The notes under the pieces: model-generated
The model's database searches: none
The model's input: only the letters and a program-made list of their open reading frames with translations
Told to the model about the DNA's origin: nothing
Made by a program: the position numbers and the translations under genes
Shown: positions 1 to 64,000 of the stretch, in pieces
Position numbering within the stretch: the first letter of the stretch is position 1
Layout: the number at the start of each line of letters is the position of its first letter
NCBI RefSeq assembly: GCF_000421565.1
Contig: NZ_ATXG01000001.1
Coordinates: forward strand, 620,001-684,000
DNA: 64,000 nucleotides
Source: Agromyces subbeticus DSM 16689
GTDB taxonomy: Bacteria; Actinomycetota; Actinomycetes; Actinomycetales; Microbacteriaceae
Direction of reading: 5' to 3'

Positions 1-130
1 CCCCGTGAGCACGGATGTCGGGCGCGATGATGAGCTCGCCGGCACCGATCGCGGCGTGCACCGCCGGGGTGAAGAGGTCGATCGGCTGGCGCCGGTCGGC
101 GCCGAGCCCGTGCAGCACGACGGTGGTCAC
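1..130 (-). CDS. alpha/beta hydrolase, N-terminal fragment cut by window edge
   Basis: Read on the minus strand from a GTG at 130, the frame stays open to the window edge and gives about 43 residues beginning MTTVVLHGLGADRRQPIDLF. The short beta-strand followed by HGLGADR is the typical first strand and oxyanion loop of alpha/beta-fold hydrolases. The nucleophile and the rest of the triad lie outside the window. The GTG overlaps the TGA of the YqaJ-type gene by four bases (GTGA, 127-130), so the two are probably translationally coupled. The substrate cannot be inferred. Confidence 0.7.
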   Translation of the reverse strand, partial: MTTVVLHGLGADRRQPIDLFTPAVHAAIGAGELIIAPDIRAHG

Positions 131-867
131 GCGAGCGCCCCCGGTCGATAGACGGCTCTGGGGTCTGTGGCCGCGCCGTTCGGCCGGATCGCTGCGAGCA
201 GCTGGTTCGCCAGCCCGACGAGGATCGCGATCTGGTCGTCGTCGCGGTCGACCCAGCGGCTCAGCGGCTCAGCGGCGACCGGCACGAAATCGTCGTGCTG
301 CTCCCAGACCACGAGCGTGCGCTCGGCCCCGAGCACGTACTGCTGCCACCAGACCTGGCGCAGGTAACCGCGGGGGATGCCCCGCCACGGCTTGGAGGTG
401 GTCTTGATCTCGCACAGTTCGAGGATGCCGTTCGGCGCGACTCGCAGGCCATCGGGAGTCGCGAGATGCCGACGTTCGAACTCGGAGTGGAACAGCAGCG
501 ATGACGGCTCGATGCCGTGCTGCGCCCTGGCCCACTCGGCGATGACGGGCTCGCGCTCGCGGCCGTGGTCGGTGTAGCGGCTGCCGCCGAAACTGTAGCG
601 GCTGCCGTGCAGCTTCTCGTGCGCCGCGGTGCGCACCGACTCGCGAGTGGCGAGCTTCGCGGCATCCGTCGCGGTGATGCCTTGCGACCGCGCTCGCAGC
701 CAGGCCACCCGGTCGCTCGAATCGGCCACGACTCGGGACTGGCACGCGTGCCGCGGGGGTTCGGCGACCGCGACCGGCGTTGTCACACTCTCGAGATCGA
801 AGAGGGCGAAGGGGGTGTCGGGCACTCTCCGAGCGTACCCTTCGGCACCCACCTCCACCCGCGTCAC
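127..867 (-). CDS. YqaJ-type viral recombinase/exonuclease domain protein
   Basis: This 246-residue protein has the features of the YqaJ/lambda-exonuclease fold of the PD-(D/E)XK superfamily. It has a GREREPVIAEWA helix (about residue 100), an acidic ATPDG segment, the ELCEIKTT strand carrying the E-x-K catalytic pair (about residue 155), and a downstream LRQVWWQQYVLG helix. Family members resect DNA ends 5' to 3' and are usually phage recombinases, but no phage genes are visible here. It overlaps the downstream hydrolase gene by 4 bp. The GTG at 867 is the longest start; a second GTG at 825 also fits. A role in DNA repair or recombination is inference. Confidence 0.75.
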   Translation of the reverse strand: MTRVEVGAEGYARRVPDTPFALFDLESVTTPVAVAEPPRHACQSRVVADSSDRVAWLRARSQGITATDAAKLATRESVRTAAHEKLHGSRYSFGGSRYTDHGREREPVIAEWARAQHGIEPSSLLFHSEFERRHLATPDGLRVAPNGILELCEIKTTSKPWRGIPRGYLRQVWWQQYVLGAERTLVVWEQHDDFVPVAAEPLSRWVDRDDDQIAILVGLANQLLAAIRPNGAATDPRAVYRPGALA

Positions 868-913
868 ACGCGGCCGGATCGAAGCGATCGGGGCGAGTTC
901 CGGGAAGGAGGGG

Positions 914-2101
914 TCAGCGGGCTGCGAGGGCGTCGATGCCCTCGGGCGAGAGCGCGTGGTGGATCGCGAGCATGCTCGCGCCGAGCACTGCGGCGTTCTC
1001 GGCGGCCGCCGACTGCACGATCGTCAGGTGCTCGGTCGCGAGCGGCATCGAGCGCGTGTAGACGACCTCGCGCACGCCGGCGATCAGGTGTTCGCCCGCT
1101 CTCGCCATCGAGCCGCCGATCGCGACGACCGAGGGGTTGACGAGGCTCACGCACGCCGTGAGCACCTCGCCGATGTCGCGGCCGGCCTGGCGAACGGCCT
1201 GGATCGCCTCGATGTCGCCGTGCTTGACGAGTTCGACGACATCGTTCGAGGTCTCTGCCTCGATGCCCTGTTCGCGAAGCGCCCTGGCGATCGCCGGACC
1301 CGAGGCGAGGGCCTCGAGGCATCCGCGGTTGCCGCAGTGACAGGGCACGTCGCTGCCGCGGGCCACGCGAACGTGGCCGATGTCGCCGGCGATGCCCTGC
1401 GCGCCGCGCTGCAGCATGCCGCCCGAGATGATGCCAGAGCCGATGCCGGTGGCGACCTTCACGAACATGAGGTGCTCGACCTGCGGCCAGGCGAGCGCGC
1501 GCTCGCCGAGCGCCATGATGTTGACGTCGTTGTCGACGAGCACCGGAACCTCGAGGTGCTGCTGCACCCAGCCGGGCACGTCGAAGCGGTCCCAGCCGGG
1601 CATGATCGGCGGGTTCACGGGTCGGCCCGTGGAGTGCTCGACCGGTCCGGGCACGCCGATGCCGATGGCGGCGAGATCGTGGCGGTCGCGGCCGAGGCCG
1701 TCGATCAGCGCGCGGCCGGCTTCGACCATCCAGCCGAGCACCGCCTCGGGGCCTTCTGCGATGTCGCGTCGTTCGGAGTGCTCGGCGAGCACGGTGCCGG
1801 CGAGGTCCGTCACGGCGATCGTCGCGTGCGAAGCGCCGAGGTCGGCCGCGAGAACGATGCGGGCCGACGGGTTGAGTGCGAACTGCGAGGGGGGCCGGCC
1901 GCCCGTCGAAGCCGCATCTGCCACGGGGGAGACGAGTCCGAGTTGCATGAGCTCATCGACTCGCGCCGCGATCGTGGAGCGCGCGAGCCCCGTCGTCTGC
2001 GCCAGCGATGCGCGCGTGCGGGGTTCTCCGTCGCGCAGCAGCTGGAACAATTCGCTCGCCCCGGAGAGGCCGAGAGCCGATCCGCGATTGACATCCACCA
2101 T
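914..2101 (-). CDS. ROK-family transcriptional repressor
   Basis: The 395-residue protein has an N-terminal winged helix-turn-helix (about residues 15-75, with LAQTTGLARSTIAARVDELM as recognition unit) joined to a ROK domain with its DLGASH phosphate loop, the GIGVPGPVE segment and the zinc motif CHCGNRGCLE. Members such as NagC, Mlc and XylR repress sugar operons and are released by a sugar or sugar phosphate. It is divergent from the sugar operon starting at 2216, with a 114-bp region between that carries an inverted repeat, so that operon is the likely target. The ATG at 2101 is preferred; an upstream ATG at 2122 extends the frame by seven residues. Confidence 0.88.
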   Translation of the reverse strand: MVDVNRGSALGLSGASELFQLLRDGEPRTRASLAQTTGLARSTIAARVDELMQLGLVSPVADAASTGGRPPSQFALNPSARIVLAADLGASHATIAVTDLAGTVLAEHSERRDIAEGPEAVLGWMVEAGRALIDGLGRDRHDLAAIGIGVPGPVEHSTGRPVNPPIMPGWDRFDVPGWVQQHLEVPVLVDNDVNIMALGERALAWPQVEHLMFVKVATGIGSGIISGGMLQRGAQGIAGDIGHVRVARGSDVPCHCGNRGCLEALASGPAIARALREQGIEAETSNDVVELVKHGDIEAIQAVRQAGRDIGEVLTACVSLVNPSVVAIGGSMARAGEHLIAGVREVVYTRSMPLATEHLTIVQSAAAENAAVLGASMLAIHHALSPEGIDALAAR

Positions 2102-2165
2102 TCGTCGAGTAAAGCACACCACCTTCAGTCGAAGGTATATCTCGAAGACGTAACGGCTCCGGCAA

Positions 2166-2189
2166 CTTTTGCCGAACGACTAGCAAAAG
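2166..2189. promoter_or_regulatory. candidate ROK operator
   Basis: CTTTTGC and GCAAAAG form perfect 7-bp arms 10 bp apart in the divergent region between the ROK repressor and the dehydrogenase gene. AT-rich inverted repeats of this kind are typical of NagC/XylR-type sites. On the minus strand, TTGCCG (2165-2160) followed 17 bp later by AGATAT could be the repressor promoter, which would place the site for autoregulation as well. Binding is inferred from position and symmetry only. Confidence 0.5.
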
Positions 2190-2215
2190 ATGCTGCGATG
2201 TGTCAGCATGTCCCC

Positions 2216-3322
2216 ATGACAACGGACGTCACCGCCCCAACCCGCACACTTCGCGCGGGTTTCGTCGGCGGCGGCTTCATGGCCGCCGTTCATTCCCGTG
2301 CCTCTCGAGCAGCAGGCGGCGGACTGGCTGGCGGTGCATCCTCGTCTCCTGAGCGCGCCCGCAGCGCCGCCGACCGCCTCGGGCTCGGCGTGGCGTTCGA
2401 CTCGGTCGACGAGATGGTTGCCTCGCCCGACATCGACGTCGTGCACATCTGCACGCCGAACGTCACCCACGCCGCCATCGCGCGTGCCGCACTCGAAGCG
2501 GGCAAGCACGTGATCTGCGAGAAGCCGCTCGCCACCACGCGCGCCGACGCCGAGGAGCTGACCGAACTCGCCGCCTCGCGCGGGCTCGTGACCGCGGTTC
2601 CCTTCGTCTACCGGTTCCACCCGATGGCGCGCGAGGCGCGTGCACGGGTCGCCGCCGGCGAGATCGGCCGACTCATCAGCGTGCAGGGCGCATACCTGCA
2701 AGACTGGCTCGCCGCCCCGCTCGACGACGACTGGCGCGTCGACTCCGCCCTCGGCGGGCCGTCCCGGGCCTTCGCCGACATCGGCTCCCACCTCGTCGAC
2801 CTCATGGAGTTCGTGAGCGGCGACCGCATCGTGCGGTTGAACGCGTCGAGCCGCACCGTCTACGAGGCCAGGGCCACCCACGACGACATCGCCACCGAAG
2901 ACCTCGTCGCGCTCGTCGTCGAACTCGGCTCGGGTGCGGTCGGCACGCTGCTGGTCTCGCAGGTCGCACCCGGTCGCAAGAACGCGCTGTCGATCGAGCT
3001 CGCGGGCAGCGATGCCAGTGTGCGATTCGAGCAGGAGCGCCCCGACACGCTGTGGGTCGGGCGGGTCGGCATGTCGACGACGATCGAACGCGACCCGGCA
3101 CGCATCAGCCACGACGCGGCCCGACTCTCGGTGGTGCCGGCGGGGCATCCGATGGGCTATCAAGACGCCTTCAACGCCTTCGTCGCCGATGCGTACGCGA
3201 CGATCAACGGCGGGAGCCCCGAGGGGTTGCCGCGCTTCGAAGACGGCCTTCGCGCCGTTCGTGTGACGGAGGCCGTGCTCGACTCTGCGGCGTCCGGTGA
3301 CTGGGTGGAGGTATCCGCATGA
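2216..3322 (+). CDS. Gfo/Idh/MocA-family sugar oxidoreductase
   Basis: A 368-residue NAD(P)-dependent dehydrogenase of the glucose-fructose oxidoreductase/inositol dehydrogenase family. The N-terminal Rossmann motif is GFVGGGFMAAVHSRA, followed by the family signature EKPLATT (about residue 100) that contains the catalytic Lys. The C-terminal half has the GGPSRAFADIGSHLVDL segment that supplies the substrate-side Asp/His. It is the first gene of an operon with an ABC importer and two isomerases, overlapping the ATPase gene by 4 bp. The start at 2216 was chosen over an in-frame ATG at 2198 because it lies just before the Rossmann fold. The polyol or sugar oxidised is unknown. Confidence 0.9.
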   Translation: MTTDVTAPTRTLRAGFVGGGFMAAVHSRASRAAGGGLAGGASSSPERARSAADRLGLGVAFDSVDEMVASPDIDVVHICTPNVTHAAIARAALEAGKHVICEKPLATTRADAEELTELAASRGLVTAVPFVYRFHPMAREARARVAAGEIGRLISVQGAYLQDWLAAPLDDDWRVDSALGGPSRAFADIGSHLVDLMEFVSGDRIVRLNASSRTVYEARATHDDIATEDLVALVVELGSGAVGTLLVSQVAPGRKNALSIELAGSDASVRFEQERPDTLWVGRVGMSTTIERDPARISHDAARLSVVPAGHPMGYQDAFNAFVADAYATINGGSPEGLPRFEDGLRAVRVTEAVLDSAASGDWVEVSA

Positions 3323-4851
3323 CCGCAGACGCGCAGCAGACGGGGGTCGCCCCCGTGCTCGTGGCCACCGGCCTCGAGAAGTCGTTCTTCGGCGTCACCG
3401 TGCTTCGAGGCGTGGGATTGACGCTCCGGCCCGGTGAGGTGCACGGACTCGTCGGCGAGAACGGCGCCGGCAAGTCGACCTTCATGAAGATCTTGGCGGG
3501 CGTCTACCAGCGCGACGCCGGCACGATCGAGTTCGATGGCCAGGAGGTGACCTTCTCGCACCCCGTGCAGGCAGCGCACGCCGGCCTCGCGACGGTGTTC
3601 CAGGAGTTCAACCTGCTTCCCGAACGCAGCGTCGCGCAGAACGTCTTCCTCGGTCGTGAGCCCAAGCGCAGGGGCTTCGTCGACAAGAAGGCGATGATCG
3701 CCGAGACACGTTCGCTCCTCGCCGAGCTCGGCATCGACTCGATCGACGCGGATGCCCCGGTGCGAACGCTGACCGTCGCCGAACAGCAGATCGTCGAGAT
3801 CGTGAAGGCGCTCTCGGTCGACGCGCGCGTCATCCAGATGGACGAGCCGACGGCCGCGCTCGCCGACCACGAGGTCGAACTGCTCTACGTGATCATCCGC
3901 CGCCTGCAGGCGCGCGGGGTCGCGGTGATCTACGTCTCGCACCGCCTGAAAGAGATCTTCGACCTCTGCGACACCATCACCGTGCTGAAAGACGGTGCGC
4001 TCGTCTCCACCGGCCCGGCCGCCGAGCTGACCACCGATGAGCTCGTGCGACGCATGGTCGGTCGCCCGATCGAGGCCTATTACCCCGAACCCGAACCCGA
4101 CACCGTGATCGGCGAGCCGCGGCTGGTGCTGCGCGGCGTCGGCAACGCCTACGTCGATGGCGTCGACCTCGAACTCCGCGCCGGAGAGATCGTGGGCATC
4201 GCCGGGCTGCAGGGCTCCGGCCGTACCGAACTCGTCGAGGGCGTGTTCGGGGTCACCCCGTTCACTCGGGGTCAGATCATCCTCGATGGCACCCCGCTGA
4301 CGATCACGAGCCCGAGGCAGGCGGTGAAGAAGGGCATCGCGCTCATCACCGAAGACCGCAAGGCCCAGGGCCTCGCGCTCAACCAGTCGATCCTCGACAA
4401 CGCCCTGCTCGTCATCCGCTCGGTGTTCGCGCGGCGCACCCGAGACGTTCGGCGCGAGCTTCCCGGGGTCTTCTCGAGCCTCGAGGTGGTCTCGCAGGGC
4501 GTCGACCAAGAGGTGCAGTACCTCTCGGGCGGCAACCAGCAGAAGGTCGTGCTCGCGAAGTGGCTCGCCACGAAGCCGCGCCTGGTGCTCCTCGACGAAC
4601 CGACGCGAGGCATCGACGTCGGCGCGAAGGTCGCGGTGTACCAGCTCATGCGCCGACTCGCGAAAGAAGGGGTGGCCATCCTGATGATCTCGTCCGAACT
4701 GCCGGAGGTCATCGGAATGTCCGACCGCATCGTCGTCATGCACGACGGCCGGGCCTCGGCGGAACTGCCGGCTCGCAGTGACGAAGCCACCATCCTCAGT
4801 GCTGCGACCGGTGCGGTCTCGGCCATCGATCTCGTTGGAGGTGCGGAATGA
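3319..4851 (+). CDS. CUT2 sugar ABC importer, duplicated ATPase subunit
   Basis: This 510-residue protein has two fused nucleotide-binding domains as in RbsA, XylG and MglA. The first has a canonical Walker A (GENGAGKST, about residues 49-57), a degenerate signature (LTVAEQQIVEI) and Walker B (VIQMDEPTAAL). The second has a degenerate Walker A (GLQGSGRTE) but an intact LSGGNQQKV signature and LLDEPTRGIDVG. Such asymmetry is normal for the family. It energises import through the two permeases encoded directly downstream. It overlaps genes on both sides by 4 bp (ATGA), so it is part of a single transcript. Confidence 0.95.
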   Translation: MTADAQQTGVAPVLVATGLEKSFFGVTVLRGVGLTLRPGEVHGLVGENGAGKSTFMKILAGVYQRDAGTIEFDGQEVTFSHPVQAAHAGLATVFQEFNLLPERSVAQNVFLGREPKRRGFVDKKAMIAETRSLLAELGIDSIDADAPVRTLTVAEQQIVEIVKALSVDARVIQMDEPTAALADHEVELLYVIIRRLQARGVAVIYVSHRLKEIFDLCDTITVLKDGALVSTGPAAELTTDELVRRMVGRPIEAYYPEPEPDTVIGEPRLVLRGVGNAYVDGVDLELRAGEIVGIAGLQGSGRTELVEGVFGVTPFTRGQIILDGTPLTITSPRQAVKKGIALITEDRKAQGLALNQSILDNALLVIRSVFARRTRDVRRELPGVFSSLEVVSQGVDQEVQYLSGGNQQKVVLAKWLATKPRLVLLDEPTRGIDVGAKVAVYQLMRRLAKEGVAILMISSELPEVIGMSDRIVVMHDGRASAELPARSDEATILSAATGAVSAIDLVGGAE

Positions 4852-5918
4852 GCACGGTTGCTCCTGCACGACGGGCCCGCCGTCGTCAGCTCGACTCGTC
4901 GGTGATCGTCGGCATCGCGCTCGTCGCCGTCATCGTCGTCGGCGCGATCCTCGTGTCGACCGTCGGTCGCAACTTCTTCAGCCCGGGCAACATCCGCGAC
5001 ATCCTCACCGGAATGAGCGTGCTGGGCTTCGTCGCCATCGGGCAGACCCTCGTCGTGCTCTGCGCGTCGCTCGACCTGTCCGTTCCGTACGTGATCAGCC
5101 TCGCGAGTCTGATCGGTGCCGACCTCATGGCTGGCAATCCCGCGAACATTCCGTTCGCCGTGCTCGTCGTGCTCGTGGTCGCCGGCGCGATCGGCCTCGC
5201 GAACGGCCTGATCGTGACGAAGCTGAAGGTGAACGGCTTCATTGCGACGCTCGGCACCGGTCTCATCATCAAGGGCTATCTCGACACGAACTACAAGGGC
5301 ACGAGCGGCGAGGTGCCGTACGAGTTCCAGCTCATCGGCGCGACGGGCATCGGGCCGGTCCCGGTCTCGACCATCATCATGCTCGCGGTGGCGCTGCTCG
5401 CCGCGTTCTTCCTCGCCCGCACCCGCACCGGACACCACATGTTCGCCGTCGGCGGCAGCGACCAGGTCTCGCGCCTGTCGGGCCTGCGCACCGCTCGGCC
5501 GGTCATCATCGCCCACGTGCTGTGCTCGATCTCGGCTGCTCTGGCGGGCCTGCTGCTCGCCAGCCGGCTCGGCGTCGGCAGCCCGACCGTGGGCACCCAG
5601 GGCGGCTACGACCTGCTCTCGATCGCTGCGGTCGTGCTCGGTGGCACGTTGCTCATGGGCGGCCGTGGGTCGATCTGGGGCACCATCGGCGGCGTCGCGA
5701 TCTTCGCGGTCATGGACAGCGTCATGAGCGTCATGCAGGTCAACCCGTTCCTGAAGGACGTCGTGCGCGGTGTCGTCATCGTCGCGGCCGTCGCCATCTA
5801 CACGAGCCGCACCGTCGAACGACGCCGGCCGCGCTTCGGCCCGGGCGGCAGCGTCTCGGAGGCCGGCAGCAAGCCCATCGGCGATCTCGCCGCCACCAAG
5901 GAAGGAGCAGTGCGATGA
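4848..5918 (+). CDS. CUT2 sugar ABC importer, permease 1
   Basis: A 356-residue integral membrane protein of the RbsC/AraH type with about ten hydrophobic segments beginning near residue 18. The family-typical segment LIGADLMAGNPAN, the GLANGLIVTKLKVNGFIATLGT loop and the C-terminal VVLGGTLLMGGRGS motif are visible. With the following permease it should form a heterodimeric channel. Many CUT2 systems use a homodimer, so two different permeases in one operon is a less common arrangement. The basic C-terminus (ERRRPRFGPGG) would be cytoplasmic. It overlaps its neighbours at both ends by 4 bp. Confidence 0.93.
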   Translation: MSTVAPARRARRRQLDSSVIVGIALVAVIVVGAILVSTVGRNFFSPGNIRDILTGMSVLGFVAIGQTLVVLCASLDLSVPYVISLASLIGADLMAGNPANIPFAVLVVLVVAGAIGLANGLIVTKLKVNGFIATLGTGLIIKGYLDTNYKGTSGEVPYEFQLIGATGIGPVPVSTIIMLAVALLAAFFLARTRTGHHMFAVGGSDQVSRLSGLRTARPVIIAHVLCSISAALAGLLLASRLGVGSPTVGTQGGYDLLSIAAVVLGGTLLMGGRGSIWGTIGGVAIFAVMDSVMSVMQVNPFLKDVVRGVVIVAAVAIYTSRTVERRRPRFGPGGSVSEAGSKPIGDLAATKEGAVR

Positions 5919-7117
5919 CCACCGTCTCCCAGGCGCCACCCACCACGGGCGATCGGCTCGCCGCCTTCGCGCGAAACCTCATCAGCCCGCGCGGGGCCGT
6001 GTTCCTGTTGCTCGTCGTGCTGCTCATCGCGATCACCGTCTACAACCCGTCGTTCGCCGAGCCGAGCCAGTTCATCCGGTTCGTGCAGCGCGTCGCACCG
6101 ATCGCGATCGTCGCGATCGGCCAGTACTTCGTGATCGTCGGCGGTGAGTTCGACCTCTCGATGGGGTCGCTCGTGACTGCGCAGGTCGTCATCGCCGGCA
6201 ACCTCATCGGCCAGGACGACGCGAAGTCGATCCCCGTGCTGCTGCTGATGCTCGTGTTCGGCGCGTTCATCGGCCTGATCAACGGGCTCATCGTGACGTT
6301 CCTCAAGGTGCCGAGCTTCATCGTCACCCTCGGCATGATGCTGGCGCTGCTCGGCGGCGTGCTCTACTGGACCGGCGGCGCGGCCACCGGCAACCCCGCC
6401 GACAGCTTCCGCGAGATCGGACGAGGCGGCATCAGAGACCTCCCGATCATCGAGATCCTGCCGTGGTCGGTCGTCGTACTCGTCGTCGTGCTCGTGCTCG
6501 CCATCTGGTTCTCACGTCGCCCCTTCGGCCGCATGATCGTCGCCGTCGGCGACAACGCCACGACCGCGGCCTATGGCGGTGCACGCATCTGGTGGGTCAA
6601 GTCCTCGGCATTCATCATCTCCTCGCTCTCTGCGACGGTCGCCGGTGTGCTGCTCGTCGGCTACGCCGGCGTGCACCCGAGCGTCGGGCGCGGCTACGAG
6701 TTCATCGCCATCACGGCGGTCGTGCTCGGCGGCGTGGTGCTCGGGGGCGGTCGCGGCTGGGTCGTCGCCGCAGCAGCCGGAGCGTTCGCCCTCGAGGCGC
6801 TCTTCACGCTGCTGAACTTCGCCGGAGTGCCCTCCACCTACCGCGACGCCGTGCAGGGTGCGATCATCATCCTCGCCGTCGCCTATGCGGCCACCACGTT
6901 CCGAGCGCGCCGCAAGGGCCACGCGCTCGAAGCGCCCGCGACCCACGCGTCACCCGACGCGCCACCGACTTCACCTGAGGCGAGCCAGACTTCGCCTGAG
7001 GCGAACCAGACTTCGCCTGCACCTCGAGCGAAGGAGCCTGATGCAACTGCATCGGCTCGTCCTGCACCGATTCCCTCGACGCAGAGGGCTGACAACGAAA
7101 CCAAGGGAGGTTTGTGA
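5915..7117 (+). CDS. CUT2 sugar ABC importer, permease 2 with repetitive C-terminal tail
   Basis: A 400-residue RbsC-type permease, paralogous to the preceding gene. It carries GGEFDLSMGSLV, GLINGLIVTFLKVPSFIVTLGM and VVLGGVVLGGGRG motifs. The membrane core ends near residue 325. After it comes a hydrophilic Pro/Ser/Thr/Ala tail of about 75 residues containing a TSPEA(S/N)Q repeat, which is not part of the family fold and is presumably cytoplasmic. The start ATG at 5915 overlaps the previous stop. The stop TGA overlaps the ATG of the binding-protein gene by one base. The repetitive tail DNA also forms short palindromes (separate entry). Confidence 0.92.
   Translation: MTTVSQAPPTTGDRLAAFARNLISPRGAVFLLLVVLLIAITVYNPSFAEPSQFIRFVQRVAPIAIVAIGQYFVIVGGEFDLSMGSLVTAQVVIAGNLIGQDDAKSIPVLLLMLVFGAFIGLINGLIVTFLKVPSFIVTLGMMLALLGGVLYWTGGAATGNPADSFREIGRGGIRDLPIIEILPWSVVVLVVVLVLAIWFSRRPFGRMIVAVGDNATTAAYGGARIWWVKSSAFIISSLSATVAGVLLVGYAGVHPSVGRGYEFIAITAVVLGGVVLGGGRGWVVAAAAGAFALEALFTLLNFAGVPSTYRDAVQGAIIILAVAYAATTFRARRKGHALEAPATHASPDAPPTSPEASQTSPEANQTSPAPRAKEPDATASARPAPIPSTQRADNETKGGL
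6968..7020 (+). repeat. 21-bp tandem repeat in the 3' end of permease 2
   Basis: Two near-identical 21-bp units (6968-6988 and 6989-7009) plus a partial third run in frame and encode TSPEA(S/N)Q repeats. Within them TCGCCTGAGGCGA is an almost perfect 13-bp palindrome. The repeat lies in the dispensable tail of the permease about 100 bp before the binding-protein gene, so it could fold in the mRNA as well as change tail length by slippage. Confidence 0.75.
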
Positions 7118-8322
7118 TGCGACGCAGGTTCACTGTTGCATCTGCCATGGTCGGCGCTCTTGCGCTGATGACTCTGGCTGGCTGTACCACCGACCCGAAT
7201 GTGGGCGCGCCCACTGACGAGGCGGCACCGAGCGAGGAAGCGGTCGAGTGGTTCGACCAGGAGCTCTTCGACAAGCAAGACGCCGAGCGGGATGTCATTC
7301 CCGCGGGCCCCGAAGGCCAGCCGTGGCTCCAGCACATCAACGCGGAGATGGTCGACACGTCGGAGTTCACGAGCCCCGGCGCCAAGAAGGCGTGCTTCGC
7401 GAACGCCTCGATCTCCAACCCGTGGCGCCAGACGGGCTGGATCACGATGAACGAGCAGCTGAAGGTGCTGCAGGAGTCCGGCGCGATCTCCGAGATGGAG
7501 ACCCGCGACGCCCAGGACTCGGATGACACGCAGATCGCCGACATCGATTACTTCATCAACGAGGGCAACTGCGACGTCTTCCTCATCTCGCCGAACTCCA
7601 CGGCGGCGATGACGCCGGCGGTCGAGCGTGCGTGCGACACCGGCAAGCCCGTCGTGGTCTTCGACCGCGGCGTGCAGACCGACTGCCCCGTCACGTTCAT
7701 CCACCCCATCGGTGGATTCGCGTGGGGCATCGACACCGCTGAGTTCCTCATCGACGAACTCGAAGAGGGCGACAAGGTCGTGGCACTCCGCATCCTCGCT
7801 GGTGTCGACGTGCTCGAGCAGCGCTGGGCCGGGGCCGAGAAGCTCTTCGACGAGGCCGGCATCGAGGCTGTCGACTACTTCACCGGCGCCGACCCCGCAG
7901 AGATCAAGAAGATCATCTCCGACGAGCTCGCCAAGGGCGACGTCGACGGCATCTGGATGGACGCAGGTGACGGTGCCGTCGCCGCCATCGAGGCCTTCGA
8001 GGATGCTGGAGCGGACTACCCCGTCATGACGGGTGAAGACGAGATGAGCTTCCTCCGCAAGTGGAAGGAGACGGGGCTCACGGGTCTCGCTCCGGTGTAC
8101 TCCAACTTCCAGTGGCGTACGCCCCTCATCGCGGCGCAGAAGATCTTCGCCGGCGAAGAGGTTCCGAAGGAGTGGGTGCTGCCGCAGTCGCCGATCACCG
8201 CTGAGGAGGTCGACGAGTACCTCGCACTGAACGAGAACATGCCCGACGGCCACTACGCGAAGTTCGGCGGAGAAGACCTGCCCGGTTACCCGCAGGTCTG
8301 GGAAGACCGCATCATCCCGTAA
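7117..8322 (+). CDS. sugar ABC importer substrate-binding lipoprotein (CUT2 type)
   Basis: A 401-residue exported lipoprotein with a basic N-terminus, a hydrophobic stretch and the lipobox LAGC (Cys about residue 22). The mature part has the periplasmic-binding-protein type I (ribose-binding-like) layout: an ISNPWRQTGWITMNEQLK segment near the first sheet, DVFLISPNSTAAMTPAVE, and GKPVVVFDRGV. The ATG at 7117 was chosen because GGAGG at 7106-7110 lies 6 nt upstream; the GTG at 7114 would be too close. It is the last transport gene and is followed by a strong hairpin. The ligand is unknown; the downstream epimerases suggest a rare ketose or polyol. Confidence 0.92.
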   Translation: MRRRFTVASAMVGALALMTLAGCTTDPNVGAPTDEAAPSEEAVEWFDQELFDKQDAERDVIPAGPEGQPWLQHINAEMVDTSEFTSPGAKKACFANASISNPWRQTGWITMNEQLKVLQESGAISEMETRDAQDSDDTQIADIDYFINEGNCDVFLISPNSTAAMTPAVERACDTGKPVVVFDRGVQTDCPVTFIHPIGGFAWGIDTAEFLIDELEEGDKVVALRILAGVDVLEQRWAGAEKLFDEAGIEAVDYFTGADPAEIKKIISDELAKGDVDGIWMDAGDGAVAAIEAFEDAGADYPVMTGEDEMSFLRKWKETGLTGLAPVYSNFQWRTPLIAAQKIFAGEEVPKEWVLPQSPITAEEVDEYLALNENMPDGHYAKFGGEDLPGYPQVWEDRIIP

Positions 8323-8347
8323 CACCCGATCGCTACGGTGATCACAC

Positions 8348-8381
8348 GGGTGCGGTGGAGCCTCACGGCTCCACCGCACCC
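8348..8381 (+). promoter_or_regulatory. 15-bp perfect intercistronic hairpin after the binding-protein gene
   Basis: GGGTGCGGTGGAGCC (8348-8362) and its exact reverse complement (8367-8381) are separated by TCAC. There is no U-tract after it, and the next gene has its own AAGGAG ribosome site. It therefore looks like an mRNA-stabilising or partial-termination hairpin rather than a full terminator, keeping the binding-protein message more abundant than the downstream enzyme message. Confidence 0.7.
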
Positions 8382-8405
8382 GACTCGCAGTTCGAAGGAG
8401 CACGC

Positions 8406-9275
8406 ATGCGCCGCATCATCGGTGTCAACACCTGGGTCTGGACCTCACCGCTCGATGACGCGGGCCTCGCCGAGATCGCCGCGAAGGCGGCGGGCATGGG
8501 CTTCGGCGCGATCGAGCTGCCGGTCGAGAACCCGGGCGACTGGTCGCCGGATGCCGCGGCCGACGTGTTGCGCGAGCACCGGCTCGCTCCCGTGGTCTGT
8601 GGCGCCATGGCGCCCGGCCGCAACCTCATCGCTGCGCCCGGCTCCGAGATCGTCGCAACCCAGAACTACCTCGTGCACTGCGTCGGCGTCGCCGAGCAGC
8701 TCGGTGCGCGCGTCGTGCTCGGTCCGTTCACCGCCGCCACCGGGCGCACCTGGCGTATGGACGCCGAGGAGCGCGCTGCCCGCTACGTCGAGCTGCAGGC
8801 CAGCCTCGGGCCGGTCGTGCGGGCTGCGGAGCGCAGCGGCATCCGTCTCGCCATCGAGCCGCTGAACCGCTACGAGACGAGCCTCGTGAACACGGTCGAG
8901 CAGGCGCTCGAGGCACTCGGGCCGTTGCTCGGGCCGGGCCTCGGCCTCGCCCTCGACAGCTATCACCTGAACATCGAAGAGAAACGCATCGGCGACGCCA
9001 TCCGTCTCGCGGGCGAGCACCTCGCCTATGTGCAGGTGTGCGGCAACGATCGCGGTGCGGTCGGCGACGATCACATCGACTGGCCCGCCTTCCTCGACGC
9101 GCTCGACGACGTCGGCTACTCGGGCCCCCTCGGGCTCGAGAGCTTCACGGGCGACAATGACACCATCGCGGTCGCCGCCTCGGTGTGGCGGCCGCTCGCG
9201 GCATCGCAAGACGAACTCGCGGAACGGAGCATCCGCTACCTGACCGCCCTCCAAGACGAACGGGAGCGCGCATGA
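8406..9275 (+). CDS. TIM-barrel sugar epimerase (tagatose/psicose 3-epimerase-like)
   Basis: A 289-residue xylose-isomerase-like TIM-barrel protein. The IEPLNRYETSLVNT strand (metal-binding Glu) and the LDSYHLNIEE strand (metal-binding Asp and His) are diagnostic of the D-tagatose/D-psicose 3-epimerase and L-ribulose 3-epimerase group. GLESFTG near the C-terminus supplies the last catalytic Glu. It probably interconverts a ketose taken up by the adjoining importer. AAGGAG at 8395-8400 supports the ATG at 8406. The gene is followed by a second, different TIM-barrel isomerase with a 4-bp overlap. Confidence 0.88.
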   Translation: MRRIIGVNTWVWTSPLDDAGLAEIAAKAAGMGFGAIELPVENPGDWSPDAAADVLREHRLAPVVCGAMAPGRNLIAAPGSEIVATQNYLVHCVGVAEQLGARVVLGPFTAATGRTWRMDAEERAARYVELQASLGPVVRAAERSGIRLAIEPLNRYETSLVNTVEQALEALGPLLGPGLGLALDSYHLNIEEKRIGDAIRLAGEHLAYVQVCGNDRGAVGDDHIDWPAFLDALDDVGYSGPLGLESFTGDNDTIAVAASVWRPLAASQDELAERSIRYLTALQDERERA

Positions 9276-10324
9276 CCGACCGGCAGCAGTCGAACGAGCA
9301 GACGGATGCCGCGGCATCCGCGACCCGCCCAGTCACGCTCTTCACGGGCCAGTGGGCCGACCTGCCCTTCGAGGAGGTCGCGCGCCTCGCAGCGAAGTGG
9401 GGCTACGACGGGCTCGAGATCGCCTGCTCGGGCGACCACCTCGACCTGAAGCTCGCCGAAGAGGAGCCCGGCTACCTCGACGAACGCCGAGAGATCCTGA
9501 AGCGCCACGGGCTCTCGGTGCACGCGATCTCGAACCACCTCACGGGCCAGGCCGTCTGCGACGACCCCATCGACTTCCGCCACGAGGCGATCGTGCGCCC
9601 CTACACGTGGGGCGACGGCGACGCCGAGGGCGTTCGCCGGCGCGCAGCCGACGACATGAAGCGCGCGGCGCGGGTCGCTCGCGCCCTCGACGTCGACACC
9701 GTCGTGGGGTTCACCGGTTCGGCGATCTGGCCCTACGTCGCGATGTTCCCGCCCGTTCCGGCGTCGGTGATCGACGCGGGCTTCGAGGATTTCGCGAACC
9801 GGTGGAACCCGATCCTCGACGTGTTCGACGCCGAGGGCGTGCGATTCGCGCACGAGGTGCACCCCTCCGAGATCGCCTACGACTACTGGAGCTCGGTGCG
9901 CACGCTCGAGGCGATCGACCGGCGGCCCGCCTTCGGGTTCAACTGGGACCCGTCGCACATGATGTGGCAGAACATCGACCCCGTGGGCTTCATCTGGGAC
10001 TTCAAGGACCGCATCTACCACGTCGACTGCAAGGACACGCGGCTGCGCCCGCAGAACGGCCGGGCCGGAGTGCTGGGCTCGCACCTGCCGTGGGGCGACC
10101 CACGACGGGGCTGGGACTTCGTGTCGACGGGCCACGGCGATGTGCCGTGGGAGGACTCCTTCCGCGCGCTCGAGGCGATCGGCTACGACGGGCCGATCTC
10201 GGTCGAGTGGGAGGATGCCGGCATGGACCGGCTGCACGGCGCAGCGGAGGCGGTCGGATTCATCCGCTCGCTGCTCTGGCCGACGCCGACCGCCTCGTTC
10301 GACGCCGCGTTCTCGAACCAGTAG
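9272..10324 (+). CDS. sugar phosphate isomerase/epimerase (AP endonuclease 2 superfamily)
   Basis: A 350-residue TIM-barrel protein of the xylose-isomerase-like superfamily but of a different subfamily from its neighbour. Visible elements are the YDGLEIACSGDHLDL strand, FAHEVHPSEIAYDYW, NWDPSHMMWQNIDP, HVDCKDTRL and GPISVEWEDAGMD, which carry the usual Glu, Asp, His and Glu metal ligands. It starts at an ATG overlapping the previous stop. Dehydrogenase plus two such isomerases resembles inositol-like or rare-sugar pathways that go through keto intermediates; the exact reaction is unknown. The N-terminal 15 codons contain the perfect palindrome CGGATGCCGCGGCATCCG at 9303-9320. Confidence 0.85.
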   Translation: MTDRQQSNEQTDAAASATRPVTLFTGQWADLPFEEVARLAAKWGYDGLEIACSGDHLDLKLAEEEPGYLDERREILKRHGLSVHAISNHLTGQAVCDDPIDFRHEAIVRPYTWGDGDAEGVRRRAADDMKRAARVARALDVDTVVGFTGSAIWPYVAMFPPVPASVIDAGFEDFANRWNPILDVFDAEGVRFAHEVHPSEIAYDYWSSVRTLEAIDRRPAFGFNWDPSHMMWQNIDPVGFIWDFKDRIYHVDCKDTRLRPQNGRAGVLGSHLPWGDPRRGWDFVSTGHGDVPWEDSFRALEAIGYDGPISVEWEDAGMDRLHGAAEAVGFIRSLLWPTPTASFDAAFSNQ

Positions 10325-10328
10325 TCCG

Positions 10329-11045
10329 TCAGTCGGGGATGCTCCAGTAGTACGCGACCCCGCCGGGGTGCAGCTCGGTGATCGCCCAGTCGACCGAGCG
10401 ATCCCACGTCGGGTCGGTGTGTCCGGCGTAGCGGATGTCGATCGTGCCGTCGGCGGCCGTGTCGACCGAGGTCACGATGCCGGTGTGGTCGCGATCGCCC
10501 GAGTCGTCCCAGTCGAACTGCACGACGTCGCCGACCTTCACCGAGGCGCGATCGTCGTCGCCGAGTGCGGTCGCCCGCTCGGGGTGCTCGTCGAGGTAGT
10601 CGCGCAGCGCGGTCGAGCTGATCCACGCGTCGGAGCTGCCGTAGGCGTCGCCCGACTCGTCGTACCACCACTCGTCGTCTTCGACCCAGCCGCGTGCGAG
10701 CAGGGTCTGGCTCGTGAAGTTCACGCAGTCGTTCTCGTCGATGAACCCGAACTGCTCGCTCTCGCTGTCGGTCCAGTGCTCCTGCGCGTACTCGAGCTGC
10801 GCGGCGACCGCACTCGAGTACGCCGAGAAATCGGCGACCTGCGCTTCGGACTCCGAGGTCTCGATGCCGGGGCCGTCGACTCCCGACGCCGTGTCGCGGT
10901 TCGTGCCGTCGGGATCCTGACGGCTGGCGCCGTTCGTCTGGACGAGCGCCCAGGCGCCGCCGGCCACGGCGAGCGCCCCGACGAGACTGAGGGCGACGAT
11001 CATGCGGCGCAGGCGATGGGTTCGGTCGAGTGCAGAGGGGGACAT
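10329..11045 (-). CDS. membrane-anchored amidase-like (NlpC/P60-related) protein A
   Basis: About 238 residues with one N-terminal membrane segment (MIVALSLVGALAVAGGAWALV), an acidic linker and a C-terminal putative amidase domain. The domain carries the catalytic-Cys motif DCVNFTSQ, a W-rich WWYDESGDAYGSS stretch and DHTGIVT with the likely catalytic His. Such proteins are exported and may cut or bind cell-wall peptides. It is paralogous to the protein at 11522-12217, sharing the motif order and the near-identical QFDWDDSGDRDHTGIVT segment. No strong ribosome site is visible; an ATG at 11045 or a GTG at 11054 are both possible. It converges on the sugar operon with a 4-bp gap. Confidence 0.78.
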   Translation of the reverse strand: MSPSALDRTHRLRRMIVALSLVGALAVAGGAWALVQTNGASRQDPDGTNRDTASGVDGPGIETSESEAQVADFSAYSSAVAAQLEYAQEHWTDSESEQFGFIDENDCVNFTSQTLLARGWVEDDEWWYDESGDAYGSSDAWISSTALRDYLDEHPERATALGDDDRASVKVGDVVQFDWDDSGDRDHTGIVTSVDTAADGTIDIRYAGHTDPTWDRSVDWAITELHPGGVAYYWSIPD

Positions 11046-11130
11046 CCACTTCACGGTACGAAAGGAATCTGGACAGCCGCTGTTCGTGCCGGCTCGGCGA
11101 GCGCTCGACGACCGGTGTCGATGCAGCGGA

Positions 11131-11421
11131 CTACTCGCCGGCCGGCTCCGGCACGGGCACGAGCCCGGCGACCGAGTTCGCCGCTTCGGCGAGCAGGTCG
11201 AGCCAGCGCATGTTGAGCGCGGGCTCGCGATTGCCCGTGTAGATGAACTGCAACGACACCGAGGGGTGGATCCAGATCGCGATCCAGCCGCGCTCCTCCT
11301 GCCACGAGAACGAGAAGCTCTCCTGCCGTCGCAGCTTGTTCGTCATGACCATCTGGAGATGCGCCAGCACGCGGTCGTCGAAGTCGGCATGCCGTTCGTG
11401 GCCGTAGATGAACATGCCCAT
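11131..11421 (-). CDS. small DUF7882-type protein
   Basis: A 96-residue protein beginning MGMFIYGHERHADFDDRVLAHLQ and containing KLRRQESFSFSW and IWIHPSVSLQF. It matches the small Microbacteriaceae family listed as DUF7882 and sometimes mislabelled as ATP-dependent DNA ligase. No catalytic motif or export signal is visible, and the function is unknown. GGAGG five bases upstream of the ATG supports the start. It sits between the two paralogous amidase-like genes on the same strand. Confidence 0.78.
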   Translation of the reverse strand: MGMFIYGHERHADFDDRVLAHLQMVMTNKLRRQESFSFSWQEERGWIAIWIHPSVSLQFIYTGNREPALNMRWLDLLAEAANSVAGLVPVPEPAGE

Positions 11422-11521
11422 CTTCGCCTCCGATGGTTGCGGTCGCAGCGAACGACCGGCACCCCAACGCTACTCCTGCAGGCCTCCGGTTCACCGGTGG
11501 ATCGTGGAGGCCCTGGGCGGC

Positions 11522-12217
11522 TCAGTCCGCGACGCTCCAGTAGGAGACCTTCGTCTCGGGATGTCTCGGGTGGTCGTCGACCGACCGATCCCACGTGGCA
11601 TCCGTGTGACCGGCGTAGGAGACGTCGAAGGTTCCGTCGTCGCCCTCGCGCACGGCGGTGACGATGCCGGTGTGGTCGCGGTCGCCCGAGTCGTCCCAAT
11701 CGAACTGCACGATGTCGCCGGGCTTCACCTCGGCGCGCTGACGATCGGAGAGCGGTGTCGCCCGGTCGGGGTGTGCGGCGAGGTAGTCGCGGAAGATCGT
11801 CGACGAGCGCCATGCCGGGGCGTGGGCATAGGCGTCGCCGTCCTCTGAGTACCACCATTCCTCGTCGACCTCCCATCCGCGTTCGATGAGGGACTGCGAG
11901 GCGAAGTTCACGCAGTCGTCGACGCCGAGCACGCCGTAGCGCTCGCTCGAGTCGGCGTCCCATCGATCGCGCACGTACTCGAGCTGGCGCAACACGGCCG
12001 TCGGCAGCTCGGGATCGAGTTCGAGCGCCGCCGCGTTCGGGTGGCTGCCGTCGCCTCCCTGGGTTCCCGGGCCGGTCGGGGCCGTCGCGGCGATGATCGC
12101 GACGACGAGCCAGACGACGAGGCCGATGGCGACGAGGGCTGCGCCACCCGCAACGAGACGCCGCCGCAGGTAGGTCTCGCGGGCGGGGCGTTCGGGTGGG
12201 GGATTCACTCCATCCAC
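11522..12217 (-). CDS. membrane-anchored amidase-like protein B
   Basis: A 231-residue paralogue of the protein at 10329-11045. It has one membrane segment (about residues 24-46), then a putative amidase domain with DCVNFASQ, WWYSEDGDAYAHA and DHTGIVTA. The conserved Cys and His suggest a working papain-like/NlpC-type peptidase or amidase outside the membrane. The GTG at 12217 is the longest start, and a GTG at 12208 would also serve. It is divergent from the two-component system at 12432, sharing a region with a long imperfect inverted repeat. The substrate is presumably cell-wall peptide, by inference. Confidence 0.78.
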   Translation of the reverse strand: MDGVNPPPERPARETYLRRRLVAGGAALVAIGLVVWLVVAIIAATAPTGPGTQGGDGSHPNAAALELDPELPTAVLRQLEYVRDRWDADSSERYGVLGVDDCVNFASQSLIERGWEVDEEWWYSEDGDAYAHAPAWRSSTIFRDYLAAHPDRATPLSDRQRAEVKPGDIVQFDWDDSGDRDHTGIVTAVREGDDGTFDVSYAGHTDATWDRSVDDHPRHPETKVSYWSVAD

Positions 12218-12234
12218 CGTAGGTGCGGATGGTC

Positions 12235-12320
12235 GTGTGCAATTCAGGTGCGGAGTCGGCGTGTCGCCGGTTCAGCGGCGTGTCGGGGCCGTGACACACC
12301 TCCGCTCCTGAATTGCGCAC
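12235..12320. repeat. 21-bp inverted repeat in a divergent promoter region
   Basis: A 21-bp arm at 12235-12255 (GTGTGCAATTCAGG at its outer end) is mirrored at 12300-12320 with about two mismatches; the arms are 44 bp apart. It occupies the centre of the region between amidase-like gene B and the response regulator. It could be a paired binding site controlling both genes, or two mirrored promoter elements. Confidence 0.65.
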
Positions 12321-12431
12321 GTGTCGCCGCGCCCGACCGCGCAGTCGCCGAGGTGGGAGCGTCTGGAGCGTACGCGGCATCCGCTCATCGAAGTCATAGG
12401 AAACGCATAGGCCCGCGCGGATACTGGAGAC

Positions 12432-13181
12432 ATGAGCATGAGCCCCGCGCCGACCCAGCACCGCGCCCCAGCCATCGCCAAGGGCGACGGCTCGATGGTG
12501 CGCGTGCTCGTGGTCGACGACGAGCACTCGCTCACCGAATTGCTCAAGATGGCACTGCGCTACGAGGGGTGGGACGTGCGCACCGCGGCCGACGGGTACA
12601 GCGCGGTGAAGATCGCGCGCGAGTTCCGGCCCGATGCGATCGTGCTCGACATCATGCTGCCCGACATCGACGGCCTCGAGGTGCTGCAGCGGGTGCGCGC
12701 CGACGGTGCCGAGACACCGGTGCTGTTCCTCACCGCCAAGGATTCGCTCGACGACCGCATCGCGGGCCTCACCGCCGGCGGCGACGACTACGTCACGAAG
12801 CCGTTCAGTCTCGAGGAGGTCGTGGCGCGTCTGCGCGGACTCATCCGTCGCTCGACCCTGACGCTCGCGCAGGCGAAGGACCCGGTGCTCGTCGTCGGCG
12901 ACCTCACGCTCGACGAGGACTCGTACGAGGTCGCCCGCGGCGGCGTGCCCATCGAGCTCACCGCGACCGAGTTCGAGCTGCTGCGCTTCCTGATGCGCAA
13001 CCCCCGCCGGGTGCTCTCGAAGGCGCAGATCCTCGATCGGGTCTGGTCGTACGACTTCGGCGGCAAGGAGTCGGTCGTCGAGCTCTACATCTCGTACCTG
13101 CGCAAGAAGATCGACGCCGGCCGCGAGCCGATGATCCACACGGTGCGCGGTGCCGGGTACATGCTGAAGGCCGTCGGATGA
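12432..13181 (+). CDS. OmpR-family response regulator
   Basis: A 249-residue regulator with a receiver domain (acidic pair DDE near residue 29, phospho-acceptor Asp73 in VLDIMLPD, Lys in TKPF) and a winged-helix DNA-binding domain (ELTATEFELLRFL to VRGAGYMLK). It is the partner of the histidine kinase encoded with a 4-bp overlap. GATACT at 12420-12425 lies 6 nt before the ATG, the spacing expected for a leaderless transcript, so I kept the longer start with its unstructured 20-residue extension. A shorter start at ATG 12438 is also possible. It probably regulates the divergent amidase-like genes or the downstream peptidase, by inference. Confidence 0.93.
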   Translation: MSMSPAPTQHRAPAIAKGDGSMVRVLVVDDEHSLTELLKMALRYEGWDVRTAADGYSAVKIAREFRPDAIVLDIMLPDIDGLEVLQRVRADGAETPVLFLTAKDSLDDRIAGLTAGGDDYVTKPFSLEEVVARLRGLIRRSTLTLAQAKDPVLVVGDLTLDEDSYEVARGGVPIELTATEFELLRFLMRNPRRVLSKAQILDRVWSYDFGGKESVVELYISYLRKKIDAGREPMIHTVRGAGYMLKAVG

Positions 13182-14758
13182 CGCGGCCGGGCGATCCCGG
13201 CTATGCCGCGTCGGCCCGCGCGACGCTGACGGCGGCTACCGCGGCCGTCGGCGACGCCGGTGCCGGTGAGAGCGATGATGCGAGCGACCAGGCGACGGAT
13301 GCCTCGACGGCACGCCGCTCGTGGACGCTCCAGCGCCGGCTGCTCGCCGTCGTCGCCGTGCTGCTCGTCGCCGTGAGCGCCACGATCGGCATCGTGACGG
13401 TGCTCGTCTTCCACACCTCGTCGGTCGACCGTCTCGACGCGAGTCTGCGGGCGGCCTCGACGCGCGCGCTCGAGGTCGCCGCGCCCGGCATGTCGGTCGA
13501 CCCGGCGGCGAGTGTCGACGAGTTCCTGCGCGTGCCCGGGCAGCCCGAGGGCACGCTCGGCGCACTCGTGCTGCCCGACGGCAGGGTCTTCGCGAAGTAC
13601 ATCTCGACCGGGGGCGAGCTGCCCGAGCCGGGCGAGGGTGCCACGCTGAGCCTCGCCGACGTGCTCGCCGACGGGCAGCCGCACACGATCACGGCGGGCT
13701 CGCTCGGCGACTATCGCGCACTCGCCGTGCAGATCCAGCCCGAGTTCCGCGTCGTGCTCGCCCTGCCCCTCGCCGACCTCAACGCCCAGACGGCGCAACT
13801 GGCCTGGACGATCGCAATCGTGGCGCTCGCCGGGCTCGCGGTCGCGCTCGGCTTCGGCACGCTCATCGTGCGGCGCGCCCTCGCCCCGCTCGCCAACGTC
13901 ACGGCCACGGCGCAGCGCGTCTCGGAGCTGCCCCTCGAGCGCGGCGACGTCGACCTCACCCAACGGGTCGCCGACACCGACGAGCGCACCGAGGTTGGCC
14001 GCCTCGGCGGTGCCTTCAACCGCATGCTCGGCCACGTGGCATCCGCCCTCTCGGCTCGTGAGCAGAGCGAGCAGAAGGTGCGGCGCTTCGTCGCCGACGC
14101 GAGCCATGAGTTGCGCACGCCGCTCGCCTCGATCCGCGGCTACGCCGAGCTCACCCGCCTGCACGGCGGCGAGCTGCCCCCCGACGTGGTGCACGCGATC
14201 GGCCGCATCGAGTCGGAGTCGGTGCGCATGACCGAGCTCGTCGAAGACCTGCTGCTGCTCGCCCGGCTCGACGAGGGCCGCGAGCTGGCGGCGCTGCCCG
14301 TCGACCTCGGTCGCGTGGTAGTCGAAGCGGTCGGCGATGCGCAGGCGGCCGGCGCCGACCACGAGTGGGAGGTGCGTCTGCCCGATGAGCCGGTGGTCGT
14401 GACGGGCGATGAGCCGCGCCTGCGGCAGGTCGTCATGAACCTGCTCGCCAACGCGCGGGTGCACACGCCCGAGGGCACCTCGGTCGTCGCGTCGCTCGAC
14501 CGTGACGGTGACGATGCCGTGCTCACCGTCGACGACGACGGCCCGGGCATCGCGCCCGGCCTCGTCGACTCGCTCTTCGAACGGTTCGCCCGGGGCGATT
14601 CGTCGCGCTCGCGGCTGGCCGGCAGCACCGGGCTCGGGCTCGCGATCGTGCGTGCCGTCGTCGCCGCCCACCACGGTGAGGTGTCGGTGGCGAGTGAGCC
14701 GGGGCGCACGACCTTCAGCGTCAGGCTGCCGCTCCAGGGCGTGTCGACCCCCGAATAG
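13178..14758 (+). CDS. sensor histidine kinase
   Basis: A 526-residue membrane kinase. It has a 50-residue disordered N-terminus, TM1 at about 55-77, an extracytoplasmic sensor of about 130 residues, TM2 at about 208-232, a HAMP linker, the dimerisation/phospho-acceptor domain with His310 in FVADASHELRTPL, and a HATPase domain with MNLLANARVHT, DDDGPGIAP and GSTGLGLAIV. This is the architecture of actinobacterial TcrY/CseC-like kinases. It starts at an ATG overlapping the regulator stop. The signal sensed is unknown. Confidence 0.94.
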   Translation: MTRPGDPGYAASARATLTAATAAVGDAGAGESDDASDQATDASTARRSWTLQRRLLAVVAVLLVAVSATIGIVTVLVFHTSSVDRLDASLRAASTRALEVAAPGMSVDPAASVDEFLRVPGQPEGTLGALVLPDGRVFAKYISTGGELPEPGEGATLSLADVLADGQPHTITAGSLGDYRALAVQIQPEFRVVLALPLADLNAQTAQLAWTIAIVALAGLAVALGFGTLIVRRALAPLANVTATAQRVSELPLERGDVDLTQRVADTDERTEVGRLGGAFNRMLGHVASALSAREQSEQKVRRFVADASHELRTPLASIRGYAELTRLHGGELPPDVVHAIGRIESESVRMTELVEDLLLLARLDEGRELAALPVDLGRVVVEAVGDAQAAGADHEWEVRLPDEPVVVTGDEPRLRQVVMNLLANARVHTPEGTSVVASLDRDGDDAVLTVDDDGPGIAPGLVDSLFERFARGDSSRSRLAGSTGLGLAIVRAVVAAHHGEVSVASEPGRTTFSVRLPLQGVSTPE

Positions 14759-14863
14759 GGGGGCTCGGGGCATCCGACTGCATAACCTGAGGGGCACCGG
14801 GTGATCGCCCTCGCCTCCGACGCGCGAGTGGGCTGTGCCCGATTCGTGCGAAGGAGCATGCAG

Positions 14864-16705
14864 ATGAAGCCATCGATCCCACGAACCGGCGCAGGGCGCC
14901 GAGGCCGCGGCGTCGCGATCGCCGTGGCCTCGGCACTCGCCGGCGGACTCGTCATCGTTTCCACTCCGGCGTATGCGACGCCGGCCGAGCCGACGTTCGT
15001 CGACGGCCTCTCGCAGGCCGTCTTCACGAAGTCCTCGGCCGAGTGGATCAACGAGGAGGCGTGGGTCGAGAGCGAGGTCGACTCCGATCGCGACGGCAGG
15101 CCCGACCTCGTGCACATCGACGTGAGCCGCGTGCCCGAGACGGCCGACGGGCTCAAGGTGCCCGTGCTCATGGAGATGAGCCCGTACTACGCGGGCGGCA
15201 CGGAGGTCACGAACTGGCCGGTCGATCACGAGATCGGCCAGCCGCCGACCGAGAAGCCCGATTGGCCCGCCTACACGCCGGTGAACCGCACGAGCCCGCG
15301 CATCTCGGGGTCGCTCGAGAACACCTGGGTGCCGCGCGGCTTCGCTGTCGTGCACGCCGAGGGCCTCGGCAGCGGCTGGTCGGAGGGATGCCCGACGTCG
15401 GGCGGCCTCAACGAATCGCTCGCCGGCAAGGCGGTCGTCGACTGGCTGAACGGCCGCGCCACGGCCTACACGAGCCTCGACCGCACCACCGAGGTGTCGG
15501 CGGACTGGACGACGGGCCGGGTCGGCATGATCGGCACCTCGTACAACGGCACCCTGCCGATCGGCGTGGCGAGCACCGGCGTCGAGGGGCTCGAGGCGAT
15601 CGTGCCGGTCTCTGCGATCTCGAGCTGGTACAACTACTACCGCTCGGAGGGCGCGGTACGCGCGCCCGGCGGGTACCAGGGCGAAGACCTCGACGTGCTC
15701 GCCGACTACGTGCACACGCGGTTCGACCAGGAGATCTGCCAGCCCATCATCGAGGAGCTCCGCGCGAATCAGGACCGCGTCACCGGGGACTCCAGCCCGT
15801 TCTGGGACGAGCGCGACTACCTCGCCTCGGCTGAGAACTTCTCGGCGGCCACGCTCGTCGCCCACGGGCTCAACGACTGGAACGTCATGACGAAGAACGC
15901 CTCCGACCTCTACGAGGCGCTGAAGGCCCAGGGCGTGCCCCACCAGATCTACCTGCACCAGGGCGGGCACGGCGGCAACCCCAACGACACGCTGCTGAAC
16001 CGCTGGTTCACCCGCTACCTCTACGACGTCGAGAACGGCGTGGAGCAGTTGCCGAAGGCCTACGTGGTGCGCGAGGACCGCACGCTCACGGAGTACGCCG
16101 AGTGGCCCGACCCGGCCGCAGAGCAGGTCAAACTGAAGTTCGCGGCAGCCGCCGCTGCCGACGGCGTCGGCACCCTCGCGGTCTCGCGCGACGGCTCGCG
16201 CGCCACCGAGAACCTGATCGACGACGCGAGCCTGACGGCAGCCGCGCTCGCCGCGGCCGAGAACTCGCCGAACCGGCTCGCGTACCGCACGCCGGTGCTC
16301 GGCGAGCCGCTTCGACTCTCGGGCACTCCGTCGGTCTCGGTGAAGCTCTCGGTCGACCGGACGAAGGCGAACCTGACGGCACTGCTCGTGGAGTACCCCG
16401 CGACGGGGTCGCCGAAGATCATCACGCGAGGCTGGGCGGATGTCGAGAACCGCGACTCCGCCGCGACGACCACGCCGATCGTGCCCGGTGAGGCCTACAC
16501 CTTCGATGTCGAACTCGAGCCGAAGGACTACGTGTTCGCGGCCGGCTCGCGCATCGGCGTGGTGGTGGTGTCGTCGGACAACGAGTACACCGTGCGTCCG
16601 GCGCCCGGCACCGAGCTCACCCTGCAGCCGTCGGCCTCGACGGTGCACCTGCCGTTCGTCGGCGGGATGGGCGCGCTGCAGCAGTCACTGCGCGCCGCGG
16701 GATAA
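14864..16705 (+). CDS. secreted Xaa-Pro dipeptidyl-peptidase (S15/CocE family)
   Basis: A 613-residue serine peptidase with a Sec signal peptide ending near AYATPA. The alpha/beta-hydrolase triad can be placed: Ser226 in GTSYNG, Asp338 in HGLNDWN and His369 in HQGGHGG. The C-terminal jelly-roll domain follows (from about residue 400). Family members remove X-Pro dipeptides from N-termini or hydrolyse esters. Of two close ATGs, 14864 sits 7 nt after AAGGAG (14851-14856), while 14858 is too close. It lies directly after the two-component system and ends at a strong convergent hairpin. Confidence 0.9.
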   Translation: MKPSIPRTGAGRRGRGVAIAVASALAGGLVIVSTPAYATPAEPTFVDGLSQAVFTKSSAEWINEEAWVESEVDSDRDGRPDLVHIDVSRVPETADGLKVPVLMEMSPYYAGGTEVTNWPVDHEIGQPPTEKPDWPAYTPVNRTSPRISGSLENTWVPRGFAVVHAEGLGSGWSEGCPTSGGLNESLAGKAVVDWLNGRATAYTSLDRTTEVSADWTTGRVGMIGTSYNGTLPIGVASTGVEGLEAIVPVSAISSWYNYYRSEGAVRAPGGYQGEDLDVLADYVHTRFDQEICQPIIEELRANQDRVTGDSSPFWDERDYLASAENFSAATLVAHGLNDWNVMTKNASDLYEALKAQGVPHQIYLHQGGHGGNPNDTLLNRWFTRYLYDVENGVEQLPKAYVVREDRTLTEYAEWPDPAAEQVKLKFAAAAAADGVGTLAVSRDGSRATENLIDDASLTAAALAAAENSPNRLAYRTPVLGEPLRLSGTPSVSVKLSVDRTKANLTALLVEYPATGSPKIITRGWADVENRDSAATTTPIVPGEAYTFDVELEPKDYVFAAGSRIGVVVVSSDNEYTVRPAPGTELTLQPSASTVHLPFVGGMGALQQSLRAAG

Positions 16706-16740
16706 CACTCGGCCGGGCCGCTCGCCCGAACCGACGAGCG

Positions 16741-16782
16741 ACGGGCCCGTCGATACCGCACCCGCGGTGTCGACGGGCCCGT
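16741..16782. terminator. 19-bp bidirectional hairpin terminator candidate
   Basis: The arms 16741-16759 and 16764-16782 pair over 19 bp with a single G-T pair and an ACCC loop. The site lies between two convergent genes (the peptidase on plus and the Ig-like protein on minus). There is no U-tract, as is common in high-GC actinobacteria, so strength and direction are inferred from position. Confidence 0.7.
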
Positions 16783-16837
16783 TGCTCGTTGCTCGTTGCC
16801 GGCTGCACTGCCGGGTTGCCGCATTGCCGCGTTGCCG

Positions 16838-17374
16838 TCAGCGGATGGGCTTGCCCGTGATCTTGAAGTTCCGGCTGGCCGTGTCGCTCGTGTTGCCGGC
16901 GACATCGCTGGCGCGTGCGGCGATCGTGTGCTTTCCGTGCGCGGTGACGCCGAACGGGGCGGCGTACGCCTGCCAGACTCCGCCGTCGAGCGAGTACTCG
17001 ATCGACGCGACGCCGGATGCATCGTCGGCCGCGAGCACCGTCACGAGCACCTCGCCCTTGGCCTTGTACTCGTCGTGCTTGCCGTTGCTCTTGCCGGGCG
17101 ACTGCTCGCCGTCGCCCTTCGGCTTGCCGTTGCCGTTGCCGGGCGCCTCGGGCGCGTTCGCGTCGAACACGATCTGCAGTGTCGGCGCTTCGACATCGAT
17201 CGGTGCGATGCGCACGTCGACGCTCACGTCGGGCGAGTCGGACTCGGAGGCGAGCGCCGGCGATGCCGCGAAGCACAGGGCGCTCGCGAGCACGGCAGCG
17301 GGCACGATCGCCGCCAGTGCAGAACGTCGTCGGTGCGTGCGCGTGTGCGGTCGATGCGTGCCCATGCGTGTCAT
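16838..17374 (-). CDS. secreted protein with Ig-like (OmpL47-type) domain
   Basis: A 178-residue exported protein. A twin-basic N-region and hydrophobic core (about residues 18-42, ending ASPALAS) form a signal peptide. After it come a beta-rich stretch, a Gly/Asn/Lys-rich linker (GNGNGKPKGDGEQ) and a C-terminal domain with DDASGVASIEYSLDGG and ARASDVAGNTS. These are the hallmarks of bacterial Ig-like/OmpL47 repeats that follow surface enzymes. It overlaps the upstream DUF916-like gene by 4 bp, so the pair is probably co-translated. There is no catalytic motif; a surface-adhesion role is inference. Confidence 0.72.
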   Translation of the reverse strand: MTRMGTHRPHTRTHRRRSALAAIVPAAVLASALCFAASPALASESDSPDVSVDVRIAPIDVEAPTLQIVFDANAPEAPGNGNGKPKGDGEQSPGKSNGKHDEYKAKGEVLVTVLAADDASGVASIEYSLDGGVWQAYAAPFGVTAHGKHTIAARASDVAGNTSDTASRNFKITGKPIR

Positions 17375-18495
17375 GTGGTTCCCCCCGGAGCCTGATCGCG
17401 ATCGACGGAGCCGACCGATGACGTGGTTCGTTCGTCGCCGGGAACGCGGGCAGCCTCTTGCCGGCCGGCCTCGCGTGCCTGAACGATGAGCTGTTCGACC
17501 TGCTTCGCCCGGCGACGGCGGCCCCAGAGCAGCCCCGTCACGATGAGGGCGAGGGCGAGCAGGATGATGAGGTGCGGCCAGGGAATCGCCCAGACGGTGA
17601 CCTCGTGCACGGTCGGCGTGAGCTCCTGCTCAGAGCCGTCGGGAGTGATCACCGACTCGGTGATGGTGAGCGGCACCGTCACGACCCCGATCGGCCAGAC
17701 CTCGGGAAGGTCGATTCGAACGGTGCGGCGGTCGCCGGGCAGCAGCTCGATCGGTGCTGCGGCCTCGGTCTCGGCCTCGGGCACCCTGGCGTCGCCGTGC
17801 TCGGCGTAGCCCGACACCGCGAGGCGCACGTTGCCGGTGTTCTCGGTCGTGTAGTCGAGTTCGATCGCACCCGGTTCGAACGGGTTCCACGACGTGACGT
17901 AGTTCGCGGCGATGTCGATGTCGAGACCCGGCTCGACCGTGCCCGTGACGCGGGTCATCACCCGGAATCCGACGCGGCTCTCGACGCCGAGGCTGGTGCC
18001 GTCGCCGGCGCTCTGCGTCAGGATCGATGCCGCGATGCCGGCCGCGTGGTCGCCGGGGGTCGCGTCGTCGGGCACTGAGACGGTGAACGGCAGCACGACC
18101 GTGCCGCCCGCTGCCACGGTGACCTGGTCGTCGGCGCTGATCCACGTTCCGGCATCGACCGACTCCTGGTCGGAGGGAAGCATGTTGAATCGGCCGGTCG
18201 GGGTGAAGTACCCGTCGGCGGCGGTGATCGAGAATGTCACGTCGCGATCGCTGAAGTTCCTGACCGCGAGGTGCTCGGTCGCGGTCGCTCCGGGGTCGAG
18301 CTCGAGCTCGACCCACGAGCGGCCGTCGGGTGCGGTCTCGTCGGCGGGGCTCATCGCCCAGGTGACCGAGGACTCCTCGCCTTCGGCGGCGGCCGCCGGT
18401 GCAGCGAAGGCGCCGGCCATCGCGAGCGCGACACCGGCGATGGCGAGCAGTCTCGCGCCGGAGGTGCTGAACACGGCGAATCCGGCTCGGGCCAT
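17371..18495 (-). CDS. DUF916/WxL-associated-like membrane surface protein
   Basis: A 374-residue protein with a signal peptide, two immunoglobulin-like beta domains (about residues 40-170 and 190-310), a C-terminal membrane helix (HLIILLALALIVTGLLW) and a basic cytoplasmic tail. This layout matches the DUF916 group, which accompanies WxL surface proteins in Gram-positive bacteria. The ATG at 18495 follows AAGGAGAG at a good distance; the in-frame ATG at 18549 has no such site. Its partner downstream is an Ig-like secreted protein rather than a WxL protein, so the pair may be an actinobacterial counterpart. Confidence 0.75.
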   Translation of the reverse strand: MARAGFAVFSTSGARLLAIAGVALAMAGAFAAPAAAAEGEESSVTWAMSPADETAPDGRSWVELELDPGATATEHLAVRNFSDRDVTFSITAADGYFTPTGRFNMLPSDQESVDAGTWISADDQVTVAAGGTVVLPFTVSVPDDATPGDHAAGIAASILTQSAGDGTSLGVESRVGFRVMTRVTGTVEPGLDIDIAANYVTSWNPFEPGAIELDYTTENTGNVRLAVSGYAEHGDARVPEAETEAAAPIELLPGDRRTVRIDLPEVWPIGVVTVPLTITESVITPDGSEQELTPTVHEVTVWAIPWPHLIILLALALIVTGLLWGRRRRAKQVEQLIVQAREAGRQEAARVPGDERTTSSVGSVDRDQAPGGTT

Positions 18496-18614
18496 CTCAT
18501 CTCTCCTTCGACTGAGTCGGGCCGGCATCTTCGTCGAATGTCGAGCCACCCGGAGACAGCGTACGGGGTCGATGGCCCTGACCGCGCATGGTTCGGCCGA
18601 GGCGGAGCAGTCGG

Positions 18615-19082
18615 TCAGTCGCCGGCGGCTGAATCGCTGAGCCGGCCGAGCAACTCGGCGAACTTCTCGATCTCCTGCGGCTCCCAGGTTCCGAGCCGTT
18701 CGCGCAGCTCGGCCTGGTTCTCTCGCCGGATCGCGTTCACGCGTTCGATGGCAACCGGCGTCGCTGCGAGCAAGCGTGCCCGCGCATCGCGTTCGTCGAC
18801 GCGGGACTCGATGAGCCCGAGCTCTTCGAGCATGCGCACCTGACGGCTCAGCACGCTCTTGTCGGTGTGCAACTCCTCGGCGAGGGCGCCCGCGTGCGCG
18901 GGCCCCCTCGAGACGAGTGTCGACACGACCTTGTATCCCAAGGGCTGCAGATCGGGGTGCAGCTGGGTGGCGTACCGCTTCCAGTTGGCGCGAACCCGGT
19001 GGAACAGCCGGCCGAACTGCTGCTCCACTTCGGCGATGGCGCGCAGGGCGTCGGTGTCGGGTTCGACGGTCATGCCGGTCAT
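18615..19082 (-). CDS. MarR-family repressor of the adjoining exporter
   Basis: About 155 residues with the MarR dimerisation helices and winged helix (ALAEELHTDKSVLSRQVRMLEELGLIESRVDERDARARLLAATP). Its ATG at 19082 comes one base after the exporter stop (TAAGATG), and a second ATG at 19073 is also possible. It therefore lies in the exporter operon, downstream of the gene it should control. The exporter promoter carries an inverted repeat with TTGAC/GTCAA arms, a plausible MarR site, giving autoregulation of repressor and pump together with release by an exported drug. Confidence 0.9.
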   Translation of the reverse strand: MTGMTVEPDTDALRAIAEVEQQFGRLFHRVRANWKRYATQLHPDLQPLGYKVVSTLVSRGPAHAGALAEELHTDKSVLSRQVRMLEELGLIESRVDERDARARLLAATPVAIERVNAIRRENQAELRERLGTWEPQEIEKFAELLGRLSDSAAGD

Positions 19083-19083
19083 C

Positions 19084-20868
19084 TTAGGCTCGGCCGCCCC
19101 TGGGAGAGGCATCGGCAGCATCCGCGGCATTCGCCGCATTCGCCGCACCGGTGCCGACGGCGGGCAGCGCACCGGTGACCGGCACCGCCACTGCGCCCTC
19201 GGTCACCTCGAAGAGCTCTTCGCCGGCCTGCTCGAGCTCTCGCTCGAGGGGTGACCCTGAGCGCTCTTCGGCCTTCGCCCGCTGAATCGCGCTCTGCGTG
19301 CCGAGGTCGGCGTTGGGCAGGAAGATCACGGCGATGAGGGTGACGATCGCGAGCGGCACCGCGGCGAGGAAGACGGTGCCGACGCCCGTGCCGTATGCCG
19401 ACTCGACGATGACCCGCAGGAAGTCGGGCAGCGCGCTGATCTGCGGGATCGTGCCGCTCGAACCGAGTGCTTGCGCGGCCTCGGCCTGCTGCTCCGGCGG
19501 AAGCCCGCCGACACCGCTCTTGATGTTCTCGGCGACGACGGTGCCGAGGATCGATCCCATCACTGAGACGCCGATGGTGCCGCCGAGGCTGCGGAAGAAC
19601 GTGACGGCGCTCGTGGCGACGCCCATGTTCTTCACGGCGGTGGTGTTCTGCACGACGAGCACGAGGTTCTGCATGACCATGCCGACTCCGGCGCCGAGCA
19701 CGAACATCGAGACGCCCACGTACCAGAAGTTCGTGTCGTAGTGCAGTTGGGCGAGCAGCAACGTGCCGATGGTCAGGAGCACGCTGCCGAGCACCATGAA
19801 CGCCTTCCACTTGCCGCGGCGGCTCACGAGCGCGCCGATGACAGTGGAGGAGATGAGCACGCCGGCCATCATCGGAATGGTGAGGAGGCCCGACTCGGTC
19901 GGCGTCGCGCCGCGAGCGAGCTGCATGTACTGGCTGAGGAACACCGAGGTGCCGAACATCGCGACACCGACCGAGATCGACGCGATGACCGAGAGCGTGA
20001 ACGTGCGGCTCTTGAAGAGGCCCATCGGAATGACCGGCTCGGCGACCTTCAGCTCGACGATGACGGCGATGACGAGCAGCAGCACCGCAGCACCGACCAT
20101 GAGGAGGCTCGGCATCGAGGCCCACTCGAACTCGTTGCCCGCGAAGGTGACCCAGAGCAGCAGCAGCGAGACACCGGCCGAGATCAGCACGATGCCGAAG
20201 TAGTCGATCGAGACCTTCGTCTTCGGGCGCTTCGGCAGGTGCAGAGTGCGCTGCAGCAGGATGAGCGCGGCGACCGCGATGGGCAGGCCGACGAAGAAGT
20301 TCCAGCGCCACCCGAGGCTGTCGGTGATGACGCCGCCGAGCAGGGGGCCGCCGACGGTGGCGACGGCCATGACCGCACCGAACAGGCCGGCGTACTTGCC
20401 GCGCTCGCGCGGGCTGATGATGTCTGCCATCACGATCTGGCTGAGGGCGGCGAGACCGCCGGCGCCGAGGCCCTGGAAGACGCGCATCGTGATGAGCGTG
20501 CCGGCGTCTTGCGAGAAGCCGGCGAGTGCCGACGCGACCACGAAGATCACGAGTGCGAGCTGCAGCAGCAGCTTGCGATTGAAGAGGTCGGCGAGCTTGC
20601 CCCAGATGGGCGTCGAGACCGTGGTGGCGAGCAGGGTGGCCGTGACGACCCAGGTGAACGCCGACTGGTCGCCGCCGAGGTCGGAGATGATGACCGGCAG
20701 CGAGCTGCCGACGACGGTCGAGGCGAGCATCGACACGAACATGCCGAGCAGCAGGCCCGAGAGTGCGGTGAGCACCGCGCGGTGGGTCATGCCGCTCTCG
20801 GTGAGTTCGACGGATGCGGCCGCGTCGGGCTTCTTCTTGGGTGCGCGAGTGCGCGAGGCGAGTGCCAT
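19084..20868 (-). CDS. DHA2-family MFS multidrug exporter (EmrB/QacA type)
   Basis: A 594-residue transporter with about 14 membrane helices. Motif A appears as GKLADLFNRK. Motif C of drug:H+ antiporters appears around GPLLGGVITDSLGWRWNFFVGLP. The long cytoplasmic N-terminus starts MALASRTRAPKKKPD, and the C-terminal tail (about 100 residues, Ala-rich) is outside the fold. It should expel hydrophobic toxins in exchange for protons. AGGAG before the ATG and a near-consensus promoter (20900-20928) are visible upstream. It is co-transcribed with the MarR repressor. Confidence 0.93.
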   Translation of the reverse strand: MALASRTRAPKKKPDAAASVELTESGMTHRAVLTALSGLLLGMFVSMLASTVVGSSLPVIISDLGGDQSAFTWVVTATLLATTVSTPIWGKLADLFNRKLLLQLALVIFVVASALAGFSQDAGTLITMRVFQGLGAGGLAALSQIVMADIISPRERGKYAGLFGAVMAVATVGGPLLGGVITDSLGWRWNFFVGLPIAVAALILLQRTLHLPKRPKTKVSIDYFGIVLISAGVSLLLLWVTFAGNEFEWASMPSLLMVGAAVLLLVIAVIVELKVAEPVIPMGLFKSRTFTLSVIASISVGVAMFGTSVFLSQYMQLARGATPTESGLLTIPMMAGVLISSTVIGALVSRRGKWKAFMVLGSVLLTIGTLLLAQLHYDTNFWYVGVSMFVLGAGVGMVMQNLVLVVQNTTAVKNMGVATSAVTFFRSLGGTIGVSVMGSILGTVVAENIKSGVGGLPPEQQAEAAQALGSSGTIPQISALPDFLRVIVESAYGTGVGTVFLAAVPLAIVTLIAVIFLPNADLGTQSAIQRAKAEERSGSPLERELEQAGEELFEVTEGAVAVPVTGALPAVGTGAANAANAADAADASPRGGRA

Positions 20869-20886
20869 GGAGCTCCTGAAAATTGA

Positions 20887-20928
20887 TTGACTATCGTCAA
20901 CTATAAACAGATAGTAGACCTATGTCAA
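20887..20928 (-). promoter_or_regulatory. near-consensus promoter with MarR-type operator
   Basis: On the minus strand, TTGACA (20928-20923) is followed after 17 bp by TATAGT (20905-20900), an almost perfect vegetative promoter and unusually AT-rich for this sequence. Just downstream of the -10, TTGAC-TATC-GTCAA (20887-20900) is a perfect inverted repeat overlapping the expected transcription start. Repression by a dimer bound there would be efficient. The MarR protein encoded in the same operon is the obvious candidate. Confidence 0.82.
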
Positions 20929-20948
20929 CTAACGCCGGGGCCCGACGG

Positions 20949-21338
20949 TCACTCGATGACGGCGGTCGCCTCCAGTTCGACGAGCGCATCCGCTCGGCCG
21001 AGCGCGGCGACGACCAGCACCGTCAGCGCGGTCGGGTGCGGGCCCCAGACGCGTGCCGAAGCTGCATACCCCTCGTCGACCGATTGCCCGGCCGCCATGT
21101 AGACCGCGAGCCGCACGACGTTCGTCTGATCGGCGCCGGCCTCGGCGAGCACGGCGAGCACGTTCTTCAGCGCCTGCTCGGTCTGGGCGCCGAAGCCGCC
21201 GGGCACGATCGCGCCCGAGGAATCGGTGCCGTTCTGACCGCCGACGTGGATCGTGCGGTGCGCTCCGCTAACCAGCACGCCCTGGCTGAATGCCGGATTC
21301 GAGTGCAGACTCGCTGGGTTCAGGTGTGTGATCTCCAT
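20949..21338 (-). CDS. RidA-family protein lacking the usual active-site Arg
   Basis: A 129-residue YjgF/YER057c/UK114 (Rid) family protein starting MEITHLNPASLHS. The segment VWGPHPTALTVLVVAAL aligns with the conserved (G/E)HPPART region. The arginine that binds the imine/enamine carboxylate in RidA is replaced (PTAL instead of PART), so canonical 2-iminobutanoate deaminase activity is doubtful, and it is more like the Rid4-7 subfamilies. The gene is divergent from the rplJ leader. The frame extends upstream to 21767, but only the ATG at 21338 agrees with family length. Confidence 0.82.
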   Translation of the reverse strand: MEITHLNPASLHSNPAFSQGVLVSGAHRTIHVGGQNGTDSSGAIVPGGFGAQTEQALKNVLAVLAEAGADQTNVVRLAVYMAAGQSVDEGYAASARVWGPHPTALTVLVVAALGRADALVELEATAVIE

Positions 21339-21399
21339 ATCGGGAGTCTCTCTCCGTCCGCCGACATCGGCCAGCCCCGGCGGCGAGCGGTGCCTGATT

Positions 21400-21427
21400 T
21401 TGCAGATGCCGCGGCATCCGTTAGCCT
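21400..21427 (+). promoter_or_regulatory. rplJ-rplL promoter
   Basis: TTGCAG (21400-21405) and TAGCCT (21422-21427) are separated by 16 bp and lie just upstream of the conserved L10 leader, giving a transcription start near 21434. This is the expected position for the ribosomal-protein promoter. Confidence 0.6.
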
Positions 21428-21433
21428 GTACGG

Positions 21434-21570
21434 AGCCGAAGACCGCTGGTTGTCGTGCGCCTCGAGAGAGATGCCGACCGAAGTACTTGTGAAAGCAAGG
21501 GCCCGCGCAGGTGTGACGAAGACTTCCGGGTGACCGGCCAAGCTCCGCGCAACTGCGCCGGAGCTTTTTT
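21434..21570 (+). ncRNA. L10 leader of rplJ-rplL mRNA
   Basis: The 5' untranslated region before rplJ contains the conserved GCCGAAGACCGCTGGT segment (about 21434-21449) of the ribosomal protein L10 leader (Rfam L10_leader). A structured region and a U-tract hairpin follow. Ribosomal protein L10, as an L10-(L12)n complex, binds this structure and represses its own operon. The start is taken from the predicted promoter and the end from the hairpin; both are approximate. Confidence 0.75.
21540..21570 (+). terminator. attenuator hairpin before rplJ
   Basis: AAGCTCCG (21540-21547) pairs with CGGAGCTT (21559-21566) around a further CGCA/TGCG stem and runs into TTTTTT, a classic intrinsic terminator. 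It lies upstream of, not after, rplJ, so it is best read as a regulated attenuator coupled to the L10 leader. Confidence 0.8.
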
Positions 21571-21645
21571 CTTTCCCATTCACGTTCCAGCGCTCCAGGC
21601 CGTGCATCGCTCCCGCGGTGCACGTTGAAGACACAAGGAGTGGCC

Positions 21646-22161
21646 ATGGCGAACAAGGAAGCCTCGGTTGCCGAACTCACGAACCTGTTCGAGAGCTCGA
21701 CCGCCGTTCTGCTGACCGAATACCGCGGCCTCACTGTTGCCCAGCTCAAGACGCTGCGCAAGTCCATCAGTGAGGACGCGAGCTACGCCGTGGTGAAGAA
21801 CACGCTGACCAAGATCGCTGCGAACAAGGCCGGAATCTCGTCGTTCGACGACGAGCTCGCCGGTCCGTCCGCGATCGCATTCGTGCACGGTGACCCGGTC
21901 GCCGTCGCGAAGGCCCTGCGTACCTTCGCCAAGGCGAACCCCCTCCTCGTGGTCAAGGGCGGCTATTTCGATGGCAAGCCCCTGACCGCAGAAGAGGTAG
22001 GCAAGCTCGCCGACCTCGAGTCCCGCGAAGTGCTGCTGGCGAAGCTCGCCGGCGCATTCAAGGCCTCGCTGTTCGGAGCCGCATATCTGTTCAACGCACC
22101 GCTGTCGAAGGCCGTTCGCACGGTCGACGCGCTGCGTGAGAAGCAGGAGTCCGCTGCGTAG
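21646..22161 (+). CDS. rplJ: 50S ribosomal protein L10
   Basis: A 171-residue uL10, the base of the ribosomal stalk that holds the L7/L12 dimers and helps recruit elongation factors. The N-terminal RNA-binding domain includes [18 protein letters not shown] and [13 protein letters not shown]. The C-terminal helix (about residues 130-171) binds L12. The ATG at 21646 follows AAGGAG. It is first in a two-gene operon with rplL and is preceded by an autoregulatory leader with an attenuator hairpin. No rpoB follows rplL here. Confidence 0.97.
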
Positions 22162-22211
22162 GCGAGAGCCTGCGAAGCGGTGAGTACCCAAAGAATCTAA
22201 GGAGATAAATC

Positions 22212-22595
22212 ATGGCGAAGCTGTCCACTGAAGAGCTGCTCGAGCAGTTCAAGGGCCTGACCCTCATCGAGCTCTCGGAGTTCGTCAAGGCATTCGAGGA
22301 GACCTTCGAGGTCACCGCTGCTGCCCCCGTCGCCGTTGCCGGCGTTGCGGGCCCCGCGGCTGCTGCTGAAGAGGTCGAAGAGCAGACGGCGTTCGACGTC
22401 GTGCTCGAGGCCGCTGGCGAGAAGAAGATCCAGGTCATCAAGGTCGTCCGCGAGCTCACCTCGCTCGGCCTCGGCGAGGCCAAGGCCGTCGTCGACGGCG
22501 CTCCCAAGGCTGTGCTCGAGGGCGCAACCAAGGAAGCCGCTGACAAGGCCAAGGCTGCTCTCGAAGAAGCCGGCGCCACCGTCACCCTCAAGTAA
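22212..22595 (+). CDS. rplL: 50S ribosomal protein L7/L12
   Basis: A 127-residue bL12 with N-terminal dimerisation domain ([25 protein letters not shown]), Ala/Pro/Val hinge ([19 protein letters not shown]) and C-terminal factor-binding domain ([27 protein letters not shown]). It forms the stalk dimers bound to L10 and stimulates GTPase factors. AAGGAG sits upstream of the ATG. The stop is followed by a long perfect hairpin at 22651-22688. Confidence 0.97.
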
Positions 22596-22650
22596 TCCCG
22601 TCCCTCGCGAGAGGGTCGCTGCTTGAGGTGACTCGCGTCACCTGAACGAC

Positions 22651-22688
22651 ACGGATGCCCCGTGGCTCACGAGCCACGGGGCATCCGT
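22651..22688. terminator. 18-bp perfect hairpin terminator after rplL, repeated at 34400
   Basis: The arms 22651-22668 and 22671-22688 are exact reverse complements separated by AC. The site lies between convergent genes (rplL on plus, DUF4185-like on minus), so it can serve both. A 37-bp stretch (22653-22689) is repeated identically at 34400-34436. There is no U-tract. Confidence 0.78.
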
Positions 22689-22701
22689 CGTCTGTGCGCG
22701 C

Positions 22702-23838
22702 TCAGGCCGGGCAGTGGCCATTCGCGATCTTCGCGTCGACCTCGACGTAGCGGGGCCGGTAGTTGTCGACCTCCTCGTAGAGGTCGTTCGTGTCGAAGCT
22801 GTTCACGTTGTACGTGATGAGCAGGGTGTGTCCGTCACCGAGCTCCGGGTGGGCCTTCGCGTTGTACGTGAAGACGTTGCCCGAGGTCTCGGGGGTTCGG
22901 TAGAGCTCGGTCTTCCCGGTGAACGGGCCTTCGAGGCTCGCACTGCGATACATCACGATGCTCGCGCTGAGCGCCTCGGTCGCGTCGCCGGTTACGAGGG
23001 TGAAGCGCCCCTGGAAGTGGCTCACGCTGAACTCGTTCGACACGCCTTCGAGGATGCGCTTCGACGCGGCGGGGTCGTTCGTCCAGCCCGCGTCGCCGAG
23101 GTACTCCCACGGCTGCGTGGTGAGGCCGCCGGCGGGCACGCGAGCGAGGTGCGCGAACTTCTGCGCCTGCAGGTCTTCGACCCCGTACACATAGGTGTAG
23201 CCGTCGTCGGCGTTCTCGTAGATCGCCGACCCCCACTGCACCCCCTCCGACGGCACATCGTCGACCGAGACGAGCGCCATGCCGTCGAGGTCGAACGTGG
23301 CCACGGCGCTGCGGGCGAACCCGAAGTCCCACATGCCGTCGCCGGTGCGCTCGAACTCGAGCAGCATCACCTTGAGCTGCTCGCCTTCGACCGTCGCGTC
23401 GCCGTACCAGTACCAGTTGCGCATCTCGTCGCCGCCCTCGACGTGCACGAGCGAGGCGGGGGCGGCCTCGGTGCCTCCGGTGTGCGTGGTCAGAGCGCCG
23501 TGGTCGTCGACGATGATCGAATTGTGCACGAAGGGCGAGTCGAGCGGGCGGCCGTGGTCCTCGTCGACCTCGCCGAGGAAGGTGTCGGAGTAGATCCAGG
23601 CGACGCTGCCATCGGGGAGCGGCACGCTGTACGCGGAGTCGGCGCCGGTCCAGCGTCCGGCGGTGTCGCCGTAATCGCCGAATCGGTCGCGCAGTTCTTC
23701 GTTCACCGACGACGAGATGCGCGCGCAGCCCTCGGCTGCGGCGGCGGTGAGTGGTGCGGCGGTCGCGCCGAGCACGAGTGCTCCGGTCGCTGCCAGCAGC
23801 CCCAGTCGCCCGGCACGCGAGGTGGTTCGTCGAAGCAT
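22702..23838 (-). CDS. secreted DUF4185/DUF5005-like beta-propeller protein
   Basis: A 378-residue exported protein with signal peptide (about residues 1-36). The mature part contains SVPLPDGSVAWIYSDTFLGEVD, WYWYGDATVEGEQLKV, AIYENADDGYTYVYGVEDLQ and YNVNSFDTNDLYEEVDNYRPRY. These repeated beta-blade motifs resemble the five-bladed DUF4185/DUF5005 families found beside glycoside hydrolases. The binding or catalytic role is unknown. Its upstream region holds GTTAACGTTACC, a one-mismatch copy of the LacI-type operator of the neighbouring mannoside operon, so it probably belongs to the same regulon. Confidence 0.75.
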   Translation of the reverse strand: MLRRTTSRAGRLGLLAATGALVLGATAAPLTAAAAEGCARISSSVNEELRDRFGDYGDTAGRWTGADSAYSVPLPDGSVAWIYSDTFLGEVDEDHGRPLDSPFVHNSIIVDDHGALTTHTGGTEAAPASLVHVEGGDEMRNWYWYGDATVEGEQLKVMLLEFERTGDGMWDFGFARSAVATFDLDGMALVSVDDVPSEGVQWGSAIYENADDGYTYVYGVEDLQAQKFAHLARVPAGGLTTQPWEYLGDAGWTNDPAASKRILEGVSNEFSVSHFQGRFTLVTGDATEALSASIVMYRSASLEGPFTGKTELYRTPETSGNVFTYNAKAHPELGDGHTLLITYNVNSFDTNDLYEEVDNYRPRYVEVDAKIANGHCPA

Positions 23839-23902
23839 GGTGTGGCTCCCTTCCGGCGTCCTCGCCGGATCGGGGACTCGGTCGCGGATGCGAGCGAATC
23901 CT

Positions 23903-23914
23903 GTTAACGTTACC
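23903..23914. promoter_or_regulatory. LacI-type operator copy 1
   Basis: GTTAACGTTACC differs at one position from the perfect palindrome GGTAACGTTACC found at 25161-25172. It lies 65 bp upstream of the secreted DUF4185-like gene and 130 bp upstream of the divergent LacI gene, so it could control both. Confidence 0.7.
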
Positions 23915-24045
23915 AATAGCGGAGCGTAGCAGTGGCGCAGGAGCCCGACAAGGGCCGCGTGAGCGCGTCGAGCGGTCTCCGTGTCGGCGCGGTAGTAGCG
24001 TGAGAGCGGCCGGACGGGCGGCCGGGTGCGGAAGGATTCAGCCAG

Positions 24046-25098
24046 ATGTCCGAACTGACCCAGGGTGGTCGGCAGCCGACGATCAAAGAGGTCGCGGTGC
24101 ACGCCGGGGTCAGCCCCATGACGGTCTCGCGCACGCTCGCCGGCGGAGTCAATGTGCGTCCCGACCTGCAGGAGAAGGTGCTCGCGGCGGTGCGCGAGCT
24201 CGGGTACCACCGCAACGAGAACGCTCGCAGCCTTCGACCCGGGCAGACGAGCGGCCTCATCGGCGTCGCGATCACCAACCTCGGCAACCCCTACTACGGC
24301 AACTTCGCGCTGGGTGTCGAGGAGGTCGCCGCCGAGTACGGCCGACGCATCGTGCTCGGCAACACGGGTGAAGATCCCGCGCGCGAACGGCAGCTCATCG
24401 CCGACTTCATCGGCAGGCAGGTCGAGGGGCTCGTGCTCGTGCCGTCGGGGGGCGCTTCCGATCACCTGCAGCCCGAGCGACTCGGCGACGTTCCGATCGT
24501 GCTCGCGTCGCGCCGGGTCTACGGTCTCGATGTCGACGCCGTGCTGCTCGACGACGTCGGCGGCGCCTATCGCGGCACGAGGTCGTTGCTCGAGGCCGGG
24601 CACACTCGCATCGGCTTCCTCGGCAACGTACGCTCCGTCTTCACCGGACAGCGGCGATACGAGGGCTTCGCTCGCGCGCTGGCAGAGCGCGGCATCGAGC
24701 CCGACGAGGTGCTCGTGCAGCGCGACCAGCAGGAAGTCGATTCGGCTCGCGCGGCGATGCGGCGCCTGCTCGACCTCGACGATGCGCCGACGGCCGTGTT
24801 CAGCGCCAACAACCGGAACACCGTCGGCGCCTTGAAGGAGATCGGCCGCCGACTGCGCGCTGGGGCGGATGTCGCCGAGTTGCCGGCGATCGTCAGCTTC
24901 GACAACTTCGAGCTCGCCGAGCTCATGCCGGTGCCGGTCGCCGTGATCGACCACGACGCGCGCCAGCTCGGACGGGAGGCTGCGCGGCTGCTGCTCTCGC
25001 GCCTGAGTCCCGGTGGCCGACGAGTACCTGCGCGCCTCGTCGAGATGCCGGTCACGCTCTCGGCGTCGCCGGTACCGGTGGTGGTCTCCGGCGACTGA
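24046..25098 (+). CDS. LacI-family repressor of the mannoside-type regulon
   Basis: A 350-residue repressor. The DNA-binding helix-turn-helix IKEVAVHAGVSPMTVSRTLAG and hinge helix (NARSLRPGQT) are followed by a periplasmic-binding-like effector domain (LIGVAITNLGNPYYGNFALGVEE through DFNFE-type VSFDNFELAELMPVPVAVID). It is divergent from the secreted DUF4185-like gene and upstream of the ROK kinase gene. Related palindromes are found before itself, before the kinase and before the importer, so it is the likely local repressor of the whole 22702-34386 block. AAGGA precedes the ATG. The effector is probably a mono- or disaccharide, by inference. Confidence 0.92.
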   Translation: MSELTQGGRQPTIKEVAVHAGVSPMTVSRTLAGGVNVRPDLQEKVLAAVRELGYHRNENARSLRPGQTSGLIGVAITNLGNPYYGNFALGVEEVAAEYGRRIVLGNTGEDPARERQLIADFIGRQVEGLVLVPSGGASDHLQPERLGDVPIVLASRRVYGLDVDAVLLDDVGGAYRGTRSLLEAGHTRIGFLGNVRSVFTGQRRYEGFARALAERGIEPDEVLVQRDQQEVDSARAAMRRLLDLDDAPTAVFSANNRNTVGALKEIGRRLRAGADVAELPAIVSFDNFELAELMPVPVAVIDHDARQLGREAARLLLSRLSPGGRRVPARLVEMPVTLSASPVPVVVSGD

Positions 25099-25159
25099 AC
25101 GGGTCGGCGGCGGCCGGCCGGTCGGCGCCTCCGCTTGCGATGATCTGCGTGGTTCGCTA

Positions 25160-25173
25160 TGGTAACGTTACCA
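25160..25173. promoter_or_regulatory. LacI-type operator copy 2 (perfect palindrome)
   Basis: TGGTAACGTTACCA is a perfect 14-bp palindrome with the central CG typical of LacI-family sites. It sits 35 bp upstream of the ROK kinase start and after the LacI gene. It is the best copy of the four related sites in this region. Confidence 0.82.
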
Positions 25174-25207
25174 ACGATCGACACCCGCGACGAGGAGGAT
25201 GGGGCGC

Positions 25208-26155
25208 ATGACGCAACTCACCATCGACCTCGGCGGCACGGCCGTCAAGCTGGGCGTGTTCGATGCGAACCGGCTGCTCGACTCGGCCGAACTCGCGGCC
25301 GCCGACGGTCGACTCGTGCTCGACGAGGTCGCCGCCGCAGCGGATCGGATGCTTCGAGGCGCACGCGCCGACGGCATCGCGATCGCCGTGCCCGGCATCG
25401 TCGACCCTGAGTCGCGCCGTCTCGTCGCCGCGCACGGCAAGTACGCCGCGCTGCACGGCGTCGATCTCGCCGAGTGGTCGCATGCTCGGTTCGGCGTGCC
25501 CGCAGTCGTCGAGAACGACGCTCGCGCCGCACTCATCGGCGAGATGTCGGCCGGCAGCGCGCACGGTGCGCGAGACGCCGTCCTGATCGCCCTCGGCACG
25601 GGCATCGGCACCGCCGCCGCGATCGACGGACGAATCATCCGCGGCGCCCACGGCCATGCCGGCGTGCTCTCGGGTCATGTCACCGTCGATCTCGACGGGC
25701 CGCGCTGCCCCTGCGGCAACCTCGGCTGCGCCGAGGCCCTGGCCAGCACATGGGCGCTCGGCGAGGCCATCGCGCGGCGGGCCGTCTCGATCGGTCCCGA
25801 ACTCGCGCGTCGGCTCGGGGCGGAGCGCGCGATCGGCATCCGCGATCTCGTCGAGACCCGCAATGAACCCGAGTCCGCCGCGGTGCTCGAGCGGTACGTG
25901 CGTGTCTGGGGTGCGGTCGTCGTCGGTCAGTGCCACGCGTTCGATCCCACGGTCGTCGTCGTCACCGGCGGCGTGATGAGGTCGCGCGACGTCGTGCTGC
26001 CCGCGCTCGTCGAATACGTGCACGAGCACCTGTGGTCCTCATCCTTCCGGCCGGCGTTCGTGACGCCCGAAGCGCCCGCGCTCTCGGTGCTTCGCGGACT
26101 CGCCGCGCTCGCACTCGATTCCGCTACAGCAAGGGATACCCATGGCCCACGATGA
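25208..26155 (+). CDS. ROK-family sugar kinase
   Basis: A 315-residue ROK protein without a DNA-binding domain, hence a kinase. Visible are the phosphate loop TIDLGGTAVKLG, the catalytic Asp in VENDARAAL, GTGIGTAAAIDG, and the zinc motif CPCGNLGCAE. It should phosphorylate a hexose (mannose or fructose, from its coupling to phosphomannose isomerase). The ATG at 25208 lies 9 nt after GGAGG (25194-25198); the in-frame ATG at 25199 abuts it and is unlikely. It overlaps the isomerase gene by 14 bp, so the two are coupled. Confidence 0.88.
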   Translation: MTQLTIDLGGTAVKLGVFDANRLLDSAELAAADGRLVLDEVAAAADRMLRGARADGIAIAVPGIVDPESRRLVAAHGKYAALHGVDLAEWSHARFGVPAVVENDARAALIGEMSAGSAHGARDAVLIALGTGIGTAAAIDGRIIRGAHGHAGVLSGHVTVDLDGPRCPCGNLGCAEALASTWALGEAIARRAVSIGPELARRLGAERAIGIRDLVETRNEPESAAVLERYVRVWGAVVVGQCHAFDPTVVVVTGGVMRSRDVVLPALVEYVHEHLWSSSFRPAFVTPEAPALSVLRGLAALALDSATARDTHGPR

Positions 26156-27968
26156 CCCGAACGCCGATCTGACCCTCGAGCAGTACATGGCGGGTGAGGG
26201 CAGCAGCTACGTGAAACTGCCGAAGGTCGCGCTGCCCGCCGGATCCGAGGTGCTCATCGGCGACGAGGCGTGGCGACGCGCGCTCGAGATCGCCGCCGCG
26301 AGATCGAGCGTGCAGGCACCGGTCATCGCGGTCGACGTGTATCCGGGCGGTGACGTCGATGCGATTCGGCAGCGCATCGCCGAGGCGGTGCCCGCCGCGG
26401 TGATCGTGGATCTCGAAGAGGCGGCAGCGCTGCCGAACGAGGCGATCGAGGCGCTCATCGGGCGCAACCTCACCGACGACCGGGTGTTCGGTGTGATGAG
26501 CCACTTCACGGTCGACGAGTTCTACGACCAGGAGCTGGTCGTTTCGCTGCGCGAACAACTCGGCCGGCGCTCCTCGCCGACCTTCGTCGTGGGCTGGGGT
26601 GCCGATGCCGCCCTCGCGCGGGCCGCCGACGCACTCGTGCTCGTCGACCTCGCGCGCTGGGAGATCCAGCAGCGCCAGCGTGCGGGCGGCACGAACTGGC
26701 GTGCAGGCAACGGGGGTGAAGACGCTCTGCGCAAGTACAAGCGCGGCTTCTTCGTCGAGTGGCGCACCGCCGACCGGCACAAGCGCACCCTGTTCGACCG
26801 AATCGACGTCCTCGTCGATGGCAACGCGGCATCGGCCGCCGCGGGCGCCGTCGAGGGCGACGCCTTCCGCGGCGCGCTCGCCGCGACATCCGCCGCCCCC
26901 TTCAGGGTCGTGCCCTTCTTCGATCCGGGCGTCTGGGGCGGCCAGTGGATGAAGAGCACGCTCGACCTCGATCCGTCGGCCAGCAACTACGCCTGGTGCT
27001 TCGACTGCGTGCCCGAAGAGAACTCGCTCCTGCTCGAGGCGGACGGCCGCGTCGTCGAGATCCCCGCGCTCGACCTCGTGCTCATGCACCCGCGCGAACT
27101 GCTCGGCGAGAAGACGTTCGCGCGGTTCGGGGCCGAATTCCCCATCCGATTCGACTTCCTCGACACGATGGACGGCGGCAACCTCTCGATGCAGGTGCAC
27201 CCGCTCACCGACTACATCCGCGACACGTTCGGGATGTCGTACACGCAGGATGAGAGCTACTACCTGCTCGACGCGGCCGACGACGCCGTCGTCTACCTCG
27301 GCGTGAAGACGGGCGTCGACCCCGAGGAGATGGTCGGAGCCCTTCGGGCTGCGACCGATGGCGAGCATCCGTTCGACGCCGAGCGCTACGTCAATGTGTT
27401 CCCGGCGAAGAAGCACGACCACTTCGCGATTCCGGCCGGCACCGTGCACTGCTCTGGCGCCGACTCGATGGTGCTCGAGATCTCGGCGACGCCGTTCATC
27501 TTCACCTTCAAGCTCTGGGACTGGGGCAGGGTCGGCTTCGATGGCGTGCCTCGACCGGTGCATCTCGACCACGGTGAGCGCAACATCCAGTGGGAGCGCG
27601 ATACCGAGTGGGTCGAGCAGAACCTCGTCGGCCAGGTCGAAGAGCTCCGGCGCGAGCCGGGACTCGTCGAAGAGCGCACCGGCCTGCACGAGCTCGAGTT
27701 CATCGAGGTGCGCCGGCACTGGTTCGACGACGAGGCATCGCACGACACCGACGGAACCGTCAACGTGCTGAACCTGGTCGAGGGCGACGAAGTCGAGGTC
27801 GTGAGCCCGACCGGGGCCTTCGAGCCGTTCGTCGTGCACTACGCCGAGACCTTCATCGTGCCGGCGGTGGTCGGCACGTACCTGGTTCGGCGCACCGAGC
27901 GCTCACGCAGTGAGCGGTTCGCCACCGTGAAGGCGTACGTGCGGGGCACGCGCGACTCCGACGACTGA
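26142..27968 (+). CDS. large class I mannose-6-phosphate isomerase
   Basis: A 608-residue enzyme, about twice the size of ordinary ManA. The C-terminal part (from about residue 260) is a cupin phosphomannose isomerase with GGNLSMQVHP (metal Gln/His), a metal-binding Glu region around YTQDESYYLLD, and HDHFAIPAGTVHCSG. The N-terminal 230 residues (YPGGDVDAIRQRIAEAV, GRNLTDDRVFGVMSHF, DLARWEIQ, YKRGFFVEWR) resemble a nucleoside-kinase-like domain without a recognisable P-loop. This fused form is a known variant in Firmicutes and Actinobacteria. It should convert mannose 6-phosphate to fructose 6-phosphate, feeding glycolysis after the ROK kinase. Confidence 0.88.
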   Translation: MAHDDPNADLTLEQYMAGEGSSYVKLPKVALPAGSEVLIGDEAWRRALEIAAARSSVQAPVIAVDVYPGGDVDAIRQRIAEAVPAAVIVDLEEAAALPNEAIEALIGRNLTDDRVFGVMSHFTVDEFYDQELVVSLREQLGRRSSPTFVVGWGADAALARAADALVLVDLARWEIQQRQRAGGTNWRAGNGGEDALRKYKRGFFVEWRTADRHKRTLFDRIDVLVDGNAASAAAGAVEGDAFRGALAATSAAPFRVVPFFDPGVWGGQWMKSTLDLDPSASNYAWCFDCVPEENSLLLEADGRVVEIPALDLVLMHPRELLGEKTFARFGAEFPIRFDFLDTMDGGNLSMQVHPLTDYIRDTFGMSYTQDESYYLLDAADDAVVYLGVKTGVDPEEMVGALRAATDGEHPFDAERYVNVFPAKKHDHFAIPAGTVHCSGADSMVLEISATPFIFTFKLWDWGRVGFDGVPRPVHLDHGERNIQWERDTEWVEQNLVGQVEELRREPGLVEERTGLHELEFIEVRRHWFDDEASHDTDGTVNVLNLVEGDEVEVVSPTGAFEPFVVHYAETFIVPAVVGTYLVRRTERSRSERFATVKAYVRGTRDSDD

Positions 27969-27996
27969 TCACCCGACGCACGACTCACGAAACCAG

Positions 27997-28026
27997 CACC
28001 ACGGCACCACGGCACCACGGCACCAC
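27997..28026. repeat. 8-bp tandem repeat before the importer promoter
   Basis: CACCACGG occurs three times in tandem (27997-28020) followed by a partial copy. It lies about 30 bp upstream of the first importer operator. Such a short array may change copy number by slippage and so alter promoter spacing. Confidence 0.8.
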
Positions 28027-28054
28027 CACATGAACCGTTGCCTTGCGGCGACTG

Positions 28055-28069
28055 GGTATCGTTGATACC
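28055..28069. promoter_or_regulatory. LacI-type operator copy 3
   Basis: GGTATC-GTT-GATACC is an inverted repeat with 6-bp arms and a 3-bp centre. It shares the GGTA/TACC ends of the other copies but has an odd-length centre. It lies 60 bp upstream of the importer binding-protein start, probably within the promoter. Confidence 0.65.
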
Positions 28070-28081
28070 TTGGCGAAGCGG

Positions 28082-28097
28082 TTGGTAACGATACCAA
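28082..28097. promoter_or_regulatory. LacI-type operator copy 4
   Basis: TTGGTAACGATACCAA has perfect TTGGTA/TACCAA arms around ACGA. It is centred 27 bp after copy 3 and 25 bp before the GTG of the binding-protein gene, so a repressor here would block transcription initiation or clearance. Two sites at one promoter suggest cooperative binding. Confidence 0.78.
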
Positions 28098-28114
28098 AGG
28101 ACAAGGGAGTTCCA

Positions 28115-29386
28115 GTGAATTCACGACGCACGAAGTTCGGGGCCGGGGCGGCCGCGCTGGCCGCATCCGCGATGCTGCTCGCAGCCTGCTCGGGAGGCGG
28201 CGCGGCCGACTCCGGAGAGACGACCGGCACGCTCGACTTCTATACCAACAAGGCCGCGTGGGAGCCCGATTTCGACGAGCTCAACGGTGCCAGCGAGGCA
28301 TCCGTCGACATCTCGCTCAACACGACCGGCTACTCGGACGCCGACCAGTACGACGCGTTCATCAAGCAGTCGTTCCGCACCTCGAAGAGCCCTGGCCTCT
28401 TCACCTGGCAGACCGGCAGCTCGCTCACGGAGCTCGTCGACGAGGGGCTCATCGCCGAGACGACCGACATCTGGTCGAACGCCGTCGACGAGGGCTGGGT
28501 CACCGAAGACCTGCGCGAGACGTACACGGTCGACGGCAAGCAGTACTGCGTGCCGATGAACATCGCCTACTGGGTCATGTACTACAACACGAAGATCTTC
28601 GAGGAGCAGGGCATCGAGGTGCCCACGACCTGGGAGGAGCTCGACGCTGTTGCAGAGAAGCTGACCTCGGCCGGCGTCACGCCGTACTACCAGACGAGCA
28701 CCCTCTTCACCTTCCAGTGGTTCCAGCAGATGGTCGCGGGCACGGACCCCGAGCTCTACGAGGGTCTCTCGACCGGTGAGGTGAAGTACACCGACCCCGA
28801 GATCGTCGACATCATGAACCTCTGGCTCGAGCAGCAGGAGGCAGGCTGGTTCAGCGACGCCGGCAGCACGGTCGACCCGGCTGTGGGTCTGAAGCAGGGC
28901 GACTACGCCATGATCAACTTCGGTTCCTTCTTCAACGGGTCGCTCGACGGAGCCGGCATGGTCTCCGGCGAGGACTACGACATGTTCGTGATCCCGAAGA
29001 CGAACGCCGACCTCGAGCGCACCCCGGTCGCCGTGGAATCCGGTCCGCTCTGCGTCGCCGAGAACTCCTCGCAGAAAGCTCTCGGCCTCGCGTACTCCGA
29101 GTGGTGGATGTCGGATGAGGCGCAGACCGCGTGGAGCGAAGCCCGCGGCGACGTGGCATTCAACCCGAAGGCGACCGTGGCCGACCCGATGCTCGCCGAG
29201 CTCGGCAGCACGGTGGCCAGCGACGACTACCTCGTGTACGACCGCTACTTCGAGGCGACGCCCACTCCGATCCTCACCGTGGCGCTCGAGCAGTTCGGCG
29301 CATTCATCGCCAATCCCGGCGACCCGATGCCGTTCCTCGAGACCATCCAGGCCGAGGCCGACAAGTACTGGGCCGACCAGGAGTAA
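28115..29386 (+). CDS. CUT1 sugar ABC importer, substrate-binding lipoprotein
   Basis: A 423-residue extracytoplasmic solute-binding protein (family 1) with a twin-basic signal and lipobox LAAC (Cys near residue 26). The mature sequence shows GTLDFYTNKAAW, YCVPMNIAYWVMYYNTKIFEEQGIEVPTTWEEL and GLAYSEWWMSDEAQTAW, all typical of maltose/multiple-sugar-binding proteins. The GTG at 28115 follows AAGGGAG and immediately precedes the signal peptide. It is first in an operon with two permeases, a glycoside hydrolase and an esterase, under two LacI-type operators. No ATPase gene accompanies it. Confidence 0.93.
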   Translation: MNSRRTKFGAGAAALAASAMLLAACSGGGAADSGETTGTLDFYTNKAAWEPDFDELNGASEASVDISLNTTGYSDADQYDAFIKQSFRTSKSPGLFTWQTGSSLTELVDEGLIAETTDIWSNAVDEGWVTEDLRETYTVDGKQYCVPMNIAYWVMYYNTKIFEEQGIEVPTTWEELDAVAEKLTSAGVTPYYQTSTLFTFQWFQQMVAGTDPELYEGLSTGEVKYTDPEIVDIMNLWLEQQEAGWFSDAGSTVDPAVGLKQGDYAMINFGSFFNGSLDGAGMVSGEDYDMFVIPKTNADLERTPVAVESGPLCVAENSSQKALGLAYSEWWMSDEAQTAWSEARGDVAFNPKATVADPMLAELGSTVASDDYLVYDRYFEATPTPILTVALEQFGAFIANPGDPMPFLETIQAEADKYWADQE

Positions 29387-29392
29387 CGGCGT

Positions 29393-30268
29393 ATGGCGTC
29401 TCGTGGTTCGCAGTACCAGTGGTCCGCCCGGGGCTTCATCGCCCCGGGCGTGATCCTGGTCGCCGTCCTCCTCTACCTGCCCCTGCTGTGGACGACGTTC
29501 CTCAGCTTCACCGAGTACAACGGCCTCGGCGACCCCGACTGGATCGGTCTCGGCAACTTCGCCGAGATGTTCGAGGACCCGGGTTTCATCGGCTCGCTCC
29601 TGAACACCCTGCTCTGGGTCGTCGGCACGCTGCTCATTCCAGTGGGCATCGGCCTCGCGCTCGCCCTCCTCACCTGGAACCTGCCGGGAGGGGTGTGGCT
29701 GCGGGTTCCGTTCCTGATTCCCTACGCCCTCTCGGGCATCGGCGTCGGCCTGATCTGGTCGTTCATCCTCTCGAGCAACGGCGCGCTCGACCAGGCGCTC
29801 GGCGCCTTCGGCATCACCGAGACGCCGCGCTGGCTCGTCGACGCCCCACTCAACACCGTTGTGATGATCATCGCGGCGGCGTGGCAGGGCGTCGGCGTCA
29901 ACGCCCTGCTCTTCACCATCGGACTCAATTCGATTCCGAAGGAGCCGCTCGAGGCGGCGCGGGTCGACGGGGCCACCGGAGGCCGTCTGTTCACGAGCAT
30001 CCTCTGGCCGATGCTTCGGCCGCTCACCGCGGTCGTCGTCGGACTCTCGATCGTCGCGAGCCTCAAGACCTTCGACATCGTGCTCAGCATGACCAAGGGC
30101 GGCCCCGGTCGGGTGTCGGAGACGCTCGCGCTCACGATGTACAAGGAGACCTTCGTGAACAGCGACTACGGACTCGGCTCGGCGATCGCCGTGTTCCTGA
30201 CGATCGTGACCATGATCGCCGCCATCCTGTACCTGCGCGAGCAGCTCTCGAAGAAACACGAGATCTAG
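29393..30268 (+). CDS. CUT1 sugar ABC importer, permease (MalF/UgpA type)
   Basis: A 291-residue permease with six membrane helices and the cytoplasmic coupling (EAA) motif EAARVDGATGGRLFTSILWPML near residue 190, which docks on the ATPase. It begins 6 bp after the binding-protein stop. Both this and the next permease keep normal coupling loops, so the missing ATPase must be supplied from elsewhere, as the shared MsiK ATPase does in other actinobacteria. Confidence 0.93.
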   Translation: MASRGSQYQWSARGFIAPGVILVAVLLYLPLLWTTFLSFTEYNGLGDPDWIGLGNFAEMFEDPGFIGSLLNTLLWVVGTLLIPVGIGLALALLTWNLPGGVWLRVPFLIPYALSGIGVGLIWSFILSSNGALDQALGAFGITETPRWLVDAPLNTVVMIIAAAWQGVGVNALLFTIGLNSIPKEPLEAARVDGATGGRLFTSILWPMLRPLTAVVVGLSIVASLKTFDIVLSMTKGGPGRVSETLALTMYKETFVNSDYGLGSAIAVFLTIVTMIAAILYLREQLSKKHEI

Positions 30269-30270
30269 CC

Positions 30271-31083
30271 ATGTCGAGAATTCTCCGCACGACCGTGCTC
30301 ATCGTCTTCGGCGTGATCTGGCTGCTGCCGGTCTACCTGCTGCTCGTCAACGCGGCGAAGTCGCCCCTCACCTTCACCTCGACCACCTCGTGGGTGCCGA
30401 CCGACTTCTCGCTCTTCGGCAACATGGCCGAGGCGTTGCAGCTCTCGGGCCTCGGCGACAGCGTGCTGAGCACCCTGCTGTACGCCCTCGTGTCGCCGGC
30501 CATCGCGGTGCTCGTCGGTGCCGCCGCTGGATTCGCGATCGTCGCGCTTCGCCTGAAGCACGGTTTCGCCTGGTTCGTCGTGATCTTCGGCGGCACGGTG
30601 TTCCCGCTGCAGATGGTGCTGCTGCCACTCTTCGACGGCTACTCGCGTGTCGGCCTCTTCGACACCCAGTTCGGCATGATCCTCATCTACACCGCGATCT
30701 CGATTCCGTTCTCGGCGTTCGTGATGCGCAACTTCTTCACGGGAGTCGCGCACAACGTGTTCGAGGCCGCCGTGCTCGACGGCGCGACGACGTGGCGCAT
30801 CTTCATCCGCCTGTACCTGCCGATGGCCTCGAGCGCGCTCGTCGCGATCTTCATCCTGCAGGCCACGTTCGTCTGGAACGACCTGCTGCTCGGCCTGACG
30901 CTCAGCCAGTCCGACGACGTCCGTCCGATCGTGACGACCCTCGCCGGCATGCAGAGCACCTATGGCGGGGCGCAACTCTCGACGGTGCTCGCAGCCGGCG
31001 TGCTCGTCTCACTGCCGACGGTCGTGCTGTTCCTCTTCACGCAGAAGTTCTTCGCCCGCGGCCTCGCGCTCGGACAGTACTAG
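30271..31083 (+). CDS. CUT1 sugar ABC importer, permease (MalG/UgpE type)
   Basis: A 270-residue permease with six helices and the EAA loop EAAVLDGATTWRIFIRLYLPM near residue 165, partner of the preceding permease. The gap between the two genes is 2 bp. The C-terminus QKFFARGLALGQY is the usual end of MalG-type subunits. The ATG at 30271 was chosen from the family N-terminus; the frame is open far upstream. Confidence 0.93.
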   Translation: MSRILRTTVLIVFGVIWLLPVYLLLVNAAKSPLTFTSTTSWVPTDFSLFGNMAEALQLSGLGDSVLSTLLYALVSPAIAVLVGAAAGFAIVALRLKHGFAWFVVIFGGTVFPLQMVLLPLFDGYSRVGLFDTQFGMILIYTAISIPFSAFVMRNFFTGVAHNVFEAAVLDGATTWRIFIRLYLPMASSALVAIFILQATFVWNDLLLGLTLSQSDDVRPIVTTLAGMQSTYGGAQLSTVLAAGVLVSLPTVVLFLFTQKFFARGLALGQY

Positions 31084-31090
31084 GAGACCG

Positions 31091-33217
31091 ATGTCCCTCA
31101 TTCCCACGGTCGACGACCTCGCGGCCGACCCCGTCACACATCACTACGACGACATGATCGCGCCAGCGGGCCTGACGAACTTCCTCGGCACCGTGCGTGT
31201 CGATCACGACCTCACCGCGGTGAGTGCGACCACCTTCCCGCCGGTGTCGCAGGGGCTCGCCAAGACAGCGGTGCTCTTCGTCGACGGCCGCATCTTCGAG
31301 TCGTACTGCACGCCCGTCACGCACGAGTGGCGGGCGGATCGGGTCGTTCGGCGGGCGAGCCTGCCCGGCCTCGACCTCGAGACGACGACCGTGTGCGTGC
31401 CCGGCAGCACCGCGCTCGCGATCGACGTACGGATCACGAACACGGGCGCGGGGCGGCGCTCGGTACCCGTCATGCTCACACTCGCCTCGCGCGCCACGCG
31501 AGCGGCGGAGGCCTGGCTCGATGCCGAGACGCCGAGCGAACGCAATGCGGTCGAGACGGATGCCTCGCGGCTCGTGTTCTCGAACGAGGCGGGCACTGCA
31601 TGGAGCGTGCAGGGCGTCGACACCGACGCATCCGTTCGCCTGAGCGGGGTCGCCGAGTCGCCCGACGAGTACGAGGTCGGCATCGGCGGCACCGGACGGG
31701 GCGGCGACGTGACGGTCGTGCTCGAACTCGCGCCGGGGGAGACCGGCCGCTTCGGCTACGTGCACGCCACCGCGACGTCGCGTGCAGCAGCGCTCGCCGA
31801 GTTCGACCGGGCGGCGGTCGACGTGCCCGGGGCGGTCGCAGCATCCGAGCGGTTCTGGAACGCCCAGCTCGAGGCGGCCTTCACACCCGGCAACGCCGAG
31901 TTCTCGGGTCACCTGCCCGTGCTCGAGACCACGTCGGACGCGTTGCGCAAGCTGTACTGGTGGGGCGTGCTCGGCGTCATCTGGTTCCGCCGTGACTTCG
32001 CGGGCAACGTGCTCGGCCGCAGCTACGACACGCTCATGCCGAACTACTGGGCGACGACGACGTTCATCTGGGACTACAGCCTGAGCTCGATCACGCACGC
32101 GCTCCTCGACCCCGAGCCGATGAAGCGGCAGCTCAGCCGCTGGATCTCGAGCGACACGCATTCGCACTTCGGCACCTCTTCGCTCACCGGTGGCCCCGTC
32201 GGCCGCTGGTACTCAGTCAACGACTACGCGATGACCCGGCTCGTGAACGACTACGTGCGCTACACCGCAGACACCGGTTACCTCGACGAGGCGCACGGCG
32301 ACGGCCGCGCAACGGTCGATCACCTGAAGTACTGGTCGCTCGCGTGGCAGGAGCTGCGGGGGGACTCGCCGCTCGCCGACTACGGCGAGATCGACAACCT
32401 GCTCGAGTGCGTGAGCTCCTACACGCACGAGGTCGCGAGCTTCAATGCGGCGAACGTGTGGAACCTGCGCACGACGGCCGCGATCCTCGAGTCGCGCGGC
32501 GATGCGAGCGGTGCTGCGGAACTGCTGGCCGAGGCGGATGCGCTCGTGGCATCCGTCATCGATCTCTACCTGCCGGGCGAGGGATTCTTCGCGGCGCAGC
32601 AGCCCGACGGTTCCCGGCTGCCGGTGCGGCACTGCTATGACTTCAACCTCGTGGGCACGACGATCGCTGCCGATCTCGACGAGCGGACCCGCCGCGAGAT
32701 GGTCGCGTTCTTCGAGCGCGAGCTGCAGACGCCCGCCTGGATGCGCTCGCTCTCGCCGTGGGACGCCGACGCGAGCTACAGCGTGCGGCCCGACCACCAG
32801 TGGAACGGCGCGTACCCGGCGTGGCCGGCGGATGCCGCGCGGTCGCTCGTGGCCCTCGGCGAACCCCAGCGCGCGCTCGACTGGCTGCCCGGACTCGCCC
32901 GCTCGACCAACCAGGGGCCGCCGTCGCAAGCGCACTTCCAGGAGGAGGCGATGCCGCCGATCAACGGCGGCGCCCGCAAGGCTCCGCCGCAGCTGCCGTA
33001 CATCATCGATTGGGCCTGCTCTTCGGCCGGGGCGTACGTCGCGCTCGTGATCGAGTCGCTCTTCGGTGTCGACCCCTCGATCGACGGACTCGGCACGGTG
33101 AACGGATGCGTCGGGGCGCTCGATCCCGACGCGGTGCTGCGCGGCCTCCGCGTCGGCGGCCGGCTCGTCGACGTGCACGCGAGCGGCGCGGTGGTCGACA
33201 CGGTCGAGCCTTCATGA
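31091..33217 (+). CDS. cytoplasmic (alpha/alpha)6-barrel glycoside hydrolase (MGH1/GH63-like)
   Basis: A 708-residue protein with no signal peptide. An N-terminal beta-sandwich (about residues 1-270) precedes an alpha/alpha barrel. The barrel contains YWATTTFIWDYSLSSITHALL with the WD motif typical of GH63/MGH1-like enzymes, YGEIDNLLECVSSYTHEV, and DHQWNGAYPAWPADAARSL, which hold candidate acidic catalytic residues. It is co-transcribed with an importer, so it probably cleaves the imported oligosaccharide, possibly a mannoside given the linked phosphomannose isomerase. It overlaps the esterase gene by 4 bp. Its exact CAZy family and linkage are uncertain. Confidence 0.75.
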   Translation: MSLIPTVDDLAADPVTHHYDDMIAPAGLTNFLGTVRVDHDLTAVSATTFPPVSQGLAKTAVLFVDGRIFESYCTPVTHEWRADRVVRRASLPGLDLETTTVCVPGSTALAIDVRITNTGAGRRSVPVMLTLASRATRAAEAWLDAETPSERNAVETDASRLVFSNEAGTAWSVQGVDTDASVRLSGVAESPDEYEVGIGGTGRGGDVTVVLELAPGETGRFGYVHATATSRAAALAEFDRAAVDVPGAVAASERFWNAQLEAAFTPGNAEFSGHLPVLETTSDALRKLYWWGVLGVIWFRRDFAGNVLGRSYDTLMPNYWATTTFIWDYSLSSITHALLDPEPMKRQLSRWISSDTHSHFGTSSLTGGPVGRWYSVNDYAMTRLVNDYVRYTADTGYLDEAHGDGRATVDHLKYWSLAWQELRGDSPLADYGEIDNLLECVSSYTHEVASFNAANVWNLRTTAAILESRGDASGAAELLAEADALVASVIDLYLPGEGFFAAQQPDGSRLPVRHCYDFNLVGTTIAADLDERTRREMVAFFERELQTPAWMRSLSPWDADASYSVRPDHQWNGAYPAWPADAARSLVALGEPQRALDWLPGLARSTNQGPPSQAHFQEEAMPPINGGARKAPPQLPYIIDWACSSAGAYVALVIESLFGVDPSIDGLGTVNGCVGALDPDAVLRGLRVGGRLVDVHASGAVVDTVEPS

Positions 33218-34386
33218 GCGCCGGCGATCTGCGCGACATCCCGCTCGACACGGTCGAAGTACGCGGCGCGATCACCATCGAGCGCACCGAACGCGGCCTG
33301 CTGCCTCGGCGCCTTCCGGCATGGGCTCGGGCGCAGATCCCCGACCCGTTCATGGTGCAGACCACCGCCGAGAGCGCGGGCATCCGGCTCGCACTCCGCA
33401 CCGCGGCATCCGTCATCGAGCTCGACGTGTCGGCCACTCGCATGGCCGCCGACGAGACCGTCTCGCTGCCGCCGAGCCACTACGACGTGACCTCGGGTGG
33501 CGAGCTGGTGGCTCGGGCCTCGTCCATCGCCGGCTCGAGATATGTCTTCTCCTTCGAACAGCCGCTGGGCTACGCGGCGCCGGGACCGCCGACGACCGTG
33601 CGAATCAGTGACATCGACGGTGGCGGTCGGGAACGGGAGCTCGAGCTCTGGTTCCCATTCACCGACGAGGTCGAAGTGCTCGGTCTGCGAGCGGATGCCC
33701 CGGTCACACCGCCCGCGCCCGACGGCCGGCCGCGCTGGCTCCACCACGGCAGCTCGATCAGCCACGGCTATCGGGCCGACTCGACGACGGGCACCTGGCC
33801 CGTGGTCGCCGCGCTGCGTGCCGGCGCCGACCTCACGAGTGTGGCGTTCTCGGGCAACGCGATGCTCGATCCGTTCACGGCGCGCACGATGCGGGACGCC
33901 GCGGCCGACCTCATCAGCGTGAAGGTCGGCATCAACCTCGTGAACGGAGACGTGATGCGCATGCGTGCATTCCGTCCAGCCGTGCACGGATTCCTCGACA
34001 CGATCCGTGAGGGACACCCCGAGACGCCGGTCGTCGTCGTCTCGCCGATCTGGTGCGCACCGGTCGAACGTGCAGCCGGGCCGACGGTGCAAGACCCGAC
34101 CCGGACGTACGAGTGGTCGATCGCCGGCGGAACGTCCGCAGAGGTCGCACAGGGCAAGCTCTCGCTCGCGACGATCAGGACCGAGCTTCGCGACATCGTC
34201 GATCGACGCAGGCCCGAGGATCCGAACCTGAGCTACCTCGACGGCCTCGAGCTCTACAGCGAGCGCGATGCGCAGCGGATGCCGCTTCCCGACAACCTCC
34301 ACCCGGGTCCTGACGCGCAGCACCACATCGGCGAGCGCTTCGCCGAGCTCGTGCTCGAGCCGTTCATCGCGGCCCGCAGCCGTTGA
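33214..34386 (+). CDS. SGNH/GDSL-type carbohydrate esterase
   Basis: A 390-residue protein with an N-terminal beta-sandwich (about residues 1-165) and a SGNH-hydrolase domain. The block I motif is HHGSSISHG with the likely nucleophile Ser181. A KVGINLVNGD block follows, and the block V DNLHPG motif near residue 360 gives the Asp/His pair. Two-domain SGNH esterases of this kind (CE2/CE20-like) remove acetyl groups from sugars. No signal peptide is visible, so it should deacetylate imported oligosaccharides together with the glycoside hydrolase it overlaps by 4 bp. Confidence 0.82.
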   Translation: MSAGDLRDIPLDTVEVRGAITIERTERGLLPRRLPAWARAQIPDPFMVQTTAESAGIRLALRTAASVIELDVSATRMAADETVSLPPSHYDVTSGGELVARASSIAGSRYVFSFEQPLGYAAPGPPTTVRISDIDGGGRERELELWFPFTDEVEVLGLRADAPVTPPAPDGRPRWLHHGSSISHGYRADSTTGTWPVVAALRAGADLTSVAFSGNAMLDPFTARTMRDAAADLISVKVGINLVNGDVMRMRAFRPAVHGFLDTIREGHPETPVVVVSPIWCAPVERAAGPTVQDPTRTYEWSIAGGTSAEVAQGKLSLATIRTELRDIVDRRRPEDPNLSYLDGLELYSERDAQRMPLPDNLHPGPDAQHHIGERFAELVLEPFIAARSR

Positions 34387-34399
34387 GCCGCAACGACAT

Positions 34400-34433
34400 G
34401 GATGCCCCGTGGCTCACGAGCCACGGGGCATCC
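34400..34433. terminator. 16-bp perfect hairpin, second copy of the rplL-distal hairpin
   Basis: GGATGCCCCGTGGCTC (34400-34415) and its reverse complement (34418-34433) flank AC. It lies between convergent genes (esterase on plus, chitinase on minus), 14 bp after the esterase stop. The core plus CGT C downstream is identical over 37 bp to 22653-22689. It probably acts as a bidirectional terminator. Confidence 0.78.
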
Positions 34434-34465
34434 GTCATTCGGGGTCGGCCGTCAGGCGCGAGCGA

Positions 34466-36280
34466 TCAGCAGGTACTGATCGCCTTCCACGCGCCCCACT
34501 GCAGCGAACCGGGCGCCTCGTTCTGGTTCCACCACTGCGCCTCGTAGTTCGCGCCGCCGTAGCTCACACGCGAACCCTGCACGTAGACCGCGCCGCTCGA
34601 CCAGGCGGCGCAGCTGCCCGGGTTTCCGCCGCCCGGGGTGCCGCCGTCGCCGTCGCACTCGGCGACCTTCGCCCACGGGTCACCGCCGGTCGGGGTGTTG
34701 TTCTGGCTCCACCATTTCGCGCGGTACTCGGCGCCCTGGTAGCTGACGACCGCACCGGTCGTGTACGTCGCCGAGGGGCTCCATGCCGCGGCCGTGCATT
34801 CACCCGGATCGGGTGTGGGCGTGGGCGTCGGGGTGGGCGTCGGAGTCGGCGTGGGGGTCGGCTCGGGGTCGACCGGCCCGCCGCCGCCGCCGCGGAACTT
34901 GTCGGCGAGGGTGCCGATCAGCTCGCCGTTGCGGTCGCCCGAGAGCTCCCACCACATTCCGCCGCCGAGTCCCTTGGCCGCGATGTAGTCGGCCTTCTGC
35001 GCGATGGTGCGGGTGTCGTCGTAGCTCCACCACTGCGTGCCGTTGTAGCGCCAGGCGGCGCCGATCGCGGCGTCGTAGTACCCGGTGCCGAGGTTCTTCA
35101 GCTTGTCGTAGTCCTCATTGCCGGCCTCGTACGTGCCGGGCCCGGCTTGCGTCGCAGGGCCCCACGGGGTCGACGATGTCGCTCCCTGCCAGCCGCGGCC
35201 GTAGGCTGCGAGCCCCAGGCCGAGCTGTGCGGGGTCGATGCCCGCATTGACGTAGGCCTTGACCGCCTTGTCGACGCTGAACTTCTGCCCGGCGGGCCGT
35301 GGGTCGGCAGGGTCGTCATAGAGATTGCCCTGATGGCCGGTGAGCGTCGGATCCCATGCGCCCCAGAGGTCGTAGCCCTGGATGTTGCCGTAGTCGAGGG
35401 CGTCGAAGAGCGCCGGGTCGTTCCAGCCGCCCGCCGAGATGTCGGCGGGGTTCGCGGGCAGGAACGCGCTCAGCAGATACGGCTTGCCGGATTGAGTGGT
35501 CAACGCGTCGAGCTGCGTACGGAACTCCTGGATGAGCTTCTTGAAGTTCGCCTTGTCGTTCACGAGGTCGACGTGGTTGCCCTCGAGTCCCGAGTTGGTG
35601 CCGGGCCACTCCCAGTCGAGGTCGATGCCGTCGAAGACGCCCGCAGCCGCGCCCGCGCCGCCGCGACCGTCGATGACCGGCAGGTTGCCCTTGATGTAGA
35701 GATCGATACAGCTCGAGACGAAGGTCTTGCGCGAGGCATCCGTCGCCGCGGCCTTCGAGAAGTTCTTCGACCAGGTCCAGCCGCCGAGCGAGATGAGGGC
35801 CTTGAGCTCGGGGTTCTTCGCCTTGAGCTGCTTGATCTGGTTGAACGAGCCGGCGAGCGGCTGATCCCACGTGTCGGCCGTGCCCGCGACGGAGTTCGCC
35901 GCGGTGTAGCCCATGCCGAAGTCCGCCCACGCGTCGCCGGCGCCGTCGGAACCATTGGGCCCCGTGCCCTGCGCCTTGTTGGCGATGAAGCACTTCAGCG
36001 TCTCGTGATGGATGTTGCCGAAGGCGTAGTTGATGTGCGTGAGGTCGGCCGCCGCCCCCGAGGCCTGCAGCTTCTGGAGCTTGAAGTCGCGAGCGTAGAC
36101 GCCCCATTGGGCGAAGTAGCCGACATTGCGGTAGCCGTTGAGGCCCGCCGCAGTCGTGGTGGAGTCGGGGGCTGCCGACGCGGCAGCCGCCGTGAGCGCG
36201 CCCATCGCGATCACGGCGGCGGTGGCGATTGCTGCGATCGCCGCCGTTCCGCCGCGGCGCGGTCTTCTGGCTTCTGACAT
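34466..36280 (-). CDS. secreted GH18 chitinase with two chitin-binding modules
   Basis: A 604-residue exported enzyme. It has a signal peptide (residues 1-37) and a GH18 barrel (about 48-440) with the catalytic signature FDGIDLDWEWPG, in which Glu224 is the acid. A Pro/Thr dipeptide linker (about residues 450-470) and two CBM5/12-like modules (CTAAAWSPSATYTTGAVVSY and SCAAWSSGAVYVQGSRVSY) follow. It degrades chitin outside the cell. The linker is encoded by a GC-rich dinucleotide-codon array that may be length-variable. A palindrome lies upstream at 36353-36371. It is followed by the hairpin at 34400. Confidence 0.95.
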   Translation of the reverse strand: MSEARRPRRGGTAAIAAIATAAVIAMGALTAAAASAAPDSTTTAAGLNGYRNVGYFAQWGVYARDFKLQKLQASGAAADLTHINYAFGNIHHETLKCFIANKAQGTGPNGSDGAGDAWADFGMGYTAANSVAGTADTWDQPLAGSFNQIKQLKAKNPELKALISLGGWTWSKNFSKAAATDASRKTFVSSCIDLYIKGNLPVIDGRGGAGAAAGVFDGIDLDWEWPGTNSGLEGNHVDLVNDKANFKKLIQEFRTQLDALTTQSGKPYLLSAFLPANPADISAGGWNDPALFDALDYGNIQGYDLWGAWDPTLTGHQGNLYDDPADPRPAGQKFSVDKAVKAYVNAGIDPAQLGLGLAAYGRGWQGATSSTPWGPATQAGPGTYEAGNEDYDKLKNLGTGYYDAAIGAAWRYNGTQWWSYDDTRTIAQKADYIAAKGLGGGMWWELSGDRNGELIGTLADKFRGGGGGPVDPEPTPTPTPTPTPTPTPTPDPGECTAAAWSPSATYTTGAVVSYQGAEYRAKWWSQNNTPTGGDPWAKVAECDGDGGTPGGGNPGSCAAWSSGAVYVQGSRVSYGGANYEAQWWNQNEAPGSLQWGAWKAISTC

Positions 36281-36352
36281 GAGTCACCTTCACTGTGCGT
36301 CGTCGGGTGCGGCAGGGTGCCGCCGGTGCACTCACGGTAGGCAGTGGGTGGT

Positions 36353-36371
36353 TTGTAAGGCGTCCGTACAA
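36353..36371. promoter_or_regulatory. palindromic operator candidate upstream of the chitinase
   Basis: TTGTAAGGCGTCCGTACAA has TTGTA/TACAA outer arms and GG/CC inner pairs (7 of 9 positions symmetric). It lies 73 bp upstream of the chitinase ATG in the gap before the LuxR-type gene end. It is a plausible repressor or activator site; the cognate regulator is unknown. Confidence 0.5.
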
Positions 36372-36414
36372 TCCACATGCCTCGAGCGGATGCGGCCGGC
36401 ACACATACGTAGGG

Positions 36415-38796
36415 CTACGTACGGGTCGCCGGTGCCGCCGGGGCGCTCGGTGCTCGATGCGCGAGCAGTGCGAGTTCGACCCGGGAATGAACGCCGAGTT
36501 TGGCGAAGACGCGGGCGACGTGCACCTCGACGGTGCGCACCGAGACGAAGAGCTCGTTCGCGACGTCGCGATTGGAGTAGCCCTCGGCGACGAGCTCGGC
36601 GACCTCGAGCTCCCGTTCGGTGAGTGGAGTGCTCCACGCGACGCTCGATTCGGATGCTGCGCCGTCGTCGTGCGGGATCGGCGCTGGCGTCACCGCCGGC
36701 GTCGTCGCGGGCGGGGGTGAGGTCGTGGTGGAGGGGCCGGCGGGGAGCGCGTCGAGGTCGGCCTCGGCGGCCTGCGCCCAGGCATCTGCGCCGATCTCGC
36801 CGAAGAGGCGAGCGGCGCCCACGAGATGCCGGCGAGCGTCGGCGAGGTCGCCGTCGGCGGTGAGCCGCCGACCGAGCTCGAGCTCGACCCGGCTGCGCTC
36901 GAAGGGCGACAGCAGTCGGTGGGCGACCGCGCCCGCATGCTCCACCACGGTGGCGAGGGTCTCGATCGAACACGTCGCGATGAGCTCGCGAAGCACCGCC
37001 GCTTCGTGCTGAACGGGGGAGTAGCCGGGGTGATCGGCGGTTCGCGCGGCGAGTCGCGCCTCGTGCATGCGGCCGGCGAGGGCCCACGCGGGCGCCTCAT
37101 CGAGGCCGGGCAGGTGCAGCCCACCCCTGCGTCGGCCGAACGCGCCGTCGGCGGCGAGTGAGAGCAGGGTCGCCGCCTCCGTCATGCGGCCGTCGAAGGA
37201 AGCACGGATGGCGCGGTCGACGAGCAGTTCGCCGCCGAGGTGCCGGGCTGTCGCCGCCGGAGTCGTCGCCTCGAGCGCGGTTGCGAGCGTGCCGGGCCGA
37301 CCGAGCACGCAGATGTCGAGTCGACGTGCGAGTGCGACGCCGAGCCCGGCGAACGCGAGCGCGATCGGCGTGCTGCAGGCAGCGGCGTGCAGCTCACTGC
37401 GCGCGCGGCTGAGATCGCCGGCCCAGAATTCGATGAGAGCGGCCGCGACCCGCCGCTGCGCCTCTCCCAGCGGGCTCGGCCGGTGCGTGCCCCACGCGGG
37501 CATCGCCGCCGGGCTGACGGCGCGGAACGCACCCCGCTCCGAGGGGTGCAACGCCCTGAGCGCGGCGGCGTGGTGATCGGCGCGGCCGAGTCGCAGGGCA
37601 TGACCGACCGCCGCCTGCAGTTGCCGTCCGGGCGGCGCCCGCCATCCGTCGACCACGTCGACCGTGCCCGGCGCTCCCGGTTCGCCTGGCTGGCCGAAGA
37701 CGTCGCACCAGGCATCGCCGAGCGCGAGGTCGAGAGCGACCTCCGCGTCGGGCTCGTCGGTGCCGTGCTCGGCAACGAGCAGCCGGCCCTGACGCAGCAG
37801 CTCGGCCGATTCGACCGCGTTGCCCCGCTCGGCGTGCAGGTTCGCGGCCGTGACGATCGCTCGCACGAGGTGCGCGATCCGAGACTGCGGCGGGTGAGGC
37901 TCGAGCCTCGCGAGCTGCTGCTCGAGCGCCATGTCGGCGACGTGCCCCTCGTGCAGCGTCGCGGCGTGCACGAACGCGGCGAGTGCGGCCGCGACGGTGT
38001 CGGCATCGGTCGAGGAGACGGGGTCGCGCAGCCAGTCGACGGCGTCGTCGACGAGGCCGGCTTCGAGGGCCGCCACGCCGGCGATGGTCTGGGCCGCGGC
38101 GCGCTCGTCGCCCACGGCGTGGCAGGCCGCTTCGCGGGCGACGGCGTGCGCCCACTCGGCGTCGCCCGCGTCGCACGCCTCGCGAGCGACCGCGAGGAGC
38201 GGCCCGACGAGCGTGCGGTTGCCGTCGAGCGTGCTGAGCGCCCGGTGCCAGAGCGCGAGCCGCTCGTCGCCGAGCCCGGCGTGGGCGCGAGCGGATGCCG
38301 CGTGGGCATCGGTGCGCTCGGCGAGGCTCGCAGTCTCGTGCACCCAGATGCGCACGCGCGGATCGGCGAAGGCGAATCGCCCTGCGGCGATCACGAGATG
38401 ATCGGACACGCACCCCGAGATGGCCGCGCCGATCGGCACCTCTGCCGCGATGAGCATGACGTCGGTACGGTCGGACACGCTCACCGCGGCGTGGAGGAGG
38501 ACCCGCCGGGTCGCCGGATCGAGTGCGGCGAGCCGGGCGCCGAGCGCCTCGTGCACGGCGCGAGAGAGGGGCAGCGGATCGGGTAGCGCCGAGCCGCCGC
38601 GGAGCTGGGCCGGCGTGAGCAGCCTCGCGGTGTCGAGCACGGCGTGGGGGTCGCCGGCCAGAGCGGCGCAGAGCCGGGCCGCGACATGGGGCGACGCCAC
38701 GATGCCGTGATGCCCCAGCAGGTCGAGCGCGCCCGCAGCATCGACCGGCTCGCCCCCGGGGACCGACTCATCGAGGGCGACGACGAGGGCACGCAT
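36415..38796 (-). CDS. LuxR-type (LAL-like) regulator lacking the ATPase domain
   Basis: About 793 residues ending in a LuxR-type helix-turn-helix (LTERELEVAELVAEGYSNRDVANELFVSVRTVEVHVARVFAKLGVHSR). The body is a long helical repeat region as in LAL/MalT regulators. The N-terminus begins inside what is normally the lid of the AAA/STAND ATPase (LVVALDE, then PLPDPLPLSRAVHEALGARLAAL). No Walker A or B is present, and no upstream remnant is evident. It may be a naturally shortened regulator. An ATG at 38796 or a GTG at 38817 could be the start; neither has a clear ribosome site. It lies just upstream of, and in the same direction as, the chitinase gene and might control it, by inference. Confidence 0.82.
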   Translation of the reverse strand: MRALVVALDESVPGGEPVDAAGALDLLGHHGIVASPHVAARLCAALAGDPHAVLDTARLLTPAQLRGGSALPDPLPLSRAVHEALGARLAALDPATRRVLLHAAVSVSDRTDVMLIAAEVPIGAAISGCVSDHLVIAAGRFAFADPRVRIWVHETASLAERTDAHAASARAHAGLGDERLALWHRALSTLDGNRTLVGPLLAVAREACDAGDAEWAHAVAREAACHAVGDERAAAQTIAGVAALEAGLVDDAVDWLRDPVSSTDADTVAAALAAFVHAATLHEGHVADMALEQQLARLEPHPPQSRIAHLVRAIVTAANLHAERGNAVESAELLRQGRLLVAEHGTDEPDAEVALDLALGDAWCDVFGQPGEPGAPGTVDVVDGWRAPPGRQLQAAVGHALRLGRADHHAAALRALHPSERGAFRAVSPAAMPAWGTHRPSPLGEAQRRVAAALIEFWAGDLSRARSELHAAACSTPIALAFAGLGVALARRLDICVLGRPGTLATALEATTPAATARHLGGELLVDRAIRASFDGRMTEAATLLSLAADGAFGRRRGGLHLPGLDEAPAWALAGRMHEARLAARTADHPGYSPVQHEAAVLRELIATCSIETLATVVEHAGAVAHRLLSPFERSRVELELGRRLTADGDLADARRHLVGAARLFGEIGADAWAQAAEADLDALPAGPSTTTSPPPATTPAVTPAPIPHDDGAASESSVAWSTPLTERELEVAELVAEGYSNRDVANELFVSVRTVEVHVARVFAKLGVHSRVELALLAHRAPSAPAAPATRT

Positions 38797-38920
38797 GGTC
38801 AACTCTGGGTGCGACACAAATGACGCTCCGCTCGACGTCGAGGCTCACTGGTTGCCCGATCGTAGCAAGCCGCGGGCGTTCGCTCGTGGATTCATCCACA
38901 GCTCGAGCGCGCCCCGGAGT

Positions 38921-39943
38921 TCAGCGAGGCGCTCGGGTGGTGCTCGCCCGCACGACGAGGCGAGTGGGCAGCGGTGCACCGGAATCGGGCAGCGGATCGG
39001 CGACCTCGCCCTCGCCGAGCAGGCGCAGCACGACGTCGACCGCGAGGCGCCCCTGCTCGCCCGGGTACTGCTCGATCGTGGTGAGGTCGAACATCTCGGC
39101 GTACTCGTGCCCGTCGACGCCGACGATCGAGAGATCGAGCGGCACCGCGATGCCGAGGCGATCGGCTGCGCGCATGGCGCCGAAGGCCACCTCGTCGGAT
39201 GCCGCGAACAACGCCGTCGGCCGGTGGTTCGGGTGCCCGAGCAGCTGCAGCGCGGCGCGGTAGCCGTCGGGCGTGCTCATCTCGGTCTCGACGATGTCGC
39301 TCGGTGCCGGAGTGATGCCCGCCGTCGTCATCGCCTCGAGGTACCCGGCCCTGCGCTGCCCGGCGACGCTCGCGGGGTGGTCGAGTGCGCCGGCCCCTGC
39401 CAGGTGCGCGATACGGGTGTGCCCGAGGTGCAGCAGGTGCTCGGTGGCGAGAGTGCCGACGGCGCGATCGTCGACCGCGAGTCGTGCGGCGGCACCGCCG
39501 CTGCCGCCGAGGCACACGAGCGGCTTCTCGCGATGTTCGAGCGCGTCGACCTCGTGCCCACTGAGGTCGACGCCTACGGCGATGACGGCATCGACGCGCT
39601 TGCGGGCGAGGAAGAAGTCGAAGACCCGTGCGCGCTCGGGGCCGGTCTCGGCGACGTTGTAGAGCGTCAGGTCGTAGCCGGCGGCGAGGAGTGCGCGCTC
39701 GATGCCCTCGAGCACTTCGCCGAAGAACCAGCGGTTCACGAACGGGATCACGACGCCGACGTTCTTCGTGCGTCCGGTGACGAGGCTCGCGGCATCGGGC
39801 GAGACGATGTAGCCGATCTTCGACGCAGCGGCCACCACTCGCTGCCGGGTGTCGTCGGCCACGTAGCCGCGGCCGCTGAGGGCTCGCGAGGCCGTCGCCT
39901 TGGAGACGCCCGCCAGTCGCGCGACATCGCCGATCACCGGCAT
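38921..39943 (-). CDS. LacI-family repressor of the alpha-glucoside-type importer
   Basis: A 340-residue LacI-family regulator. It has the helix-turn-helix IGDVARLAGVSKATASRALSG, then VGVVIPFVNRWFFGEVLEGIERALLAAGYDL and the C-terminal IVGVDGHEYAEMFDLTTIEQYP. The start at 39943 has GGAGG upstream and agrees with family length; the frame continues upstream to 40195 without support. It is divergent from the importer operon at 40212, and the shared 268-bp region has three palindromes, so autoregulation plus control of the importer is expected. Confidence 0.92.
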   Translation of the reverse strand: MPVIGDVARLAGVSKATASRALSGRGYVADDTRQRVVAAASKIGYIVSPDAASLVTGRTKNVGVVIPFVNRWFFGEVLEGIERALLAAGYDLTLYNVAETGPERARVFDFFLARKRVDAVIAVGVDLSGHEVDALEHREKPLVCLGGSGGAAARLAVDDRAVGTLATEHLLHLGHTRIAHLAGAGALDHPASVAGQRRAGYLEAMTTAGITPAPSDIVETEMSTPDGYRAALQLLGHPNHRPTALFAASDEVAFGAMRAADRLGIAVPLDLSIVGVDGHEYAEMFDLTTIEQYPGEQGRLAVDVVLRLLGEGEVADPLPDSGAPLPTRLVVRASTTRAPR

Positions 39944-40003
39944 CCGCGCCTCCCTCCGTCGGGCCGCTCCGATGCCGAGTGTACTGCCGAGACGATCGAA
40001 TGT

Positions 40004-40015
40004 GGAACCGTTTCC
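40004..40015. promoter_or_regulatory. LacI-type operator near the repressor gene
   Basis: GGAACCGTTTCC matches the perfect palindrome GGAACCGGTTCC at 40160 except at one position. It lies 61 bp upstream of the LacI gene start. Confidence 0.7.
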
Positions 40016-40056
40016 TGTCGCTCTCAGCGACCGTGCTTCGCCGAAGGCTCGCGATA

Positions 40057-40070
40057 TGTGAGCGCTCTCT
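40057..40070. promoter_or_regulatory. CebR-like palindrome in the importer promoter region
   Basis: TGTGAGCGCTCTCT agrees at 11 of 14 positions with the CebR-type operator TGGGAGCGCTCCCA known from actinobacterial cellobiose control. It is a different symmetry from the two GGAACC sites around it, so a second LacI-family repressor encoded elsewhere may also act here. Confidence 0.55.
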
Positions 40071-40159
40071 CGTAGCATCTGCGCGAGTCGAATCGTGGTG
40101 TCCGAACCGTGACCTGCGATGACTTGTGAGGAATCGACGCGTGTCCTACCGTGGATGCT

Positions 40160-40171
40160 GGAACCGGTTCC
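40160..40171. promoter_or_regulatory. LacI-type operator before the importer operon (perfect palindrome)
   Basis: GGAACCGGTTCC is a perfect 12-bp palindrome with central CG, 41 bp upstream of the binding-protein ATG. With the copy at 40004 it brackets the divergent promoters, an arrangement that could allow looping by a tetramer or two dimers. Confidence 0.8.
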
Positions 40172-40211
40172 CGGCTTCGCCTGCATCACACGCACTCAAC
40201 GAGGAGATGAC

Positions 40212-41570
40212 ATGAGAATCAGACGGCATCGCCGTTGGATGGCCCCCGTGGTCGCGGCCGCGGCGATCGGCCTCGCACTCACGGGCTGCACCGGCGACAT
40301 CGCTGAGCAAGACGCTGCCGACGTCGACTGCGGGCCCTACGAGGAGTACGGCACGTTCGAAGACAAGGCGGTCACGGTCGCCGGCACGATCCTCGACCTC
40401 GAGGCCGATCGCCTCATGGAGGCGTGGGCCGACTTCGAGACCTGCACGGGCATCGAGGTCGACTACCAGGGCTCGAGCGAGTTCGAGGCGCAGATCGCGG
40501 TGCTCGCCGAGGGCGGCAACGCGCCCGACGTCGGCATCGTTCCGCAGCCCGGCCTGCTCGCTCGCCTCGCGACGGGTGGCTGGCTGATCCCCGCGTCCGA
40601 GGCCGTCGAGGCCAACGTCGACGAATGGTGGTCGGAGGACTGGAAGCAGTACGGCACCCACGACGGCACCTTCTACGCCGCGCCGCTCATGGCGAGCATC
40701 AAGGGTTACGTCTGGTACTCGCCGGCCGAGTTCGAGGAGAAGGGGTACGAGATCCCGAAGACCCTCGACGAGTTGAACGACCTCTCCGCCACGATCGCGG
40801 GCGAGGGCGAGCACAAGCCATGGTGCGTCGGCCTCGAGTCCGGTGACGCCACCGGCTGGCCCGGCACCGACTGGGTCGAGGACTACATGCTGCGCCTGCA
40901 CGGGCCCGACGTCTACGACCAGTGGGTGACGCACGGCATCCCGTTCAACGACCCGCAGGTCGCCGAGGCCTTCGACGCCGTCGGTGAGGTGCTGAAGAGC
41001 GAAGACATGGTCAACGGCGGTATCGGAAACGTCTCGACACAGGTCACCGAGGCGTTCCAGACCGCCGGCCTGCCGATCCTCGACGGCGAGTGCTCGCTGC
41101 ACCACCAGGCTTCGTTCTACGAGACCTTCTGGAACCCCGAGGGCGGCGACGAGGTCACGGTCGCTTCCGACGGCGACGTGTTCGGCTTCCTGCTCCCGCC
41201 GGTCAACGCCGATGACCCGCTGTCGGTCACCGGTGGCGGCGAGTTCCCGGTCGCCTTCCGCGATGCAGAAGAGGTCGAGGCGTTCCGCGCCTTCCTGTCG
41301 AGCGACACGTGGGCGAACAACCGGGTGAGCCTCGGCGGCGTCATCAGCGCCAACACCGGCGTCGACCCCGAGAACGCGTCGAGCGAGCTGCTGACGCAGT
41401 CGATCGAGATCCTTCAAGATCCCGAGACGACGTTCCGCTTCGACGGATCCGACCTGATGCCCGGTGCCGTCGGTGCCGATTCCTTCTGGAAGGGCATCGT
41501 CGCCTGGGTGACCGGCGGCGAGACGCAGCAGGTGCTCGACACCATCGAGTCGAGCTGGCCCGCGCAGTAG
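40212..41570 (+). CDS. CUT1 importer substrate-binding lipoprotein (AglE-like)
   Basis: A 452-residue lipoprotein with signal peptide and lipobox LTGC. The mature segments YEEYGTFEDKAVTVAGTILDLEADRL, GLLARLATGGWLIPASEAVEANV, WYSPAEFEEKGYEIPKTLDEL and WPGTDWVEDYMLRLHGPDVYDQW recall the alpha-glucoside-binding protein AglE. GAGGAG precedes the ATG. It is first in an operon with two permeases and no ATPase gene. A 12-bp hairpin sits between it and the first permease. The likely ligands are alpha-glucosides such as maltose, trehalose or sucrose, by family. Confidence 0.92.
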   Translation: MRIRRHRRWMAPVVAAAAIGLALTGCTGDIAEQDAADVDCGPYEEYGTFEDKAVTVAGTILDLEADRLMEAWADFETCTGIEVDYQGSSEFEAQIAVLAEGGNAPDVGIVPQPGLLARLATGGWLIPASEAVEANVDEWWSEDWKQYGTHDGTFYAAPLMASIKGYVWYSPAEFEEKGYEIPKTLDELNDLSATIAGEGEHKPWCVGLESGDATGWPGTDWVEDYMLRLHGPDVYDQWVTHGIPFNDPQVAEAFDAVGEVLKSEDMVNGGIGNVSTQVTEAFQTAGLPILDGECSLHHQASFYETFWNPEGGDEVTVASDGDVFGFLLPPVNADDPLSVTGGGEFPVAFRDAEEVEAFRAFLSSDTWANNRVSLGGVISANTGVDPENASSELLTQSIEILQDPETTFRFDGSDLMPGAVGADSFWKGIVAWVTGGETQQVLDTIESSWPAQ

Positions 41571-41598
41571 CGCTACGCGCGCCGATAGCGGCATGATC

Positions 41599-41628
41599 GA
41601 GGGGCGGGGCATGACAGCCCCGCCCCTC
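41599..41628 (+). promoter_or_regulatory. 12-bp perfect intercistronic hairpin after the binding-protein gene
   Basis: GAGGGGCGGGGC (41599-41610) and its exact complement (41617-41628) flank ATGACA, 28 bp after the binding-protein stop and 54 bp before the permease start. Without a U-tract, it probably limits read-through or protects the upstream message, raising binding-protein levels over permeases. The same placement is seen at 8348-8381 in the other importer operon. Confidence 0.72.
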
Positions 41629-41682
41629 GTCACCCCACTTCAACGAACACTCCAGATTCAGTGAAGAACCTCGGGAGGCACG

Positions 41683-42651
41683 ATGACCACCGCCGATCTG
41701 CTCGGCAAGCTACTCCAGGTGGTGATGGGGCTCGCCGTCTTCGCGGCGGTCGTGGGCCTGCTCATCTTCTTCATCGACAAGGCCCCGAAGAAGGGTCGAG
41801 ATTACTGGCAGCTCACCTTCTTCCTGCTTCCGGCGATGCTCTTCATCGCCGTCGGCCTCGTCTACCCGGCGATCCGCACGAGCCTGCTCGCCTTCCAAGA
41901 CCCGAGCGGCGACTGGACCCTCGCCAACTTCGTCTGGACCTTCACCCAGCCGGCGGCGATCCGCACGCTGATCAACACGATCATCTGGGTACTGCTCGTG
42001 CCGACCATCTCGACCGCGATCGGCCTCGCGTACGCCGTCTTCATCGACAAGTCACGCGGTGAGCGCTACTACAAGGTCATCCTGTTCATGCCGATCGCGA
42101 TCTCGTTCGTCGGCGCCGGCGTGATCTGGCGGTTCGTCTACGAGTACCGCGGGGGCGACCGCGACCAGATCGGTCTGCTGAACGCCATGGTCGTCGCAGC
42201 GGGCGGCGAACCGGTGCAGTGGCTGCAGACCGACCCGATCAACACCTTCCTGCTGATCGTCGTCATGATCTGGATCCAGACGGGCTTCGCCATGGTGTTG
42301 CTGAGCGCCGCCATCAAGGGCGTGCCGACCGAACAGATCGAGGCGGCGCAGCTCGACGGCACCAACGGCTGGCAGCGGTTCCTGAACGTCACGGTGCCCG
42401 GCATCCGCGGCGCGCTCGTCGTCGTGCTCACCACCATCTCGATCGCGACGCTGAAGGTCTTCGACATCGTGCGCACGATGACCGCCGGAAACTTCAACAC
42501 GAGCGTCATCGCCAACGAGATGTACACGCAGGCGTTCCGTGCGAGCGAGGTGGGCCGTGGTTCGGCGCTCGCCCTCATCCTGTTCGTGCTGGTGCTGCCG
42601 ATCGTGATCTACAACGTCAATGTGCTCCGCAAGCAGAGGGAGATCCGATGA
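41683..42651 (+). CDS. CUT1 importer permease (AglF-like)
   Basis: A 322-residue permease with an extra N-terminal membrane segment (QVVMGLAVFAAVVGLLIFFI) before the usual six helices, a feature of the AglF type. The coupling loop EAAQLDGTNGWQRFLNVTVPGIRG lies near residue 222. It overlaps the next permease gene by 4 bp. GGGAGG stands before the ATG at 41683. Confidence 0.92.
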   Translation: MTTADLLGKLLQVVMGLAVFAAVVGLLIFFIDKAPKKGRDYWQLTFFLLPAMLFIAVGLVYPAIRTSLLAFQDPSGDWTLANFVWTFTQPAAIRTLINTIIWVLLVPTISTAIGLAYAVFIDKSRGERYYKVILFMPIAISFVGAGVIWRFVYEYRGGDRDQIGLLNAMVVAAGGEPVQWLQTDPINTFLLIVVMIWIQTGFAMVLLSAAIKGVPTEQIEAAQLDGTNGWQRFLNVTVPGIRGALVVVLTTISIATLKVFDIVRTMTAGNFNTSVIANEMYTQAFRASEVGRGSALALILFVLVLPIVIYNVNVLRKQREIR

Positions 42652-43655
42652 GCAGCGTCGCCCCCGCCGACCTCCCCGTCGGCAAGAACCTCGGCTCGCT
42701 CGAGGCCGCCGAGGCCGCCGAGACCGCCGAGTCCACTGAGCGCGGCACCAAGACGGCGCGCGTCAAGAAGCGGTTGACGTCGCGCACCGCGACGATCATC
42801 TCGCTCATCATCGCCGTCGTCTGGACCATCCCCACGTTCGGGCTCCTCGTCTCGTCGTTCCGGCCGGCCGACCTGATTCGCGACACCGGCTGGTGGACGA
42901 TCTTCCAGAACCCGGGCTTCACGCTCGACAACTACGCCGATGTGCTGATCTCGACCTCGTCGTCGTCGCCGCAGCTCGGCGCGTACATCGTGAACTCGAT
43001 CGCGATCGCGGTGCTGGCCACGTTGATCCCGCTCGTGTTCGCCTCGATGGCGGCCTACGCCTTCGCGTGGATCCGGTTCAAGTGGGTCAACTGGCTCTTC
43101 ATCTTCGTGTTCGCCCTGCAGATCATCCCGCTGCAGATGGCGCTCGTTCCGCTGCTCCAGATCTTCTCGACCTGGCTGCGCCCGATGCAGGCGTGGTTGC
43201 ACGACATGATCCCCATCATCCCCGAGCAGAACTACCTGCCACTGTGGCTCGCGCACTCGATGTTCGCGCTGCCACTCGCGATCTTCCTGCTGCACAACTT
43301 CATCTCCGAGATCCCGTCCGACGTCATCGAGGCGGCGCGGGTCGACGGAGCCACGCACGGGCAGATCTTCTTCCGCATCGTGCTGCCGCTCGCGACCCCG
43401 GCGCTCGCGTCGTTCGCGATCTTCCAGTTCATCTGGGTGTGGAACGACCTGCTCGTCGCCCTCATCTTCTCGGGCGGCACGCAAGACGTCGCGCCGCTCA
43501 CCCAGCGATTGGCCGAGATGGTCGGCACGAGAGGTCAGGACTGGCAGCGGCTCACGGCGGCCGCATTCATCTCGATCGTCATTCCGCTCGCGGTCTTCTT
43601 CGGTTTGCAGCGCTACTTCGTGCGCGGCCTGCTCGCCGGTTCCACGAAGGGGTAG
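42648..43655 (+). CDS. CUT1 importer permease (AglG-like)
   Basis: A 335-residue permease. A hydrophilic Glu/Ala/Thr-rich N-terminus (about 45 residues) precedes six membrane helices. The coupling loop is EAARVDGATHGQIFFRIVLPLATP near residue 225. The C-terminus FVRGLLAGSTKG is usual for the family. The ATG at 42648 overlaps the previous stop. It is the last gene of the operon and no ATPase follows; the next gene is an exporter of a different class. Confidence 0.92.
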   Translation: MSSVAPADLPVGKNLGSLEAAEAAETAESTERGTKTARVKKRLTSRTATIISLIIAVVWTIPTFGLLVSSFRPADLIRDTGWWTIFQNPGFTLDNYADVLISTSSSSPQLGAYIVNSIAIAVLATLIPLVFASMAAYAFAWIRFKWVNWLFIFVFALQIIPLQMALVPLLQIFSTWLRPMQAWLHDMIPIIPEQNYLPLWLAHSMFALPLAIFLLHNFISEIPSDVIEAARVDGATHGQIFFRIVLPLATPALASFAIFQFIWVWNDLLVALIFSGGTQDVAPLTQRLAEMVGTRGQDWQRLTAAAFISIVIPLAVFFGLQRYFVRGLLAGSTKG

Positions 43656-43730
43656 CACGCCGACTCGTCGAGTACGTGCGCCGCGGGCGAACACGGGCCG
43701 GGGCTCGGGGGTGCGGATTAGGGTGAACCC

Positions 43731-45707
43731 ATGAGCATGCACGGGGGAGCACCGCGCGTCGGCAGTACCGCCGGTGGCGGTGGTGGTGGTGGTGGCGGTG
43801 GCGCGGGCGGCGGCCGCGGCGGCGGTGCAGGCGCGGGTGGCGGCGGCTCGCGCCGGGTCTTCTCGGCTGACGAAGCGGCGCAGCGCGCCGCGAACGCCGA
43901 GGCGCCGCGGGTGCCCAACCTGCTCGGCCGCATCGCCGAGCTGTTCGCCCCGCACAAGGGTGCGCTCATCACCACGGTCGTGCTCGTGCTCATCGGCGCC
44001 GGGTTCGCCATCATCCCGCCCCTGCTGACCCAGCGGGCGTTCGACGACGGCCTGTTCCCGGTCGACGCGAGCGGCGAGGCATCCGGCCCGAACCTGCCAG
44101 TGCTCATGTGGCTCGTCATCGCGATGATCGCCGTCTACATCGTCTCGGCCCTGCTCGGCGTGTGGCAGACGTGGCTCACGGCGACGATCGGCAACAAGGT
44201 CATGGGCGCCCTGCGCGTGCGGCTCTTCACGCACCTGCAGGCCATGGAGTTGAGCTTCTTCACGCGCACGAAGACGGGCGTCATCCAGTCGCGCCTGCAG
44301 AACGACGTCGGCGGCGTCGCGGGCGTGCTCACGAACACCGTCTCGAGCGTGCTCGGCAACACGGTCACGGTGATCTCGGCGTTCATCGCGATGCTGATCC
44401 TCAACTGGCAGCTCACGATCATCGCGCTCGTGCTCATGCCGTTCATGGTCATCGCCCAGCGCCGGGTCGGCCAGGTGCGGGCACGCATCGCGGGCAAGAC
44501 GCAGGAGTCGTTGTCGGAGATGACGGCGATCACGCAAGAGACGCTGAGCGTCTCCGGCATTCTGCTGTCGAAGAGCTTCACCCGGCAGAAGAGCGAGATC
44601 GAGCGCTACGCCGACGAGAACCAGAACCAGATCGAGCTGCAGGTCAGGCAGCAGATGAGCGGCCAGTGGTTCTTCGCCATGGTCAACATCTTCATGTCGT
44701 CGATTCCCGCGATCGTCTACCTGGTCGCCGGCTGGCTCATCGCCGGCGGCGCAGCGGATGTCACGGCGGGCACGATCGTCGCCTTCACCACCGTGCAGGC
44801 GCGACTGCTGTTCCCGCTCATGGGGCTCATGCGCGTCGCGCTCGACCTGCAGACCTCGAGTGCGCTGTTCGCCCGCATCTTCGAGTACCTCGACCTGAAG
44901 CCCGCGATCGTCGACAAGGCCGGTGCTCGCGCTGTGCCGTCGGGCCCCGCGCTCGGCCGGGTCGAGTTCGACGAGGTGTCGTTCCGCTACCCCGATGCCG
45001 ACGACGACTCGCGGCCGACGCTCGATGGTGTGAGCTTCACGATCGAACCCGGCCAGTTCGCGGCCTTCGTCGGCCCGTCGGGCGCCGGCAAGACGACGGT
45101 CTCCTACCTCGTGCCGCGGCTGTACGAGGCATCCGCCGGTGCCGTGCGCTTCGCGGGTGTCGACGTGCGCGACCTCGATCAGGAGTCCCTCATCTCGCAC
45201 ATCGGCATCGTGAGTCAAGAGACCTACCTCTTCCACGCCACCATCGGCGAGAACCTGCGCTACGCGCGGCCCGATGCCTCCGACGCCGAGGTCGAGGCAG
45301 CGGCGCGCGCCGCCAACATCCACGAGACCATCGCCTCGTTCCCCGAGGGCTACGACACCGTGGTCGGTGAGCGCGGCTACCGGCTCTCGGGCGGTGAGAA
45401 GCAGCGCATCGCGATCGCGCGGGTACTGCTGAAAGACCCCGCGGTGCTCGTGCTCGACGAGGCGACGAGCGCACTCGACACCATCTCCGAGCGCGTGGTG
45501 CAGCAGGCTCTCGACGACGCAGCGCGAGGTCGCACCACGATCGCCATCGCGCACCGGCTCTCGACGGTGGTGGCGGCCGACGTGATCTTCGTCGTCGTGG
45601 CCGGCCGCATCGTCGAGCAGGGCACGCACGCCGAACTCGTCGGAGCCGAGGGCGTCTACGCCTCGCTGTATCGCCAGCAGGAGGAGCGGCCGGTGCTCGA
45701 GGGCTGA
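43731..45707 (+). CDS. ABC exporter (fused membrane and ATPase domains) with poly-Gly N-terminus
   Basis: A 658-residue half-transporter of the MsbA/LmrA type. Six membrane helices (about residues 75-360) are followed by an ATPase domain with Walker A GPSGAGKTT, signature LSGGEKQRIAIARVLL, Walker B VLVLDEATSAL and the H-loop AHRLST. It should act as a homodimer or with another half. The first 40 residues include an almost uninterrupted Gly tract from GGT/GGC codons (about 43770-43850). TAGGGT at 43719-43724 lies 6 nt before the ATG, the pattern of a leaderless transcript, and no Shine-Dalgarno site is visible. The exported substrate is unknown. Confidence 0.92.
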   Translation: MSMHGGAPRVGSTAGGGGGGGGGGAGGGRGGGAGAGGGGSRRVFSADEAAQRAANAEAPRVPNLLGRIAELFAPHKGALITTVVLVLIGAGFAIIPPLLTQRAFDDGLFPVDASGEASGPNLPVLMWLVIAMIAVYIVSALLGVWQTWLTATIGNKVMGALRVRLFTHLQAMELSFFTRTKTGVIQSRLQNDVGGVAGVLTNTVSSVLGNTVTVISAFIAMLILNWQLTIIALVLMPFMVIAQRRVGQVRARIAGKTQESLSEMTAITQETLSVSGILLSKSFTRQKSEIERYADENQNQIELQVRQQMSGQWFFAMVNIFMSSIPAIVYLVAGWLIAGGAADVTAGTIVAFTTVQARLLFPLMGLMRVALDLQTSSALFARIFEYLDLKPAIVDKAGARAVPSGPALGRVEFDEVSFRYPDADDDSRPTLDGVSFTIEPGQFAAFVGPSGAGKTTVSYLVPRLYEASAGAVRFAGVDVRDLDQESLISHIGIVSQETYLFHATIGENLRYARPDASDAEVEAAARAANIHETIASFPEGYDTVVGERGYRLSGGEKQRIAIARVLLKDPAVLVLDEATSALDTISERVVQQALDDAARGRTTIAIAHRLSTVVAADVIFVVVAGRIVEQGTHAELVGAEGVYASLYRQQEERPVLEG

Positions 45708-45831
45708 CGCTCGTCGGGGCCGACCCGCGACGGTCGATTCGCGGGCATGACTTCGGCCGAACACCTTGCGGGGCACGGGGCAGCCGACAGTAGAGTGTGG
45801 AACAGCTTGCCGGGGGGCCGAGAGGGGCGAC

Positions 45832-48111
45832 GTGTCGACGACTGAACGAGGCGCGCCTCCTGGGACTCCGTCTGAAGATGACGTTGCATCGCGAGCGGCA
45901 ACCGCAGCCGGAGCAGCAGAGTCACCACCGCGGCCACCGGCCGCGCCACCAGCGGCGCGTCGCGCGGCGCGCGAGCCGAAGCCACGCGCATCGAAGTCCC
46001 GGCGGGTCGGGCTCAGCATCCAGTCGAAGCTGCTCATCATGCTGCTCGGGGTCAGCCTCGTCTCGTCGGTCATCGTCGGCATCATCGGCTTCGTCAGCGG
46101 GCGCGAATCGCTGCGCGCCGCGGCGATCGACCAACTGACCACCATCCGGGAGCTGCGCACGGGCGAGCTCGAGCGCGTGTTCGGAGGCGTGCAGACCGGG
46201 GTGACGCTCGACTCGCGCAACCTCAGCGCGCAGAACGCCTCGGCCGCCCTGAACGCCGGGTTCGAGGAGGCGCAGTCGCGTCAGCTCACCGAGGAGCAGC
46301 GGGCCGAGCTCGAGGCCTACCACGACACCGAGTTCAACCCGGCTCTGGAGGCCCGCGCGGGCGGCACCTACGCCGACAGCGCGTTCATCCCCGAATCCGC
46401 CGCCGGGCAGTACCTGCAGTACGAGTACACCTCGCAGGTCTACCGTTTCCCGGGCGGCGAGCTCGACGAAGAGACGGCCATCACCGCGGGCAACGCCGAT
46501 GACGGCAGCCCCTGGTCGGCAGCGCGCGAGCGGTACCACGACTACTTCCAGCGCATCATCGACGCCTCCGGCTACGACGACGTGCTCATGCTCGACACCG
46601 AGGGCAACGTCGTCTACACCGCGTACTCCGGTCCCGATCTCGGTATGAACCTCACGACGGGGCCGCTCAAGGACTCGCAGCTCGCCGTCGCGTACCGCGA
46701 GGTGATGGCCACGAACTCGGTCAACGCGCTCGCGACCACCGACTACGAGCGCTACATCCCGTCGCTCAACGTGCCGGCGATCTGGGTGGTCTCGCCGGTC
46801 GGCAACTCGGAGCACATCTCGGGCGCCATGGCCGTGCAGATTCCGATCGACATCATCAACGACGTCCTCACTGGCGATGAACGTTGGAAGGAGCAAGGGC
46901 TCGGCGACACCGGCGAGGTCTACATCGTCGGCAGCGACGACCTGATGCGCAGCAACTCGCGCCTGCTCATCGAAGACCCCGAGGCGTATGAGAAGCTCGC
47001 CGTGGCCAACGGCACCCCGTCGGACCTCGCCGCACGCGAGGTCGAGGTCGGCGGCACGGTGCTCTTGCAACCGGTCACCACCGACTCGGTGCGGCTCGCC
47101 CAGCAGGGCAAGTCGGGCACCACGATCTCACGGGGGTACCTGGGCCGCGAGAACATCACGGCGTACACCCCGGTCGACATCGACGGGCTCAACTGGGTCG
47201 CGGTCGCCCGCATCGACACCGCTGAGGCCTTCGCCCCGGTGACCGACTTCACGCGCAACCTGGTGATCTCGATGCTCGCCATCCTGCTCGCCGTGAGCGT
47301 GCTCTCGATGCTGCTCGCCCAGGTGTTCACGCGCCCGGTGCGTCATCTCTCCGACGCCGTGCGGCGCGTAGCGGGCGGCGATCTCACGGTGCAGGTGCCC
47401 GCCGGTTCACGCGACGAGTTCGGCGATCTCGGCAATGCCTTCAACGACATGAGCTCGAGCCTGCGCATCAAGCAGGAGCTCATCGACGAGCAGCGCGGCG
47501 AGAACGAGCGGCTGCTGCACACGCTGATGCCCGAGACGGTCGCCAAGCGCTACCAAGACGGCGAGGAGACGATCGCCGAGGTGCACCAAGACGTCTCGGT
47601 CATCTTCGCCGAGCTCATCGGCTTCGACGACTTCACGGCGTCGCTGTCGAGCGATGACGAACTCGCGCAGCTCAACTCGCTCATGCGCGGCTTCGACGAA
47701 GCGGCGGAGCGAACCGGCGTCGAGAAGGTGCGAACGCTCAGGGGCGGCTATCTCGCGAGCTCGGGCCTCATCGTGCCCCGCGTCGACAACGTGCGGCGCG
47801 CCGTCGAGTTCGCGACCGAGCTGCGCACCGTCATCGAACGGTTCAACGCGTCGAACGACGCATCCATCGAACTGCGCGCCGGTATCGCGACCGGCACGGT
47901 GACGAGCGGCCTCGTCGGGCGCACGAGCCTCGCCTACGACCTCTGGGGCGATGCCGTGAACCTCGCCTATCGGGTGCGCAGCGTTGACGGCAGGCCCGGT
48001 GTCTATGTGAGCCAGGCGGTGAAGGATCGCCTGCAAGACGGAGTGCGCATCGTCTCGGCGGGAACGATCGACACCGCCGACGGCTCCGAGACCGTGTGGC
48101 GGGTGGAGTAG
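45832..48111 (+). CDS. membrane sensor with degenerate class III cyclase domain
   Basis: A 759-residue protein. It has a Pro/Ala/Arg-rich N-terminus, TM1 (about 67-88), a large extracytoplasmic Cache-like sensor (about 90-475), TM2 (about 477-499), HAMP (about 500-555), a short coiled segment and a class III nucleotide cyclase domain (about 588-759). The purine- and ribose-contact parts (VEKV, YDLWGDAVNLAYRV) are kept. The two metal-binding Asp residues are altered: Glu594 in FAELIGF instead of FADIVGF, and Gly638 in TLRGGYL instead of TIGDAYM. It is therefore probably inactive or very weak as a cyclase. It ends 3 bp before a cyclic-nucleotide-binding channel gene. The GTG start at 45832 has AGAGGGG upstream. 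Confidence 0.88.
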   Translation: MSTTERGAPPGTPSEDDVASRAATAAGAAESPPRPPAAPPAARRAAREPKPRASKSRRVGLSIQSKLLIMLLGVSLVSSVIVGIIGFVSGRESLRAAAIDQLTTIRELRTGELERVFGGVQTGVTLDSRNLSAQNASAALNAGFEEAQSRQLTEEQRAELEAYHDTEFNPALEARAGGTYADSAFIPESAAGQYLQYEYTSQVYRFPGGELDEETAITAGNADDGSPWSAARERYHDYFQRIIDASGYDDVLMLDTEGNVVYTAYSGPDLGMNLTTGPLKDSQLAVAYREVMATNSVNALATTDYERYIPSLNVPAIWVVSPVGNSEHISGAMAVQIPIDIINDVLTGDERWKEQGLGDTGEVYIVGSDDLMRSNSRLLIEDPEAYEKLAVANGTPSDLAAREVEVGGTVLLQPVTTDSVRLAQQGKSGTTISRGYLGRENITAYTPVDIDGLNWVAVARIDTAEAFAPVTDFTRNLVISMLAILLAVSVLSMLLAQVFTRPVRHLSDAVRRVAGGDLTVQVPAGSRDEFGDLGNAFNDMSSSLRIKQELIDEQRGENERLLHTLMPETVAKRYQDGEETIAEVHQDVSVIFAELIGFDDFTASLSSDDELAQLNSLMRGFDEAAERTGVEKVRTLRGGYLASSGLIVPRVDNVRRAVEFATELRTVIERFNASNDASIELRAGIATGTVTSGLVGRTSLAYDLWGDAVNLAYRVRSVDGRPGVYVSQAVKDRLQDGVRIVSAGTIDTADGSETVWRVE

Positions 48112-48114
48112 TCC

Positions 48115-49539
48115 ATGGACGTCTTCGGCGAGGGCTGGCTGTTCTGGGGCATCGTGCTCGCGGTCGGCGTGCCGCTGCTGCTCGTCGTGCTCACCGAGGT
48201 GCTCGGCTGGCTGACTCGTCGGGGCAGCGCGGCCGCGGGCCCCGTGCGGCTGCTCCGCAACTGGGTCGTGCCGGTCGGGGCGCTCTTCGGCCTGCTGATC
48301 TTCGCGATCCAGTCGCCCGCCGAACAGGCGTGGGCGCGAGTCGTCGCCACCGTGCTCGGCTTCCTCGTGATCCTCCTCGTGCTGAGCGCCGTCAACGTCG
48401 CCCTCTTCGCGAACGCGAAGCCGGGCAGCTGGCGCGAGCGAATCCCGTCGATCTTCGTCGACCTCGGCCGGCTCGTGCTCATCGTCGTCGGTCTCGCCAT
48501 CCTCTTCTCGTGGGTGTGGGACGCGGATGTCGGCGGCCTCATCGCCGCGCTCGGCGTCACGTCGATCGTCATCGGCCTCGCGTTGCAGAATGCGGTCGGC
48601 GGCATCATCTCGGGGTTGCTGCTGCTCTTCGAGCAGCCGTTCAAGCTCGGCGACTGGCTCGACACGGGCAGCGTGCGGGGCCGGGTCATCGAGGTGAACT
48701 GGCGCGCCGTGCACATCGACACCGGCGCCGGGGTGCAGATCGTGCCCAACTCCGCGCTCGCGAACTCCTCGTTCACCAACCTCAGCCTGCCGACCGAACT
48801 GCACCGGGCGATCGCCACCGTGACCTTCTCGACCGATGACCCGCCGCACGAGGTCATCGACCTCGTCGTCGACGTGGCTCGTGGGCTGCCGATGGCCGTG
48901 CCCGACACGCCACCCACGGCGCGATACCTGGGTGCCGCGAAGTACGAGGTCGAGGTGCCGGTCTCGGGTCCGGCCGCGGCGGATGACGCGATCTCGCTCC
49001 TGCTCGCGTGGCTCTGGTACGCGGCGAGACGGCGAGGGCTCTCGCTCGATGGCGACGCCACCGACCCCGTCGCCGAGCCCGCCCGGCTCGACGCCGCCCT
49101 CGAGCTCATCGGGCCGGCGCTGCGGTTGAGCGCCGAACACCGCGAGCGACTCGCGCCCGCCTGCCACCTCGAGCGCTACGGCACGGGCGAGGTCGTGCAG
49201 CAGCCCGACCGCGTGCCCGACATGCTGCGCATCGTCGTCGACGGTCGCCTGGCCCTGTCGATCGTGACCGATCGCGGTGCGATCGAATCCGGCTCGGCAG
49301 AGGTCGGCGAGTCCGTCGGCCAGACCGTGCTCACCCGCGAACCCTCGTTCGTGCGCGCCGTCGCCGCCGAGGTCACGACGCTCCTCGTGATGCCGCTCGC
49401 CGTCATCGACGAGATCGTGCGCTCGAACCCCGCCGTCGCGCGCGACATCGGCCAGGCGATCGAGAATCGGCGGCGCGCGGCATCCGATGCCCTCGCCGCC
49501 GCCGGCATCGTGCGCGGCACGATCGGCGGGCGGCGGTAG
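48115..49539 (+). CDS. MscS-family channel with C-terminal cyclic-nucleotide-binding domain
   Basis: A 474-residue membrane protein. About four helices precede the MscS pore helix and beta domain (GGLIAALGVTSIVIGLALQNAVGGIISG, FEQPFKLGDWL, NWRAVHIDTGAGVQIVPNSALANSSFTNLS). After a linker, residues about 345-455 form a cyclic-nucleotide-binding domain with a phosphate-binding-cassette-like stretch: Glu in VGESVG (about residue 397) and Arg in FVRAVAA (about 413). MscS proteins with this domain are the bacterial cyclic-nucleotide-gated (bCNG) channels. GGAG precedes the ATG. It is tightly coupled to the cyclase-like sensor upstream. Confidence 0.9.
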   Translation: MDVFGEGWLFWGIVLAVGVPLLLVVLTEVLGWLTRRGSAAAGPVRLLRNWVVPVGALFGLLIFAIQSPAEQAWARVVATVLGFLVILLVLSAVNVALFANAKPGSWRERIPSIFVDLGRLVLIVVGLAILFSWVWDADVGGLIAALGVTSIVIGLALQNAVGGIISGLLLLFEQPFKLGDWLDTGSVRGRVIEVNWRAVHIDTGAGVQIVPNSALANSSFTNLSLPTELHRAIATVTFSTDDPPHEVIDLVVDVARGLPMAVPDTPPTARYLGAAKYEVEVPVSGPAAADDAISLLLAWLWYAARRRGLSLDGDATDPVAEPARLDAALELIGPALRLSAEHRERLAPACHLERYGTGEVVQQPDRVPDMLRIVVDGRLALSIVTDRGAIESGSAEVGESVGQTVLTREPSFVRAVAAEVTTLLVMPLAVIDEIVRSNPAVARDIGQAIENRRRAASDALAAAGIVRGTIGGRR

Positions 49540-49558
49540 GCGGCCGCGCCGGGCCGCC

Positions 49559-49672
49559 GGTCGAGTCGGCCCGCCAAGGTGGGCCGTCGGTCGAGTAGGC
49601 CCGCCAGGGCCGTATCGAGACCTCGTGGGGTCTCGATACGCTCGCTGGCGCTCGCTACTCGACCGGCGGGGA
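49559..49672. repeat. dispersed intergenic palindromic repeat (GTCGAGTAG / GTATCGAGACC type), copy 1
   Basis: Two partial tandem units beginning GGTCGAGT (49559 and 49589) lead into CGTATCGAGACC (49611-49622), which is mirrored by GGTCTCGATACG (49629-49640) over a 6-bp loop. A Gly/Ala-type GCTCGCT tail and CTACTCGACCGG follow. It lies between convergent genes. Its right end supplies the last codons and the TAG stop of the DUF305 gene (49655). It probably folds as a bidirectional terminator. A second copy is at 53977-54053. Confidence 0.8.
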
Positions 49673-50371
49673 GTCGGGCGAGCGCTCGGCGAGCATGTCG
49701 GTCATGAGGTCGATCTCCGATGTCTGGCTGTCGACGATCGACTGCGCGAGCGCCACCACGACATCGTTCGACGAGCGGTCGAGCACGGCATCGGCCATCT
49801 CGACCGCGCCCTGGTGGTGCGCGATCATGAGCTCGAGGAATCGGCGTTCGGCCGCGATGCCGGTCAGGCTGCGCAGCTCTTCCACCTGAGCCGGTGTCGC
49901 GAGCCCCGGCATGGGTGCGCCGGGCTGGTGAGTGCCCGGGTCGGATGTCGCGTGCGTGCCGTGCCCGGCGGCGCCGTCGACTGAGGGGCGGGTCATCCAC
50001 GTCATCGACGGCTCGCGACCGGCCTGCGAGATGCCCCACTCGGCGAGCCAGCCGTACATCTGCCCGGCCTGCTGGGCCTGGGTCGTCGCGATGTCGTAGC
50101 CGAGCAGGCGCACCTCGGCGTCATCGGTCGCGTCGCGCACGATCATCGCGAGCTCGACGCCCTGCAGGTGATGCACCTGCATGTCGCGGGCGAAGCCGGC
50201 CTCGGCGCTCGTGTCGGCGGGCGTCGGGTCGGCGAGCGTCGAGAGCCGGCCGATCGAGAACGCCGCGATCGCAACGACGACGAGGGCGACGGATGCCACG
50301 GCGATGGCGGCCACTCGCCCCCCGCGACGCCGGTCGGACTCGACGACGTGCGACTCTGTGTTCGCGGTCAC
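49655..50371 (-). CDS. DUF305-family membrane-anchored protein
   Basis: A 238-residue protein with one N-terminal membrane segment (AAIAVASVALVVVAIAAFSIG) and an extracytoplasmic DUF305 domain. The ferritin-like helical pattern with conserved His/Met residues is visible in ARDMQVHHLQGVELAMIV and RFLELMIAHHQGAVEMADAVL, possible metal (copper) ligands. It begins at a GTG overlapping the DUF3105 stop (GTGA), so the two are co-translated; this pair is common in actinobacteria. Its last residues and stop come from the intergenic repeat. Confidence 0.88.
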   Translation of the reverse strand: MTANTESHVVESDRRRGGRVAAIAVASVALVVVAIAAFSIGRLSTLADPTPADTSAEAGFARDMQVHHLQGVELAMIVRDATDDAEVRLLGYDIATTQAQQAGQMYGWLAEWGISQAGREPSMTWMTRPSVDGAAGHGTHATSDPGTHQPGAPMPGLATPAQVEELRSLTGIAAERRFLELMIAHHQGAVEMADAVLDRSSNDVVVALAQSIVDSQTSEIDLMTDMLAERSPDSPPVE

Positions 50372-51051
50372 GTCACCTTGCCGGGAGCGTCGAAGGCCCC
50401 CGTGCACAGGGCGCCGGGCTCGGGCACGTTCTGGCTCTTCCAGTACTCCTCGAAGAACGTGGGAATGCGCTCGTCGTCGGCCGCGTCGACGGCGAGCTGC
50501 GTGTTCCAGCCGCTCAGCACGATCGGCGACGGCAGGTCGTCGAACGGCGAGAGCACCACGTAGGTCGATGGCAGTTGCTTCTTCAGCGCCTCGAGCTCTG
50601 CGGCGGGAAGATCGGAGTCGTAGGTCACCCAGATCGCGCCGTGCTCGAGCGAGTGCACCGCGTTCTCGTTGGGCACCGGCTGCTCGTAGACGCCGCAATT
50701 GAGCCACATCTGATTGTGCTCGCCGCCGGCCGGCGGGGTCTGCGCGTAATCGACGACGCCCTCGACGTGTCCGGCCTCGTTCTCGAAGGTCTCGACGCCC
50801 TCGATCTTCGTGCCGTCGCCGCCCGCGCTGTACGAGGCTGCCTGGGGGGTCAGCACGATCGCCGCGACGATGAGGCCGACCACGGCGACGCCGCCGACGA
50901 CCGCCGACCAGATGCCGATGCGCCGGTTGCGCTTGGCGCGGGCTTCACGCTTCTTGAACTCGGCGAGCTTGCGTTCGCGTTCTGCGGCGCGTTGCGCCTT
51001 CACGCTCAACTGCTTCTTCACGGCGGGGGGAACGGGGGGGGTCGCGCTCAC
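50368..51051 (-). CDS. DUF3105-family membrane-anchored protein
   Basis: A 227-residue protein. A Lys/Arg/Glu-rich cytoplasmic segment, one membrane helix (about residues 45-68) and an external DUF3105 domain with MWLNCGVYEQPVPNENAVHSLEHGAIWVTY are seen. The His-Ser-Leu-Glu-His motif and conserved Cys suggest metal or thiol chemistry, but the function is unknown. The GTG at 51051 was chosen because it precedes the charged N-terminus typical of the family and has GAGAGG upstream; the frame runs further without support. It is divergent from the cystathionine genes. Confidence 0.85.
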   Translation of the reverse strand: MSATPPVPPAVKKQLSVKAQRAAERERKLAEFKKREARAKRNRRIGIWSAVVGGVAVVGLIVAAIVLTPQAASYSAGGDGTKIEGVETFENEAGHVEGVVDYAQTPPAGGEHNQMWLNCGVYEQPVPNENAVHSLEHGAIWVTYDSDLPAAELEALKKQLPSTYVVLSPFDDLPSPIVLSGWNTQLAVDAADDERIPTFFEEYWKSQNVPEPGALCTGAFDAPGKVT

Positions 51052-51083
51052 GCGGGGGCCTCTCGATCGGGGACGTCCGTCCA

Positions 51084-51095
51084 ATACGAACGTAT
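51084..51095. promoter_or_regulatory. palindrome before the DUF3105 gene
   Basis: ATACGAACGTAT is a palindrome with perfect ATACG/CGTAT arms, 33 bp upstream of the DUF3105 start in an otherwise GC-rich region. It could be a repressor site for the DUF3105-DUF305 operon; the regulator is unknown. Confidence 0.45.
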
Positions 51096-51188
51096 GCAGC
51101 TGTGAGAATGCCGGGTCGTGGCATCCGCTCGATCGCTTCAACCTCGCGCCGGGCTCGGCGGCGCCGTGGCCGCCCGCGCGATCACCCG

Positions 51189-51216
51189 TCGACAGCGGCG
51201 GGGTGCGCAGTAGGAT
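51189..51216 (+). promoter_or_regulatory. promoter of the cystathionine operon and its leaderless upstream ORF
   Basis: TCGACA (51189-51194) and TAGGAT (51211-51216) are separated by 16 bp. The start expected 6-7 nt after the -10 falls on the GTG of the small ORF at 51223, giving a leaderless transcript whose first codon is that GTG. Confidence 0.7.
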
Positions 51217-51222
51217 GGCCAG

Positions 51223-51249
51223 GTGATCCTCGAGCTGTGTTGTCGCTGA
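51223..51249 (+). CDS. Cys-Cys upstream ORF (putative cysteine-sensing leader peptide)
   Basis: GTG followed by seven codons and TGA encodes MILELCCR, with two consecutive Cys codons (TGT TGT) just before Arg and the stop. It has no Shine-Dalgarno site, but its GTG coincides with the expected transcription start of the promoter at 51189-51216. Leaderless short ORFs with Cys runs upstream of sulfur genes act as cysteine-responsive attenuators in mycobacteria. The gene 90 bp downstream is cystathionine beta-synthase, a cysteine-metabolism gene. I infer the same type of control here: slow decoding of Cys codons when cysteinyl-tRNA is low would alter downstream translation or transcription. Confidence 0.68.
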   Translation: MILELCCR

Positions 51250-51338
51250 CGCCGACGTCGACCGACCCAGCACGCCCGATCGTTCGCCGCTCTCGTCCGC
51301 CCACGAAGCGGGCCGAGCCGACCAGCTAGGACACCAGC

Positions 51339-52706
<1,368 letters not shown>

Positions 52707-52750
52707 CCGGGCCCCGAACGCCTACACCACACGCTTTCCAGGAGAACCCC

Positions 52751-53965
52751 ATGCACGACAACGCCCGCTTCGACACCCGCGCGATCCACGCCGGGCAGGA
52801 GTTCGACCCGACGACCGGCGCGGTGATCCCGCCCATCTACGCCACCTCGACCTACGTGCAAGACGGCATCGGCGGGCTACGCGGCGGTTACGAGTACTCG
52901 CGCGGCGGCAATCCGACCCGCACCGCGCTCGAGACGCAGCTCGCGGCGCTCGAGGGTGGCGCCACCGGCCTGTCGTTCGCCTCGGGCCTCGCGGCCGAAG
53001 ACGCCCTGCTGCGCACGCTCCTCGCGCCCGGCGACCACGTCGTGATCGGCAACGACGTCTACGGCGGCACCCACCGGCTCATCCGCCGGGTGCACGGCGC
53101 GTGGGGCGTGCGGCACACGACGGTCGACACGAGCGACCTCGACGCGGTGCGCGGGGCGATCGAGCCTGGCACGAAGGTGCTGTGGATCGAGACGCCGTCG
53201 AATCCCCTGATGAAGATCTCGGATGTCGCGGCGCTCGCCGAGCTCGGCCGGGCGGCGGGCCTGCTCGTGGTCGTCGACAACACGTTCGCCTCACCCGCGC
53301 TGCAGCAGCCCCTCGCGCTCGGCGCCGACGTCGTGGTGCACTCGACGACGAAGTACCTCGGCGGCCACTCCGATGTCGTCGGCGGCGCCCTCGTGTTCGC
53401 AGCCGGGCTCGGCGACGCGCCCGGCGTCGGTGCCGGCTCCGGTCGCACCGAACTCGCCGACCTCGCCGAGCGCGTGACGTTCACCCAGTTCGCGGCGGGG
53501 GCGGTTTCGGGCCCGTTCGACGCGTTCCTCACCTCGCGCGGCATCAAGACCCTTGGCGTGCGCATGGAGCGGCACAGCTCGAACGCCCTCGCGATCGCGC
53601 GACGTCTCGAGGAGCACGCCGGCATCGAGCGCGTCTTCTACCCCGGGCTCGAGTCGCACCCCGGCCACGAGCTCGCCGCCCGGCAGATGTCGGGCTTCGG
53701 AGGCATGCTCTCGATCGCGCTCGCCGGTGGCGGGGCGGCGGCGCGGCGCTTCGCCGAGTCGACCGAGTTGTTCCAGCTGGCAGAGTCGCTCGGCGGCGTC
53801 GAATCGCTCGTGAACTATCCCTCCGAGATGACGCACGCTTCGGTGAAGGGCACCGAAGCCGAGGTGCCCGAGTCGATCGTGCGGCTCTCGGTCGGCATCG
53901 AAGACGTCGACGACCTGCTCGCCGACATCGACGGGGCGCTCGCGCGGCTGGCGTCGGTCGAGTAG
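52751..53965 (+). CDS. cystathionine gamma-synthase/gamma-lyase (Cys/Met metabolism PLP enzyme)
   Basis: A 404-residue enzyme of the Cys/Met-metabolism PLP family. Lys201 in HSTTKYLGGHSD forms the aldimine. YEYSRGGNPTR contacts the phosphate of the neighbouring subunit, and IETPSNPLMKI is the conserved strand. Motifs do not separate gamma-synthase (MetB) from gamma-lyase (Cth). Pairing with cystathionine beta-synthase favours lyase action, cystathionine to cysteine. AGGAG precedes the ATG at 52751. The stop TAG is formed inside a dispersed repeat (GTCGAGTAG). Confidence 0.92.
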   Translation: MHDNARFDTRAIHAGQEFDPTTGAVIPPIYATSTYVQDGIGGLRGGYEYSRGGNPTRTALETQLAALEGGATGLSFASGLAAEDALLRTLLAPGDHVVIGNDVYGGTHRLIRRVHGAWGVRHTTVDTSDLDAVRGAIEPGTKVLWIETPSNPLMKISDVAALAELGRAAGLLVVVDNTFASPALQQPLALGADVVVHSTTKYLGGHSDVVGGALVFAAGLGDAPGVGAGSGRTELADLAERVTFTQFAAGAVSGPFDAFLTSRGIKTLGVRMERHSSNALAIARRLEEHAGIERVFYPGLESHPGHELAARQMSGFGGMLSIALAGGGAAARRFAESTELFQLAESLGGVESLVNYPSEMTHASVKGTEAEVPESIVRLSVGIEDVDDLLADIDGALARLASVE

Positions 53966-53976
53966 CAACGAAGGAG

Positions 53977-54053
53977 CGTATCGAGACCAGGTGGCGAGGT
54001 CTCGATACGGCGCTGGCGCGCCTACGCGATACGGCGCTGGCGCGCCTACGCGA
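53977..54053. repeat. dispersed intergenic palindromic repeat, copy 2, with 24-bp tandem
   Basis: CGTATCGAGACC (53977-53988) is mirrored by GGTCTCGATACG (53998-54009) over a 9-bp loop. It runs into two copies of a 24-bp unit (54003-54053) related to the tail of copy 1 at 49641-49672. The repeat family also supplies GTCGAGTAG at 53956-53964, the end of the preceding gene. It probably terminates the cystathionine operon. Confidence 0.8.
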
Positions 54054-54122
54054 CCGGCGTTCAGGGTGGGAGAATGGGAGCAGGCGCGCGGCACGAACCG
54101 GCGCCTCAGGAGATGAGCTCTC

Positions 54123-54914
54123 ATGGTCTGGTTCTGGATCACCCTGATCGTCGTCGGCATCCTCGCGATCGTCCTCCTCTTCATGTCGGTGAAGATCGTG
54201 AAGCAGTACGAGCGCGGCGTGGTGCTGCGATTCGGCCGGTTGCAGAGCGTGCGCGAGCCGGGCATCCGGTTCATCATCCCGATCGTCGACGTGATGATCA
54301 AGGTGTCGCTGCGCATCGTGACGCTGCCGATCCAGTCGCAGGGCATCATCACGAAAGACAATGTCACCGTCGGGGTGTCGGCCGTGGCCTACTACCGCGT
54401 CGCCGATGCGGTGAAGTCGGTGATCGCGATCGAGAACGTGAAGTCGGCGATCGAGCAGATCGCGCAGACCACGCTTCGACGCGTCGTCGGTCAGCACCAT
54501 CTCGACGAGGCGCTCGCCGACACGGCTGCGCTCAACGCCAACATCCGCGAGATCCTGGATGTCACGACGCTCGACTGGGGCGTCGAGGTCACACTCGTCG
54601 AGCTGAAGGACATCCTGCTGCCCGACTCGATGAAGCGCGCCATGGCGAAGCAGGCCGAGGCCGAGCGCGAGAAGCGGGCGAAGATCATCGCGGCCGAGGG
54701 CGAGTCGCTGGCGGCCGTGCAGCTCGGCGTCGCGAGCGACACGATGATGTCGCATCCGCTCGCCCTGCAACTGCGCACCCTGCAGACGCTCGTCGAGGTC
54801 GGGGTCGACAAGAACACGCTCGTCCTCTTCCCGGCGCCGCTCATGGCCTCGATCGGCGAGCTCACGAGCTTCATCGATCGGGAGGCGGCGGTCGCGCAGG
54901 TGCGCGGACCCTAG
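54123..54914 (+). CDS. stomatin-like SPFH-domain membrane protein (slipin)
   Basis: A 263-residue protein with an N-terminal membrane segment (VWFWITLIVVGILAIVLLFMSV) and an SPFH/band-7 domain (RGVVLRFGRLQSVREPGIRFIIPIVD through LRRVVGQHHLDEAL). A helical KRAMAKQAEAEREKRAKIIAAEGE segment that forms coiled coils follows. Slipins scaffold membrane microdomains and usually pair with NfeD, but no NfeD gene is adjacent. AGGAG precedes the ATG. It converges on the response-regulator gene with 6 bp between stops. Confidence 0.93.
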   Translation: MVWFWITLIVVGILAIVLLFMSVKIVKQYERGVVLRFGRLQSVREPGIRFIIPIVDVMIKVSLRIVTLPIQSQGIITKDNVTVGVSAVAYYRVADAVKSVIAIENVKSAIEQIAQTTLRRVVGQHHLDEALADTAALNANIREILDVTTLDWGVEVTLVELKDILLPDSMKRAMAKQAEAEREKRAKIIAAEGESLAAVQLGVASDTMMSHPLALQLRTLQTLVEVGVDKNTLVLFPAPLMASIGELTSFIDREAAVAQVRGP

Positions 54915-54920
54915 GCGCAG

Positions 54921-55571
54921 TTAGACCGGCGCGATTCCGTTCCGGTAGGCCCAGATGACGATCTGCACCCGGTCGCGGAGCGAGAGCTTGGTGAGCACCC
55001 GACCGATGTGCGTCTTCACCGTCGCCTCGGCGAGGTAGACGGTTCGGGCGATCTCGGCGTTGCCCAGGCCTTGCGCCACGAGCCGTACGATCTCGAGTTC
55101 GCGCTCGGTCAGGCTCGCCTCGGCGGCCGCGCGCCGACCCGGATCGGGGATCCTGGGAAGCATCAGCTCGACGAACCGGCTCGTCGTCGATGGGGCGAGC
55201 ACTGCATCGCCGCGGTGCACCGCTCGGATCGCCGCGGCCAGCTCGTCGACCGAGGCGTCCTTCAACAGGAACCCGGATGCCCCGGCGCGCAGCGCCCCGA
55301 AGACGTACTCGTCGGCATCGAACGTCGTGAGCACGAGCACCCGTGTGCCGGCATGGTGTTCGAGGATCTCGCGGGTCGCGTCGACGCCGTCGAGCTGCGG
55401 CATCCTGATGTCCATCAGCACGACATCGGGGGAGAGGCGCGCCGTCGCGCGCACGGATTCGGCACCCGTCGCGGCCTCGCCGACGACTTCGAGGTCGGCC
55501 TGGGCATCGACGCTCGCGACGATGCCGGCTCGCACGAGGTCCTGGTCGTCGACGACGAGCACGCGGATCAT
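54921..55571 (-). CDS. NarL-family response regulator
   Basis: A 216-residue regulator. The receiver domain has the DDQD acidic pocket, phospho-acceptor Asp54 in VLMDIRMPQ and Lys in LLKDASV. The C-terminal LuxR-type helix-turn-helix is LTERELEIVRLVAQGLGNAEIARTVYLAEATVKTHIGRVLTKLSLRDR. Its ATG overlaps the kinase stop by 4 bp (ATGA), so the two form a pair. The target promoters are unknown; the membrane protein at the head of the operon is a natural candidate. Confidence 0.95.
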   Translation of the reverse strand: MIRVLVVDDQDLVRAGIVASVDAQADLEVVGEAATGAESVRATARLSPDVVLMDIRMPQLDGVDATREILEHHAGTRVLVLTTFDADEYVFGALRAGASGFLLKDASVDELAAAIRAVHRGDAVLAPSTTSRFVELMLPRIPDPGRRAAAEASLTERELEIVRLVAQGLGNAEIARTVYLAEATVKTHIGRVLTKLSLRDRVQIVIWAYRNGIAPV

Positions 55572-56740
55572 ACGGTGGGCTCCGCCCGCGTCGGCACCGT
55601 GGCGGTCACCGTGAAGCTGCCGTCACCTGCGTCGACGGTCGTGAGGCTTCCGCCGACCGCACGCAGTCGTTCGCCCATACCAAGGAGCCCGAGTCCGGGT
55701 TCGATCGTCTCGGCGCCGCCTCGCACGCGCACCCGGTCGTTCGTGATGATCACGGACAGCCGATCGTCGTCCCACCTCAGCGCGAGGTCGACGATCGCGC
55801 CGGGGTGCGCGTGCTTGGCGACGTTGGTGAGCGCCTCCTGCACGACGCGGTAGATCGCAACCTGCGCGGCCGCCCCGATCGGAGTCGCCGTGCCCTCGGT
55901 CGAATACGCGATGACGCAACCGAGCGAACGCCCCCGTTCGATCAGCTCGGGGAGCTCGGCGAGGGTCGGCTGCGGGAGCGGCCGCGCGTGGGGCGAAGCC
56001 TCGTCGTCGCGGATGCCTCGGAGCAGCACCCTGATCTCGTGCAGCGAATCTCGTGCGGTGTCTTCGATCACGGTGAGCGCCGAGGTCGCTCGCGCCTCGT
56101 CGAACCGGGCAACCCGGGCCTGGCCGACGATCACCGCAAGGGAGTGGGCGAGCACGTCGTGCATGTCGCGCGAGATGCGGGCGCGCTCCTCGAAGGCAGC
56201 GAGCTCCTCGCGCTGCACGCGCTCGCGGCGTTCGCTCTCGGCCCGCTGTTCGGCGAGGTCCGTCGCCAGCAGCTGGGACCGTCGAAGGAGACCCATCGTC
56301 CACGCGCACAGCACGACCGCGGTGAAGAGCACGAAGAGCAGCCACGGCGACGGCCCGAATCCGGAGTCCACGACGTTCGGGTCTGTGGCGTAGCGGCCCG
56401 CCGCGGCGACGGACCCGACGAGCCCGATCACGAGCGGCATCCGACGTGTTCCGTACGCGGTCGCGGCGTAGAGCGCGATCACGAACACGAGGGACGACGG
56501 CAGTACGAAGAACAGGCCCGTGACGGCGACCTCGCCACCGACGCACGCCGCGATCACGAGCAGCGCGACCGACGGGTGCGAGCGCCGCCACAGCAGCGCG
56601 GCATGCCCGACGGCCGCGAGCGCGACCACCACCCAGGCGCCGGGGGCCGGGATCGACGCGAACGCGACCAGCGCCGTGAGCGGCAGCAGCATGATCGCGG
56701 CAGCGGCGACGAGGAGTACGTCGGAGCGCGTCGGTCTCAT
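55568..56740 (-). CDS. NarL-type membrane sensor histidine kinase
   Basis: A 390-residue kinase with about five to six N-terminal membrane helices and no large external domain, suggesting a membrane or small-molecule signal. The dimerisation/H-box is ARISRDMHDVLAHSL with His194, followed by a HATPase domain (RVVQEALTNVAKHAHPGA, GLGLLGMGERLRAVGG). This is the HisKA_3 class common in actinobacteria. The ATG at 56740 fits the first membrane helix. It sits 16 bp downstream of the membrane-protein gene. Confidence 0.94.
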   Translation of the reverse strand: MRPTRSDVLLVAAAAIMLLPLTALVAFASIPAPGAWVVVALAAVGHAALLWRRSHPSVALLVIAACVGGEVAVTGLFFVLPSSLVFVIALYAATAYGTRRMPLVIGLVGSVAAAGRYATDPNVVDSGFGPSPWLLFVLFTAVVLCAWTMGLLRRSQLLATDLAEQRAESERRERVQREELAAFEERARISRDMHDVLAHSLAVIVGQARVARFDEARATSALTVIEDTARDSLHEIRVLLRGIRDDEASPHARPLPQPTLAELPELIERGRSLGCVIAYSTEGTATPIGAAAQVAIYRVVQEALTNVAKHAHPGAIVDLALRWDDDRLSVIITNDRVRVRGGAETIEPGLGLLGMGERLRAVGGSLTTVDAGDGSFTVTATVPTRAEPTV

Positions 56741-56756
56741 GATCACACCACCCAAC

Positions 56757-57701
56757 CTATGCGGCGATGCTCGCTCGGGCGCGAGCGTTCTCGGCATCGC
56801 GAGTCGCACCGCGAGCATCGATGAATCCGAGTGTCGCGGTGAGCATCACCACTCCGAGTGCGAGCCACGTGCCGTAGACACCCAGCACCATCAGGGTCGC
56901 CCCATCGCTTGCGAACTCGACTGAACCCGCCGCGACTCCGGTCGCTTGCGCCAGCAGCCCGAACACCATGAGGAACCCCATGCTGAGCAGTGCCATCGAC
57001 GCGAACCAGCCGCCGGCGACGAGCAGCCATGCCGGGAGGGGTACGCGCTGTGATGAGGTAAGGAGCAACACGAGCACGAGTGCTGCGCTGAAGGACAGGA
57101 GTTCCATCACTGGGAAGCCGGCGGCGAGGTCGACCGGGGGGTTCGAGTGACCCTGTGCCCACCACACCAGTTTCAGCAACGGATAGGGAACGGCGAAGGC
57201 GACGGCGCACCACGCCACGGCGATGCGTGTGCGAGCGGATGCCGCGGCGCCGGCGGCATCGCGGGTATGACCGCCGCGGAGTCGCCATGCCCAGGCGACG
57301 GTGACGAGTGCGGCGAGGAGGCTCGCGGCCCGTGCGGTCGCGCCAGGCCAGTCGACGGTCGCGAAGTCGCCGGACGGGATGCCCGTGGCCCAGAAGAATG
57401 CGCGGAACCCGTCGAGGACGGCTCCTCCCGATGCGCCGAAGAAGAATACCGCCGCGGCCCAGCCGAGCACGCCTGCCGCACGCATTCCGCGCGTCGAGCT
57501 CGTCTTTCGCGCAACGAGCAGAGACCCGAGAGCCAGGGCCACGGCGATGAAGGCGAGCCAACGAGGCGGGAAGACCCGCACGTACTCCTCGGTTGGGCCG
57601 ATCGCGAGGGATGCGGCGGCGGTGAGGGCGGCGACGGCTGCCGCGCCGATCGTGGCGGCGATGAGGATCGGGCCCGCCGTTCGAGAGTGTTTCGTGATCA
57701 T
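56757..57701 (-). CDS. polytopic membrane protein of unknown function
   Basis: A 314-residue protein with about eight hydrophobic helices. Near the middle are the segments WWAQGHSNPPVDL and FPVMELLSFSAALVLVLLL, the only strongly polar spots between helices. I do not recognise a transporter or enzyme motif. It is the first gene of an operon with the NarL-type two-component pair, so it may be an accessory sensor or a target of that system. The ATG at 57701 was chosen over an upstream ATG at 57740. It is divergent from the amino-acid permease gene. Confidence 0.7.
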   Translation of the reverse strand: MITKHSRTAGPILIAATIGAAAVAALTAAASLAIGPTEEYVRVFPPRWLAFIAVALALGSLLVARKTSSTRGMRAAGVLGWAAAVFFFGASGGAVLDGFRAFFWATGIPSGDFATVDWPGATARAASLLAALVTVAWAWRLRGGHTRDAAGAAASARTRIAVAWCAVAFAVPYPLLKLVWWAQGHSNPPVDLAAGFPVMELLSFSAALVLVLLLTSSQRVPLPAWLLVAGGWFASMALLSMGFLMVFGLLAQATGVAAGSVEFASDGATLMVLGVYGTWLALGVVMLTATLGFIDARGATRDAENARARASIAA

Positions 57702-57831
57702 GCGCCCAGCCCAGTCGATGTCGACTCGGCGCACATCCACCGAGGGTCGCGGCGACGGGCGACCTCGGTTGCGACATTTGGCAGAAAATCATCGACGGGT
57801 GGCGATGCTGCCAGCGGCGAGCGTCGGCGGG

Positions 57832-59310
57832 ATGCCCCAGAATAAGCGAGTGACCACGAATCAGCCCGGGGCAGCGACCGGCACGACAGCGAATGGCGCG
57901 GCGGCCACGGGCACGGCAGCGACCGGCACGACGCAACCCGCCCACCGCGGCAGTCTCGGCCTCGTGCAGGGCACCGCGCTCTACATCGCCAGCGTGCTCG
58001 GCACCGGCATCCTCGTGCTGCCGGGCCTCGCCGCCGCCGCCGCCGGCCCCGCCTCGATCGTCGCCGTGGCCGCGGTGCTCGTGCTGTCGATTCCGCTCGC
58101 CGGCACCTTCGCGGCGCTCTCGGCGCGCTACCCCGACGCCGGCGGCGTGGCGAGCTTCGTGCGCCGTGCGCTCGGCGGCACCGCCGCCCGCATGACCGGC
58201 TACTGGTTCTACTTCGGCGTCTGCGTGGGGGCTCCGGTGCTCGCCGTGCTCGGCGGCGAATACGTCGTGGCCGTGCTCGGCATCGACCGGTCGGCCGTGC
58301 CGATCATCGGCTTCGCGGTCTTCGTGCCCCCGTTCGTGATCAACTGGTTCGGTGTGCGCGTCGCGGGGTGGGTGCAGTTCGTGCTGACCGGCCTGCTGAT
58401 CGCCGTCGTCGTGGGCGTCGTCGCCGCCACCTTCCCCGCGGTCGAAGTGTCGAACTTCGAACCGTTCCTGCCCAACGGCTGGAGCGGCGTGTGCGTCGCG
58501 ATCAGCCTCTTCGTGTGGGCATTCGCCGGCTGGGAGGTGGGCACGCACATCGCGGGGGAGTTCAAGAACCCTCGGCGCACCATTCCGCTCGCCACCGCGA
58601 TCGCCGTGGCCGTCGTGGGCGTCGCCTACCTCGCGCTGCAGTTCGTCACCGTCGCGGTGCTCGGCGATCGGGCGGGCGACAGCCAAGTGCCGCTGCTCGA
58701 CCTCGTCGAGACCACCGCGCCCGGCATCGGCCCGGTGCTCGTGGCGATCATCGCGGCGATCGTCACCGTGGGGGTCATGAACGCCTACCTGCCGGCGTTC
58801 GGCAAGCTCGGTGCCGCGCTCGGGCGCGACGGCGACCTGCCGAAGTTCTTCGCCAAGGGAGCGGCCGACGGCGAGGTGCCGCGCCGGGCGCTCGCGCTCA
58901 CCGGCGTGCTGATCGTCGTCTACTTCGGGCTCATGCTGCTGAACAACCTCGACCTCACGGGGTTCATCCTCATTCACACGAGCAACATGGTGGCGATCTA
59001 CGCCGCCGGCATGCTCGCCGCGACCCTGCTGCTGAAGCGCTGGTCGTTCGGGTGGTGGCTCGCCGTCGTCGCGACGATCATGACCGCGGGGCTGCTCGTG
59101 CTCGCCTGGACGAACCTCGTGGTGCCGCTCGTGCTCGCCGTGGCCGCCGTCATCGTCACGATCGTTCGCCGGGTGCGGCGTCGTCGGCATCCGGTGCCGA
59201 CTGATGCGGCGGCGCCCGCGCCGACCGAGTTGGTCGGCGCCGGCATCGTGGCCGGCATCGCCCCAGGCGTCAGTTCCCCTTCGAACACCACTGCAAAGGA
59301 CACCGCGTGA
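57832..59310 (+). CDS. APC-superfamily amino acid permease
   Basis: About 492 residues with 12 membrane helices after a Thr/Ala/Gly-rich N-terminus. The first helix has GLVQGTALYIASVLGTGILVLPG, the unwound substrate-binding helix of APC transporters, and GWEVGTHIAGEFKNPRRTIPLA is the family motif between helices 6 and 7. A second start, GTG at 57850, has CAGAAT 6 nt upstream and could be leaderless; the ATG at 57832 is simply the longer choice. It overlaps the cyclase-family hydrolase gene by 4 bp (GTGA), so substrate and enzyme may be linked. Confidence 0.88.
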   Translation: MPQNKRVTTNQPGAATGTTANGAAATGTAATGTTQPAHRGSLGLVQGTALYIASVLGTGILVLPGLAAAAAGPASIVAVAAVLVLSIPLAGTFAALSARYPDAGGVASFVRRALGGTAARMTGYWFYFGVCVGAPVLAVLGGEYVVAVLGIDRSAVPIIGFAVFVPPFVINWFGVRVAGWVQFVLTGLLIAVVVGVVAATFPAVEVSNFEPFLPNGWSGVCVAISLFVWAFAGWEVGTHIAGEFKNPRRTIPLATAIAVAVVGVAYLALQFVTVAVLGDRAGDSQVPLLDLVETTAPGIGPVLVAIIAAIVTVGVMNAYLPAFGKLGAALGRDGDLPKFFAKGAADGEVPRRALALTGVLIVVYFGLMLLNNLDLTGFILIHTSNMVAIYAAGMLAATLLLKRWSFGWWLAVVATIMTAGLLVLAWTNLVVPLVLAVAAVIVTIVRRVRRRRHPVPTDAAAPAPTELVGAGIVAGIAPGVSSPSNTTAKDTA

Positions 59311-60275
59311 CTGAGTACCGAGCCCACTTCGACGCCGACATCGCCTTCGTGAACGGAGGCGGTCTTCATGCCGAGGCATTCCGGCTCGACGTGCCGTCGC
59401 CCGAGATCTCCGAGAGCGAGGTCGGCGAACTGCTCGTGCGCCACCTCGGGCTCACGCTCGTCGGCCGGGTCGTGCTCACGAACCTCGAGATCGTCGAAGA
59501 GGCGCACCGTGGCTCGCGCGGCGTCGGCGTCGCGGGCGAGGTCGGCGACGCGGCATCCGCTGCCCAGCCAGGGTCGCGCGGCCGGCTCGTCGACCTGAGC
59601 CACACGATCAGTGCCGGCCTCGTCACCTATCCCGGCCTGCCTGCGCCCTCGATCGCGCCGCACCTCACGCGCGAGGCGTCGCGCGAGAAGTACGCGCCCG
59701 GGACCGAGTTCGCGCTGGACGTCATCACGATGATCGGCAACACCGGCACCTACCTCGACAGCCCGTTCCACCGCTATGCCGACGGCGGCGACCTCGCGAG
59801 CCTGCCGCTCGAGACGCTCGTCGGCGTGCCGGCCGAGGTCTTCCGGGTGACGGATGCCACTGAGCGCGGCATCCCCGCCGAGGTCTTCTTCGATCGCGAC
59901 CTCGCCGGCACGGCGGTGCTGCTGCACACGGGCTGGAGCCGTCATTTCGGGCGACCCGAATACGGCACGGGCGCACCGTTCCTCACCGAGGCGGGCGCGC
60001 GGCACCTCGCCGACGCCGGGGTCGCGATCGTCGGCATCGACTCGCTCAACATCGATGACACCGAGTCGGGCGGCGAACGGCCGGCGCACTCGATCCTGCT
60101 GCACGCCGGCATCCACGTGGTCGAGCACCTGACCGCGCTCGACGAGGTGCCCGTGCGCGGTGCGCGCTTCACGGCCGTGCCGCCTCGAGTGTCCGGGTTC
60201 GGGACGTTCCCCGTGCGCGCGTTCGCGGAGGTGCCTGCGCTCGGAGTCGCGGACCAGGGCTCGCCCTTGAGCTGA
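59307..60275 (+). CDS. cyclase-family (kynurenine formamidase-like) hydrolase with N-terminal extension
   Basis: A 322-residue protein. Residues about 93-316 match the cyclase/KynB fold: LVDLSHTISAGLVTYPG, GNTGTYLDSPFHRYADG, LLHTGWSRHFG and VGIDSLNIDD. The metal motif HxGTHxDxPxH reads NTGTYLDSPFH, so the first two His are replaced and only Asp and the last His remain. The first 75 residues (FDADIAFVNGGGLHAEAFRLDVPSPEISE) are an additional domain I do not recognise with certainty. It is co-translated with an amino-acid permease, so a tryptophan- or amide-degradation role is possible but unproven. Confidence 0.8.
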   Translation: MTEYRAHFDADIAFVNGGGLHAEAFRLDVPSPEISESEVGELLVRHLGLTLVGRVVLTNLEIVEEAHRGSRGVGVAGEVGDAASAAQPGSRGRLVDLSHTISAGLVTYPGLPAPSIAPHLTREASREKYAPGTEFALDVITMIGNTGTYLDSPFHRYADGGDLASLPLETLVGVPAEVFRVTDATERGIPAEVFFDRDLAGTAVLLHTGWSRHFGRPEYGTGAPFLTEAGARHLADAGVAIVGIDSLNIDDTESGGERPAHSILLHAGIHVVEHLTALDEVPVRGARFTAVPPRVSGFGTFPVRAFAEVPALGVADQGSPLS

Positions 60276-60459
60276 GCACGGATCCGCGACGGTTCCCTCG
60301 TCGCCGCGCGGTGCGCTATTCCGGATCTTGTCGCCGACACGCCGCCCGCTCGCCGCGGCGCGCCGGGCCGGCATCAGAATCTCCGGAGTTGCGCACGCGC
60401 ACTCGAACCCGCGCCGCGTTGCGGTGGCATCCGTCGTCTTCGTGCGTGAGGATGGACAG

Positions 60460-61290
60460 ATGATCGCTCCCGAGTACTCCCTCCGCGACGGCAATACGAT
60501 CCCGGCGCTGGGGCTCGGCACGTACGGACTCGACGATCAGGCGGGCATCGACGCGATCACCGCGGGCATCGCCGACGGCTATCGCCTGATCGACACCGCC
60601 TACAACTACGGCAACGAAGAGGCTGTCGGCGAGGCGATCCGCCGCACCGACGTCGATCGCAGCGATCTCGTGATCACGACGAAGCTACCTGGCCGCCACC
60701 ACGGCTTCGACGAGACCATCGCGAGCTTCGAGGAGTCGCGCTCGCGTCTCGACCTCGACTGGGTCGACCTGTACCTGATCCACTGGCCGCTGCCGCGCAT
60801 CGACAAGTTCGTCGAGAGCTGGCGGGCGATGATCTCGCTGCGCGAGAAGGGGCTCGTGCGGGCGATCGGCGTCTCGAACTTCACGCAGGCGCAGCTCACC
60901 CGCCTCATCGACGAGACCGGCGTCGTTCCGGTGGTCAACCAGGTCGAGCTGCACCCGTACTTTCCTCAAGACGAGTTGCGCGCCTTCCACGACGAGCACG
61001 ACATCCGCACCGAGAGCTGGAGCCCGCTCGCGCGGCGCACCGAACTGCTCGCCGAGCCGACCGTCACCGAGATCGCCGAGACGCACGGCGTCTCGCCAGC
61101 GCAGACCGTGCTGCGCTGGCACGTCGAGCTCGAGGCGGTGCCGATTCCGAAGTCGTCGGATGCCGCGCGCCGACGTGAGAACCTCGACGTGTTCGGTTTC
61201 GCGCTCACGAGCGAAGAGGTCGACGCCATCTCCGCCCTCTCGCGGGGCCGCATCTGGGGCGCCGACCCCGAGACGCACGAGGAGTTCTGA
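60460..61290 (+). CDS. aldo/keto reductase
   Basis: A 276-residue NADPH-dependent reductase with the catalytic tetrad Asp45, Tyr50 (DTAYNYGNE), Lys75 (VITTKLPG) and His108 (LIHWPLP). IGVSNFTQAQL is followed by the cofactor-binding IPKSSDAARRREN near the C-terminus. It belongs to the 2,5-diketo-D-gluconate reductase-like group (AKR5). The ATG at 60460 with GAGGA upstream agrees with family length; the frame is open 130 bp further. The natural substrate is unknown. Confidence 0.93.
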   Translation: MIAPEYSLRDGNTIPALGLGTYGLDDQAGIDAITAGIADGYRLIDTAYNYGNEEAVGEAIRRTDVDRSDLVITTKLPGRHHGFDETIASFEESRSRLDLDWVDLYLIHWPLPRIDKFVESWRAMISLREKGLVRAIGVSNFTQAQLTRLIDETGVVPVVNQVELHPYFPQDELRAFHDEHDIRTESWSPLARRTELLAEPTVTEIAETHGVSPAQTVLRWHVELEAVPIPKSSDAARRRENLDVFGFALTSEEVDAISALSRGRIWGADPETHEEF

Positions 61291-61351
61291 CGCCTCTGAT
61301 CGACCGGGGCGCGAGAGCGTCGGCTGACCGGTCTGCACCTCGCGGCATCCG

Positions 61352-61384
61352 ACTTGAGCTCAAGTGGGGTTGAAGTCGTAGGCT
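61352..61384 (+). promoter_or_regulatory. promoter with perfect palindrome for the leaderless MFS gene
   Basis: ACTTGAGCTCAAGT (61352-61365) is a perfect 14-bp palindrome. It contains the -35 TTGAGC (61355-61360), with the -10 TAGGCT (61379-61384) 18 bp later and the GTG start 7 nt after that. The palindrome over a promoter with a long spacer resembles MerR-family control. Confidence 0.65.
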
Positions 61385-61391
61385 CGAGAGA

Positions 61392-62867
61392 GTGACCGAA
61401 CCGACCGCTCCGACGCCAGCGCCGCCCTCGACCGCCGATCACGATGCCTCGGGGGTCGCGTCGGCCGCGGCATCCGCTGCCCCGTCGTCGCCGAGGCCGG
61501 GCGACACGGCAGAGCCGACCCGCCCGGTGCCCGCGAAGGGGCCGCTGTCGATGCCCTACCGGTGGCTGTCGATCGGCATGTTCTCGCTCATCTTCCTCGC
61601 CGCGTTCGAGGCGATGGCGGTCACGACGATCATGCCGCTCGTCGCCGAGCAGCTCGACGGCGAGTCGCTCTTCGCCCTCGCCTTCGCGGTGCCGCTCGCC
61701 GCCGGCATCATCGGCATGGTGATCGCCGGCAACTGGACCGACCGCTCCGGGCCGATCCCGTCGCTCGTGACCTCGGCCGTGCTGTTCGTGATCGGCCTCG
61801 TCATCGCCGGCACCGCCGTGAACATGGAGGTGTTCATCGTCGGGCGCTTCGTGCACGGGCTCTCGGGCGCGGCGGTCATCGTGCCGCTCTACGTCATCGT
61901 CGGGCGGGTCTACCCCGAGGCGCTGCGAGCTCGGGTCTTCGCGGGCTTCGCCGCGGCCTGGGTGATCCCCTCGATCGTCGGGCCGTTCCTCGCCGGCGTC
62001 GTCGCCGAGGCGATCAGCTGGCACTGGGTGTTCCTCGGTGTGATCGTGCTGATGGTTCCGGCCGCGGCGATGATGCTCGCGCCGATCCTTCGCGTGCGCG
62101 ATCAGGTGCAGGGCGACCCCTCGGTGCAGTGGAGCATCAGCCGAGTCGGCTGGGCGACCCTCACCGCTGCTGCAGCGCTCGGGGTGTCGCTCTCGAAGGA
62201 ACTCGGCGACCCGTGGCGCTGGGTCGTCGCGTTCGCCGCGATCGCGCTCGCCGCCTACGCCGCCCGGCCGTTGCTGCCGCCGGGCACCCTTCGGGCCGCG
62301 CGCGGCATGCCCGCGACCGTGATGCTCAAGCTCATCGTGGCCGGCGCGTTCTTCGGCAGCGAGATCTACCTGCCGTACCTCTTCATCGAACGCTACGAGT
62401 TCTCACCGAGCCTCGCGGGTGCGGTGCTCACCGGCGCCGGCGTCTCATGGGCAGCGGCATCGTGGCTGCAGGGCCGGCTCGAACGAGTCTCGAACACCCA
62501 GGCCGTGGTCTGGGGGTCGATCCTGCTCGCGGTGGCGCTCGTCGTGGTGCTGGCCGTGGCGGTGTTCACCCTGCCGCCCGCGATCGCGTTCGTCGCGTGG
62601 ACGCTCGCCGGTGCGGCGATGGGCTTCATGTACCCCCGCTTCTCGGTCGCAGTGCTCGCGCTCTCGCCGGTCTCGGCGCAGGGCTTCAACAGTGCAGCCC
62701 TCACGATCTCGGAGTCCCTCGGTGCGGCCATCGCCCTCGCCATCACGGCGCTCGTCGCGAGCGCGGCCGGCGCCGGCATGTTCGCCGCGGACTTCGCGGT
62801 GACCGCGGCGATCGCGATCGTGGCCGTGCTGTTCGCGAGCCGAGTGCGGCCGCGCGCCGAGAGCTGA
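61392..62867 (+). CDS. MFS transporter
   Basis: A 491-residue transporter. A 50-residue Pro/Ala/Ser-rich N-terminus precedes about 14 membrane helices, starting with MPYRWLSIGMFSLIFLAAFEAMAVTTIMPLVAEQL, the typical first helix of drug-resistance-type MFS members. GNWTDRSGP is the motif A region and GRFVHGLSGAAVIVPLYVIVGRVYPE follows. It begins at a GTG that probably coincides with the transcript start. It is unrelated in context to the DHA2 pump at 19084. The substrate is unknown; drug efflux is likely by family. Confidence 0.9.
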   Translation: MTEPTAPTPAPPSTADHDASGVASAAASAAPSSPRPGDTAEPTRPVPAKGPLSMPYRWLSIGMFSLIFLAAFEAMAVTTIMPLVAEQLDGESLFALAFAVPLAAGIIGMVIAGNWTDRSGPIPSLVTSAVLFVIGLVIAGTAVNMEVFIVGRFVHGLSGAAVIVPLYVIVGRVYPEALRARVFAGFAAAWVIPSIVGPFLAGVVAEAISWHWVFLGVIVLMVPAAAMMLAPILRVRDQVQGDPSVQWSISRVGWATLTAAAALGVSLSKELGDPWRWVVAFAAIALAAYAARPLLPPGTLRAARGMPATVMLKLIVAGAFFGSEIYLPYLFIERYEFSPSLAGAVLTGAGVSWAAASWLQGRLERVSNTQAVVWGSILLAVALVVVLAVAVFTLPPAIAFVAWTLAGAAMGFMYPRFSVAVLALSPVSAQGFNSAALTISESLGAAIALAITALVASAAGAGMFAADFAVTAAIAIVAVLFASRVRPRAES

Positions 62868-62898
62868 GCGAGGAGCGCCCGCGCGAGACCGACGGGAG

Positions 62899-62914
62899 CG
62901 CGCGGGGCCGCGCG
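62899..62914. terminator. short GC-rich hairpin between convergent genes
   Basis: CGCGCGG and CCGCGCG flank GG between the MFS stop and the stop of the unknown minus-strand gene. There is no U-tract. It is a modest bidirectional terminator candidate. Confidence 0.45.
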
Positions 62915-62917
62915 TCG

Positions 62918-63457
62918 CTACTTCGCCGCGCGCTTCGGCGCGATGAGGCTGCGCCCGCCGAGGAACTCGACCATCTCGACTGCCGTCGCCTCGAGCACCG
63001 GCCCGCGGCCGAACTCCCAGCCGGCGTCGGTGGCCCGAAGGGCGTGCCACTTGATCACGGCGCGAATCTCGGTCGGGGCGGTGGCCGCGAGATGGAGCGC
63101 CACCGCTCCGCTCGTGAGCGGGGCGAGCATCGGCGCCAGCGTGGTCTGGCGCACCACGGCGAGGTACAGCAGAACGGCGTGGCTCAGCAGTCGCACCGGG
63201 ATCTTGCGAGGCCCGGTGCGTGCGAAGTGGGCGAGGCCCCGCAGTCGTGCGGCGGGCTCGCTCTCGGTCGGCTGCACGCCTCGGGGCACGACCCTCGCCA
63301 GGTCTCGATCGGCGAGGTGCACGGATGGCTCGGTGTCGATCACGACGGCGGCCTGCTCGAGCACCTCGGCGTACTCCACGCGACGGTCGGAGTGCACGGC
63401 CGATTCGTCGGCCCGGTCTCCTTGCGAGAGCGGGAGGTACCGCATGAAGTCGTTCAC
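62918..63457 (-). CDS. conserved-looking protein of unknown function
   Basis: A 179-residue protein starting VNDFMRYLPLSQGDRADES. It has one hydrophobic stretch (SHAVLLYLAVVRQTTLAPMLAPL) in the middle and a basic end (LIAPKRAAK). Segments such as EYAEVLEQAAVVIDTEPSVHLADRDLARVVP give no motif I recognise. The GTG at 63457 with GAGGAG 9 nt upstream was chosen; an ATG at 63445 is also possible. It is divergent from a LacI-family regulator and may be its target. It converges on the MFS gene. Confidence 0.6.
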   Translation of the reverse strand: MNDFMRYLPLSQGDRADESAVHSDRRVEYAEVLEQAAVVIDTEPSVHLADRDLARVVPRGVQPTESEPAARLRGLAHFARTGPRKIPVRLLSHAVLLYLAVVRQTTLAPMLAPLTSGAVALHLAATAPTEIRAVIKWHALRATDAGWEFGRGPVLEATAVEMVEFLGGRSLIAPKRAAK

Positions 63458-63535
63458 GACTCCATTCTCCTCGCTCCGTTCTCGCTCTCGACCGCATGAG
63501 GACGTTCGGAGCGCTTCTCGCGCGCCCGAATTCGA

Positions 63536-63586
63536 TGTGACTGTCACACATGTGACGGTCACATTCCTCGTCGCGGATGGCATACT
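63536..63586 (+). promoter_or_regulatory. tandem TGTGAC/GTCACA operators with promoter for the LacI gene
   Basis: TGTGACTGTCACA (63536-63548) and TGTGACGGTCACA (63551-63563) are adjacent 13-bp inverted repeats spaced 15 bp apart. The second overlaps GTCACA (63558-63563), a possible -35 that is followed 17 bp later by CATACT (63581-63586). They could be sites for the encoded LacI protein or a Crp/GlxR- or GntR-type regulator. Confidence 0.65.
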
Positions 63587-63599
63587 GAATGCTCGAACG

Positions 63600-63617
63600 C
63601 ATGTGAACGTGCACATG
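63600..63617. promoter_or_regulatory. CATGTG/CACATG palindrome in the LacI leader
   Basis: CATGTGAACGTGCACATG has 6-bp perfect outer arms and a central AACGTG. It lies just after the expected transcript start and 23 bp before the GTG of the regulator. The central CG matches LacI-family operator style, so autoregulation is likely. Confidence 0.6.
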
Positions 63618-63639
63618 CGCATCGCGAACGGGGTTGATC

Positions 63640-64000
63640 GTGTCAGACGAGCTGCAGCGGGGGCGAGCCCCGAGCATCCGCGATGTGGCCAGGCTCGCCG
63701 GCGTCTCTCACCAGACTGTCTCGCGCGTGCTGAACCACCACCCGAGCCTCCGCCCCGAAACGAAGCAGCGCGTGCTCGACGTCATGGCCGAGCTGCAGTA
63801 CAAGCCCAACCGCGCCGCGCGGGCCCTCGTCACGAGCCGCTCGCGCACGCTCGGAATCCTCGCGGCGTCGAGCACGCAGTACGGCCCGGCGTCGAGCATC
63901 GCGGCGATCGAGACGGCTGCGAGGGCGGCCGGCTACTGGGTGAGCACGGCGAACATCGAGTCGTCGGATGCCGCGTCGATCGCCGACGGCCTCGAGCACC
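63640..64000 (+). CDS. LacI-family regulator, N-terminal part (runs off the window)
   Basis: From a GTG at 63640 the frame is open for 120 codons to the window end. It has the LacI helix-turn-helix IRDVARLAGVSHQTVSRVLNH, the hinge helix (NRAARALVTSRS) and the start of the effector domain (LGILAASSTQYGPASSIAAIETAARAAGYWV). It is divergent from the unknown gene at 62918 and has three palindromic sites upstream. Targets and effector lie outside the view. Confidence 0.9.
   Translation, partial: MSDELQRGRAPSIRDVARLAGVSHQTVSRVLNHHPSLRPETKQRVLDVMAELQYKPNRAARALVTSRSRTLGILAASSTQYGPASSIAAIETAARAAGYWVSTANIESSDAASIADGLEH

What the first reader, a model, noticed from the sequence alone, without database searches (positions are those of the whole stretch)
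51189..51338. Leaderless Cys-Cys upstream ORF as a likely cysteine-responsive switch of cystathionine beta-synthase
Seen: a -35/-10 pair (TCGACA, 16 bp, TAGGAT) places the transcript start at a GTG whose frame reads MILELCCR-stop, 90 bp before cystathionine beta-synthase. Known: leaderless Cys-rich short ORFs in mycobacteria attenuate cysteine-pathway operons. Inferred: this is an independent occurrence in a Microbacteriaceae-like genome, in front of transsulfuration genes rather than sulfate assimilation genes. The MILELCCR sequence may be a recognisable conserved leader peptide.
Basis: partly seen in the sequence, partly recalled or inferred. Interest (0 to 1): 0.8.

Follow-up and report, generated by a model that had tools for sequence, protein, structure and literature searches.

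The report
Tiny cysteine-sensing leader gene
In front of a gene for cysteine synthesis in an Agromyces-like bacterium lies an eight-codon gene with two cysteine codons near its end; tiny genes of this kind stand before the same gene in 55 of 59 genomes compared from its genus, and it likely works as a switch, in which a ribosome stalled there when cysteine runs out would be predicted to turn the larger gene on.

Summary
In detail: TCGACA, 16 bp, TAGGAT, 6 nt, then GTG ATC CTC GAG CTG TGT TGT CGC TGA (51223-51249), 89 nt before cbs. It is not chance: a leaderless-type uORF with two or more Cys codons precedes cbs in 55 of 59 same-genus loci and in 29 of 85 sampled loci (14 of 53 genera) from the rest of the family. 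In 84 such uORFs Cys is UGU 192, UGC 19; in 30 cbs genes 1 and 60. Of the other 56 family loci, 37 have cbs itself leaderless; none shows both designs. Of 64 class-wide loci outside the family none has the uORF; three named loci outside it do. Best reading: a cysteine-responsive, ribosome-mediated attenuator like those of mycobacteria, most likely hiding the cbs start with the Cys tract. Tract-RBS complementarity beats permuted pairs, but a folding control is not specific, and Rho-dependent termination stays open. A Cys leader peptide before cbs was predicted for Bifidobacterium longum in 2005, so this is a well-conserved new member of a known kind. Cysteine response is untested.

The parts
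51189..51194 (+). -35 box TCGACA
   Evidence: 9 of 12 consensus matches with the -10; over 81 distinct class A promoters the best -35 match is 4 or more of 6 in 32%, against 5.8% in shuffles
51211..51216 (+). -10 box TAGGAT, 6 nt before the uORF start
   Evidence: TANNNT 6-8 nt before the start in the relatives that the rule accepts
51223..51249 (+). leaderless-type uORF GTG ATC CTC GAG CTG TGT TGT CGC TGA (MILELCCR)
   Evidence: a uORF of this kind in 55 of 59 genus loci
51238..51243 (+). two consecutive TGT cysteine codons, the predicted stall site
   Evidence: TGT 192 to TGC 19 in 84 related uORFs
51234..51241 (+). 5' arm of the predicted sequestering helix (GCUGUGUU)
   Evidence: minimum-free-energy fold, (prediction only)
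51250..51338 (+). untranslated leader between uORF stop and cbs; no intrinsic terminator found by a simple scan
51328..51331 (+). Shine-Dalgarno-like AGGA of cbs, 7 nt before the ATG
51330..51338 (+). 3' arm of the predicted sequestering helix (GACA-c-CAGC), overlapping the SD and reaching the cbs ATG
   Evidence: prediction only
51339..52706 (+). cbs, cystathionine beta-synthase, 455 aa
   Evidence: (TIGR01137)
52751..53965 (+). metB-like cystathionine gamma-synthase/lyase gene, likely same operon (44-nt gap)
   Evidence: (NF005871)

Best explanation
The eight-codon reading frame with two cysteine codons in front of cbs is likely a cysteine-responsive attenuator: when charged tRNA-Cys is short, a ribosome that would start directly at the 5' end of the transcript is predicted to stall on the UGU-UGU pair and so free the start region of cbs for translation. 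Shown by sequence: the leaderless-type promoter spacing, the in-frame Cys codons followed by Arg and stop, their conservation before cbs, the inverted Cys codon choice, and no intrinsic terminator found by a simple scan. Inferred: with enough cysteine the ribosome finishes and leaves, the Cys tract (GCUGUGUU in the window) pairs with the stretch from the SD to the ATG of cbs, and cbs-metB is kept low. With too little, the stalled ribosome covers the tract and the RBS opens. Rho may in addition terminate the untranslated message. UGU rather than UGC is perhaps chosen because it pairs better with the A-rich RBS region, or because it is read by G-U wobble and is slower, or both.
For: Conservation: 55 of 59 genus loci (54 Cys-Cys, one Cys-Arg-Cys) and 29 of 85 other-genus family loci in 14 of 53 genera. 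Frame test: 54 of 59 in frame 0. 68 of 84 uORFs end C-R-stop or C-R-R-stop, and stops vary (TGA 67, TAG 16, TAA 1). Cys codons TGT 192: TGC 19 in 84 uORFs against 1:60 in 30 genus cbs genes, 1:17 in 18 other-genus cbs genes and 11:79 in 37 long window ORFs, while uORF codons other than Cys and Arg keep G or C at position 3 (319 of 373). Tract-to-own-RBS complementarity exceeds permuted partners: n=50 dereplicated, p=0.0006 and 0.0004 with a 9-nt flank, 0.008 and 0.011 with a 6-nt flank; two mid-leader control regions with the 6-nt flank give 0.39 and 0.18 (helix score) and 0.08 and 0.06 (energy). Changes on both sides that keep pairing are seen by eye: CTG with CAG or CGG, CGG with CCG, GCC with GGC, next to TGT-ACA. 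In the window, blocking the tract raises predicted RBS openness from 0.22 to 0.48, and TGT to TGC raises the free state to 0.39; over 44 representatives TGT to TGC raises it from 0.404 to 0.442 (p=0.03). Precedent: cysteine-dependent translation control by polycysteine leaderless short ORFs in M. smegmatis (Canestrari 2020, not held; told in passages of PMC9031893 and PMC13236596).
Against: No transcript start, expression or cysteine data exist here. The window leader is not unusually stable (z -0.40). RBS opening on blocking is general (36 of 44 representatives) but nearly as large after tail swap (0.155 against 0.120, p=0.23), and the free state is no more closed than with swapped tails (0.404 against 0.411, p=0.63), so the fold itself is not specific. 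In one search, of 77 loci 37 open by more than 0.1 but 8 close by more than 0.1. With a 3-nt flank the permutation test weakens (p 0.03-0.15). Against shuffled tails complementarity averages only z -0.27 over 84 loci (17 below -1, 10 above +1). A helix score of 6 or more with a standard tract is met by 43% of 69 distinct class A tails, but also by 26% of 39 SD-led window starts and 17% of 18 class C tails. L117, L160, L166 and L195 show no run over 5 pairs. Four of 59 genus loci have lost the Cys pair. No other leaderless Cys uORF was found in this genome where I looked.
Confidence: 0.66

Rival explanations
1. The uORF is cysteine-responsive, but control is by Rho-dependent transcription termination in the untranslated C-rich leader, as Seliverstov et al. 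proposed for cys and cbs leaders, and not by hiding the RBS.
For: Leaders hold C 0.45 and G 0.28, with C>G in 83 of 84, against 0.36/0.33 at -90 to -20 of 18 of the 19 class C loci and 0.36/0.34 in 30 cbs genes. No intrinsic terminator found. The 2005 proposal, which its authors call rather weak, was read in section 6.
Against: The transcribed cbs-metB gap has the same skew (C 0.41, G 0.24; C>G in 47 of 51 distinct gaps), so the skew is not special to the leader. A ribosome stalled on codons 6-7 covers little of the leader and would not by itself keep Rho off (reasoning, not tested).
Confidence: 0.2
2. The conserved letters are kept as an RNA or DNA element (protein site or structure), and translation of the Cys codons does not matter.
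For: TGTTGTCGYCGCTGA is conserved at the nucleotide level with nearly fixed TGT codons, and part of it lies in predicted helices.
Against: In the frame test the Cys pair lies in frame with the start in 54 of 59 genus loci, against 13 and 0 in the other frames; stop codons interchange; CCRCR, CSCC, CPCC and CRC variants keep Cys codons in frame while the letters differ.
Confidence: 0.08
3. The encoded CCR peptide acts itself, for example as a metal or redox-sensing peptide, in trans.
For: Cys-Cys-Arg is a strongly kept C-terminus.
Against: Residues before Cys vary, length is only 8-14 aa, the codon choice is skewed and not only the residues kept, and the place before cbs is kept.
Confidence: 0.04

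Closest known systems
Polycysteine leaderless short ORFs of mycobacteria (Canestrari et al. 2020, doi 10.1111/mmi.14498; not held; seen only through passages in PMC9031893, PMC13236596, PMC9094748; that a stalled ribosome frees a hidden RBS there is recalled)
   Same: Leaderless start, contiguous Cys codons in a very short ORF at the head of a cysteine-metabolism transcript
   Different: Here it precedes cbs-metB; the mycobacterial loci named in the passages I saw are cysA2, Rv0485 and nirA (PMC4633059). It is minimal (8-14 codons, usually Cys-Cys-Arg-stop), with near-fixed UGU codons; one site was found in this genome, within the limits of the search
Cys leader peptides predicted in Actinobacteria by Seliverstov et al. 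2005 (PMC1262725; abstract, passages and section 6 read)
   Same: Runs of Cys codons near the stop, before cys operons and before cbs of Bifidobacterium longum; no terminator
   Different: The text read does not speak of leaderless starts, and section 6 names no Microbacteriaceae, although Leifsonia xyli is in the genome list of the Methods passage (its family placement is recalled)
uORFC-8-2 motif before cysS of Rhodobacterales (PMC8632094, passages read)
   Same: Two tandem Cys codons in a uORF before a cysteine-related gene
   Different: AUG start, Cys usually at codons 14-15, UGC dominates, and an intrinsic terminator stem; none of these here
trp-type classical attenuators (recalled)
   Same: Ribosome stalling on codons of the regulated amino acid
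   Different: No terminator found

Membership tests
Polycysteine leaderless short-ORF attenuator | mRNA begins at the start codon of the short ORF | tested here: inconclusive
   -10 ends 6 nt before the GTG and the spacing is conserved; no mapped 5' end
Polycysteine leaderless short-ORF attenuator | Contiguous Cys codons in the short ORF, conserved | tested here: met
   Cys-Cys in 54 of 59 genus loci; 29 of 85 other family loci have a uORF with C-C or two Cys at most two residues apart
Polycysteine leaderless short-ORF attenuator | Precedes a cysteine-metabolism gene with its own RBS on the same strand | tested here: met
   cbs TIGR01137, AGGA 7 nt before the ATG
Polycysteine leaderless short-ORF attenuator | RBS of the next gene hidden unless a ribosome stalls on the Cys codons (recalled feature) | tested here: inconclusive
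   permutation test positive but setting-dependent; tail-swap folding control not specific
Polycysteine leaderless short-ORF attenuator | Expression rises on cysteine limitation | not testable with these tools
   needs reporter or proteome data
Actinobacterial Cys leader peptides (Seliverstov 2005) | Run of Cys codons near the stop codon of a short ORF before a cys or cbs gene | tested here: met
uORFC-8-2 / classical terminator attenuators | Intrinsic terminator between uORF and gene | tested here: not met
   0 found in 51100-51400 by a simple scan
Known riboswitch or Rfam cis-element | Match over Rfam gathering score | tested here: not met
   0 in the window; two sub-threshold hits at the locus

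The most novel reading that the evidence does not exclude
In Actinomycetes cbs is often itself leaderless (35 of 65 class-wide loci); in Microbacteriaceae the leaderless start was repeatedly handed over to, or taken back from, a Cys-Cys sensor ORF, so that the two designs replace each other at one promoter, and the rare, wobble-read UGU codon was selected as the starvation-sensitive letter. This would be a rule-like route by which bacteria build and lose amino-acid sensors in front of leaderless genes.
Probability: 0.45. Interest if true: 0.68.

Novelty: new member of a known kind. Interest (0 to 1): 0.52.

Why it matters
If true, it carries cysteine-responsive leaderless attenuation, which the papers I saw report from mycobacteria, to the transsulfuration gene cbs across a bacterial family, with many natural variants at one locus: Cys-Cys, single-Cys, uORF-deleted and leaderless-cbs designs. 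It also poses a sharp question that is easy to test: why these sensor ORFs turn the Cys codon choice from nearly all UGC to nearly all UGU.

Tried and rejected
A chance ORF was rejected by conservation and the frame test. A known RNA family was rejected. An intrinsic-terminator attenuator was rejected. A special, very stable leader fold was rejected (z -0.40). Consensus folding of two leader sets (18 and 23 sequences) gave few pair changes, all one-sided but one, so I rest on the permutation test, which is positive but setting-dependent (9 settings, two scores each, p below 0.0002 to 0.15). Folding with the tract blocked looked strong (36 of 44) until the tail-swap control gave nearly the same. 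The C-rich leader looked like support for Rho until the cbs-metB gap showed the same skew. Further Cys uORFs in the own genome were looked for with a sequence model (built with this site in it; only 150 of 4088 first-look candidates were scored; the 17 other hits up to E 10 hold no leaderless Cys uORF) and around sulfur genes: none found, but a uORF of another wording, a -10 other than TANNNT or an unscored candidate would be missed. Class C is likely over-counted, since many of its cbs starts follow a -10-like nAnnnT that my strict TANNNT rule does not accept (seen by eye).

Rows dropped or special: L105 (Cys-Arg-Cys) counts among the 55; L208 and L226 (Cys-Arg-Arg-Cys) count among the 29; L122 was class A only through a longer in-frame ORF and entered by a fallback without the promoter rule; L304 gave no cbs start; 7 of 84 loci had no SD by my rule; 11 uORFs longer than 36 nt and 20 duplicates were left out of alignment A1 (53 rows from 84 loci); L169 was left out of the class C composition; L030 has only 96 bases upstream of cbs.

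Full report
What is there. The window lies in a 4.3 Mb genome of a genus that I infer to be Agromyces: Cbs is 88-91% identical to four named Agromyces records, and one genome of the genus set has a contig of the same length as a named Agromyces contig. The region reads: divergent DUF3105 gene, promoter TCGACA-16-TAGGAT, six bases, then GTG ATC CTC GAG CTG TGT TGT CGC TGA, 89 untranslated bases with an AGGA, then cbs and a metB-like gene.

Is it more than chance. In the 64 kb window 5 ORFs of at most 40 aa have this leaderless-type spacing, and one has Cys-Cys. Upstream of cbs in the genus, 55 of 59 loci have such a uORF, 54 with Cys-Cys and one with Cys-Arg-Cys (60 genomes searched, 59 with cbs at the threshold). 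The four without: L095 and L096 have kept a -10 and the RBS but lost the uORF and most of the leader; L143 has one Cys codon; L151 stops after one. In the rest of the family I sampled 85 loci from 53 genera, out of 174 other-genus genomes with a match: 29 loci in 14 genera carry it (class A), 37 in 28 genera have cbs itself leaderless by the same rule (class B), 19 in 11 genera neither (class C), and no locus is both A and B. Of the 80 best named loci, 14 are class A, including Leifsonia flava, Cryobacterium, Naasia and, outside the family, two Occultella and one Propionicicella. Class-wide, 155 of 197 genomes matched; I looked at 66 loci (26 that came with the search and 40 picked to spread over families) and 65 could be read: none is A, 35 are B, 30 are C; one of the 65 is a Microbacteriaceae.

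Is it translated. Without asking for frame beforehand, the Cys pair sits in the frame of the start in 54 of 59 genus loci, against 13 in frame +1 and none in +2; in the rest of the family in 26 of 85, against 1 and 0. Stops interchange (67 TGA, 16 TAG, 1 TAA), and the distance from stop to cbs is free of frame (33, 26 and 25 of 84 in the three classes).

Codon choice. In 84 uORFs Cys is TGT 192 times and TGC 19 times; in 30 cbs genes of the genus it is 1 and 60, in 18 cbs genes of other class A genera 1 and 17, and in 37 long window ORFs 11 and 79. uORF codons other than Cys and Arg keep G or C in the third place (319 of 373); Arg is mixed (CGC 91, CGT 54, CGG 12, CGA 6). In the cysS attenuators of Rhodobacterales UGC dominates (PMC8632094, passages). 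Two reasons fit: better pairing with the A-rich RBS, or slower wobble reading; swapping TGT for TGC in the folding model opens the RBS slightly (0.404 to 0.442, p=0.03).

How it would work. The predicted fold of the window leader pairs GCUGUGUU (51234-51241), which holds the first UGU, with GACA-c-CAGC (51330-51338), and pairs part of the ATG as well (not more stable than shuffles, z -0.40). In part of the relatives the partner is the stretch between SD and ATG: AACACGGC-AT with ATG-CTG-TGT-T, AACACCGG with CCGGTGTT, GACAACACGG with TCGTGTTGTC, AACAGGC with GCCTGTT. Own pairs beat permuted pairs in 9 settings, p below 0.0002 to 0.15; with the 6-nt flank the own-pair p values (n=50) are 0.008 and 0.011, against 0.06 to 0.39 for two mid-leader control regions. 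But shuffled-tail z averages only -0.27, and opening of the RBS on blocking the tract, seen in 36 of 44 representatives, is nearly the same with swapped tails. So I treat sequestration as the likeliest mechanism, not as shown. The Rho rival has a C-rich leader for it, a skew that the cbs-metB gap shares.

Evolution. On a tree of 107 Cbs proteins, class A needs 11 changes (4 forced by well-supported branches) and the three classes together 14 (quick method). A is clustered (0 of 500 shuffles as low) but was gained or lost several times. Since B is frequent class-wide (35 of 65), I infer that a leaderless cbs came first and that the leaderless start passed to the sensor ORF in Microbacteriaceae; this rests on sampling and a strict -10 rule.

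In this genome it seems to stand alone. A sequence model of promoter and uORF gives this site at E 2.5e-4 (it was in the model) and nothing else below 0.15, with 150 of 4088 candidates scored. No leaderless Cys uORF lies near the cysK-like gene (named by eye from its sequence), the cysH-cysD region with its sulfite-reductase-like neighbour (PF01507 hits; neighbour named by eye), or the five strong PF01053 genes, of which one is the window's own metB.

Known or new. Seliverstov et al. 2005 (section 6) predicted Cys leader peptides before mycobacterial cys operons, P. acnes cys and B. longum cbs, and named Rho as a weak possibility. Shell et al. 2015 (passages) reported leaderless Cys-rich uORFs before cysA2, Rv0485 and nirA. 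Canestrari et al. 2020 (not held) is told in passages of PMC9031893 and PMC13236596 as cysteine-dependent translation attenuation in M. smegmatis. Searches of the held library on leaderless, cysteine, attenuation, cystathionine beta-synthase, Microbacteriaceae and Agromyces listed, among the rows shown, no report of this element in Microbacteriaceae; the lists are capped and subscription papers are mostly not held. So: a new member of a known kind, unusually minimal, with two comparative facts that I have not seen in print there, the codon inversion and the exchange with leaderless cbs.

Noticed in passing
L095, L096 (same-genus genomes), 180 bases upstream of cbs: A -10 and the RBS of cbs are kept, but the uORF and most of the leader are gone, and the upstream neighbour reads like the end of another coding frame (transporter-like by eye): a natural loss of the attenuator.
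   Followed up: partly
L151 and L143, cbs leader: Natural variants with one Cys codon: L151 stops right after the first TGT, L143 has CGT in place of the second TGT; much of the leader is kept.
   Followed up: no
class B loci: cbs is itself leaderless by promoter spacing in 37 of 85 family loci and 35 of 65 class-wide loci; many further starts follow a looser nAnnnT -10.
   Followed up: partly
L043: A record titled Sporosarcina beigongshangi (Bacillota) holds a Cbs that groups with Arthrobacter in the tree, probably a mislabelled or contaminated assembly.
   Followed up: no
L089, cbs leader: UUGUCGCUGACGC, the end of the Cys tract with the stop and what follows, stands three times in tandem here, a possible recent duplication.
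   Followed up: no
window:50368-51054 (-): Divergent gene of unknown function (DUF3105, PF11303) shares the upstream region with cbs.
   Followed up: no
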